Source: Acidobacteriota bacterium (GTDB lineage: Bacteria; Acidobacteriota; Terriglobia; Terriglobales; Acidobacteriaceae). Taken from it: a DNA stretch of 33,134 bases. Shown in pieces: positions 1-33,134 of the stretch; position 1 is the first letter of the stretch; the number at the start of each line of letters is the position of its first letter. The notes beneath the pieces were generated by a model. The model saw only the letters and a program-made list of their open reading frames with translations. It had not been told where the DNA came from and did not search any database. The translations under genes were made by a program, and so were the position numbers. Where the stretch lies: NCBI GenBank assembly GCA_021792795.1, contig JAJYUB010000036.1, forward strand, positions 1-33,134, written 5' to 3'.

Positions 1-1076
1 AAAGCGTGGAAGCCTCTGACGCGCTGCGCATCCTGGAGCGCGAATCCAAGATGGAGAGTGTGTCTTTGACCGGAGTCCAGCGGCAGACACATGCGAAATA
101 TCGGGATGCCATACAAACACTGCGCGACTTACCGGAACAGGGTTTTGAGAAACTGGAGCGGCTTGGGGCCGTGCGTGAGGTGCCAGCCATCGAACGTGCG
201 CAAACGGTCGCGGACATCTATCGGGAAATGACGGCCAATCCAGACCGCCGCGTTCTCGTGGTCGCTGCCACGCATGAAGAAATTGGCCGGGTGACAGAGG
301 CCATCCGCCAGGATCGCAAAGAACATGGTGAGTTGGGAACAGCGAACCTCCTCGAACGCCATGTGCCTCTGCAATGGACGGAGGCACAGAAGCGCGATCC
401 GGCGAATTATAGCGAAGCGCAAATACTGCATTTCCATCGCGCGACGCATGGCGTCGATAGACATGATTCGTTCGAAGTCCGTCGCGTGGACGGCGATCGT
501 TTGATCGCTCGCAACGAACGCGGCCAGGAGGTCTCGCTGACAACAAAACAGGCATGGGCCTACTCCGTCCACGAACGTCAGCCGATAGAAGTTGCTGCGG
601 GCGACCGGCTTCTGCTGACCGGCAATCGCCGCAGTCCTGAATTTCAGGCCACGAATGGCGAATTGGTCACGGTGCGCGATGTCGAAGGCCGGAAGATTCA
701 TCTGGAAGATGGCAGAACCATTCCAGATAACTATCGTGAATTTGCGCATGGCTATGCTGTCACCGCCCATCGCAGTCAAGGAAAGACGGTGGATAGGGTC
801 ATCGTTTCCGCCGATGCGATGAAACAGGAACTCTTCTATGTGGCCGCATCGCGCGGACGCGAAGAGATTGCCATAGTCACCAGCGACCGTGAACGGCTGC
901 GAGAATCCCTCGGCATCTCGACCGCGCGTCCGTCAGCTACGGAGCTGGCCAGAGAATTGAGACCTGAACCCGCCGCCCACGAGCATGGCCTGGAGAAAAT
1001 GCCCGTGCAAAGGGTGCAGCAGCCGGAGCCAAACCCTGAAATCAGCCACCGCTATGACTTCGGACCGAGTTTGTAA
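1..1076 (+). CDS. MobF relaxase/helicase (TraI/TrwC type), C-terminal part only
   Basis: The reading frame is already open at the first complete codon, so the N-terminal relaxase domain and the Walker A region lie outside the window. What remains is the second RecA-like half of a RecD/TraI-type superfamily 1 helicase. The motif HGYAVTAHRSQG (codons from about base 744) and the later FYVAASRGREEIAIVTS are the motif V and VI regions that couple ATP use to DNA unwinding. The protein ends in RYDFGPSL. It would nick oriT and unwind the transferred strand during conjugation. It is clearly diverged from the complete relaxase at 18034-20751, so it belongs to a second mobilisation module rather than being a recent copy. 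The family is certain; whether the whole gene is intact cannot be seen. Confidence 0.85.
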   Translation, partial: SVEASDALRILERESKMESVSLTGVQRQTHAKYRDAIQTLRDLPEQGFEKLERLGAVREVPAIERAQTVADIYREMTANPDRRVLVVAATHEEIGRVTEAIRQDRKEHGELGTANLLERHVPLQWTEAQKRDPANYSEAQILHFHRATHGVDRHDSFEVRRVDGDRLIARNERGQEVSLTTKQAWAYSVHERQPIEVAAGDRLLLTGNRRSPEFQATNGELVTVRDVEGRKIHLEDGRTIPDNYREFAHGYAVTAHRSQGKTVDRVIVSADAMKQELFYVAASRGREEIAIVTSDRERLRESLGISTARPSATELARELRPEPAAHEHGLEKMPVQRVQQPEPNPEISHRYDFGPSL

Positions 1077-1157
1077 GACAGATGATTCTGGTCTTTGACA
1101 TGACAATAATTTTGACTTACAGGTATAGCAGCTTAAATTTGCTGATGTCAGTAGGAA

Positions 1158-1298
1158 GTGACATTCCCCGGATAAATGGAATGATGTGCCGAGGTCGGCA
1201 GGCGGTGTCAAGGGTCCTGACCGCAGTATGCGGCGGCTTTCGCCGCCCTTGACACCGCCTGAGCCTCGGCTATGCTCTCACTATCCGAGGAATGTCAC
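1158..1298. repeat. large nested inverted repeat, possible oriT or cruciform
   Basis: Outer arms: bases 1158-1174 (GTGACATTCC...) pair with 1282-1298 (...GGAATGTCAC), 16 of 17 positions matching. Middle arms: CAGGCGGTGTCAAGGG at 1199-1214 pairs perfectly with 1246-1261, and CCGAGG just outside it has a partner at 1264-1269. The centre holds two small hairpins: CCGCA/TGCGG at 1221-1233 and a GC-rich stem at 1232-1247. It starts 82 bp after the relaxase stop. The symmetry could serve as oriT, a replication or partition site, a strong bidirectional terminator or a small non-autonomous element. No flanking target duplication is visible. The structure itself is certain; the function is open. Confidence 0.75.
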
Positions 1299-1527
1299 AG
1301 TGATTTGTCCAGTCATTTTCAAGTTTCTGGCTTGATTTGTTTTCATTGGATGAAAAATTCGCCTGCTCCTATTATTCCTAAAACTACCTTCTACTACCTT
1401 CCATTCCTTTCGGCTCCTTTGGCGTCTTTCTACTCCAGTTTGCCATGTGGATAGGGCCGAAAAGTCCCAATATGCGGTAGTAGACATCCTGTACAGCCCA
1501 CTTCATTGTGGTTGTAGGAGTGTGCGA
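1299..1527. other. gene-free, AT-richer leader before the excisionase-like gene
   Basis: No convincing gene is seen in this stretch. Its base composition is visibly more AT- and pyrimidine-rich than its neighbours. It holds a 10-bp tandem repeat, ACTACCTTCT at 1383-1392 followed by ACTACCTTCC at 1393-1402, with a short inverted match GGTAGT at 1476-1481. These could be binding sites of the small helix-turn-helix protein that follows, but that is a guess. Confidence 0.4.
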
Positions 1528-1752
1528 ATGATGTTCGATTCTTCTTACTCTTTTGAGCCACTGCTCAACAGCGAACAGGCTGCGGCGCTGGTCAAAGTCC
1601 ATCCCAAGACTTTACAGCGATATGCCCGTCAAGGTCTCGTCGTTGGGTTGCGCGTCGGCAATCTCTGGCGTTTTCGAGCATCCGACCTCGACCGTTGCCT
1701 GCCGGTCACGGTAAGCTCGAACCAGCTATCCGTGCCGCCTCACCACCCTTGA
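1528..1752 (+). CDS. excisionase-like helix-turn-helix protein
   Basis: A 74-residue protein carrying a MerR/excisionase-type helix-turn-helix (HTH_17 style). The segment LLNSEQAAALVKVHPKTLQR forms the helices, YARQGLVVGLRVGNLWRF gives recognition helix and wing, and RASDLDRCL is the usual closing motif. The start is the first of two adjacent ATG codons, 7 nt after a GGAG at 1517-1520; the frame runs further upstream but without a better ribosome site. It lies 12 bp before the integrase on the same strand, the usual place of a recombination directionality factor. Likely role: helps the integrase excise the element and may regulate it. It could instead be a plain transcriptional regulator. Confidence 0.75.
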   Translation: MMFDSSYSFEPLLNSEQAAALVKVHPKTLQRYARQGLVVGLRVGNLWRFRASDLDRCLPVTVSSNQLSVPPHHP

Positions 1753-1764
1753 AATGGAGAGGAA

Positions 1765-2985
1765 ATGAGACGGACACGTTTTCAACATGGATGCCTCCAG
1801 CTTGCGGAGCGCAAGCGCGGTCAGCGCGCCTGGGAATACCGCTGGTATGAACCCTTGGCCGATGGCAGCCGCAGACGCCGCAGTCTGGTGGTTGGCAGTC
1901 TGGAACAATACCCTAACGAAGCAGCGGCAAAACGGGCTGTGGCTTCGCTGCTGGTCAACATCAACGCCGAAAGCCCACGCTTCGGTCTCGAACCTGTGAG
2001 TGTTCGGACTTTGATTGAACACTATCAGGAAAAAGAACTGCATGAGGCTTCCGGCAAAACCTTCGCTACCTGCGAAACGTACAAGGGCTACTTCAGAAAG
2101 TGGATTCTGCTCCGTTGGGGCGACTACCGACTGAAGGACGTGAAATCTGTTGCCGTGGAAGAGTGGCTGCGATCGCTCGATCTTTCCAACGGCAGCAAGG
2201 CAAAAATACGAAACATCATGCACGCCGTCTTCAATCACGCTGTCCGTTGGGAGTGGTACGACCGGAATCCGATTACGCATGTGCGTCAAAGCGCAAAGCG
2301 GATGCAGGTTCCAGCCGTGCTGACGATTGATGAAATTGAAGAGTTGCTGTTGAACCTCGAAGAGCCGACACACACAGCCGTATTGATTGCGGCGCTCACT
2401 GGCCTGCGAGTCAGCGAATTGCTTGCTCTCAAGTGGGAAGACATTGATTTCGAGAACTTCGAGATTCATGTCACCCGCTCGATTTCGCTGCAGCATGTGG
2501 GCGAGTGCAAGACAGAGGCATCGCGCAAACCGATTCCGCTGGATTCGCGTCTCGCGGAAGCCTTGTGGCGCTGGCGTACTTTGTCCGCTTACCCACAACT
2601 GCCGGACTGGGTTTTTGCCAGTCCGCACACGAACGGAAAGCAGCCCTATTGGCCGGGCACTTTGAACCGCTGGCATTTGCAGCCAGCGGTGAAGGCAGCC
2701 GGAATCAAGGGCAATATCGGCTGGCATACGTTCCGGCGCACCTATGCGACGCTCCTCAAGGCGAACGGTGAGGATGTCAAAACGGTGCAGGAGCTACTGC
2801 GACATGCCAACAGCGTTGTGACAATGAACCTTTATGCTCAGGCTGTGACTGACCTGAAGCGGAAGGCGCAGAGTCGCATCGTGGACATGCTGCTCGACAA
2901 TCACGATGAAAAACCGAGCACCCCTGCTATTGGAACAAAACGGACGTATGAAAAAATCCTTCAGCAGCGCAAGTTGTTGAAGTGA
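1765..2985 (+). CDS. int: tyrosine recombinase / integrase
   Basis: A 406-residue phage-type integrase with an N-terminal arm-binding region (about 1-75), a core-binding domain (about 76-160) and a catalytic domain (about 185-375). The full catalytic set is visible: Arg215 in LTGLRVSELL, Lys249 in the beta-hairpin ECKTEASRKP, His321 and Arg324 in HTFRRTYATL, His347 in LLRHANSVV and nucleophile Tyr357 in TMNLYAQAV. Ribosome site GGAGAGG lies just before the ATG. It follows the excisionase-like gene by 12 bp and ends one base before the tRNA-Glu 3' end, so the substrate attachment site directly adjoins the gene. It should catalyse site-specific integration and excision at tRNA-Glu. The protein appears intact. 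Confidence 0.95.
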   Translation: MRRTRFQHGCLQLAERKRGQRAWEYRWYEPLADGSRRRRSLVVGSLEQYPNEAAAKRAVASLLVNINAESPRFGLEPVSVRTLIEHYQEKELHEASGKTFATCETYKGYFRKWILLRWGDYRLKDVKSVAVEEWLRSLDLSNGSKAKIRNIMHAVFNHAVRWEWYDRNPITHVRQSAKRMQVPAVLTIDEIEELLLNLEEPTHTAVLIAALTGLRVSELLALKWEDIDFENFEIHVTRSISLQHVGECKTEASRKPIPLDSRLAEALWRWRTLSAYPQLPDWVFASPHTNGKQPYWPGTLNRWHLQPAVKAAGIKGNIGWHTFRRTYATLLKANGEDVKTVQELLRHANSVVTMNLYAQAVTDLKRKAQSRIVDMLLDNHDEKPSTPAIGTKRTYEKILQQRKLLK

Positions 2986-2986
2986 T

Positions 2987-3032
2987 TGGCGTCCCCGACG
3001 GGATTTGAACCCGTGTTATCGCCGTGAAAGGG
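2987..3032 (-). other. attachment-site core: 3' half of a tRNA-Glu gene
   Basis: Read on the minus strand this is tRNA-Glu from the anticodon loop to the end: loop CTTTCAC (anticodon UUC), stem GGCGA, variable TAAC, T arm ACGGG-TTCAAAT-CCCGT, acceptor CGGGGAC, discriminator G and encoded CCA. The two bases before the loop still pair, but further right the anticodon 5' strand, D arm and acceptor 5' strand are missing. It is therefore a truncated copy, not a working tRNA. Such 3' halves are the classic core sequence used by tyrosine integrases. Because the missing half would lie on the right, the DNA beyond 3032 is foreign to the tRNA gene. No second copy was seen in the window. Confidence 0.88.
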
Positions 3033-3202
3033 ACCCCGGCACTCGTAACTAACTGAAACCAATGAGTACGGTTGGCCTTATAAGGACGTTTTGGAGCTGT
3101 GGGGAACGCTTATCGAACCCTTAACGAACCCTTTTTCTGCCGTAGCAGTACGCGGGCGATAACACCGAATATGGCCGCAATTTCTGGCCTGAAATTCTGG
3201 AC

Positions 3203-3310
3203 TTTCCTGGGCGCGTGGATGTCATTTTCCATCTCCAGCAATTGCTGGCCCTGGCCCTGGAGCTGCCGCTTTCCGCCAGTTCGTCGTCCCCTCATGGGAG
3301 GATTGATGGC
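3203..3310. repeat. degenerate module, copy A (matches 4328-4420)
   Basis: Shares in the same order with copy B: TTTCCTGG, seven variable bases, GATGTCATTTT (3203-3228), then CGCTTTCCGCCAGTTC (3267-3282), then TCATGGG with a following GGAT. In copy B the last two blocks encode, on the minus strand, the PPMNGDELAES part of the ribbon-helix-helix protein. Here the same words PPM.GDDELAES can be read only across a frameshift. A 14-bp perfect palindrome CCAGCAATTGCTGG (3235-3248) sits in the part that differs. It looks like the remnant of a second, lost antitoxin-like gene. Confidence 0.6.
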
Positions 3311-3347
3311 ACACACCCGGCCAGTTGCTCGCGACCAACAACATGAA

Positions 3348-3369
3348 GGCAGGAAGACGGCAGGAAGAC
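3348..3369. repeat. 11-bp tandem duplication
   Basis: GGCAGGAAGAC occurs twice head to tail. It lies in the gene-free stretch 3033-3436, which otherwise contains only the decayed module copy A and the upstream region of the toxin-antitoxin pair. Only two units are present, so this is neither a microsatellite nor an iteron set. Confidence 0.6.
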
Positions 3370-3398
3370 GGCCTGGTTGAATTGTTAGCCCGTTGGAC

Positions 3399-3416
3399 GT
3401 ACACTTGTAGTGGTAC
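3399..3416. promoter_or_regulatory. candidate operator of the DUF1778-GNAT operon
   Basis: GTACACT, three bases, then AGTGGTAC form an imperfect inverted repeat (one extra G in the right arm), 21 bp before the antitoxin start. Antitoxins of this family usually repress their own operon by binding a short palindrome in this place. No clear -10/-35 pair was recognised. Confidence 0.35.
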
Positions 3417-3436
3417 GCCAAGACGGAGAAAACACC

Positions 3437-3745
3437 ATGCCTCGAACTTCAACTTTAGACAATCCAGAGAAACGCCGTATGCGCGGTGCGCGCCTTGGTT
3501 TTCGTGTGGATGCACAGACAAAGAAACTGGTAGAAAGGGCCGCTGCGCTGGAGCGCCGAAGCCTCACAGATTTTTGTTTGACCGTACTGACTCAGGCTAC
3601 GCAGGCCACAATTACCCGGCACGAAAGCATCGTGCTTTCTGAGCGTGATCGCGAAGTTTTTTTTGATACTCTGGTCCATTCTCCGAAGTCGAATGCGCGT
3701 CTCCGGCAAGCATTTCGATCTGCACAAGAGCGAATCGTCTCCTGA
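3437..3745 (+). CDS. DUF1778-family antitoxin (TacA/AtaR type)
   Basis: A 102-residue protein with an N-terminal ribbon-helix-helix region: the strand segment RLGFRVDAQTKKLVERAAAL is followed by ERRSLTDFCLTVLTQAT. The C-terminal part VLSERDREVFFDTLV is the typical segment that wraps the partner toxin. The start chosen is the ATG 8 nt after GGAG (3425-3428). The stop TGA shares its A with the toxin ATG (TGATG), so the two are translationally coupled. Family knowledge: the antitoxin neutralises a GNAT toxin and represses the operon. Nothing appears broken. Likely job here: stabilising the mobile element by post-segregational killing. Confidence 0.88.
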   Translation: MPRTSTLDNPEKRRMRGARLGFRVDAQTKKLVERAAALERRSLTDFCLTVLTQATQATITRHESIVLSERDREVFFDTLVHSPKSNARLRQAFRSAQERIVS

Positions 3746-4269
3746 TGGCGTCGGCGGAAGGATCTCTGTATCGGCTCGACCTGCTCGGCAAGCATCACGA
3801 CCGGGTAGCGTTCACCTGCGGAGTTGAGAGCCTGGACTCTTATTTGAAGACCCAGGCGACCCAAGACATGCGGCGGAAAGCAAATGCCGTGTTTGTCCTG
3901 GTTCCAGAGAATGCCCCAAGCAAGATTGCCGGTTACTTTACGCTCTGCGCATACGGCCTCGCTCCCGGAGCCATTCCGGAAACGGCGCAAAAACACATCC
4001 CGCGTTATCCAGTGGTCAGTGCGACCTTGATTGGTCGTCTTGCAGTCAGCGAACACTTACAGGGGCAGAGGCTCGGCTCTATGCTTCTAGCACAAGCGCT
4101 TCGGAAAGCCCATGAGAATGCCTCGGTGGTCGGTTCCTCAATGGTTGTCGTCGATGCGATTGACGATAGGGCGGTGCGGTTTTATCAGGCACATGGATTT
4201 ATAAAACTGCCAGAATCCATGCGGTTGATCTTACCCATGCGGACGATTGCCGAGCTGAAGTCCGAATAG
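3745..4269 (+). CDS. GNAT-family acetyltransferase toxin (TacT/AtaT type)
   Basis: A 174-residue GCN5-like N-acetyltransferase. The segment VSATLIGRLAVSEHLQGQRLG is the core strand and the acetyl-CoA pyrophosphate loop (Q107-GQRLGS). The motif RFYQAHGFIKLPE supplies Tyr147, the catalytic tyrosine position in this toxin family. The N-terminal CGVESLDSYLKTQA is also typical of TacT-type toxins. Characterised members acetylate the amino group of charged tRNAs and block translation; which tRNA this one would modify cannot be read from the sequence. It overlaps the antitoxin by one base and ends 34 bp before a convergent gene. It appears intact. Confidence 0.88.
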   Translation: MASAEGSLYRLDLLGKHHDRVAFTCGVESLDSYLKTQATQDMRRKANAVFVLVPENAPSKIAGYFTLCAYGLAPGAIPETAQKHIPRYPVVSATLIGRLAVSEHLQGQRLGSMLLAQALRKAHENASVVGSSMVVVDAIDDRAVRFYQAHGFIKLPESMRLILPMRTIAELKSE

Positions 4270-4303
4270 CCGAGCATCAATCACAACGCGCTCAAGAAGA
4301 TTT

Positions 4304-4684
4304 CTACGAGCGCGTCCGCAAGGGCATTTTCCTGGACGGTCTGATGTCATTTTTACGAGCGGCCTTGGAAGGATAAGGGCGGTCGCTTTCCGCCAGTTCA
4401 TCACCGTTCATGGGTGGATGGCTTTTCCCCAGACTGTCCAGAATTCCGATTGCTTCAGGAACATTCGCCCGGCGAGCACGCTCCCGGAAGAAAGTCTCCG
4501 TGCGTATCGCAGAAAGCTTTTCCGCCACCGCCACGTTGATCAATTGATTCAATGCGACACCTTCCTCCTCGGCGGTTCTGCGCGCTTCATCGAGCAACGA
4601 AGGTTGCAACCGGAGTGCAAAATTACTCGTTCTATTTCTCTTCCTGATTCCTCCCAAGGCTTCCTGCGGTGACTCAATGCCCAT
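4304..4684 (-). CDS. ribbon-helix-helix, HicB-like orphan antitoxin
   Basis: A 126-residue protein. The core TSNFALRLQPSLLDEARRTA followed by EEEGVALNQLINVAVAEKLS is a ribbon-helix-helix DNA-binding domain. RTETFFRERARRANVPEAI and LDSLGKSHPPMNGDEL are the usual tail of a family of small antitoxin-like proteins, which normally ends soon after GDEL. Here about 26 further residues rich in Arg, Ser and Pro follow, suggesting that the original 3' end was replaced. The ATG at 4684 is preferred; a TTG at 4726 would add 14 residues, and neither has a strong ribosome site. No toxin partner lies next to it: the next gene is the convergent GNAT toxin. Function as an antitoxin or regulator is inferred. 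Confidence 0.6.
   Translation of the reverse strand: MGIESPQEALGGIRKRNRTSNFALRLQPSLLDEARRTAEEEGVALNQLINVAVAEKLSAIRTETFFRERARRANVPEAIGILDSLGKSHPPMNGDELAESDRPYPSKAARKNDIRPSRKMPLRTRS
4328..4420. repeat. degenerate module, copy B (matches 3203-3310)
   Basis: Carries TTTCCTGG-N7-GATGTCATTTT at 4328-4353, CGCTTTCCGCCAGTTC at 4384-4399 and TCATGGG at 4408-4414, in the same order and orientation as copy A. It overlaps the 3' end of the ribbon-helix-helix gene. The two copies lie on either side of the DUF1778-GNAT pair. Confidence 0.6.
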
Positions 4685-5008
4685 GCTCAGTTGTAATGCG
4701 GCAGGTTCAAAATCGCAGCGATTCAAGGTGACGAGGAAATCCGCTAGCAGCGATACGCATTAACCAAGGCGCATCGCACCAGCTCGTCCGGGACTGCACT
4801 TGAAAATCGTTTTGAACTGTTATTGTCCGGAAGCACCGAAGTATCAGGACCGTCCGTGCCCAAAAACGATATCACAGGCAATACCACAGTTCAATGGGTT
4901 GCGCGTCACCTCCAAGCCCTGACTCCAAAAAACATCGCCGCAGGCCATCACTTGTAAGGGCAATCAGCTTAAGTGTGCATCATTGCCTCATTCTTTCTCC
5001 TCTACCCG
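4685..5008. other. gene-free region upstream of the transfer genes
   Basis: No gene with a plausible start and protein-like composition was found here. A weak promoter-like pair, TTGAAA at 4800-4805 and TATTGT at 4821-4826, has a spacer of only 15 bp. This stretch and the repeats that follow probably hold the main promoter of the transfer operon. Confidence 0.4.
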
Positions 5009-5043
5009 ATCCAAAAGGTTATCACCCAAATCCAAAAGGTTAT
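5009..5043. promoter_or_regulatory. two 14-bp direct repeats with a 21-bp period
   Basis: ATCCAAAAGGTTAT occurs exactly at 5009-5022 and 5030-5043. A period of 21 bp is two helical turns, so two protein molecules would sit on the same face of the DNA. The repeats end 71 bp before the VirB2 start, the first gene of the long transfer series. A regulator-binding site controlling the operon is the simplest reading; two units are few for replication iterons. Confidence 0.55.
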
Positions 5044-5114
5044 TGGACACGGAATCGGAGTTGGGCCTACTTTGTCGGCATATCGCGACCCGTCAAGGGC
5101 CGGTGGAGGTTCCG

Positions 5115-5456
5115 ATGCAGATTCCATTCCAGTCTTCTCATTCCCTCAAAATCCCAAACAAACGTCGCCACTTTAACTGGTGGCCAACCATCGTAATGGC
5201 CACTCTGCCATTGATCTTTCCCATTGCCGCTTACGCTCAAGTCGGCGGCTCGCCCTTCGATACCGGTTTCACCGCACTTGAAACTCTGTTCACCGGAACT
5301 GTTGCCCGAGTCGCCAGCCTGATTGCCATTGTGATCGGCGGGTACGGCTTTGCACATGGCGAACCCGGCGCGAAGAAGGCCCTCGCCGGTGTCGCCGCCG
5401 GGACTGGCATTGCCGTCCTCGCTGTGAACGTCCTGAGTTGGCTTTGGGGTGTGTAA
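5115..5456 (+). CDS. virB2: VirB2/TrbC-family conjugative pilin subunit
   Basis: A 113-residue pre-pilin. The signal region VMATLPLIFPIAAYAQ ends in a consensus AYA|Q cleavage site at about residue 43. Two membrane segments follow, LFTGTVARVASLIAIVIGGY and a second one, KKALAGVAAGTGIAVLAVNV, joined by the short hydrophilic turn HGEPGA. This is the VirB2/TrbC pattern. It forms the extracellular pilus after processing in the inner membrane. The ATG at 5115 follows GGAGG (5105-5109) by five bases. Longer readings to the left have no ribosome site and add a region of non-protein-like composition. It is the first structural gene of the type IV secretion series. Confidence 0.88.
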   Translation: MQIPFQSSHSLKIPNKRRHFNWWPTIVMATLPLIFPIAAYAQVGGSPFDTGFTALETLFTGTVARVASLIAIVIGGYGFAHGEPGAKKALAGVAAGTGIAVLAVNVLSWLWGV

Positions 5457-5513
5457 ACACAGCTCGCCCGTCCACTCTCAACCTTCGATCGCAGCGAGCA
5501 CAAAGAGGGGTTT

Positions 5514-5816
5514 ATGACAGACGTGAAGCCGCACCCAAGACGGACAAACCGGGTCTTCAAAAGCCTGCATAAGCCCCTCACCTATCTGGGCGTTGAACGC
5601 GGACTGTTTTATCTGGTCTGTGTTGGGGCAGTCGGCGTGTTCAACCTATTCAATTCGATCCTTGCTGGTATTGCTGTCTTCATCGGAGGCTATGCTTTCG
5701 GCCATTGGGTGACGAACAGCGATCCGGCGTTTCTGCGAATCTTGGCCAAGTCCGAAAAGTACAAGCCGCGCTATGACGCGGCGAAACAGAGCGTACCGCG
5801 CGTGGAGGTGGTCTGA
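5514..5816 (+). CDS. virB3: VirB3/TrbD-family inner-membrane T4SS protein
   Basis: A 100-residue protein beginning with a basic stretch and the signature HKPLTYLGVERGLFYLVCVG. Two closely spaced membrane helices (about residues 28-60) are followed by a short cytoplasmic tail with DPAFLRIL, as in VirB3. It works together with the VirB4 ATPase at the base of the secretion channel. The ATG follows GAGGGG by 3-4 bases. Its TGA overlaps the VirB4 ATG as TGATG, so the two are translationally coupled, a common arrangement for this pair. Confidence 0.88.
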   Translation: MTDVKPHPRRTNRVFKSLHKPLTYLGVERGLFYLVCVGAVGVFNLFNSILAGIAVFIGGYAFGHWVTNSDPAFLRILAKSEKYKPRYDAAKQSVPRVEVV

Positions 5817-8332
5817 TGTTCCGCATCGACAAAGCCATCACGACTTGGAAAGAGGCCGCATCGCTCAACGACCATATCAACCTCTATGGTTTCTGGAACG
5901 AGACTGCCTTTCTGACGAAGTCCGGCGACCTCGGCACGGTGTTGCGCGTTCGGGGCGTGGACTACGAAAGTCTGGATTCAGGAGAACAAGAATATGCCGT
6001 GAGGCGGCTGGAAGCGGCGCTCAAAGCGTTCGGCCCCGGTTTCCACGTTTATCAATATCTCTTCAAGTCGAACCGTCCGGAGATTCTGTTCCGCAGATAT
6101 GACGACCCGATTGTGGAAGCCGCCATCGACCAGCGGCGGCAGTTTTTCGAGGCGAAGCGCGATCATCTTTATCAGGTTGAAATCTTCTACTCGATCGTGC
6201 TCGAAGGCGCACGGTCGAAGACCGGCGTGGCTCCGGCGCTCACCCGGCTCTTCCACGATCCCGCTGGAGCCATTGACGAACTGAAGGCGCAATTTACCAA
6301 CGGCAGCATGAAAACTTTGCTGCGCTCGCAGATTGAACATGACCTGGCGCGGCTGGAACAGCGTGTCCAGGCTTTCACTCGCCAGCTTGCCGATTTTGTG
6401 GAGATTGAAGTGCAGAACCAGCAAGGCCAACTGCATTTCTTCAGGCGGCTGCTCAACTATGACGACTGGCGTATTGCGGGTAAGCCGCAGTCCACCCAGT
6501 TTCTTGACTATCAGGTTGTCAATTCCAACATTGAAGCAGAGCGCGACCATCTGCGGGTGGGCGACCATATTGTCCGCGTTCTGACCATGAAAGAGGCCAT
6601 CACGGAAACGCGACCATTGGTGCTGGACGCCCTGCTGAAGATCCCGGCAAGCTTCTACGTCGTCACCGAATGGACACCACTTCCGACTGATAAAGCCCGC
6701 AAGGAAGTGAACAAGCGACGCCGCCACTTCAATATGTCGAAGACCGGATTCATCTCGCAGATGGGCAATGACACCACCAAGACGAATCCCCGCGATGTGC
6801 TGGTCGATGAATCGAAGCAGGCGGACATCGAAAATCTGGGCGACTGCTTGCGCGCTCTGGGAGACGGGCAATCGCTTGGCGATTTTTCCTTCACAATTGT
6901 GTTGTATGGCAAATTAAAGGCTGAGCTTGACCAGATCGTAGGCGAATTCACCGGCGTTTTCACCAACGCGGACGGCGATCTCTTCGCCGAGACCTACAAC
7001 CAGCTCAACGCCTACTTCGCCTGTGTGCCCGGAAATTATGCGCTGAATCTCCGCAAGCTGTATCTGCTGAATTCCAACTATGCCGACCTCAGCTTTCTGT
7101 TTACGATCCTGCCGGGGGAAAAAACGAACCCGCATCTGGGTACGGAGTACCTGGCGGTACTCGAAACCGACAACAGCACGCCGTACTTTCTGAATTTGCA
7201 TAACGGCGAGGTGGCGCACACGCTTATCCTCGGAATGACCGGCTCAGGGAAATCGTACCTGTGCAGTTTCTTGCTGCAGAATGCTCAGAAGTACGCCCCG
7301 CTCACGTTTATTTTCGATATCGGAGGCAGCTTCCAATCGCTCACAACCATCTTTCGCGGCAGCTACTTGAATGTAGGCCAGGAGGCGCGGGATTTCACCA
7401 TCAACCCATTCTCGCTATCACCGACCAAAGAAAACCAGCAATTTCTCTTCAGCTTCTTTCGCGTGTTGATTGAAGGCCAACATCATGGTAGCGCCCAGCG
7501 CTACCGGCTCGATTTCAAGGAGGAACGCAAGCTGTGGGATGCCATCGAGCGGACGTATACGCTGGAGCCGGACCAACGCACAGTCTCCAACTTCGCCAAC
7601 ATCATTGGCGAGTTGAAGGAACGCCTGCATCGCTGGACGGTTGCCGGCCAGTATGGATTCCTATTTGACAACGCTGTAGACACGCTCTCGTTCTCGCGCT
7701 TCCAGACCTTCAACTTCCACGGCTGGAATGACGCCCCCGATGTGTTGGAGCCGCTGTTATTTTACGTGCTGCACCGGGCCAGCAATGAAATCGCCGACCC
7801 GAAAAAGCTGGCCACGTTCAAGATGTTCCTGATGGACGAGGCATGGCTGTTTATCAAAAACGAGACCATACGCAATTACATCGTCCAGGCGCAGAAGACG
7901 TGGCGCAAGCACAATGCCGGCATGATTCTGGCTACGCAATCCATCAAAGAGTTGCAGGAGTCGGGCATGTTGCAGATCGTCTCCGAAAGCTGTCCCACCA
8001 AAATCTTTCTGGCGAACCCGGAGATGGACCGCGATGTGTACCGCGAAGCATTTCATCTGAACGATACCGAACTGAACTTGATCGCCGGGCTGGTTCCGCC
8101 CGGCCAGATGCTCATCCGCAAAGCGCAGTCCTCGAAGAAGGTCCGGTTGAACGTCGATTCCGTCTCGCACTGGATGGCGACCAACAACGCCCCCGACAAC
8201 CTCAAGAAGCGCGAATACTTCGCGCAGTTCGGTATTGCCGAGGGTCTCCGCCGTTTAGCCGAGGAGTTTCCATTTCAGCCCCGGACATTTGCCGGATCTG
8301 CTACTACCAACCGTAAAGGAGCGCTCGTATGA
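5816..8332 (+). CDS. virB4: VirB4/TrbE/CagE-family T4SS ATPase
   Basis: An 838-residue ATPase, full length for the family. The N-terminal CagE/TrbE/VirB domain covers roughly residues 60-430. The C-terminal RecA-like ATPase holds Walker A GMTGSGKS (473-480; Lys479) and Walker B MFLMDEAWLF (Asp674, Glu675). The later motif MILATQSIKELQESG is also typical. It powers pilus assembly and substrate transfer at the inner membrane. It overlaps VirB3 upstream by one base and VirB9 downstream by four (ATGA). No sign of damage. Confidence 0.96.
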   Translation: MFRIDKAITTWKEAASLNDHINLYGFWNETAFLTKSGDLGTVLRVRGVDYESLDSGEQEYAVRRLEAALKAFGPGFHVYQYLFKSNRPEILFRRYDDPIVEAAIDQRRQFFEAKRDHLYQVEIFYSIVLEGARSKTGVAPALTRLFHDPAGAIDELKAQFTNGSMKTLLRSQIEHDLARLEQRVQAFTRQLADFVEIEVQNQQGQLHFFRRLLNYDDWRIAGKPQSTQFLDYQVVNSNIEAERDHLRVGDHIVRVLTMKEAITETRPLVLDALLKIPASFYVVTEWTPLPTDKARKEVNKRRRHFNMSKTGFISQMGNDTTKTNPRDVLVDESKQADIENLGDCLRALGDGQSLGDFSFTIVLYGKLKAELDQIVGEFTGVFTNADGDLFAETYNQLNAYFACVPGNYALNLRKLYLLNSNYADLSFLFTILPGEKTNPHLGTEYLAVLETDNSTPYFLNLHNGEVAHTLILGMTGSGKSYLCSFLLQNAQKYAPLTFIFDIGGSFQSLTTIFRGSYLNVGQEARDFTINPFSLSPTKENQQFLFSFFRVLIEGQHHGSAQRYRLDFKEERKLWDAIERTYTLEPDQRTVSNFANIIGELKERLHRWTVAGQYGFLFDNAVDTLSFSRFQTFNFHGWNDAPDVLEPLLFYVLHRASNEIADPKKLATFKMFLMDEAWLFIKNETIRNYIVQAQKTWRKHNAGMILATQSIKELQESGMLQIVSESCPTKIFLANPEMDRDVYREAFHLNDTELNLIAGLVPPGQMLIRKAQSSKKVRLNVDSVSHWMATNNAPDNLKKREYFAQFGIAEGLRRLAEEFPFQPRTFAGSATTNRKGALV

Positions 8333-9093
8333 ACCATACACTCACTATCGTCGCTGGGGTTGCTCTGGCCCTCTCCTCTGCTGCGGCCGTGGCGCAGGAT
8401 GCTTCGGCCCGCACCGTGCAGTATCACTCGCAGGACATCGTGCCCATTCACGCCAAGCTGAAGTACACGACGCTGATCGAAGTGCCGCCGACGGAGAAGA
8501 TCATGGAAGCGGCGACTGGCGACAAGGATTTCTGGGTGGTGGATGTTGTCGGCAACTTCTGCTTCGTGCATCCTGCGAAAGCAGGCATTTCCTCCAACCT
8601 GAATCTCATTACCGACAAGGGCAATATCTACAGTTTTACCTTGCAGGATGTGTCCGGCACCTCCGAAGTGCCTGATCTGAAGGTATTGATTGTGCCCGCC
8701 GACCGCTCCTCCATCGTTGCATCGTCTGGCCCTCCGCAATATGTTCCCGCCGTGCAGTTGGAGCAATCGAAGCAGCAGCTTGCCGCGCTTCAGTCTCACG
8801 TTGAGCAAGCTGTCGATGCCTATAAAAGTGCTTATCCCTTGCAATTGAAATTCGACTATACCTACAAGGCGAACGAGGCCCCGTTCGATATCCAGTCGAT
8901 TTATCACGACGACAAGTTCACCTACATCAAGACGAATGCGCCGGAAAAGTTCAGCGTATATGAAATGAAGGACGGCAAACCCAACCTTATCAATTACGAC
9001 CTCCGCGATGGGACCTATATCATCCCGAAGGTCATGGATTCGGGCTATGTGGAGCTGGGAAAGAAGCGCATGGAATTCTCGCGTAAGGGGTGA
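8329..9093 (+). CDS. virB9: VirB9/TrbG-family outer-membrane core component
   Basis: A 254-residue periplasmic protein. Signal peptide TIVAGVALALSSAAAVAQD with cleavage near residue 22. The segment IVPIHAKLKYTTLIEVPPTE is the VirB9/TrbG N-terminal signature. The C-terminal domain contains FTYIKTNAPEKFSVYEM, PNLINYDLRDGTYIIPKVM and the closing LGKKRMEF. With VirB10 and a VirB7-type lipoprotein it builds the core complex spanning to the outer membrane. The start overlaps the VirB4 stop (ATGA) and follows AAAGGA. Confidence 0.93.
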   Translation: MNHTLTIVAGVALALSSAAAVAQDASARTVQYHSQDIVPIHAKLKYTTLIEVPPTEKIMEAATGDKDFWVVDVVGNFCFVHPAKAGISSNLNLITDKGNIYSFTLQDVSGTSEVPDLKVLIVPADRSSIVASSGPPQYVPAVQLEQSKQQLAALQSHVEQAVDAYKSAYPLQLKFDYTYKANEAPFDIQSIYHDDKFTYIKTNAPEKFSVYEMKDGKPNLINYDLRDGTYIIPKVMDSGYVELGKKRMEFSRKG

Positions 9094-9098
9094 CGGCG

Positions 9099-10445
9099 AT
9101 GGCTGATCAAAAAGCAAAACCACCGGCAGACCCTGACATTTTCGATCTGCCCGAACTGCATCGCAGGCTCGTCGAGCCGAAGGGGGTGCTCCAGAAAAAT
9201 CTGAAGATATTTCTTTATCTTGGGGCCAGCGTCCTGGTGATCATCGCGGCGATCTTCAGCGCCGGAGGCAAGAAGCCTGCGACCCAGGCCGGGAAGAACC
9301 AGCCGCCGCAGCCGACGGTGCAGGACAATACCGATAATAATGTTGCCGATTTGAAGAGCCAGCTTCAGGCCGAACAGTTGAAGGAACAACAGCAGGCCGC
9401 TATCGCTGCTGCTAGCGATCCAGCGCTTGCGCGTGCAACTCCCGCACAGCAGGCTGCCGCCTCCACCTATGGCCCTACAGGCCAATCTCTCGCTTGTGTT
9501 CCAGGCCAACGCTGCCCGCAAGCCGCATACGGACAACCGAACGGTGGTCAGCAACAGCTCACCCCAGAGCAACAGCAAACTCAGCAACTCGCCGCCAAGG
9601 AGCGGGAGCTTACGTACAACTCCCGGTTCGCATCGAACCTTGTTTACACCCAGCCTGACGATCCTTCCCCGCACCAGGAACAGGCAACGCAAGCGGGAAC
9701 CGCGCCAACCGGCTACGCTTCGCAGCAGAACCGATACGCCGCGCTTTCAGGTCAGGTAGGAAGCAGCTTGATTGCTCCCCGAGCGGCAGGCCAGCCGCCA
9801 GCGCAGCCAAAGCGTGCGCCGGAGGTGAATTTGGATTCTGCCGTAGGTCAGCCGTATGTGATCCATGAAGGCACAACGCTCGACACGGTCCTGATGAACC
9901 GGCTCGACGGCGATGCCGTTGGCCCGGTCAAGGTACTTGTCTCCAACTCCTTGTATTCGCATGACCATCAGCATGTCCTTATTCCCGATGGAACCATTGT
10001 GTTGGGCGAAGCGAAAAAGATTGGGGCGGCCGGTTTCGGGCAGCAGCGTCGCCTGGCCGTCGTCTTTCATCGGATGATTATGCCAGACGGCTATTCCGTG
10101 GACTTGGATCAATTTCACGGCCTTGACCAGATCGGCGAAGAGGGTCTGAAGGACATTGTGAACAACCATTATCTGCAAATCTTCGGAACGTCGATTGCTC
10201 TCGGCGTCATTGCCGGGGCCGCCGAGATCACGCAGGGTGGCAGCAGCTTCGTTGGCTCCGGCTCGCAGGAGTTCACCAACGGAGCCGCTGGCAGTGTGTC
10301 CGAATCGGCAACCACGGTTCTCGACCAATTCCTTCAAATACCGCCCACGATTACCATTCGGGAAGGACACCGCGTGAAGGTTTACTTCACGCAGGACATG
10401 TTGCTGCCCGCTTACACCCACCACACGATTGACCAGACGTTCTAG
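9099..10445 (+). CDS. virB10: VirB10/TrbI-family core channel protein
   Basis: A 448-residue protein with a short cytoplasmic start, one membrane helix (about residues 37-55, LYLGASVLVIIAAIF), a long Gln/Pro/Ala-rich periplasmic linker and the TrbI domain from about residue 245. That domain includes PYVIHEGTTLDTVLMNRLDG, LIPDGTIVLGEA and MPDGYSVDL, and a hydrophobic segment (IFGTSIALGVIAGAA) that could form the outer-membrane pore. VirB10 senses ATPase activity and gates the channel. The ATG at 9099 lies 8 nt after AAGGGG; the GTG at 9090 would overlap the ribosome site and is less likely. Two cysteines in the linker (CVPGQRC) may form a disulfide. Confidence 0.94.
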   Translation: MADQKAKPPADPDIFDLPELHRRLVEPKGVLQKNLKIFLYLGASVLVIIAAIFSAGGKKPATQAGKNQPPQPTVQDNTDNNVADLKSQLQAEQLKEQQQAAIAAASDPALARATPAQQAAASTYGPTGQSLACVPGQRCPQAAYGQPNGGQQQLTPEQQQTQQLAAKERELTYNSRFASNLVYTQPDDPSPHQEQATQAGTAPTGYASQQNRYAALSGQVGSSLIAPRAAGQPPAQPKRAPEVNLDSAVGQPYVIHEGTTLDTVLMNRLDGDAVGPVKVLVSNSLYSHDHQHVLIPDGTIVLGEAKKIGAAGFGQQRRLAVVFHRMIMPDGYSVDLDQFHGLDQIGEEGLKDIVNNHYLQIFGTSIALGVIAGAAEITQGGSSFVGSGSQEFTNGAAGSVSESATTVLDQFLQIPPTITIREGHRVKVYFTQDMLLPAYTHHTIDQTF

Positions 10446-10454
10446 GAGGCTGAA

Positions 10455-10754
10455 ATGAAATATACTCACGCGCTTGTTGCAATCGAACTGATACTCGGGA
10501 GCCTGGTCATCACCGGATGCGAGAGCAAGCAGCACAAACTAACCAGGCTGCAAAATGATTATGCCAAAGCCCACGCGCAATACTACACGGACTGCATTGC
10601 TCCCGCCACGGCTGGAGACGGCGGTTACATATCAGGGAAAAAACCCACACTTCCAACCCCGGCACAACAGAAAGCACAGCAGCAGAAATGCACCGTGGAA
10701 GGCGCGAAGGCAGGCAAACTCTTGGACCAGATAATGGCCGCCGAAACCAAATAA
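10455..10754 (+). CDS. small lipoprotein, candidate VirB7-like core component
   Basis: A 99-residue protein with a lipoprotein signal peptide: basic start, hydrophobic stretch ALVAIELILGSLVI and lipobox ITGC, giving a lipid-modified Cys at about residue 22. The mature part is hydrophilic and Lys/Gln-rich with two cysteines (YYTDC and QQQKC) and a predicted helical end. AGGAGG precedes the start. It sits between VirB10 and the TrbJ-like gene with gaps of 9 and 18 bp. Position and lipobox suggest the VirB7 role of anchoring VirB9 in the outer membrane, or an entry-exclusion lipoprotein. No sequence signature decides between them. Confidence 0.6.
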   Translation: MKYTHALVAIELILGSLVITGCESKQHKLTRLQNDYAKAHAQYYTDCIAPATAGDGGYISGKKPTLPTPAQQKAQQQKCTVEGAKAGKLLDQIMAAETK

Positions 10755-10772
10755 CCGTAGAGGAGTACGAAC

Positions 10773-11579
10773 ATGAGACGCATCCCCAATCGCATCGCAA
10801 CTCTGGCGATCCTTCTCGCCGGAGCCACCGCAGCCCAGGCACAGTTCGGGGGAGTCGTCTTTGATCCCACTCAATCCGTTCATGCCGTCCAGCAGATCAT
10901 GCAGGCCAGCCAACTCTACACCACGACCATGCAAACGACCCAGAACGTGATCGCCGCCTACAACTTTGCGAAACAGATGGCCAGTTCGCCGGCAAGCCTT
11001 TACCAGCCCTATCTTTCCCCTTCCACCTATTGGATGGCGCTGGATCAGACTGCGAACACCTATGGCAATTCCCAGGCGGTGATCAATGCCGCGAACACCG
11101 GAGTTAACGCGCAAGCCGCCTACCAGTTTTCGAGCGTTCCCCGCGCCGGAATCGTCCCCGATTACAGCACCCTCAGCACGCAAGGCCAGCAGCAGATCGC
11201 GGCGCAAGCTGCTACCACCGACCTGGGTGATGCGGTCGCCGAAAGCAATCTGCAGACGCTTGGCAAAATGCGCGCGAATGAAATGCAGCGCGAGCATGAC
11301 ATCTCCGCGCTTGAGAACGCGAGTCATTCGATGGACCCCGCCCAGCACACCGACATGGCCACCATGCAACGCATGAACCAGGCCCTGCTGCTGCAACTTC
11401 GACAGCAGCAGGAAGCCAATCAAATTCAGCAAGCGGCCGCACTGCAACAGATGATTGCGTTGAAGCAGCAGCAGGACGTGATGAAGCAGGGATTTCAGGA
11501 TGCCGCCGGTTACAGCCAGTATTACGAGACGAACATCGCTCCGGCCTATAACGGCGAAGCGCAAGTTCTGATGTACTAA
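10773..11579 (+). CDS. trbJ: TrbJ/VirB5-family minor pilus component
   Basis: A 268-residue secreted protein. Signal peptide IATLAILLAGATAAQAQ with cleavage near residue 25, followed by FGGVVFDPTQSVHAVQQ, the usual TrbJ start. The body is long helical and Gln/Ala/Met-rich, especially LQLRQQQEANQIQQAAALQQ, consistent with the coiled helices of VirB5/TrbJ. It is likely a minor pilus-tip or assembly component acting in the periplasm. It stands between the lipoprotein and VirB6, as in P-type transfer systems. The start is supported by GAGG nine bases upstream. Confidence 0.85.
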   Translation: MRRIPNRIATLAILLAGATAAQAQFGGVVFDPTQSVHAVQQIMQASQLYTTTMQTTQNVIAAYNFAKQMASSPASLYQPYLSPSTYWMALDQTANTYGNSQAVINAANTGVNAQAAYQFSSVPRAGIVPDYSTLSTQGQQQIAAQAATTDLGDAVAESNLQTLGKMRANEMQREHDISALENASHSMDPAQHTDMATMQRMNQALLLQLRQQQEANQIQQAAALQQMIALKQQQDVMKQGFQDAAGYSQYYETNIAPAYNGEAQVLMY

Positions 11580-11605
11580 CCAATCAATCGGGAGCGAGGG
11601 AGCGC

Positions 11606-12463
11606 ATGAGCACCAGCTTTTTCAACTGGATTACACAAGGCTGCGACACCTTGACTGCCACCGCATCGCCCGGTGTGGATGCAATTGGCCTCCACATCTG
11701 CATCGCGCTCGCCACTATCATGCTGGTCTGGTTCGGCGTGCAGGAGGCGCTGGCTTCCGCGCAGGGAGGACCGGGGTTCAATATGGGGAAGTTTCTGAGT
11801 TTCTTCATGCTCATCACCTTTGCTTATGTGATGGTGAAGTTCTACGACAGCAGCATCCCCGGCATCGGCTACTCGCTCCGAGGATTCATCAACGGCGGCG
11901 CACAGAACCTGGTCACGATCATCGGCAACAACAGCGTAACCACCATTCAGCAAACCTTGGATAAAGCGCAGAAATCCGGCGGCCCTGGCATCGTCAAAGC
12001 GTTAGCGAGTCCCTATTACGCCCTCGTCTATGTCATCATTCAAATGCTGCTGGCGATTTTCAGCGCGGCAGTCGCCGCCATTGTCGCCTATGGTGCGATT
12101 GGAGTAGCCGTGGTCGGTCTGCTTGGCCCCGTCTTCATCCCCTTTTTGGTATTCGACAAGCTGGATTTTCTTTTCTGGGGATGGCTCCGCGCCTTCATCG
12201 GCTTCTGCTTCTACAAGGTCCTGGCCGCCGCAGTGCTCAGTATCCTGGGACATCTGCTGGCGCAGTATTACACCACCATCGTCAACTTTTCCGACCCCGG
12301 CACGATGGTCGAAACGCTGCCCTTGCTGATTCTGCTGGTAGGGGTAAATATCTACATCCTGTTCAAAATTCCGGTCATGACCGCGACCATCTTCTCGGGC
12401 GGCCATGGTGGTCACGACGGCGGTATGGGTCTGCTCACGTTTGCTCTCTTGCGAAGCATTTAG
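11606..12463 (+). CDS. virB6: TrbL/VirB6-family polytopic inner-membrane protein
   Basis: A 285-residue membrane protein with about six hydrophobic segments, among them IGLHICIALATIMLVWFGVQ, FLSFFMLITFAYVMVKF, LVYVIIQMLLAIFSAAVAAI and LPLLILLVGVNIYILFKIPV. The motif GPVFIPFLVFDKLDFLFWGW with WLRAFIGFCFYKVL matches TrbL/VirB6 proteins. It forms the inner-membrane part of the transfer channel. It has the expected place between TrbJ and VirB8 and seems complete. Confidence 0.9.
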   Translation: MSTSFFNWITQGCDTLTATASPGVDAIGLHICIALATIMLVWFGVQEALASAQGGPGFNMGKFLSFFMLITFAYVMVKFYDSSIPGIGYSLRGFINGGAQNLVTIIGNNSVTTIQQTLDKAQKSGGPGIVKALASPYYALVYVIIQMLLAIFSAAVAAIVAYGAIGVAVVGLLGPVFIPFLVFDKLDFLFWGWLRAFIGFCFYKVLAAAVLSILGHLLAQYYTTIVNFSDPGTMVETLPLLILLVGVNIYILFKIPVMTATIFSGGHGGHDGGMGLLTFALLRSI

Positions 12464-12491
12464 AGCGGACAAGAACTCGTTGGAGAAACCG

Positions 12492-13175
12492 ATGAATGTC
12501 GAAACGAAAGCTACTCCTGAAATTACCCGCGCGGCTGAACGGTATCTGGAGCAGTACGGCGATCCGCTGGTGATGAATACCTACCTGAAGGTAACAATCC
12601 TTGCGTTGGTGGCCGTCTGTCTCGCGCTTGCCGCGCTTGTCTTCAAAGACCAGAAAGCGCTTGCCTCGATGCGGCCCCTGATTATTCGCATCAACGATGT
12701 GGGCCGGGCGGAGGCGATCGACTATCGCAACTTCCAGTACCGCCCGCAGGAAGCGGAGAACAAGTATTACCTGACCTGCTGGGCAGAGTTGTATTTCTCG
12801 CGCAACCGCTTCACCATCGAGCGCGACCAGACAAATTCTCTCTACTTCCTGAATGACGATGTGCAGCGGGCCGTGATTGCCGAGGAACAGAAGGACAAGA
12901 TCATCCAGATGTACAGGAACGACAGCACGCTCCCGTATGTCGATGTGGAGGTCAAGAACATCGTTCTTGACGACCTGCGGCAGTCTCCGTATTCGGCACG
13001 CATTGAGTTTGAGAAGGTGTACACCAACCCGGCGGACCATACCGAACTCAAGCGGGAGCGATGGACCGCCAGCGTCACCTATGTCTTCCGCGAGAACGTG
13101 AAAAACAACGAGCTGGCCGTGAACCCTCTGGGGCTTACCATCGTTCGCTTCCGGGCCGACCAGGCGTTCAGCTAG
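12492..13175 (+). CDS. virB8: VirB8/TrbF-family inner-membrane assembly factor
   Basis: A 227-residue bitopic protein. Short cytoplasmic start MNVETKATPEITRAAERYLE, one membrane helix (about 38-56, ILALVAVCLALAALVF) and a periplasmic NTF2-like domain with YYLTCWAELYFSRNRFTIER and the closing strand WTASVTYVF. VirB8 nucleates the inner-membrane complex. The ATG at 12492 follows GGAG by six bases; a longer reading to 12405 would run into the VirB6 gene without a ribosome site. It ends the first block of structural transfer genes. Confidence 0.9.
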   Translation: MNVETKATPEITRAAERYLEQYGDPLVMNTYLKVTILALVAVCLALAALVFKDQKALASMRPLIIRINDVGRAEAIDYRNFQYRPQEAENKYYLTCWAELYFSRNRFTIERDQTNSLYFLNDDVQRAVIAEEQKDKIIQMYRNDSTLPYVDVEVKNIVLDDLRQSPYSARIEFEKVYTNPADHTELKRERWTASVTYVFRENVKNNELAVNPLGLTIVRFRADQAFS

Positions 13176-13528
13176 CGAACCGACTTTCCCAAGGCGATGC
13201 GATGTCCAATCTTTCTGCCAATCCGACTGCTGTACCTGACCCGATCCTGCACATGATGACGTGGGCGAACCAGAGCCTTTGCCCACGCAACGAAAGTGGC
13301 GGACTGCGCTCTTCTATCGGCGCTTGGCGGACAGGATGGCCAGAGCGAACCGAGCTGCAATGTCGGCAAACTTCTTCGACCAGAGTGCAGATGAAAACTT
13401 TGCTCCGGTGTGTGTCTGCCGTTTTGTATCCCGCCTTTGTCTCGGTCACGGCTTCGAGGCTTGTCATGCGCCCTGCGGCACTCGGTCTTCTGCTTCGCTT
13501 GCAGCGCCCCTGCGGGGTCACGGTTCCT

Positions 13529-13580
13529 CCCGGAACAAGTTTGCAAACGCGGAAAGAACACCGCGCAAACTTCTTCCGGG
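13529..13580. repeat. long hairpin with 16-bp arms
   Basis: CCCGGAACAAGTTTGC (13529-13544) pairs with GCAAACTTCTTCCGGG (13565-13580), 15 of 16 positions. The 20-nt loop continues the stem with GCGG/CCGC (13549-13552 and 13561-13564). The 5' arm can alternatively fold with GTTCC at 13523-13527, so two mutually exclusive hairpins are possible, as in attenuators. Confidence 0.7.
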
Positions 13581-13647
13581 TCCCTCCCAGAAAGCAGACC
13601 TTCGGCGCTTGGGAGCATGGCCCCTCGCCAGGCTTCGCCCAGTGTGA

Positions 13648-13663
13648 CCCGATCCAGATCGGG
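13648..13663. promoter_or_regulatory. palindrome upstream of ssb
   Basis: CCCGATC, two bases, GATCGGG: a perfect 7-bp inverted repeat that ends 25 bp before the ssb start. It could be an operator or the last hairpin of the structured leader. The sequence is not a recognisable LexA box. Confidence 0.5.
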
Positions 13664-13688
13664 AAATTCAACAAACGGAGACACGACC

Positions 13689-14078
13689 ATGTATCAGAAC
13701 AAAGTCAACCTCATCGGCTTCCTCGGCAGTGATGCAGAAGTTCGCACCGCCAACAACCACAGCTTCACCACGCTTTCCGTGGCCACCAAGTCCAGCTACA
13801 AGGACAAGAAGAGCGGCAAGTATGTCTCGCACACCGAATGGCACCGTTGCGTCGTCTTCGGCAAGCTCTCAGAGTTCGCCAAGACCCTCACCAAGGGCGC
13901 GCATATCCAGGTGGAAGGCGAGCTGCGCAGCCGGGAGTACACCAGCAAGAAGGCGGACGCCAAGCAGCGCATCTGGGAGATCCGGGTGAACTCGATCCTC
14001 AAGCTCGACCGCGCCGAGAAGGCCGGCCCGGAAGAGACGGCAGGCGATGACTTCAACCCCGAGGAAGAAGCGGCGTAG
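13689..14078 (+). CDS. ssb: single-stranded DNA-binding protein
   Basis: A 129-residue SSB with an OB fold. NKVNLIGFLGSDAEVR, SFTTLSVATKSSYKDK and TEWHRCVVFGKLSEFAKTL are the hallmark strands, and GAHIQVEGELRSREY follows. It binds the transferred single strand in the donor or recipient and supports its conversion to double strand. The acidic tail ends GDDFNPEEEAA; the usual terminal DDIPF-type tip that recruits partner proteins is not at the end, so partner binding may differ. Codon choice is more GC-biased and regular than in the neighbours. The ATG follows CGGAG by 8 nt. Element-encoded ssb genes are common in conjugative plasmids. Confidence 0.94.
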   Translation: MYQNKVNLIGFLGSDAEVRTANNHSFTTLSVATKSSYKDKKSGKYVSHTEWHRCVVFGKLSEFAKTLTKGAHIQVEGELRSREYTSKKADAKQRIWEIRVNSILKLDRAEKAGPEETAGDDFNPEEEAA

Positions 14079-14100
14079 CTGCCGTTTCTTCCTCTCTCCC

Positions 14101-14127
14101 GGAAGCCCGGCTCAGCGCTGGGCTTCC
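14101..14127 (+). terminator. hairpin between ssb and virB11
   Basis: GGAAGCCC (14101-14108) pairs with GGGCTTCC (14120-14127); the loop contains AGCGCT. It lies 22 bp after the ssb stop. No good T-run follows, so it may act as a weak terminator, an RNA-stability element or a processing signal that sets a different expression level for ssb and virB11. Confidence 0.5.
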
Positions 14128-14145
14128 TTGCTGGAAAGGTTGTCG

Positions 14146-15117
14146 ATGAACTTCGAGTTGATCCTTCCATTCCTTCGCCCCATAGAGCCGCTGCTGCTCG
14201 ACGACAGCATCAGCGAGATCATGGGCAATCCCGATGCTTCGTGGTGGTATGAGCGCGACGGAATCGTGCGTCGCGAAATGTCCATCTCCTTCGACGCCGG
14301 CAGGCTGCGCACCGGCCTCGAAGTCATAGCCAACCAACTCGGCAAAAGGCTCGACGAGGACAACCCCGTCCTGCACGCGCACCTACCGGACGGAAGCCGC
14401 CTGGCGGCGGTCATTCCTCCAGTCGTGCGCCCCGCTCCCGCGCTCACAATTCGGAAGTTCACCAGCCGCCATTACACGGTCAATGACCTCATCGCTCGCG
14501 GCACGCTCACGCGGTCGCTTGCGGATTTCCTGGAGGAGCAGATTCGCAATGGGAAAACGCTGCTTATCAGCGGCGGAACGGGCACGGGAAAGACCACGCT
14601 TTTGCGAATTCTGGCGAATGCAATACCGGAACAGGAGCGTATCGTTGTCATCGAAGATACTGCCGAGTTGCACATCCAGAAGCCAAACATTCTCGCCGTC
14701 GAATGTCAGACCGATACCTTCAAGGCAAACATCTCTTTCGACGATCTTTTGAAGTCTGCTCTGCGCTGGAGACCGGACCGTATCATTCTCGGCGAAGTGC
14801 GCGGAATCGAGGCCCGCACGCTGCTCGATTCCTTCAACACCGGCCATGCCGGTTCGCTGGCAACGATCCACGCAAACTCAGCGGAGAAAGCCCTTAGCCG
14901 TTTCGCTAACCTCGTCATGCGTTCGCACGCTCAAACCACTTTCTCCGATGTTGAAGCGGAGATCGGAGAGGCAGTCAATTTCGTCGTCCATGTCGAGCGG
15001 CAACCGGGCCGTCGCATGATCAGCGAAGTGCTGGCGCTTCGTGGCTATGATCGCGACGCCAAACGCTTCCTTATCGAATCCATTTACGAACCTTATCGCA
15101 ACGCAATTCCCGCATGA
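14146..15117 (+). CDS. virB11: VirB11/TrbB-family secretion ATPase
   Basis: A 323-residue hexameric ATPase. N-terminal domain to about residue 120; then Walker A SGGTGTGKTT (142-151), the Asp-box around VVIEDTAEL (168-175), Walker B RIILGEVRG (212-220) and His box GHAGSLATIHANS (233-245). It drives pilus assembly and the switch to DNA transfer from the cytoplasmic face. The ATG at 14146 follows GGAAAGG by six bases; longer readings would overlap ssb. It is separated from the other VirB genes by ssb and the structured spacer, and is followed 12 bp later by a small DNA-binding-like gene. Confidence 0.95.
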   Translation: MNFELILPFLRPIEPLLLDDSISEIMGNPDASWWYERDGIVRREMSISFDAGRLRTGLEVIANQLGKRLDEDNPVLHAHLPDGSRLAAVIPPVVRPAPALTIRKFTSRHYTVNDLIARGTLTRSLADFLEEQIRNGKTLLISGGTGTGKTTLLRILANAIPEQERIVVIEDTAELHIQKPNILAVECQTDTFKANISFDDLLKSALRWRPDRIILGEVRGIEARTLLDSFNTGHAGSLATIHANSAEKALSRFANLVMRSHAQTTFSDVEAEIGEAVNFVVHVERQPGRRMISEVLALRGYDRDAKRFLIESIYEPYRNAIPA

Positions 15118-15129
15118 AAGGAACCCGCT

Positions 15130-15444
15130 GTGCCCTTGCTTGAAGTCAACCCAAACCGCCACGTCAGCGCCTCCATCCGCCTGGAGGAAGCCACTGCAAT
15201 CCAGATCGATCAGTATGCCGCTTTCATCCACGCATCGGCGGACGATGTGGTGGATAAAGCTCTCAACTATGTCTTCAGCAAAGACCGTGAGTTTCAGGAG
15301 TTCCTGAAGACTGCGCAGGCAGCTCATGTCCCGCCGACTCTTCGTGTCCGTAGAGCCGCCATTTCCGACGCGGTTGAACATACTCCGAAGAAGCCTGCTA
15401 CCGGGGTGGAGTCCAGTGATTCTGTGCGGGTATTGAAGGCATAA
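15130..15444 (+). CDS. small ribbon-helix-helix-like protein of unknown function
   Basis: A 104-residue protein starting with GTG, 7 nt after AAAGGA. The first half, RHVSASIRLEEATAIQIDQY followed by AAFIHASADDVVDKALNYVF, has the strand-helix-helix pattern of ribbon-helix-helix proteins. The second half is Pro/Arg/Lys-rich and probably flexible. It is encoded 12 bp after virB11 and directly before the candidate oriT. A relaxosome accessory protein or a local repressor is a reasonable guess, but no specific family was recognised. Confidence 0.6.
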   Translation: MPLLEVNPNRHVSASIRLEEATAIQIDQYAAFIHASADDVVDKALNYVFSKDREFQEFLKTAQAAHVPPTLRVRRAAISDAVEHTPKKPATGVESSDSVRVLKA

Positions 15445-15464
15445 CCTCCATGTAAATCCTTGGC

Positions 15465-15512
15465 GGGGTGGAAACGGTGCTTCGCACCGGGTTTATTTCG
15501 ACACTCCACCCC
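15465..15512. other. nested hairpin, core of a candidate oriT
   Basis: Outer arms GGGGTGGA (15465-15472) and TCCACCCC (15505-15512) enclose a perfect inner hairpin CGGTGC-TTC-GCACCG (15475-15489). The inner hairpin is followed by the T-rich stretch GGTTTATTTCGACAC. MobF relaxases recognise a hairpin and nick single-stranded DNA a few bases on its 3' side; R388 oriT has a comparable GCACC/GGTGC hairpin. The site lies upstream of the trwA-like, trwB and trwC genes, exactly where R388 has oriT. The nick position cannot be fixed from sequence alone. Confidence 0.55.
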
Positions 15513-15528
15513 TGAAAGGGTTGCGTTC

Positions 15529-15616
15529 GGAACCGTTCCGGTTCCATTTGGGATCATGCACAAACAACAGCGGTTGCATACGAAGTGCTATTTTCGCGGT
15601 TCCATTCGGAACCATG
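15529..15616. promoter_or_regulatory. repeated GGAACC/GGTTCC sites, likely binding region of the TrwA-like protein
   Basis: GGAACC or its complement occurs at 15529-15534, 15540-15545, 15599-15604 and 15609-15614. Two 20-bp copies of the same sequence, at 15539-15558 and 15597-15616, agree at 17 positions (shared CGGTTCCATT.GG.A.CATG) and lie 58 bp apart. The second is itself a palindrome, GGTTCC-ATTC-GGAACC. The block ends 28 bp before the ribbon-helix-helix gene. TrwA of R388 binds two sites at oriT and represses its own operon; the same double role fits here. Confidence 0.55.
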
Positions 15617-15644
15617 TCTGGCGAATTCGTTTGGAGGTAATCAA

Positions 15645-16046
15645 ATGTCTACGGACACATTAAAAGTCGAGAGCCGTTTCCCACAAATCAGGGGTCGAGA
15701 GAGTCGCACGCAAAGCATTGCGACACGCTTCACTGAAGCCGAGGAAGAGGCGTTGTTGAAGGCAGCGGAAGCGCGCGGACAGAACCTTCGGGAATGGGCG
15801 CGGGATGTGTTGCTACGCGAGGCGACACTGCACAATAAATCGGTGAGTGCCGACTCACTTATGACGGAGATTATCGGCCTGCAACTTTTCCTCACGAATG
15901 TCCTTTCGCCCATCGCTTGTGGCGAACAGATGAGTCCCGACCAATATCAGGAACTGATGCGGCAGGTGAAGGCCAACAAGCCCCAGGCGGCCCGCGAGGT
16001 GATCGCGCAGCACGTTGCCGACAAGAGGGAGCAGGTCCATGACTGA
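15645..16046 (+). CDS. MobC/TrwA-like ribbon-helix-helix relaxosome accessory protein
   Basis: A 133-residue protein. The segment RTQSIATRFTEAEEEALLKA, continuing AAEARGQNLREWARDVLLRE, is the strand-helix-helix region shared by MobC- and TrwA-type plasmid mobilisation proteins. The remaining part is helical (LMTEIIGLQLFLTNVL, YQELMRQVKANKPQAA) and probably mediates oligomerisation. It should bind oriT, assist the relaxase and stimulate the coupling ATPase. GGAGG lies 7 nt before the ATG. Its stop overlaps the coupling protein start by eight bases. The sequence is short and only family-level similarity is claimed. Confidence 0.75.
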   Translation: MSTDTLKVESRFPQIRGRESRTQSIATRFTEAEEEALLKAAEARGQNLREWARDVLLREATLHNKSVSADSLMTEIIGLQLFLTNVLSPIACGEQMSPDQYQELMRQVKANKPQAAREVIAQHVADKREQVHD

Positions 16047-18030
16047 AACACATTGGGGAAGAAAAGAGAGCGTTGTCTGGCCGCCGCACAATCCCATCTA
16101 TACCTATGGCGCGGTCTTCCTCGCGTTGATTACGACTGGACTTTTTCTCTACGTTCACTTTGCATTTGCGCTCTCACCACTCGAACAGTTTTACCTTCCG
16201 GTCTATCTCAAAGCATCTATGGTTCCGAGCTTTCGTGCCTCCGCCAAGTACCAGATGCTGCTGACTTCGGACGGCAGAGGGCACGCCTGGTATGCCACGG
16301 AAAAGGATGTTGTTTCCGGTTCGACACCACAGCCCAGCGGAAAGCGTTTGCCGCTGGCATTGTCAGTCTCCGCGAAGAGAAATGGCATCGTCTATCTCTA
16401 CCGCAGTGTTCCCACCACCTATCAAAACAACTCGCTGCGAAGCTACCTGAAGCAGCAGATTTATGGTGGCGCGGGCCTTGTGGATATCTTCGAGATGCCT
16501 CTGCTTTTTGGGCTGCTGGCGCTCCTTGGCCAGCTTCCATTTTCCATTCTCAAAGACATTAGCCGCCGCAAGGAGATGAAGTATGGACGTCGCCTGAAGG
16601 GACCAATTCTTGTCACGCCGAAGGAGTTCAACAAGGCGTTTCAGGGAACTGGCATCGGCATCAAGACAGATGGCTGCAAGGAGATGCTCCGCATTCCAAT
16701 CCGGGCAGAAGACCAGCACTTCGAGATCATCGGGGACACGGGCAGCGGGAAGACCACGATCATCATGCAGATGTTGCGACAGATTCAGGCGCGTGGCCAC
16801 TCCGCCATTCTCTATGACCCCGCCTGCGAGTTCATCGAGCGGTTCTACGACGAAAACCGCGGCGACATTGTGCTCAACCCGCTCGACCGCCGCTGTCCGT
16901 ATTGGGGACCGTCGGAAGAATTATTGCGGCGTGCGGAATCGCGCACGATCGCTGCATCGCTCTTTCAGCCGACGAGCGACAAAAAGGGCGAGTTTTTCAT
17001 TGAAAGTCCACAGAAAATCTTCGCGCATCTGCTGTTGGAATTGCCGACGCCGCAACAGTTGATCGAGTGGATGTCGCACCCGGAAGAAATCGACCGCCGC
17101 GTCAAAGGAACGGAGCTTGCATCGTTGATCGAGCCGTCCGCTCCGCAGCAGCGCTCCGGCGTACTCGGCTCTCTGAGCCTTGTCGCCGATAGCTTCCGAC
17201 TGTTGCCCACGAAGGCCGAAGCCAAGACTGAATGGACGGCGCGGGAATGGTCGGAGAAGCGCCAGGGATGGATATTCCTGACTTCGCAGCCCGCCGAGCG
17301 CGAAGCACTTCGCCCGCTGCATAGTCTTTGGATCGACATGCTGGTTCTCCGGCTGCTCAGTGCGCCGAAGCCAGAACAGCATCCAGTCTGGTTTGTGCTC
17401 GATGAGCTGGCCAGCTTGCAGAAGCTGCCGCAACTCCATACCGCCATCACCGAAAACCGCAAGTCCCGCAATCCAATTGTTCTTGGCTTCCAGGGCAAGG
17501 CCCAACTGGAGGTGATGTACGGGCATCTGGCGGAAGTCATGCTCTCGCAGCCCGCCACCAAGATTTTTCTCAAAACCGGGGAGCCGGATGCAGCGGAATG
17601 GGTCAGTCGCGCCATCGGCAAAGTGGAGATCGAACGAATGAAGGAAACGCACTATGACGGCAGTCGCAGCGGACGCAACTTTGCGCTGGACCGGCAGACG
17701 GAGCCGCTCGTTCTCGATTCTGAAATCAGCGGCCTGGAGCCGATGCATGCGTATTTGAAGCATGGGAATTATGTCGTGCAGTTTTCCTTTCCGAAGCTTG
17801 AAATTTCGCCAACGAAGGCAAAATTCATTGAGCGCCTGGAAGACGACTACATCATCCGACAACCGCGCAAGGAACAGACATCTGTTGCAAAAATCGATGA
17901 CCACCAGGTCACTGCCGTCCGAGTGGCGCAGGCGATGCGTGTCGAGGAACGGAAAGGCCCGCAAGCCGTGGAAAAACCCGAGGCGGAACCGGAGAAGCAG
18001 AAGAGCTTCACGTTTGGTCCGAGGATTTGA
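16039..18030 (+). CDS. trwB: type IV coupling protein (TrwB/TraD/VirD4 family)
   Basis: A 663-residue membrane ATPase. Two N-terminal membrane helices (YGAVFLALITTGLFLYVHFA near residue 20 and MPLLFGLLALLGQLPFSIL near residue 155) with a periplasmic segment between. The soluble domain has Walker A GDTGSGKTT (232-240), PFAM-style DPACEFIERF, and Walker B VWFVLDELASL (Asp455, Glu456), followed by the TrwB-typical ENRKSRNPIVLGFQGKAQLE. It brings the relaxase-DNA complex to the secretion channel and pumps DNA. It overlaps the TrwA-like gene and stops 3 bp before the relaxase. The C-terminus KSFTFGPRI resembles the end of the first relaxase (RYDFGPSL). Confidence 0.94.
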   Translation: MTETHWGRKESVVWPPHNPIYTYGAVFLALITTGLFLYVHFAFALSPLEQFYLPVYLKASMVPSFRASAKYQMLLTSDGRGHAWYATEKDVVSGSTPQPSGKRLPLALSVSAKRNGIVYLYRSVPTTYQNNSLRSYLKQQIYGGAGLVDIFEMPLLFGLLALLGQLPFSILKDISRRKEMKYGRRLKGPILVTPKEFNKAFQGTGIGIKTDGCKEMLRIPIRAEDQHFEIIGDTGSGKTTIIMQMLRQIQARGHSAILYDPACEFIERFYDENRGDIVLNPLDRRCPYWGPSEELLRRAESRTIAASLFQPTSDKKGEFFIESPQKIFAHLLLELPTPQQLIEWMSHPEEIDRRVKGTELASLIEPSAPQQRSGVLGSLSLVADSFRLLPTKAEAKTEWTAREWSEKRQGWIFLTSQPAEREALRPLHSLWIDMLVLRLLSAPKPEQHPVWFVLDELASLQKLPQLHTAITENRKSRNPIVLGFQGKAQLEVMYGHLAEVMLSQPATKIFLKTGEPDAAEWVSRAIGKVEIERMKETHYDGSRSGRNFALDRQTEPLVLDSEISGLEPMHAYLKHGNYVVQFSFPKLEISPTKAKFIERLEDDYIIRQPRKEQTSVAKIDDHQVTAVRVAQAMRVEERKGPQAVEKPEAEPEKQKSFTFGPRI

Positions 18031-18033
18031 GCC

Positions 18034-20751
18034 ATGCTGACCATCTCCAAACCACTCTCCGCTGGCCAGGCGCAGAACTATCATCGGAAGGAGTTCACCG
18101 CAAAGGAGCAGAATTACTGGTCACAACGCGGGGTGATTGCCGGGGAGTGGCAAGGCCGTCTTGTTTCGCAATTCGGTCTTTCGGAAAAAGTTTCTGGGGA
18201 AGATTTCGCACGCTTGAGTCAGGGCCAGCATCCGTTGACGAGCGAGCAACTCGTTCGCCAGCGCGCCTCCTACGAATATAAAGATGCCGATGGCAAAACC
18301 CTAAAAACGATGGAGCATCGCGCTGGCTGGGACGCAACATTCTCCGCGCCTAAATCTGTCTCACTCACCGCGTTGGTCGGTGGCGATGACCGCGTGCGCG
18401 AAGCCCATCGTGAAAGCGTTCGCGTGGCCCTTGAACAACTGGAGCACTACACGCAGGCACGCATCGGCGGGATCCATCCGCCAGAGACCACGGGCAAATT
18501 CATCGCTGCAAAGTTTGAGCATGATACGGCCCGCCCGGTCGATGGCTATGTCGCGCCGCAACTCCATACCCATGCCGTTATCTTCAATATGACCGAACGC
18601 AATGGAGGCCAGCCCCGCGCCATTCAGCCGCAAAGCCTCTTCGCGTCACAGCAGTTTGCCACCGCCGTCTACCAGTCGGAGCTGATGTACCGGCTTCGTC
18701 AGCTTGGATACGAAATTACTCCTGGCAGAAGTGGCGCGCCGGAGATCAAGGGCTACACGCAGGAGTATCTCGACGCATCCAGTCCGCGTAGCCAGCAGAT
18801 TCGGGAGTATCTCGAACGCACGGGGCGCTCCGGCAAAGAGGCCGCCGAAATTGCCGCGCATTCCACCCGCGACAAAAAAGAGATTCACTCGCCCGGTGAG
18901 GTCATGGCAGCCCATCGCAAGCTGGCCGCCGACTTTGGCCACCAGGCGGATGCTGTTGTCCGCGCTGCGAGAGAACGGTTGCACCAGCAGACGCAATCCG
19001 TGCCTCCAGCACAGCGGGTCCGTGAATCGCTGACCTTTGCCCGCGACAAGAACTTTGAGCGCGAAGCAGTCATAGACGAGCGGGCGCTGGTACGCGATGC
19101 GCTGCGACGCGGCATGGGCGATGTGACCTATCCGCAAGTTCGCGCCAATCTGAATGCCCGTCTCGCGTCCGGGGAATTCCTGATTGTTGAGCGACCTCAG
19201 AGCGTTCCAGGCCACCAGTTCACTACCGCGAAAACCATTGAGGCCGAGCATGAAATTGTTCGGCGTATGCGGGAAGGACAGAACCAACTCCATCCCATGA
19301 TGACCCGCTCCGCAGCCATCCAAGTGGCCGACCAGAATCCGCACCTGAATCGCGCTCAGAAGAGCGTGGTCGAGGATGTGTTGTGTTCTCCCGACCGTAT
19401 TCATGCCATTCAGGGTGTTGCAGGTGCGGGCAAAACAACAACGCTGGCCGTAATCCGCAGTGCCGCTGAAGCACACGGCTACGAGGTCGCAGGCTTCGCG
19501 CCGACCTCTCGCGCGGCGCGGCAATTGAATGAAGCTGGCATCGAAGGTGGAACCCTGCAAGGATTTCTTGCCCGTTCAACGAAACCGGAGATGCAAGAAC
19601 AGAAGCATTTCTATTTCGTCGATGAATCGAGCCTTGCCAGCACGAACCAGATGCGCGACTTCCTTGTACGGCTTGGGCCAAACGATCGCGTTCTCTTGAT
19701 CGGCGACACCCGACAGCATCAGGGTGTCGAAGCGGGCCGCCCCTTCGAGCAATTGCAGGAGGCTGGAATGCGGACAACCAAACTTGACGAGATCGTTCGT
19801 CAGAAAGACCCGGCACTGAAATCCACGGTCGAACTGCTGGCGATGGGTCAGGTCTCCGCTGCGCTCGACGCGCTGCAACAGCAGGGCCGTGTCAGGGAAG
19901 TTCCGAACTTTGAGGAACGCATCCGGGCCATTGCGAAAAGTTACGTCGAATCGCCGGAGAAGACCCTGATTGTGTCGCCGGATAATGCATCCCGCCGCGA
20001 GTTGAATCTGGCCGTTCGGCAGGAATTGAAGGCCAGCGGAGCCGTCGCCCAGGAAGATCATTCCATTCGCGTTCTTATCCAGCGCCAGGACATGACCGGC
20101 GCGGAACGTGCCTGGGCCAGTCACTATGAAATCAACGATGTCGTCCGCTATGCACGCGGCAGCGCAGCTTTGGGTATTGAAGCCGGTTCCTACAGCACTG
20201 TCGTGGCCGTCAATCCATCCGCAAATTTGCTTACGGTCGAAAAGCAATCCGGCGAGCTTGCCACCTACGATCCGCGCCGACTGACAGGCGTCAGCGTCTA
20301 CCGTGAAGTGGCTCGTGACTTTTCTGTTGGCGATCGCATTCAGTTCACAGCACCTGACAAATCACTGGGCGTCGCCAATCGTGACCTCGCAGTCATCGAA
20401 GCAATTCATCCCGATGGCCGCGTTGATGCGCGGCTCGACAACAATCGCCAAATCGAGTTTCATGCCGGAGAGCATCGCCACTTCGACCACGGTTATGCCG
20501 TCACCAGCCACAGTTCCCAGGGGCTCACCGCCGAGCGCGTGCTCATTCATGCGGATACGAGCGTCCATCCCGACCTGCTCAGCTCCCGTTTCGGTTATGT
20601 TTCCATCTCCCGTGCCAGCCATGAAGCGACACTGTTCACAGACGATGTTGCCAAACTCAGCCCGCTGCTGGGCGTAGAAACCAGCAAGTTATCGGCTCTC
20701 GAAGTCAACAAGGCACAGTCCATCGCCTATGGCATAGGCGTAGGGTTCTGA
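18034..20751 (+). CDS. trwC: MobF relaxase/helicase (TrwC/TraI family), complete
   Basis: A 905-residue bifunctional conjugation protein. The TrwC relaxase domain covers about residues 1-300 with candidate catalytic tyrosines Tyr16 and Tyr28, the acidic motif GWDATFSAPKSVSL (Asp100) and the metal-binding histidines His163, His178 and His180 (PQLHTHAVIFN). The RecD-like helicase follows with Walker A GVAGAGKTT (461-469), Walker B FVDESSLAS (Asp530) and HGYAVTSHSSQG near residue 820. It nicks oriT, stays bound to the 5' end, is itself transported and unwinds the plasmid. It ends the trwA-B-C-like series. Length is close to that of TrwC (966). Confidence 0.95.
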   Translation: MLTISKPLSAGQAQNYHRKEFTAKEQNYWSQRGVIAGEWQGRLVSQFGLSEKVSGEDFARLSQGQHPLTSEQLVRQRASYEYKDADGKTLKTMEHRAGWDATFSAPKSVSLTALVGGDDRVREAHRESVRVALEQLEHYTQARIGGIHPPETTGKFIAAKFEHDTARPVDGYVAPQLHTHAVIFNMTERNGGQPRAIQPQSLFASQQFATAVYQSELMYRLRQLGYEITPGRSGAPEIKGYTQEYLDASSPRSQQIREYLERTGRSGKEAAEIAAHSTRDKKEIHSPGEVMAAHRKLAADFGHQADAVVRAARERLHQQTQSVPPAQRVRESLTFARDKNFEREAVIDERALVRDALRRGMGDVTYPQVRANLNARLASGEFLIVERPQSVPGHQFTTAKTIEAEHEIVRRMREGQNQLHPMMTRSAAIQVADQNPHLNRAQKSVVEDVLCSPDRIHAIQGVAGAGKTTTLAVIRSAAEAHGYEVAGFAPTSRAARQLNEAGIEGGTLQGFLARSTKPEMQEQKHFYFVDESSLASTNQMRDFLVRLGPNDRVLLIGDTRQHQGVEAGRPFEQLQEAGMRTTKLDEIVRQKDPALKSTVELLAMGQVSAALDALQQQGRVREVPNFEERIRAIAKSYVESPEKTLIVSPDNASRRELNLAVRQELKASGAVAQEDHSIRVLIQRQDMTGAERAWASHYEINDVVRYARGSAALGIEAGSYSTVVAVNPSANLLTVEKQSGELATYDPRRLTGVSVYREVARDFSVGDRIQFTAPDKSLGVANRDLAVIEAIHPDGRVDARLDNNRQIEFHAGEHRHFDHGYAVTSHSSQGLTAERVLIHADTSVHPDLLSSRFGYVSISRASHEATLFTDDVAKLSPLLGVETSKLSALEVNKAQSIAYGIGVGF

Positions 20752-20798
20752 CATTACTTCCTTAGCTTTGTTCCTGCTGTTACCTAAATCTCCTTCTA

Positions 20799-20825
20799 AC
20801 GCATGATAAGGACATTATCATGCGT
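20799..20825. terminator. perfect hairpin between convergent genes
   Basis: ACGCATGATAA (20799-20809), loop GGACA, TTATCATGCGT (20815-20825). It lies between the end of the relaxase (20751) and the end of the antiporter (20830) and would form the same hairpin in both transcripts. There is no clean T-run, so a bidirectional terminator is likely but not proven. It also marks the border between the transfer region and the cargo. Confidence 0.6.
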
Positions 20826-20829
20826 GACA

Positions 20830-22098
20830 TTATGGACGGTTTGGATCAGCAAATTCCGGCAACCGGATTTCCGACTGAGTGGTCCTCTCCGCGCTCTTCA
20901 CTCCCAACATATCCAGAATGGGAGTTGTAATCATCGTGGTCACAAGCGCCATCACTACCAGCATGGTGAAAAGGGTTGGCGAGAATGCGCCTACATTGTA
21001 AGCAATATTGAGCACGATCAACTCCACCAGACCGCGTGTGTTTAACAATGCTCCCAAGGCGACAGCATCTTTCCATGACTGCCCACTCAATCGCGCTGCC
21101 AGTGCCGCTCCACCCATCTTTCCGAAGACAGCCGCCAGCAGGACGATCCCGGCCCAAAACCATACCGTACTTCCATTTAGCAGGTCGAGCCTCGTACGCA
21201 TTCCGGTGAGTGCGAAAAAAAGCGGCAGCAGCAGCACGGAAACCAGCATATCCAGCTTGGCGCGCATGGCCGTTTGCCAGCGCTCGATTCTGGGAAAGCA
21301 CACCCCAGCCATAAACGCGCCAAACAGCGGATGCACGCCAATTTCCTCGGTCGCCGCCGCCGATGCCAGCGTCAGTGCCACCACTACGCCAAGCATTTCC
21401 AGCGGCAGATCATTCGCCTGCAGATATTTGACCGCCCGCGCGGCGAGCGGACGCACAACTACGATCATCGAAAATAGATAGACCACCAGCCCCAATAAGC
21501 GCAGGGGCAGCGAGCTCGATCCGCCATCATGTCCAATCAGTGCCAAGGCCACTGCCAGCAAAGTCCATGCCACAACGTCATCGACAGCGGCGCACAGGAT
21601 CGCTGTCGTTCCCAGGGCCGTGCCCTGCATGTGCCGCTCCTCGATGATTCGCGCCAACACGGGGAAAGCGGTGATGCTCATGGAAATTCCCAGAAAGAGA
21701 ACGAACGGCATACTGCCGATTCCATGTGGGGCAAACCGTATTCGCAGAGAGTGGGCCAGAATTGCTCCCATCGCAAATGGGAACAATATACTCATGCCAC
21801 TGGCCATCACGGCCGTTGCCCGTTGTTTATATAAATGTTCGTAATCCAGTTCCATCCCTATCAGGAACAGAAACAAGATCAGGCCAATGGTGCTCAGAAT
21901 TTCAAAAGAATGGAAGGATGCCTGTGGAAAGAGCGCGGCCGACCAATGCGGTGTAAAACGGCCAAACACAGACGGCCCAAGCACGATACCGCCGATGATT
22001 TCTCCGATGACTCGGGACTGTCCAAGTTTGCGCGCAAGCCAGCCGCAAAAAAGTGTTACCAGCAACACCACGACCATCTGTAGCAACAAGAGCGTCAT
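20830..22098 (-). CDS. cation:proton antiporter (CPA2 family)
   Basis: A 422-residue membrane protein with about 12 hydrophobic segments. The CPA2 signatures are clear: GQSRVIGEIIGGIVLGPSVF in the first helices, FLFLIGMELD in the third, SITAFPVLARIIEE, and the paired aspartates in AAVDDVVAW that carry ions in NapA/KefB-type antiporters. No C-terminal RCK/TrkA domain is attached, so it is the short form. It probably exchanges Na+ or K+ for protons at the inner membrane; the ion is not readable. The ATG at 22098 follows AGGGGA by six bases and is preferred to a TTG six codons upstream. Divergent from the barrel protein at 22291. Confidence 0.9.
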   Translation of the reverse strand: MTLLLLQMVVVLLVTLFCGWLARKLGQSRVIGEIIGGIVLGPSVFGRFTPHWSAALFPQASFHSFEILSTIGLILFLFLIGMELDYEHLYKQRATAVMASGMSILFPFAMGAILAHSLRIRFAPHGIGSMPFVLFLGISMSITAFPVLARIIEERHMQGTALGTTAILCAAVDDVVAWTLLAVALALIGHDGGSSSLPLRLLGLVVYLFSMIVVVRPLAARAVKYLQANDLPLEMLGVVVALTLASAAATEEIGVHPLFGAFMAGVCFPRIERWQTAMRAKLDMLVSVLLLPLFFALTGMRTRLDLLNGSTVWFWAGIVLLAAVFGKMGGAALAARLSGQSWKDAVALGALLNTRGLVELIVLNIAYNVGAFSPTLFTMLVVMALVTTMITTPILDMLGVKSAERTTQSEIRLPEFADPNRP

Positions 22099-22207
22099 GT
22101 GCTTTCCCCTGTACAAAGATTTCCAGCGCTGGATAAAATGAACTTGTTGCGATGCACCACATCCCTTTGGGAAATTGCATGTGGGCTAATCCTTGCTCCC
22201 ACCTACT

Positions 22208-22225
22208 TTTCAAAATTTTTTGAAA
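22208..22225. promoter_or_regulatory. perfect palindrome between divergent genes
   Basis: TTTCAAAA, two T bases, TTTTGAAA: an 8-bp perfect inverted repeat about mid-way in the 192-bp gap between the antiporter and the outer-membrane barrel gene. Its place suggests an operator controlling one or both genes. The arms are AT-only apart from one C/G pair. Confidence 0.45.
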
Positions 22226-22290
22226 CCGCACGCGGCTACGACGGAACGCATCACTCCATACTACATTCGCGGAAAACGTTGACCTAAGGA

Positions 22291-23799
22291 ATGCCGGATT
22301 ACTTACTATTTGAAGGACAAAACGCACATAAAACCTTCCTCACTTTTGCAGTGATGCTCGTGATCGTCACTACGGGGCTTGCTCACGCGCAATCGACATC
22401 TTCTCGTGGTCTGCCAGTCAGTACCTCCATCTATGATCGTACCCGTGTCGTTACGTCGCAGTGGTTCGCCGCGCCGCCAGAATCGGAAACATACAGCTAC
22501 GTCGAATCGTTGCTGCGCCTCGGCGTGGCGCAACGCGTGCGACATTGGGACTGGATGTTGGAGCTTGCCCAGCCCGCGCTGTTGGGCTTGCCGAACGATG
22601 CCGTCTCACCCTTACTGGCGCAAGGCCAACTGGGTCTGGGTGGGACCTACTATGCCGCAAATGGTAACAATTCGTACCCTGCGGCTGCGTTTCTGAAACA
22701 AGGATTTTTGCGGTATCACTTCCACGGTACAGACAAAAATCTGCGGCTCGGTCGATTCGAGTTTATCGATGGCCTGGAGACACAACCTGTAAATCCGACG
22801 CTCAGTTGGCTGCAAACCAACCGCATCGCCCACCGATTGATCGGCAACTTCGGGTTCTCCGATGCCCAACGCAGCTTCGATGGCGTCGATGGTCATTACG
22901 GCGCGGGCGCATGGGACATAACTGCCATGGCTGGCCGCGCGGACCAAGGCGTCTACAACGTAAACGGCAATCCTGAACTGAATGTCGATATCCAGTACCT
23001 TGCCTTCAGCAAGTATGAATTCAAGCAGCATTTTTTGTGGCGCATTTTCGGTCTCGGCTATCATGACGGACGCACGGGAATCTTGAAGATCGACAACCGC
23101 CCGCTGCCCGTGCGACAGGCAGACCACAAAAACATTCGCCTTGGCGCCTATGGCGGCGACTTCATTACCGCCATTCCTGCCGGTCCGGGGAAGATGGATC
23201 TTCTGTTCTGGGGCGTGCTGCAAAATGGCAACTGGGGGACGCAAAACGACGGCGCGGGTGCTGCCGCAGTCGAGGGAGGCTATCGGCTGACCAAGGTTGC
23301 GACCGCTCCATGGCTGCGAGCAGGATGGTTCCTGGGCAGCGGTGACAACCATCCCACGGACAACCGGCACAATACATTTTTCCAGGTACTGCCGACGCCC
23401 CGAATCTATGCGCGGTTCCCGTTCTATGACCTGATGGACAACAAGGACCGGTTCGTACAGCTCATCGACAATCCAACCAGGCGTCTGGAACTGCGCAGCG
23501 ACCTCCACTGGCTGCAGTTGGCTTCCAACAAAGACCTTTGGTATTTAGGGGGTGGGGCCTTTGACGACAAAGTCTTCGGCTATGTAGGTCGGCCCAGCAA
23601 TGGGCATTCCTCGTTTGCAATCGTCAATGATGTCAGCGCCGATTGGCAGGCGACGAAGACCGTGGCCCTGAATTTCTACTACGCGCATGCCTCGGGTAAG
23701 AGTGTCATCGCGTCCATCTATCCCGTCGATCGCAATGCCCAGTTTGGCTACGTGGAGATGGTGTATCACTGGGGCGCTTCACAGAGGGCAGTTCATTAG
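22291..23799 (+). CDS. outer-membrane beta-barrel protein, alginate-export (AlgE-like) type
   Basis: About 502 residues. A signal peptide KTFLTFAVMLVIVTTGLAHA ends near residue 33. The mature part is rich in aromatic, Gly, Asp and Asn residues in alternating strands (for example FLRYHFHGTDKNLRLGRFEF, AFSKYEFKQHFLWRIFGLGY) and ends with GYVEMVYHWGASQRAVH, as in large outer-membrane barrels of the alginate-export domain family. In non-producers these proteins act as general porins or are found beside efflux and stress genes. The start at 22291 is uncertain because AAGGA touches the ATG. Divergent from an antiporter. Family assignment is by pattern and memory only. Confidence 0.7.
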   Translation: MPDYLLFEGQNAHKTFLTFAVMLVIVTTGLAHAQSTSSRGLPVSTSIYDRTRVVTSQWFAAPPESETYSYVESLLRLGVAQRVRHWDWMLELAQPALLGLPNDAVSPLLAQGQLGLGGTYYAANGNNSYPAAAFLKQGFLRYHFHGTDKNLRLGRFEFIDGLETQPVNPTLSWLQTNRIAHRLIGNFGFSDAQRSFDGVDGHYGAGAWDITAMAGRADQGVYNVNGNPELNVDIQYLAFSKYEFKQHFLWRIFGLGYHDGRTGILKIDNRPLPVRQADHKNIRLGAYGGDFITAIPAGPGKMDLLFWGVLQNGNWGTQNDGAGAAAVEGGYRLTKVATAPWLRAGWFLGSGDNHPTDNRHNTFFQVLPTPRIYARFPFYDLMDNKDRFVQLIDNPTRRLELRSDLHWLQLASNKDLWYLGGGAFDDKVFGYVGRPSNGHSSFAIVNDVSADWQATKTVALNFYYAHASGKSVIASIYPVDRNAQFGYVEMVYHWGASQRAVH

Positions 23800-23812
23800 G
23801 GCGTGCCCCTAA

Positions 23813-24058
23813 AATAAGGACATCGTACAGCCCGAAGTCGAGTTGAACTTCCACAACAAGGATGACCCATCGCGCAGAATAGAGTCGGGCCTCTCGGACC
23901 TGGATACCGGTATCCGCCTGCGTTATGAAATCAGTCGTAAACTCGCGCAATATATTGGTTTTGCTTACAGCGGGAAGTATGGCGATACGGCCAGCTACGC
24001 GCGCCGGACGGGAGAGACCACCAGCGATCCTCGCTTCGTATTCGGCTTACGACTCTGA
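23813..24058 (+). pseudogene. C-terminal fragment of a CopB-like copper resistance protein
   Basis: 81 codons open from a TAA at 23810. They read DIVQPEVELNF, SGLSDLDTGIRLRYEI, KLAQYIGFAYSGKYGDTA, ARRTGETTSDPRFVFGLRL and a stop, the characteristic last strands of the outer-membrane copper protein CopB (PF05275). The rest of the protein, normally over 200 residues, is absent; the upstream DNA is instead the end of the barrel gene at 22291. No start with a ribosome site is present. It is therefore a truncated remnant created by a deletion or insertion at about 23800-23815. Confidence 0.75.
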
Positions 24059-24130
24059 TACTGAGAGGCACTTTGATGCCCCGTATAATAATTGGCGCGA
24101 TTGTAGATACTTCATTACGCTTCAGAATCT

Positions 24131-24265
24131 ATGGAGGGTTTCCCTGCTGGATTTGTAATAGCGGTCGTTCTCATGTTGGGGGCTGTGTTCCTCTGCGTTC
24201 GCTTTGGCCTGATGGACCCGCGGGCAGACATACCGACCAACTTTCCTGGAACGAATGAGTCCTGA
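24131..24265 (+). pseudogene. short membrane-anchor ORF, possible remnant of a cytochrome c-type protein
   Basis: 44 codons: a short start, a membrane helix FVIAVVLMLGAVFLCVRFGL and then MDPRADIPTNFPGTNES before the stop. The phrase following the helix resembles the N-terminal anchor region of small c-type cytochromes often encoded after copper-resistance genes, but the heme part is missing. There is no good ribosome site. I regard it as a fragment that fits with the neighbouring CopB remnant. The identification is from memory and weak. The rest of 24059-24319 shows nothing else recognisable. Confidence 0.3.
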
Positions 24266-24387
24266 CAATGCCAATTCTTGGGTTGAGCGTGAGAATTCGG
24301 AAGCGGGATGGCTAATCTAGAGCATTTTTAATTTAAGTATCTACATTTTATGCGATAATCGTCCTGTCCTTCAAAGGGAGGGCCTGG

Positions 24388-24789
24388 ATGCAATCGTATT
24401 CGCAGGATTTGCGTGATCGTGTGCTTCGAGCGCTGGCCCGTGGGGATCGCCCCTCGGCGGTGGCGCGGCGCTTTGAGGTCAGCCGCTTCTACGTTTATCA
24501 AGTGCGGGACCGGGAGCGCGAGACCGGCGTGCGGAGCAGTTTTCCGATCGGAGGTCATCGCCGGTCTCGGCTGGAGGAAGCGGAAACGGTTTTGCGCCGC
24601 TGGATCGCAGCCGAGCCGGGGCTGACGCTGGAGGAGTTGCGCGAGCGCTTGGCGTTGCAGGGAATTGCGACCAAAATTGGCGCTCTTTGGCACCAGTTGA
24701 ACAAGTGGAACCTGACCTTCAAAAAAAACGCTGCACGCCAGCGAGCAAGAGCGCGAGGACGTGCAGGCGGCGCGGCGCGCATGGAGTGA
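24388..24789 (+). CDS. IS630 transposase, N-terminal frame
   Basis: 133 residues. MQSYSQDLRDRVLRALARGD and AVARRFEVSRFYVYQV form the first helix-turn-helix, and LTLEELRERLALQG with TKIGALWHQLNKWNLTF the second; together they bind the terminal repeats. The frame reaches an A8 run at 24721-24728 and then continues for 20 codons that look unnatural (Arg/Ala-rich). Moving by one base at the run gives TFKKTLHASEQERED, the normal continuation in this family. So the full transposase requires a +1-type shift or polymerase slippage at the run. Confidence 0.88.
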   Translation: MQSYSQDLRDRVLRALARGDRPSAVARRFEVSRFYVYQVRDRERETGVRSSFPIGGHRRSRLEEAETVLRRWIAAEPGLTLEELRERLALQGIATKIGALWHQLNKWNLTFKKNAARQRARARGRAGGAARME

Positions 24790-25327
24790 AGCGCAACCGG
24801 CGATGGACGTCGAGAAGCTTGTATTTATTGACGAGACCTGGGCCACGACCAACATGACGCGAAGCCATGGCCGTGCCCCCAGAGGCACTCGCTGCATCGG
24901 TTCGGCGCCCCTCGGCAACTGGCAAACGACGACCTTTGTCGCCGGCCTGCGCCGCCAGGAACTGACCGCTCCCATGGTGGTGGACGGACCCATGGACGGT
25001 GAGTTGTTCGTGGCTTGGGTGGAGCAGTTCCTGTGCCCCACGCTGCACACAGGCGACATCGTTGTCCTCGACAATCTCAGCAGCCATAAAGTGGATGGAG
25101 TTCAGCAAGCCATCGCCCTGGCCGGTGCCACCGTGCTCTATCTGCCGCCCTATTCGCCCGATCTGAACCCCATCGAAAAACTCTTTTCCAAACTCAAGAC
25201 ACTGCTCCGAAAAGCGGCCAAGCGGTCCACCGAAGAACTCTGGCAAGAGATCGGCCAACTGCTCCTTACGGTCTCGCCAAGCGAGTGCGTCAACTACTTC
25301 GCTTCTTCTGGATATGTCAGTACTTAA
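24761..25327 (+). CDS. IS630 transposase, DDE catalytic frame
   Basis: Contains the catalytic triad: Asp in LVFIDETWATTNM, Asp in DIVVLDNLSSHKVDG and Glu in YLPPYSPDLNPIEKLFSKLK, which defines the DDE domain that cuts and joins the element ends. The biologically meaningful frame begins at the A8 run (about 24728) as a continuation of the upstream frame. An independent start at 24761 has no convincing ribosome site. The protein ends inside the IS, 13 bases before its right end. Confidence 0.9.
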   Translation: MQAARRAWSEAQPAMDVEKLVFIDETWATTNMTRSHGRAPRGTRCIGSAPLGNWQTTTFVAGLRRQELTAPMVVDGPMDGELFVAWVEQFLCPTLHTGDIVVLDNLSSHKVDGVQQAIALAGATVLYLPPYSPDLNPIEKLFSKLKTLLRKAAKRSTEELWQEIGQLLLTVSPSECVNYFASSGYVST

Positions 25328-25409
25328 ATTAAATACGCTCTAGCTGAACTAGATGTTTGGTCCCGGAGATAGATGGTGCATGCTTTACTGAACGCCAGAA
25401 GGAGGCACT

Positions 25410-25454
25410 ATGGGACAGGTTCTACACGGGTGCGCCCGCACGACAGAGGCAGTC
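25410..25454 (+). pseudogene. first 15 codons of an IS481-type transposase
   Basis: The reading MGQVLHGCARTTEAV, with GGAGG at 25401-25405, is the conserved start of a group of IS481-family transposases as I remember them. After Val the sequence is unrelated and the frame soon stops, so only the first codons and the ribosome site survive. The remnant directly adjoins the 3' end of the TlpA-like gene, suggesting that an insertion or deletion there removed DNA beyond the sulfur operon. The rest of 25343-25458 holds nothing recognisable. Confidence 0.55.
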
Positions 25455-25458
25455 CCCT

Positions 25459-26004
25459 TCAGTGTGGTTGTAGAAGATTTCGCACCTCGTTCTGCATGGT
25501 GTTGAGGTCGGTGGCTCCCTGATGCTCAAAGCGTACTGTTCCCTTCACATCGATTAGAAAGGTGACGGGAAGGCCGAGAATGCCGCCATACAATTCTCCG
25601 AGTTTCTCGTCTCCCATCACCACCGGATAATTCAATCCGTATTTCCGGTATGCGATGCGTACTGGTTGTGGATCATCGTCCATGGAAACTCCGATGACTT
25701 GCAACCCTTGCCCGCCGTACTCTCGCCGCCACGCAACAAAGCGCGGCATCTCGGCAAGACAAGGACCGCGCCACGTTGCCCAAAAGTTGAGCAGGACAAC
25801 TTTACCGTGATACTTCGCCAGGTGGATTTGTCGATGATCGAGGTCCGTCAGTGAGAAGTCTGGCGCGCGACGGTTTACAAGGGAGGATGGAGTGCCCGTT
25901 CCTGCGTAAAGACGAGTCCTCAAACCGAGCAGAAGCAGCGCCACCATCATCCAGAGGACGATACGTTTTGCATTCAAGAGAGGATTGCCACTCAGCAGCA
26001 GCAT
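25459..26004 (-). CDS. TlpA/ResA-like thioredoxin-fold protein with altered active site
   Basis: 181 residues. An N-terminal membrane anchor or signal (KRIVLWMMVALLLLGL), then a periplasmic AhpC/TSA-TlpA fold: RAPDFSLTDLDHRQIHLAKY, VVLLNFWATWRGPCLAEMP, QVIGVSMDDDP and the cis-Pro loop GLPVTFLID. The family active site is WCxPC; here it reads WRGPC, so Arg79 replaces the first cysteine while Cys82 remains. The codon is CGC (bases 25768-25770 on the minus strand), one change from TGC. The protein cannot do normal dithiol exchange; a monothiol or binding role, or loss of function, is possible. Last gene of the sulfur operon, 3 bp after the rhodanese stop. Confidence 0.85.
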   Translation of the reverse strand: MLLLSGNPLLNAKRIVLWMMVALLLLGLRTRLYAGTGTPSSLVNRRAPDFSLTDLDHRQIHLAKYHGKVVLLNFWATWRGPCLAEMPRFVAWRREYGGQGLQVIGVSMDDDPQPVRIAYRKYGLNYPVVMGDEKLGELYGGILGLPVTFLIDVKGTVRFEHQGATDLNTMQNEVRNLLQPH

Positions 26005-26007
26005 CGT

Positions 26008-26520
26008 TTATCGTCCCTGGGCAACCGGATACCCCTTGTTGACCCAATCGACGCCAAAGTTATCCGCGAGGTAGAGCGCCTTGACATGGGTGAAACCGAG
26101 AGCACGCAACTGCTGGTAGGCGGGCCGAATGTTCGGGCACTTATTCCACGGACAGCATCCGCAATAAATAACAAGAAACGTATCCCGCTGCAATACCTTC
26201 ACTCGATCTCGAAGCGCTTGCAGCCCTGCCTCTTGCCCCGCCGCTCCGGCGTACTCCGATCCGGGAATATGCGCCTCCGAGTACAGGACGTGCGAGCCAA
26301 CCTGCAGGATCAAGGGTTTCTCTCCGTTGGAAGAGCGCAGGATTTGCACGAGTTCCTTCGGCTGCAATAACTCCGCTGCGGGGATCTCCGTATCTGCTAA
26401 AGACGTCGGCGCAGCGTGTACTGCTGATCCCGATGTCTGGGCGTGTGTGGTCGCACAAAGGGCGGCGAGCAGTGTTATCGCGCATATCACTATGCCAGAC
26501 TGGAGAGAATAGTTTTTCAT
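26008..26520 (-). CDS. secreted rhodanese-like sulfurtransferase
   Basis: 170 residues. Signal peptide SGIVICAITLLAALCATTHA with cleavage near residue 27. The rhodanese domain has LILQVGSHVLYSEAHIPGSE and the active-site loop YCGCCPWNKCPN, with Cys120 in the nucleophile position and further cysteines 122, 123 and 128. This Cys-rich loop is found in a subgroup of periplasmic rhodaneses. It would move sulfane sulfur between thiols in the periplasm. The ATG at 26520 follows GAGGTG; upstream in-frame codons are unlikely. It belongs to a minus-strand operon, 99 bp after the DsrE-like gene. Confidence 0.85.
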   Translation of the reverse strand: MKNYSLQSGIVICAITLLAALCATTHAQTSGSAVHAAPTSLADTEIPAAELLQPKELVQILRSSNGEKPLILQVGSHVLYSEAHIPGSEYAGAAGQEAGLQALRDRVKVLQRDTFLVIYCGCCPWNKCPNIRPAYQQLRALGFTHVKALYLADNFGVDWVNKGYPVAQGR

Positions 26521-26619
26521 GACGAACACCTCATTTTCTGGATCGAAATGCAGAGAATCCCCTTGTCGTGTGCCGATGCCGAGCAAGACAGAAGTCACAG
26601 TCCACCGCCATCAAGAACT

Positions 26620-26970
26620 TCAGAAGACTATGACTTGATCGGCTTCCTGTGTCCAGCCGGTCAACTCGCTCATGGTGCTTCGGTGAGCGCCTTCCAAGAT
26701 CGCTTCGGGTTTGATGCCCCGCGCATCCATGCAGCTCCCGCACACACCAATCGCGCAGTGCTTCAACGCAAGGATTTTCAGCATTCTCTCAATGTTGTAA
26801 TATCCGTTCGGCGTCGTCTGCCCCGCAATTCCACATGCCGCGGCATCTCCGATCAAAAATATCTTAACGGTATTTTTCTCGTCTTTGGCCAGTTCATTCG
26901 CCAGCCGAAGGCCGTTGTAACTGCGTTCGGTACCGTACGGTGGATCGTTCAGAATCAGTAGATACTTCAT
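26620..26970 (-). CDS. DsrE/DsrF-like sulfur carrier protein
   Basis: 116 residues with the DsrE fold: MKYLLILNDPPYGTERSYNG, LRLANELAKDEKNTVKIFLI, GDAAACGIAG and the conserved cysteine loop IGVCGSCMDARGI (Cys77, Cys80). Such small cytoplasmic proteins carry persulfide sulfur between desulfurases, rhodaneses and acceptors. It lies 27 bp downstream of the cysteine desulfurase gene, which could load it. Complete and well conserved. Confidence 0.88.
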   Translation of the reverse strand: MKYLLILNDPPYGTERSYNGLRLANELAKDEKNTVKIFLIGDAAACGIAGQTTPNGYYNIERMLKILALKHCAIGVCGSCMDARGIKPEAILEGAHRSTMSELTGWTQEADQVIVF

Positions 26971-26997
26971 GGATTTCCTTTCGCATGCTTGAGGTTG

Positions 26998-28113
26998 TTA
27001 GCCGAGAATCTCTTTCAGTTGCCGCACAACGACTTCGATTTCCTCCTCGGTCGTCGTGCGACCCAGGCTGAACCGAATCGCGCCCATGCCAGTCTGCGCG
27101 GAAACTCGCATTGCCTTCAGAACGGGGGATAGCTCGATCGAACCGGCGTGACAGGCCGACCCCGTTGAGGCAGCCACCCCATCCAAGGCGTGCAGAATCT
27201 CCGTCCCAACCTTGCCGGGAAAACTGACATTCAGAGTGTTCGGCAAACGGTCCGCCGGATGCCCGTTGAGAACTACGCGGTCGTCGAACTCCTCGGTCAA
27301 TCGGCGCCAAAACATGTCTCTCAGTTCCTGGATTGACTGCCTGTCGATCCAGGATTCGGCCAGTTCACAAGCAGCGCCGAGGCCCACGTCAAGCAGAACG
27401 TTCTCCGTACCCGCACGGCGGCCTGCTTCATGCCCAGCGCCATGGATCAGCGGTTCGAGTTGAATTCCAGCGCGAATATACAGCGCGCCAACGCCTTTCG
27501 GACCGTAGAGTTTGTGTCCAGCTACGGACAAGAGATCGACACCCAGATATCCTACCTTTATTGGGATCTTTCCGACAGACTGGGCGGCATCGGTATGGAA
27601 CACGATTCCGTGCTCGCGAGCAATATGGCTGATCTCCGCAATGGGTTGAATGGTGCCCACCTCGTTATTGGCGTGCATTACGGAAATCAGGACCGTGGTC
27701 GGTGTCACCGCGCGCCGCACATCTTCCGGGTCAACACGTCCGAAGGTGTCCACTGGCAGGAAGGTAACCGTCGCCCCGAGCCGTTCCAGAAAGCGGCAGG
27801 GGTTGATGACCGCAGGGTGCTCGATCTGCGTTGTGATGATGTGGAGGTGCGCAGTTTGCCGGGCGAAGAAGACTCCTTTCAATGCGTGATTGTTCGCTTC
27901 GCTACCTCCGCTGGTGAAGACAATCTCTCTGGCGTCGCAGCCCAAAAGGTGGGCGACTTGTGCCCGCGCCTTCCCAACAGCCTCTCGCGCGGGTCTCCCT
28001 GCCCAGTGATCGCTCGATGGATTCCCAAACGGACTATCCAGCACCGTTCGCATCGCAGCGGCAACCTCGGGCGCTACCGGCGTGCTCGCATTGAAGTCAA
28101 GGTAGATTTGCAT
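26998..28113 (-). CDS. cysteine desulfurase (NifS/IscS family)
   Basis: A 371-residue PLP enzyme releasing sulfur from cysteine as an enzyme-bound persulfide. Visible: start MQIYLDFNASTPVAPEV, FTSGGSEANNHALKG, His99 in QIEHPAV, HTDAAQSVGKIP (Asp175), Schiff-base Lys201 in SVAGHKLYGPKG, and the mobile loop with catalytic Cys321 in ASTGSACHAG. The ATG at 28113 matches the family start; a TTG seven codons earlier is possible. It is placed between the flavoprotein and the DsrE-like gene, 26-27 bp from each. No Fe-S scaffold gene is nearby, so a role in sulfane-sulfur supply within this operon is more likely than general Fe-S assembly. Confidence 0.93.
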   Translation of the reverse strand: MQIYLDFNASTPVAPEVAAAMRTVLDSPFGNPSSDHWAGRPAREAVGKARAQVAHLLGCDAREIVFTSGGSEANNHALKGVFFARQTAHLHIITTQIEHPAVINPCRFLERLGATVTFLPVDTFGRVDPEDVRRAVTPTTVLISVMHANNEVGTIQPIAEISHIAREHGIVFHTDAAQSVGKIPIKVGYLGVDLLSVAGHKLYGPKGVGALYIRAGIQLEPLIHGAGHEAGRRAGTENVLLDVGLGAACELAESWIDRQSIQELRDMFWRRLTEEFDDRVVLNGHPADRLPNTLNVSFPGKVGTEILHALDGVAASTGSACHAGSIELSPVLKAMRVSAQTGMGAIRFSLGRTTTEEEIEVVVRQLKEILG

Positions 28114-28139
28114 ACTGTTTCTCGCATTTCGCAACCGGA

Positions 28140-29354
28140 TTACCAGCCAAAATGAACCGACGGCAAATCATGCCGGACCTTGGCCAGGTAGTACCGCTCA
28201 AAAGCAATCTTCATGTACCTTGCCCACTTTGCGCGTTTTGTAACGATCTTGTTGCGCGGAGGTAGAAACGGATCTGCCGACATATAAAATGCAGTGTCGC
28301 CCGCATCCGCAATACAGGTCATTGGCAATGTCAGACCATCCAACATTTTGCCGCCGGAGAACTCCGCCGCAACATTGCGCGCGGCAATCCGGGCCATCGA
28401 TTCGCTCAGGTGCCCCGTTTTCGGAACTGCGACCGGCACCGGGGTCACGCCGGGCGGAGCGATAGCAACCGCTACGCCGGCGGCGTAGATGTTTCCAAAT
28501 TTTGCGCTGGACAAGTGCGGCGTTACGGGAATAAATCCCTTCGCATTGCCCAGGCCCTCGACCGCGCGGACGAATGGGCTGCCGAGAAACGCCGGAATTA
28601 CCAGCGAGAAATCGAATGGCAGTTCTGTGTTGTCTGCCAAGGTGAGGCTGCCCGGTCGTGCCTCGACAATTTTGGCATTTACCGTACTGTCGATGTGGCG
28701 TTCCGCGAACTCGTCCTGAATCATTCGAGGAGATGCGCCAATGCCCCCAACGCCGAAGTGACCTAGATACGGCTCGGGCGTCACGAAGGCAAGCGAAAAG
28801 CGATGGCGCTTCCTTGCCCGTTTCAGCACCGTATCGATCATCATCACCAACTCGTATGCCGGGCCGATGCAACTTGCTCCCGCCACCGCGCCGATCACGA
28901 TGCGTCCCGAATCCGACGCCAGCACTTTCGCCAGGGCATTCCGTGACTGAACCGCTTCATCGATCGTAAAGGTGGAATGGATGTGCCCATACTTCGGATC
29001 AAGACCGGGGACTGCTGCATAATCCAGCTCCGCACCTGGACAGAGAATGAGGGCGTCGTATGGAAATTTCGCCGAAGACGTTCGGACCTCTCCCCGTTGA
29101 GGGTCGAGTTCCTTCACTTCATCCTGCACAAAACGTATCCGCCGACGTTGGAGCGGCCCATCCAGGGGGACCTGTAGCTGCGATGGATCGCGCCAACCCA
29201 TGATAACCCACAGCAGCGAAGGCATGAACGTAAATGCCGCATCCCGCGAGATCACCGTGATCTCGGCATCTCGCGGAAGCCTCCTACGAAGCTCATAGGC
29301 TGCGTTGATTCCACCAAATGACCCGCCAACCACCACGACTCTCTTTTTGTCCAT
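28140..29354 (-). CDS. sulfide:quinone oxidoreductase-like flavoprotein
   Basis: 404 residues. FAD-binding start KRVVVVGGSFGGINAAYELR, second nucleotide site around IVIGAVAGASCIGPAYELV, and the closing FAD motif FGNIYAAGVAVAI. Cysteines 105, 162 and 347 (MTCIADAGD) are candidates for the redox-active pair of the SQR/flavocytochrome c family. The C-terminal ARYMKIAFERYYLAKV is an amphipathic helix suited to the membrane surface. It probably oxidises sulfide and passes electrons to quinone, making persulfide for its neighbours. An NDH-2-like role is an alternative. The ATG at 29354 follows AAGGCGGG; a GTG two codons earlier is possible. Confidence 0.82.
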   Translation of the reverse strand: MDKKRVVVVGGSFGGINAAYELRRRLPRDAEITVISRDAAFTFMPSLLWVIMGWRDPSQLQVPLDGPLQRRRIRFVQDEVKELDPQRGEVRTSSAKFPYDALILCPGAELDYAAVPGLDPKYGHIHSTFTIDEAVQSRNALAKVLASDSGRIVIGAVAGASCIGPAYELVMMIDTVLKRARKRHRFSLAFVTPEPYLGHFGVGGIGASPRMIQDEFAERHIDSTVNAKIVEARPGSLTLADNTELPFDFSLVIPAFLGSPFVRAVEGLGNAKGFIPVTPHLSSAKFGNIYAAGVAVAIAPPGVTPVPVAVPKTGHLSESMARIAARNVAAEFSGGKMLDGLTLPMTCIADAGDTAFYMSADPFLPPRNKIVTKRAKWARYMKIAFERYYLAKVRHDLPSVHFGW

Positions 29355-29396
29355 GCTCACCCGCCTTACCTCATTGACTCGGATCTTTCCAATGCT

Positions 29397-30077
29397 TCAA
29401 GGATGGATCGCGCGTTCCACGGGCAGCCCTCGCGCTTTCCAGTCCGGGAAACCACCTTCGAAACGGAGCGCGTTAAAACCCTTGGCTCGCAGGATGGCGA
29501 CAGCCTCGTCGGCAAGAACGCAATAGGGGCCGCGGCAGTACGCCACGATGGTCTTCTTTTTAGGAATTTCCTTCAATCGTGTTTCCAGTTCATTCACCGG
29601 GATTGACCGCGCGCTCCGGATGTGCCCCGCGCTGTATTCCTGCTCTGGGCGAACATCGAGTACAACTACGCTTCCTGCTTGGATCTGTCTCAGCAGATCC
29701 TCACAGGTGGTTGCTTCCAGGTCCTTGCGGTCTTTGAAGAAGTCCTCGACAATACGCTCGATTTCAGCAAGCTGCATCGCGCCAACCTCGCGCAGGTTCA
29801 GCCACAATCGCAGCACCTGCTCATCGCTCAAACGATACCAGGCATAGGTTCCTTGGCGGCGCACGTCTACAAGACGCGCGTTCCGAAGCACCTGGAGATG
29901 CTGCGAAGCATTGGCGATCGACATGCCAGTTTCCGCAGCAAGCTCCTCGACGGTTCTCTCGCTCTGGGCGAGAAGCTCGATAAGCTCTAGCCGACGGCCA
30001 CTCGAAAGCGCTTTACCGATGCGCGCGAATTCCTCGAACAGCTCAGTCTTGAATACTCGCTTGGTTAAGTTCTTCAT
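29397..30077 (-). CDS. ArsR-family regulator fused to a rhodanese domain
   Basis: 226 residues. The winged helix covers about residues 8-95, with RTVEELAAETGMSIANASQH as helix-turn-helix and RQGTYAWYRLSD as wing. The rhodanese domain (about 125-220) has VVVLDVRPEQEYSAGHI and the loop AYCRGPYC with catalytic Cys181 and Cys186, then EGGFPDWKARGLPV. Regulators of this fused type sense reactive sulfur. It heads the sulfur operon, 42 bp before the flavoprotein gene. The ATG at 30077 is chosen because the operator at 30084-30108 would otherwise lie inside the gene; the mRNA then has almost no leader. Confidence 0.9.
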   Translation of the reverse strand: MKNLTKRVFKTELFEEFARIGKALSSGRRLELIELLAQSERTVEELAAETGMSIANASQHLQVLRNARLVDVRRQGTYAWYRLSDEQVLRLWLNLREVGAMQLAEIERIVEDFFKDRKDLEATTCEDLLRQIQAGSVVVLDVRPEQEYSAGHIRSARSIPVNELETRLKEIPKKKTIVAYCRGPYCVLADEAVAILRAKGFNALRFEGGFPDWKARGLPVERAIHP

Positions 30078-30083
30078 GCCAAC

Positions 30084-30108
30084 ATATTCAATCATATACT
30101 TGAATATC
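30084..30108 (-). promoter_or_regulatory. ArsR-type operator upstream of the arsR-rhodanese operon
   Basis: Perfect inverted repeat ATATTCAA (30084-30091 and, as TTGAATAT, 30100-30107) with an 8-bp spacer. On the minus strand it reads GATATTCAAGTAT, one variable base, TGATTGA, then 10 bases to the ATG. The size and AT-rich symmetry are typical of ArsR/SmtB operators. A near-identical copy lies at 32433-32453. It most likely gives autorepression that is released when the regulator is modified by sulfur. Confidence 0.8.
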
Positions 30109-30144
30109 ACTCAAAAGTTTGTCGGAACTGGTTTGTTCCCCGCA

Positions 30145-30582
30145 CTAAAAGTTTTGTTTTAACCAGCGGATGACTGCGTATTTCGATTGTGGATGTTTTA
30201 TCTTCGTCCATCCCGGACCGCTTTCGGCAAAACTGCGCACCGGAATTTGCTGAATCTCGACTTGACCGGGGCGATACCCAGCGTCCTTCTCGATACGTTG
30301 AATTTGGTCGCTTGTCACAGGCGGAGTGCCCGGAGGAAAATCCAGAATTATGGAGGACTGCCGCAGATTGAACTGCGCGCTCTCCAAAGTCGGCAGCGAG
30401 TAGAGCCTCACCAGAATATTGAAGAACCCACGAGGAGAAAATACCCCATTCAGATGCGCTGTGACACGTTGCCACGATGCATCCTGCGAAGATTTTGATG
30501 TTTGAGAGTCGGCGACACACGACACGCTGAGGAGCAGCAAGAGTGCCAAAACGCGATATAAACTCCCTGTACAGGCTGTCAT
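30145..30582 (-). CDS. secreted protein with a possible heavy-metal-associated-like fold
   Basis: 145 residues. Signal peptide YRVLALLLLLSVSCVADS; the mature part contains GVFSPRGFFNILVRLYSLPT, SAQFNLRQSSIILDFPPGTP and VTSDQIQRIEKDAGYRPGQV. The last pieces have the strand-helix pattern of HMA-like domains, but no CxxC metal site is present. Function is unknown. The start overlaps the stop of the barrel protein gene by four bases (ATGA), so they are co-translated. It ends 68 bp before the start of the arsR-rhodanese gene on the same strand. Confidence 0.6.
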   Translation of the reverse strand: MTACTGSLYRVLALLLLLSVSCVADSQTSKSSQDASWQRVTAHLNGVFSPRGFFNILVRLYSLPTLESAQFNLRQSSIILDFPPGTPPVTSDQIQRIEKDAGYRPGQVEIQQIPVRSFAESGPGWTKIKHPQSKYAVIRWLKQNF

Positions 30583-31511
30583 TGTTTGTGCCTTTTGAAA
30601 CCGGAGAGATAGTATTCGGTAAAAAATAACAGTTGGCGCTTTTCCCGAACATCGTTGGGACTATTTAAATCTTGAACAACCGGGAGTTGTATGCCCGCGC
30701 CGATTTCGTAATGCAAGGTTGCCCATTCAAGGACGGCATCCTGATAGAAACTTAAACCGCCAGAGCCGGGCGAAACATGGCCGTCGATGTGGGAAAGCGA
30801 ATCGTGTTGATAATTGTCTTCGATCGATAGCCATAGTTCCCCTTTCGGCAAACCGAGATCGGGTAGCGTCAAAGGGTACAACCGTAGCTCCCCCTGTCCG
30901 TCCACGCGGAATTGGTCGCCGGGGCTGATCCCTGTGCTTGTAATTGGATTGTGGCGAAAGGTGCTGTCTGCGGCCAGCCCGTACGCCGGTCCGTTCCAGC
31001 CAAATGCCACGCCTCCATAAGGAGCAACACTGCCGGAGCCGGTTTGTATCGGCGCTGGCAAGAGTCCATTGGAGTCGCGCAGTGTATTGCTGCCGCTGGG
31101 TAGATACAGACCCGCCACCGGGGCGAGGCGCAATGTCGATTTTGGCGTATCGCGGCTGAATAACGTATATCGAGCGAAAGCTAGCGTGTCCCCCAGGCCG
31201 CCGGAGCTAACATGACGCGGGCCAGAGGGTGTTTGTGTCTGGATGGAGTTATACATGGGATTCAACGTGGCAAAAAGAGTCCATCGCGCATTCAAGCCAT
31301 AAGCAACGTCGAATGGGAACTGAAAATTAGTGAGATCCTGACCGCTAAAGATAGGGTCCCAATTTAAACGAGTCAGTGTTTGGTTCTCAGCGACTGGCAG
31401 CGCAGTAATAAACGTAGCAGGCGAGGCCAAGGCAAAGCGTGCTGCGTAAAATGCAAAAACAACAAGCAGAAATCTGCCACAAGATTTTAATTTAGACAAC
31501 CACAATTGCAT
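30579..31511 (-). CDS. outer-membrane protein of the MetA/phenol-degradation type
   Basis: 310 residues. Signal peptide FLLVVFAFYAARFALA, then a barrel-like pattern of alternating strands: FPFDVAYGLNARWTLFATLN, GGLGDTLAFARYTLF, STLRLAPVAGLYLPSGS, YGGVAFGWNGPAYGLAAD, closing FTEYYLSGFKRHKQ. This resembles the family annotated as putative MetA-pathway of phenol degradation (PF13557), outer-membrane proteins whose substrate is mostly unknown. The ATG follows GGAG by six bases. First gene of a two-gene unit with the small secreted protein. Assignment rests on pattern only. Confidence 0.7.
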   Translation of the reverse strand: MQLWLSKLKSCGRFLLVVFAFYAARFALASPATFITALPVAENQTLTRLNWDPIFSGQDLTNFQFPFDVAYGLNARWTLFATLNPMYNSIQTQTPSGPRHVSSGGLGDTLAFARYTLFSRDTPKSTLRLAPVAGLYLPSGSNTLRDSNGLLPAPIQTGSGSVAPYGGVAFGWNGPAYGLAADSTFRHNPITSTGISPGDQFRVDGQGELRLYPLTLPDLGLPKGELWLSIEDNYQHDSLSHIDGHVSPGSGGLSFYQDAVLEWATLHYEIGAGIQLPVVQDLNSPNDVREKRQLLFFTEYYLSGFKRHKQ

Positions 31512-31576
31512 TCCATGCTCCGATGTAAAGGATGTAAATAGTGTCCATCTGCTCCTGTGGGAGGAAGACAGGAAAC

Positions 31577-31605
31577 TCCATGCGAGTCTGACTATCTCGC
31601 ATGGA
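31577..31605 (-). terminator. hairpin after the secreted unknown gene
   Basis: TCCATGCGAG (31577-31586), 9-nt loop, CTCGCATGGA (31596-31605): a perfect 10-bp stem directly after the stop of the minus-strand gene at 31607. The following minus-strand bases are T/C-rich (TTTCCTGTCTTCCTC) without a pure T-run, so an intrinsic terminator is plausible. Confidence 0.6.
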
Positions 31606-31606
31606 A

Positions 31607-32422
31607 CTATCGCGATTCGTCACATCTGATGATCTGCAAAAGTGCGGCACTTCCAGAAGGAATCTCCACCGGATATCGATTTGACTCAAGTTTTATCGCT
31701 CCGCGAGGGGTTGTATTGCCTGCGGAGATCATTCGTGTTTCGGAAAATCCATAGAGGCCACATGCTCCGGAAGAGAAGATTGCGACCGACTGCAAGGTAG
31801 GGATTCCACCGCATGCAGCAGATGTTCCATCGTTTGATTCTGCTGGCTCTAGCCGAGAAAATATTCCGAAACGATCCCGGATTCCAACAATGTCTTCATC
31901 TGCTGCGTAAACCTTTTTGCCGCCAAGCCACAGATGGTCGCCTCCGACAAGGGTGGTGCCCATGGGTGAACCGGAGTCGAGCGAAGTCGATTCCGCAGTG
32001 GCATCGTATGCCTCGATGGAGTTTGCCATGGCCCGTACGGAGGCGCATATCGGCACAGTCCGGTGTTTATCGACAATCCGGTCGAACTTGATTGTTATCG
32101 TGGATGGCCCGTCTTTCCCTGTGTACGAAACATCGACGACATGCCCTAGCACCAGTGATCCCTTGGCAATGCTTTCGGCAGGCCCATAAAGAACAACCTG
32201 CATTGTTTTTGCAGTAATTTGATTCCCCTGCTTTTCCTTTCTGGCATCGATCGTATGGGCAAAGGAGACAGGGATCGCAGTCCCGTCAGGCGGTGTCGCC
32301 GTTGTCGCTTGCGAGTATGCTGGTCCCACCGAGAGAGGGATAAACACAAAACCGGCCAAACCGCACAGGATTCCCACTCCAGATACCTTGCACCCGCGGC
32401 TTATTAGACTCAAGTTCCTCAT
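31607..32422 (-). CDS. secreted protein of unknown function
   Basis: 271 residues. Signal peptide VGILCGLAGFVFIPLSVGPA with likely cleavage after AYSQA. The mature part has GTAIPVSFAHTIDARKEKQG, a section QITAKTMQVVLYG and a beta-rich VLGHVVDVSYTGKDGPSTIT. This pattern recalls hypothetical secreted proteins of Acidobacteria, but I cannot name a function. Four cysteines occur in the mature part. The ATG at 32422 is preferred over a TTG two codons upstream because the operator at 32433-32453 then lies at the same distance as in front of the arsR-rhodanese gene. No ribosome site, so it may be leaderless. Confidence 0.7.
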   Translation of the reverse strand: MRNLSLISRGCKVSGVGILCGLAGFVFIPLSVGPAYSQATTATPPDGTAIPVSFAHTIDARKEKQGNQITAKTMQVVLYGPAESIAKGSLVLGHVVDVSYTGKDGPSTITIKFDRIVDKHRTVPICASVRAMANSIEAYDATAESTSLDSGSPMGTTLVGGDHLWLGGKKVYAADEDIVGIRDRFGIFSRLEPAESNDGTSAACGGIPTLQSVAIFSSGACGLYGFSETRMISAGNTTPRGAIKLESNRYPVEIPSGSAALLQIIRCDESR

Positions 32423-32432
32423 AATCAACTAG

Positions 32433-32453
32433 TCAATCAGATACTTGAATATC
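32433..32453. promoter_or_regulatory. second copy of the ArsR-type operator
   Basis: On the minus strand it reads GATATTCAAGTAT, C, TGATTGA and then 10 bases to the ATG at 32422. It matches the operator in front of the arsR-rhodanese gene at 20 of 21 positions. It lies in the gap between the secreted unknown gene (minus) and the nucleoside phosphorylase (plus, ATG 29 bp to the right), so it may control both. Confidence 0.78.
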
Positions 32454-32481
32454 TGTCAAGCGGCCTGCTATAAACAGGTCT

Positions 32482-33134
32482 ATGGATGATCGCTTACCAT
32501 TGTTTCGTCACCGTCTTTCTTCGCCCAGTGCATTCAGGCCCGAAGCCCTGGTGCAGGCTGTGCGAGCGGAACGCGCCATGGAATCTGTGCAGGTGCCGCC
32601 CATTTGCGTACTGGACTTCGATGGCGATCTTACCGACTGGCTCGTAAAGACAGGCATCGCCCACCCGTATCCAGCCTGGGCGTGCTTTCACACGACCATG
32701 TATTCCTTTGAGATCGACGGAACGGAATGTGGCATTGTTGCCCGGACCATCGGCGGCCCATATGCGGTGCTCGTTGCCGAACAACTTCATGTCTCCGGCG
32801 CTCGTGTACTCCTCGGCCTCACTTCCGCAGGACGGGTCAGTCCTTCGCTTTCAATGCCCAGTCTTGTGGTCGCAACCAGCGCCATTCGGGATGAAGGAAC
32901 TTCGTACCACTATGTGCCCGCTGAGGATATTGTCACCGCACCTGCAAAGCTGGCGGCCAGCCTCTACAAAGGGCTGCAAGCGCTAGGACTTCCAGTTTCG
33001 CAAGGGCTTGTTTGGACAACGGACGCACCGTATCGCGAAACAGCGGAGGAACTGGCGGAGCATGCAGCCAATGGAGCATTGGCTGTCGAGATGCAAGCGG
33101 CTTCACTGTTTGCTTTCGCACAAGCGCGTCACGC
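32482..33134 (+). CDS. nucleoside phosphorylase family protein, 3' end cut by the window
   Basis: The frame is open from ATG 32482 to the window end, 217 codons. Family signs: PLFRHRLSSPSAFRPEALVQ, GGPYAVLVAEQLHVSGARVL, LLGLTSAGRVSPSLSMPSLV and the substrate-binding region VEMQAASLFAFAQA, equivalent to the E-M-E-A-A motif of purine/uridine phosphorylases. It should cleave a nucleoside with phosphate; the substrate is not readable. The ribosome site is weak (CAGG). It is divergent from the secreted unknown gene, with the ArsR-type operator between. Confidence 0.8.
   Translation, partial: MDDRLPLFRHRLSSPSAFRPEALVQAVRAERAMESVQVPPICVLDFDGDLTDWLVKTGIAHPYPAWACFHTTMYSFEIDGTECGIVARTIGGPYAVLVAEQLHVSGARVLLGLTSAGRVSPSLSMPSLVVATSAIRDEGTSYHYVPAEDIVTAPAKLAASLYKGLQALGLPVSQGLVWTTDAPYRETAEELAEHAANGALAVEMQAASLFAFAQARH

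What the first reader, a model, noticed from the sequence alone, without database searches (positions are those of the whole stretch)
30084..32453. One ArsR-type operator used twice, tying an unknown secreted gene to the sulfur operon
The element GATATTCAAGTAT-n-TGATTGA occurs on the minus strand in front of arsR-rhodanese (30088-30108) and in front of the unknown gene 31607-32422 (32433-32453), 20 of 21 bases equal. Both copies are followed by exactly 10 bases and an ATG. Chance is very unlikely at this length and spacing. It implies that the sulfur-sensing regulator also controls the unknown secreted protein, and perhaps the divergent nucleoside phosphorylase. This defines a small regulon and a first clue to the unknown gene.
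Basis: partly seen in the sequence, partly recalled or inferred. Interest (0 to 1): 0.78.

Follow-up and report, generated by a model that had tools for sequence, protein, structure and literature searches.

The report
ArsR-rhodanese operator at two promoters
A DNA switch that sits in front of a sulfur-related repressor gene in an acidobacterium is present a second time between two neighbouring genes, and close relatives keep that second copy, so one repressor probably controls all of these genes; the switch itself is of an ordinary type.

Summary
The repeat is real. Each is the core of an inverted repeat, TATTCAA-N8-TTGAATA, of ordinary ArsR/SmtB geometry.

It belongs to the ArsR-rhodanese regulator: 19 of 21 such genes from 250 class genomes carry it just upstream, and 10 of 14 exact copies in those genomes lie there.

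The second site is conserved in 5 of 5 genus genomes that have the order phosphorylase-unknown gene (5 of 10 genomes). It goes with that place, not with the unknown gene's family: in two genomes a 39%-identical version stands behind it, and 29 of 29 homologue loci elsewhere lack it.

Best reading: one repressor shuts its own promoter and a divergent promoter pair serving a nucleoside phosphorylase and the unknown-OMP-P145 genes. Binding and a sulfur signal are inferred, not shown; the ArsR domain here has no cysteine, and only two rhodanese cysteines are invariant. Ordinary in kind, modestly interesting as a small conserved regulon.

The parts
30085..30106 (-). site 1: inverted repeat TATTCAAGTATATGATTGAATA, proposed operator of arsR-rhodanese (autoregulation)
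   Evidence: same kind of site in 19 of 21 class homologues
32430..32451 (-). site 2: inverted repeat TATTCAAGTATCTGATTGACTA (one arm base off consensus) between the phosphorylase and the unknown gene
   Evidence: conserved in 5 of 5 genus genomes with this order
30086..30114 (-). proposed arsR promoter TTGAGT-17-TTGAAT, 8 nt before the ATG; overlaps site 1
   Evidence: read by eye, spacing checked; not found by the generic scan
32431..32459 (-). proposed promoter into the unknown gene, TTGACA-17-TTGACT, 8 nt before the ATG; overlaps site 2
   Evidence: by eye; not found by the generic scan
32445..32474 (+). proposed phosphorylase promoter TTGAAT-18-TATAAA, 7 nt before the ATG; its -35 is an arm of site 2
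   Evidence: same geometry in 5 of 5 genus loci; not found by the generic scan
29397..30077 (-). ArsR-rhodanese fusion regulator
   Evidence: HTH_5 48.4 bits (cut-off 22), Rhodanese 68.3 bits (cut-off 22.2)
31607..32422 (-). unknown gene (signal-peptide-like start by eye)
   Evidence: no Pfam or NCBIfam match
30579..31511 (-). gene behind the unknown gene; outer-membrane-protein-like by eye ('OMP')
   Evidence: no Pfam or NCBIfam match; pair kept in relatives
30145..30582 (-). small 145-aa gene ('P145') overlapping the end of OMP
   Evidence: no family match over cut-off; kept with OMP in relatives
32482..33134 (+). divergent nucleoside phosphorylase-like gene, runs off the window
   Evidence: PNP_UDP_1 85.7 bits (cut-off 25.1)
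28140..29354 (-). FAD oxidoreductase, sulfide:quinone reductase-like, behind arsR-rhodanese
   Evidence: Pyr_redox_2 over cut-off; best NCBIfam SQR_III 109.7 bits, below its cut-off of 525
26998..28110 (-). cysteine desulfurase-like
   Evidence: Aminotran_5 251.6 bits
26620..26970 (-). DsrE-like
   Evidence: DsrE 88.5 bits

Best explanation
Both elements are operators of the ArsR-rhodanese repressor. Site 1 overlaps the arsR promoter, so the regulator represses itself and the sulfur genes behind it. Site 2 lies in a divergent promoter region: it fills the spacer of the promoter reading into unknown-OMP-P145 (and possibly on into arsR), and its other arm is the -35 of the phosphorylase promoter, so one bound dimer can block both directions. 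A signal, most likely a sulfane-sulfur species handled by the rhodanese domain, releases the repressor. Shown: the sites, their association with arsR-rhodanese genes across the class, and conservation of site 2 at its place in the genus. Inferred: binding, repression, promoter positions, transcript starts at or near the ATG, and the signal.
For: 19 of 21 arsR-rhodanese genes have the palindrome directly upstream; 18 of these are matched by 0 of 1000 shuffles and one by 8 of 1000. 10 of 14 exact palindromes in 250 class genomes are at arsR-rhodanese; reversed control, 1 place. In the 10 genus genomes, 8 of 8 zero-mismatch places of TATTCAA-N8-TTGANTA are at arsR-rhodanese or between phosphorylase and unknown gene. 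Site 2 is in 5 of 5 genus genomes with that order; window against DX1.bin66: arms 14 of 14 bases equal, spacer 5 of 8, rest 29 of 39. Phosphorylase promoter geometry with its -35 in the operator arm in 5 of 5 genus loci and in G198. A single exact operator lies between phosphorylase and arsR-rhodanese in G206 and G421 C295. The 6 other ArsR-type genes of this genome have no such palindrome nearby, best 11 of 14.
Against: No binding or expression data. Site 2 lacks one arm base in the window and in the four relatives too. Two of 21 arsR-rhodanese genes (L040, L043) lack this palindrome. Most phosphorylases stand apart: of 16 places only 3 (window, G198, G206) have such a site within the fetched flanks, and the own genome's second copy has none. 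Site 1 is degenerate in DBS1-3.bin155 (12 of 14 by the letters). The proposed promoters are not found by the generic scan. The ArsR domain has no cysteine, so sensing is open. Only 10 genus genomes, mostly fragmented MAGs, were seen.
Confidence: 0.72

Rival explanations
1. Site 2 is functionally the operator of the phosphorylase alone. The unknown-OMP-P145 block came to lie between phosphorylase and arsR-rhodanese and is expressed from an unregulated or otherwise regulated promoter.
For: Phosphorylase faces arsR-rhodanese across an inverted repeat in four other loci; the gene behind site 2 is exchanged between close relatives; homologues of the unknown gene elsewhere have no site.
Against: The spacing TTGAC-17-TTGA towards the unknown gene is kept in both promoter lineages; the site fills that spacer, so a bound repressor would block it as well.
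Confidence: 0.15
2. Another ArsR-type protein of the genome binds site 2 (and perhaps site 1 too).
For: Seven HTH_5 places in the genome, six of them other genes; ArsR-type operators share arms, e.g. the TATTCAACC...GGTTGAATA sites, one of them next to another ArsR-type gene.
Against: The loci of the six other genes hold no palindrome better than 11 of 14; site 2 equals site 1 at 20 of 21 bases.
Confidence: 0.08
3. Site 2 is a passive remnant of a duplicated arsR promoter without function.
For: Likeness of the two copies runs on into the gene starts (ATGAAGAACTT and ATGAGGAACTT).
Against: Both arms are unchanged between two lineages that differ in spacer and flanks, and in front of a different version of the gene. 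The one decayed copy found, G421 C309, stands beside a phosphorylase whose frame looks broken (an assembly error is possible). A 54%-identical homologue without site has a similar start (RNTS), so the start likeness needs no duplication.
Confidence: 0.05

Closest known systems
ArsR/SmtB/CadC 12-2-12 operators (core TAxAxTCAAATA-xx-TATTTGAxTxTA; PMC6555750, passages seen; PMC8790569, passages seen)
   Same: TCAA-N8-TTGA centre, inverted repeat overlapping the promoter; 15 and 14 of 20 core bases; a divergent repressor-target layout as quoted for ziaR/ziaA
   Different: Regulator carries a fused rhodanese domain; targets are sulfur genes, a phosphorylase and an unknown module rather than metal pumps
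SqrR/BigR/YgaV sulfide-responsive repressors (PMC9774250 and PMC9774590, passages seen)
   Same: ArsR-type repressor beside sulfide:quinone reductase-like and rhodanese functions; E. coli YgaV is cotranscribed with the rhodanese-like YgaP
   Different: No ATTC-N8-GAAT at either site; no cysteine in the ArsR domain, where SqrR uses Cys41 and Cys107; 45 bits against the BigR cut-off of 155; rhodanese fused, not separate

Membership tests
ArsR/SmtB family regulator | ArsR-type winged helix over the curated cut-off | tested here: met
   HTH_5 48.4 bits, cut-off 22; HTH_metalloreg 79.5 bits, cut-off 55
ArsR/SmtB family regulator | 12-2-12-type inverted repeat overlapping the target promoter | tested here: met
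   15 and 14 of 20 core bases, the two best places in the window; overlap with promoters is by eye
ArsR/SmtB family regulator | binding of the operator, released by the inducer | not testable with these tools
   needs protein and DNA
SqrR/BigR sulfide repressor | two conserved cysteines in the ArsR domain (Cys41, Cys107 in SqrR) | tested here: not met
   0 cysteines in the first 105 residues of the window protein; in 21 homologues Cys is at position 37 in 13 and at position 89 in 12
SqrR/BigR sulfide repressor | ATTC-N8-GAAT recognition site | tested here: not met
   none at either site
SqrR/BigR sulfide repressor | match to the BigR model over its cut-off | tested here: not met
   45 against 155 bits
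Rhodanese domain | domain match and catalytic cysteine | tested here: met
   68.3 bits, cut-off 22.2; Cys181 and Cys186 in 21 of 21 homologues
TrbI/VirB10-like (unknown gene) | TrbI domain match or fold | tested here: inconclusive
   2 of 12 aligned relatives match PF03743, best E 2.2e-4, the window's own protein does not; profile comparison with the window's VirB10-like protein 5%; structure model useless, mean pLDDT 28.6

The most novel reading that the evidence does not exclude
The fused rhodanese domain is the sensor: persulfide loading of Cys181/Cys186 releases an ArsR domain that has no cysteine pair of its own, and the freed regulon couples sulfur handling to nucleoside (possibly methylthioadenosine) salvage through a recurring divergent pairing with a phosphorylase, and in this genus also to an envelope module shared with arsenic operons.
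Probability: 0.25. Interest if true: 0.65.

Novelty: new member of a known kind. Interest (0 to 1): 0.42.

Why it matters
It gives an operator to a fusion regulator found in 21 of 250 class genomes, for which the paper searches made here showed no description (listings, plus passages of six of the listed papers). It predicts the regulator's small regulon from sequence, and it makes a link from a nucleoside phosphorylase and an unknown envelope module to the sulfur genes directly testable.

Tried and rejected
Considered and rejected: (a) chance repeat. (b) Start likeness MKNL/MRNL as proof of duplication: a homologue without site has a similar start. (c) A larger regulon in this genome: of the 7 two-mismatch places, 5 lie inside mechanical open reading frames, 1 upstream of a tRNA-like stretch (by eye), 1 about 156 bp upstream of a sulfide:quinone reductase-like gene; left as chance. 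(d) One origin of the phosphorylase-arsR pairing: the tree needs 5 changes of the label, 4 forced by starred branches, but 72 of 500 shuffled labellings do as well, so neither single nor repeated origin is shown. (e) Structure of the unknown protein: failed, so no fold search was made. (f) Unknown family against the window's VirB10-like protein: 5%. (g) No solved relative of the unknown family at E <= 1.

Dropped or partial: the own genome's second arsR-rhodanese (L056) is cut by its contig end and was left out of the 21. The class search of the unknown gene found 87 of 250 genomes; only the 29 best foreign loci that were fetched were tested for the site. Part of the output was cut and not re-read.

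Full report
OBSERVATION. The 21-base element lies at 30088-30108 and 32433-32453, one base different, with no match in 100 shuffles. It is part of a 22-bp inverted repeat TATTCAA-N8-TTGAATA: 30085-30106 is perfect, 32430-32451 has one arm base changed. Only these two places in the 4.04-Mb genome have at most one mismatch; seven more have two; the reversed control has 2 hits per strand against 9. Against the ArsR/SmtB core quoted in PMC6555750 (passages seen) they are the two best places in the window, 15 and 14 of 20, next 13.

WHOSE OPERATOR. ArsR-rhodanese homologues were found in 21 of 250 class genomes at E <= 1e-30. In 19 of 21 genes (own gene included) the palindrome scores 11-14 of 14 upstream of the start; for 18 of these 0 of 1000 shuffles do as well, for one 8 of 1000. 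The two exceptions, L040 and L043, score 8 and show by eye a different inverted repeat. Searched the other way, the exact palindrome occurs at 14 places in 13 of 250 genomes: 10 at arsR-rhodanese, the other 4 all of the form TATTCAACC...GGTTGAATA; the reversed control occurs at one place. An in-frame ATG follows 3-8 bp behind the second arm in 16 of the 19, so the constant spacing is a trait of this operator. The 6 other ArsR-type genes of the genome have no palindrome above 11 of 14 in their loci.

THE SECOND SITE IN RELATIVES. Five of 10 genus genomes have the order phosphorylase - unknown - OMP: the window's own, G410 (JA1.bin47), G297 (DX1.bin66), G421 (DBS1-3.bin155) and G388 (clean1686); the names are, Acidobacteria MAGs by record title. 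In 5 of 5 the site lies between phosphorylase and unknown gene. DX1.bin66 shows the order through to DsrE with both sites. In G421 the site before arsR is degenerate (12 of 14 by the letters). In G410 and G388 the contigs end before arsR would be reached, and no arsR-rhodanese was found elsewhere in them. In the 10 genomes, 8 of 8 zero-mismatch places of TATTCAA-N8-TTGANTA are at arsR-rhodanese or between phosphorylase and unknown gene; one-mismatch places also occur elsewhere, at about the rate of the reversed control. Window against DX1.bin66: arms 14 of 14 equal, spacer 5 of 8, rest of the stretch 29 of 39.

THE SITE FOLLOWS ITS PLACE. In G421 and G388 the gene behind the site is a 39%-identical version that starts further downstream, next to a phosphorylase region nearly identical to the window's. 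Of 11 places of unknown-gene homologues in the genus, 5 have the site, one (G421 C309, beside a phosphorylase whose frame looks broken) has a 2-mismatch form, and 5 have none (two of those are contig-edge fragments). 0 of 29 class homologue loci have it (fewest mismatches 6 of 18). In G171 and G315 the unknown-OMP-P145 block follows arsM beside arsR, ACR3 and arsC, without site. In G206, G198, G105 and G421 C295 the phosphorylase faces arsR-rhodanese directly; between them lies an exact operator in G206 and G421 C295, 13 of 14 in G198, another inverted repeat in G105. Against a fixed bond: of 16 phosphorylase places only 3 (window, G198, G206) have such a site in the fetched flanks, and the linked phosphorylases are not one clade.

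HOW IT LIKELY WORKS. Read by eye, each promoter holds the operator: arsR TTGAGT-17-TTGAAT and unknown gene TTGACA-17-TTGACT, each 8 nt before the ATG; phosphorylase TTGAAT-18-TATAAA, 7 nt before the ATG, in 5 of 5 genus loci, and TTGAAT-18-TATACC in G198. The generic scan finds none of these. Starts so near the ATG suggest leaderless transcripts, which PMC3160421 (passages seen) puts at 13.3% of genes on average in 3 of 3 Acidobacteria genomes. A dimer on site 2 would block both directions; one on site 1 gives autoregulation. Terminator-like signs are not above chance (9 found, 7.4 expected, 25300-33134), so read-through from the unknown gene into arsR is possible.

SIGNAL. The operon (sulfide:quinone reductase-like, cysteine desulfurase, DsrE, a rhodanese-like protein below the Pfam cut-off, thioredoxin-like) points to sulfur. 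The window's ArsR domain has no cysteine; Cys181 and Cys186 of the rhodanese domain are in 21 of 21 homologues. If sulfur is sensed, the rhodanese domain is the likelier place. This is inference.

UNKNOWN GENE. No Pfam or NCBIfam match; 2 of 12 aligned relatives match TrbI weakly; no solved relative; structure model failed. An envelope role is suggested only by its N-terminus and neighbours, by eye.

VERDICT. A real, conserved, ordinary-type operator used twice; a probable small regulon of arsR-rhodanese, sulfur genes, phosphorylase and, in this genus, the unknown module.

Noticed in passing
L059 (G000:C43:1-3359): The own genome holds a second dsrE-nifS-sqr-arsR-rhodanese run, 92-95% identical in protein, cut off inside arsR by the contig end.
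   Followed up: partly
L113 (G000:C41:7009-7659): A second phosphorylase copy, 84% identical, without the site, between unrelated genes.
   Followed up: partly
L058 5065-10389 and L111 3293-8600: The unknown-OMP-P145 block also sits behind arsM in arsenic operons of two relatives; OMP and P145 are about 78-83% identical to the window's, the unknown gene only 37-38%.
   Followed up: partly
L121 1167-1188 (G000:C7:14766-14787): A two-mismatch palindrome about 156 bp upstream of a sulfide:quinone reductase-like gene; may be chance.
   Followed up: partly
L169 (G421:C309): Phosphorylase in two frames beside a decayed site and an unknown-gene homologue; a lost copy or an assembly error.
   Followed up: partly
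window 1-20751 and 24388-25327: By eye, conjugation-type genes (VirB4, VirB10, VirB11, coupling protein and relaxase-like), an integrase-like gene and a split transposase-like gene precede the sulfur genes, so the block may lie on or beside a mobile element.
   Followed up: no
L178, L180, L183, L189: Four exact palindromes TATTCAACC...GGTTGAATA away from arsR-rhodanese; at L183 one is in front of another ArsR-type gene, probably a separate operator class.
   Followed up: partly
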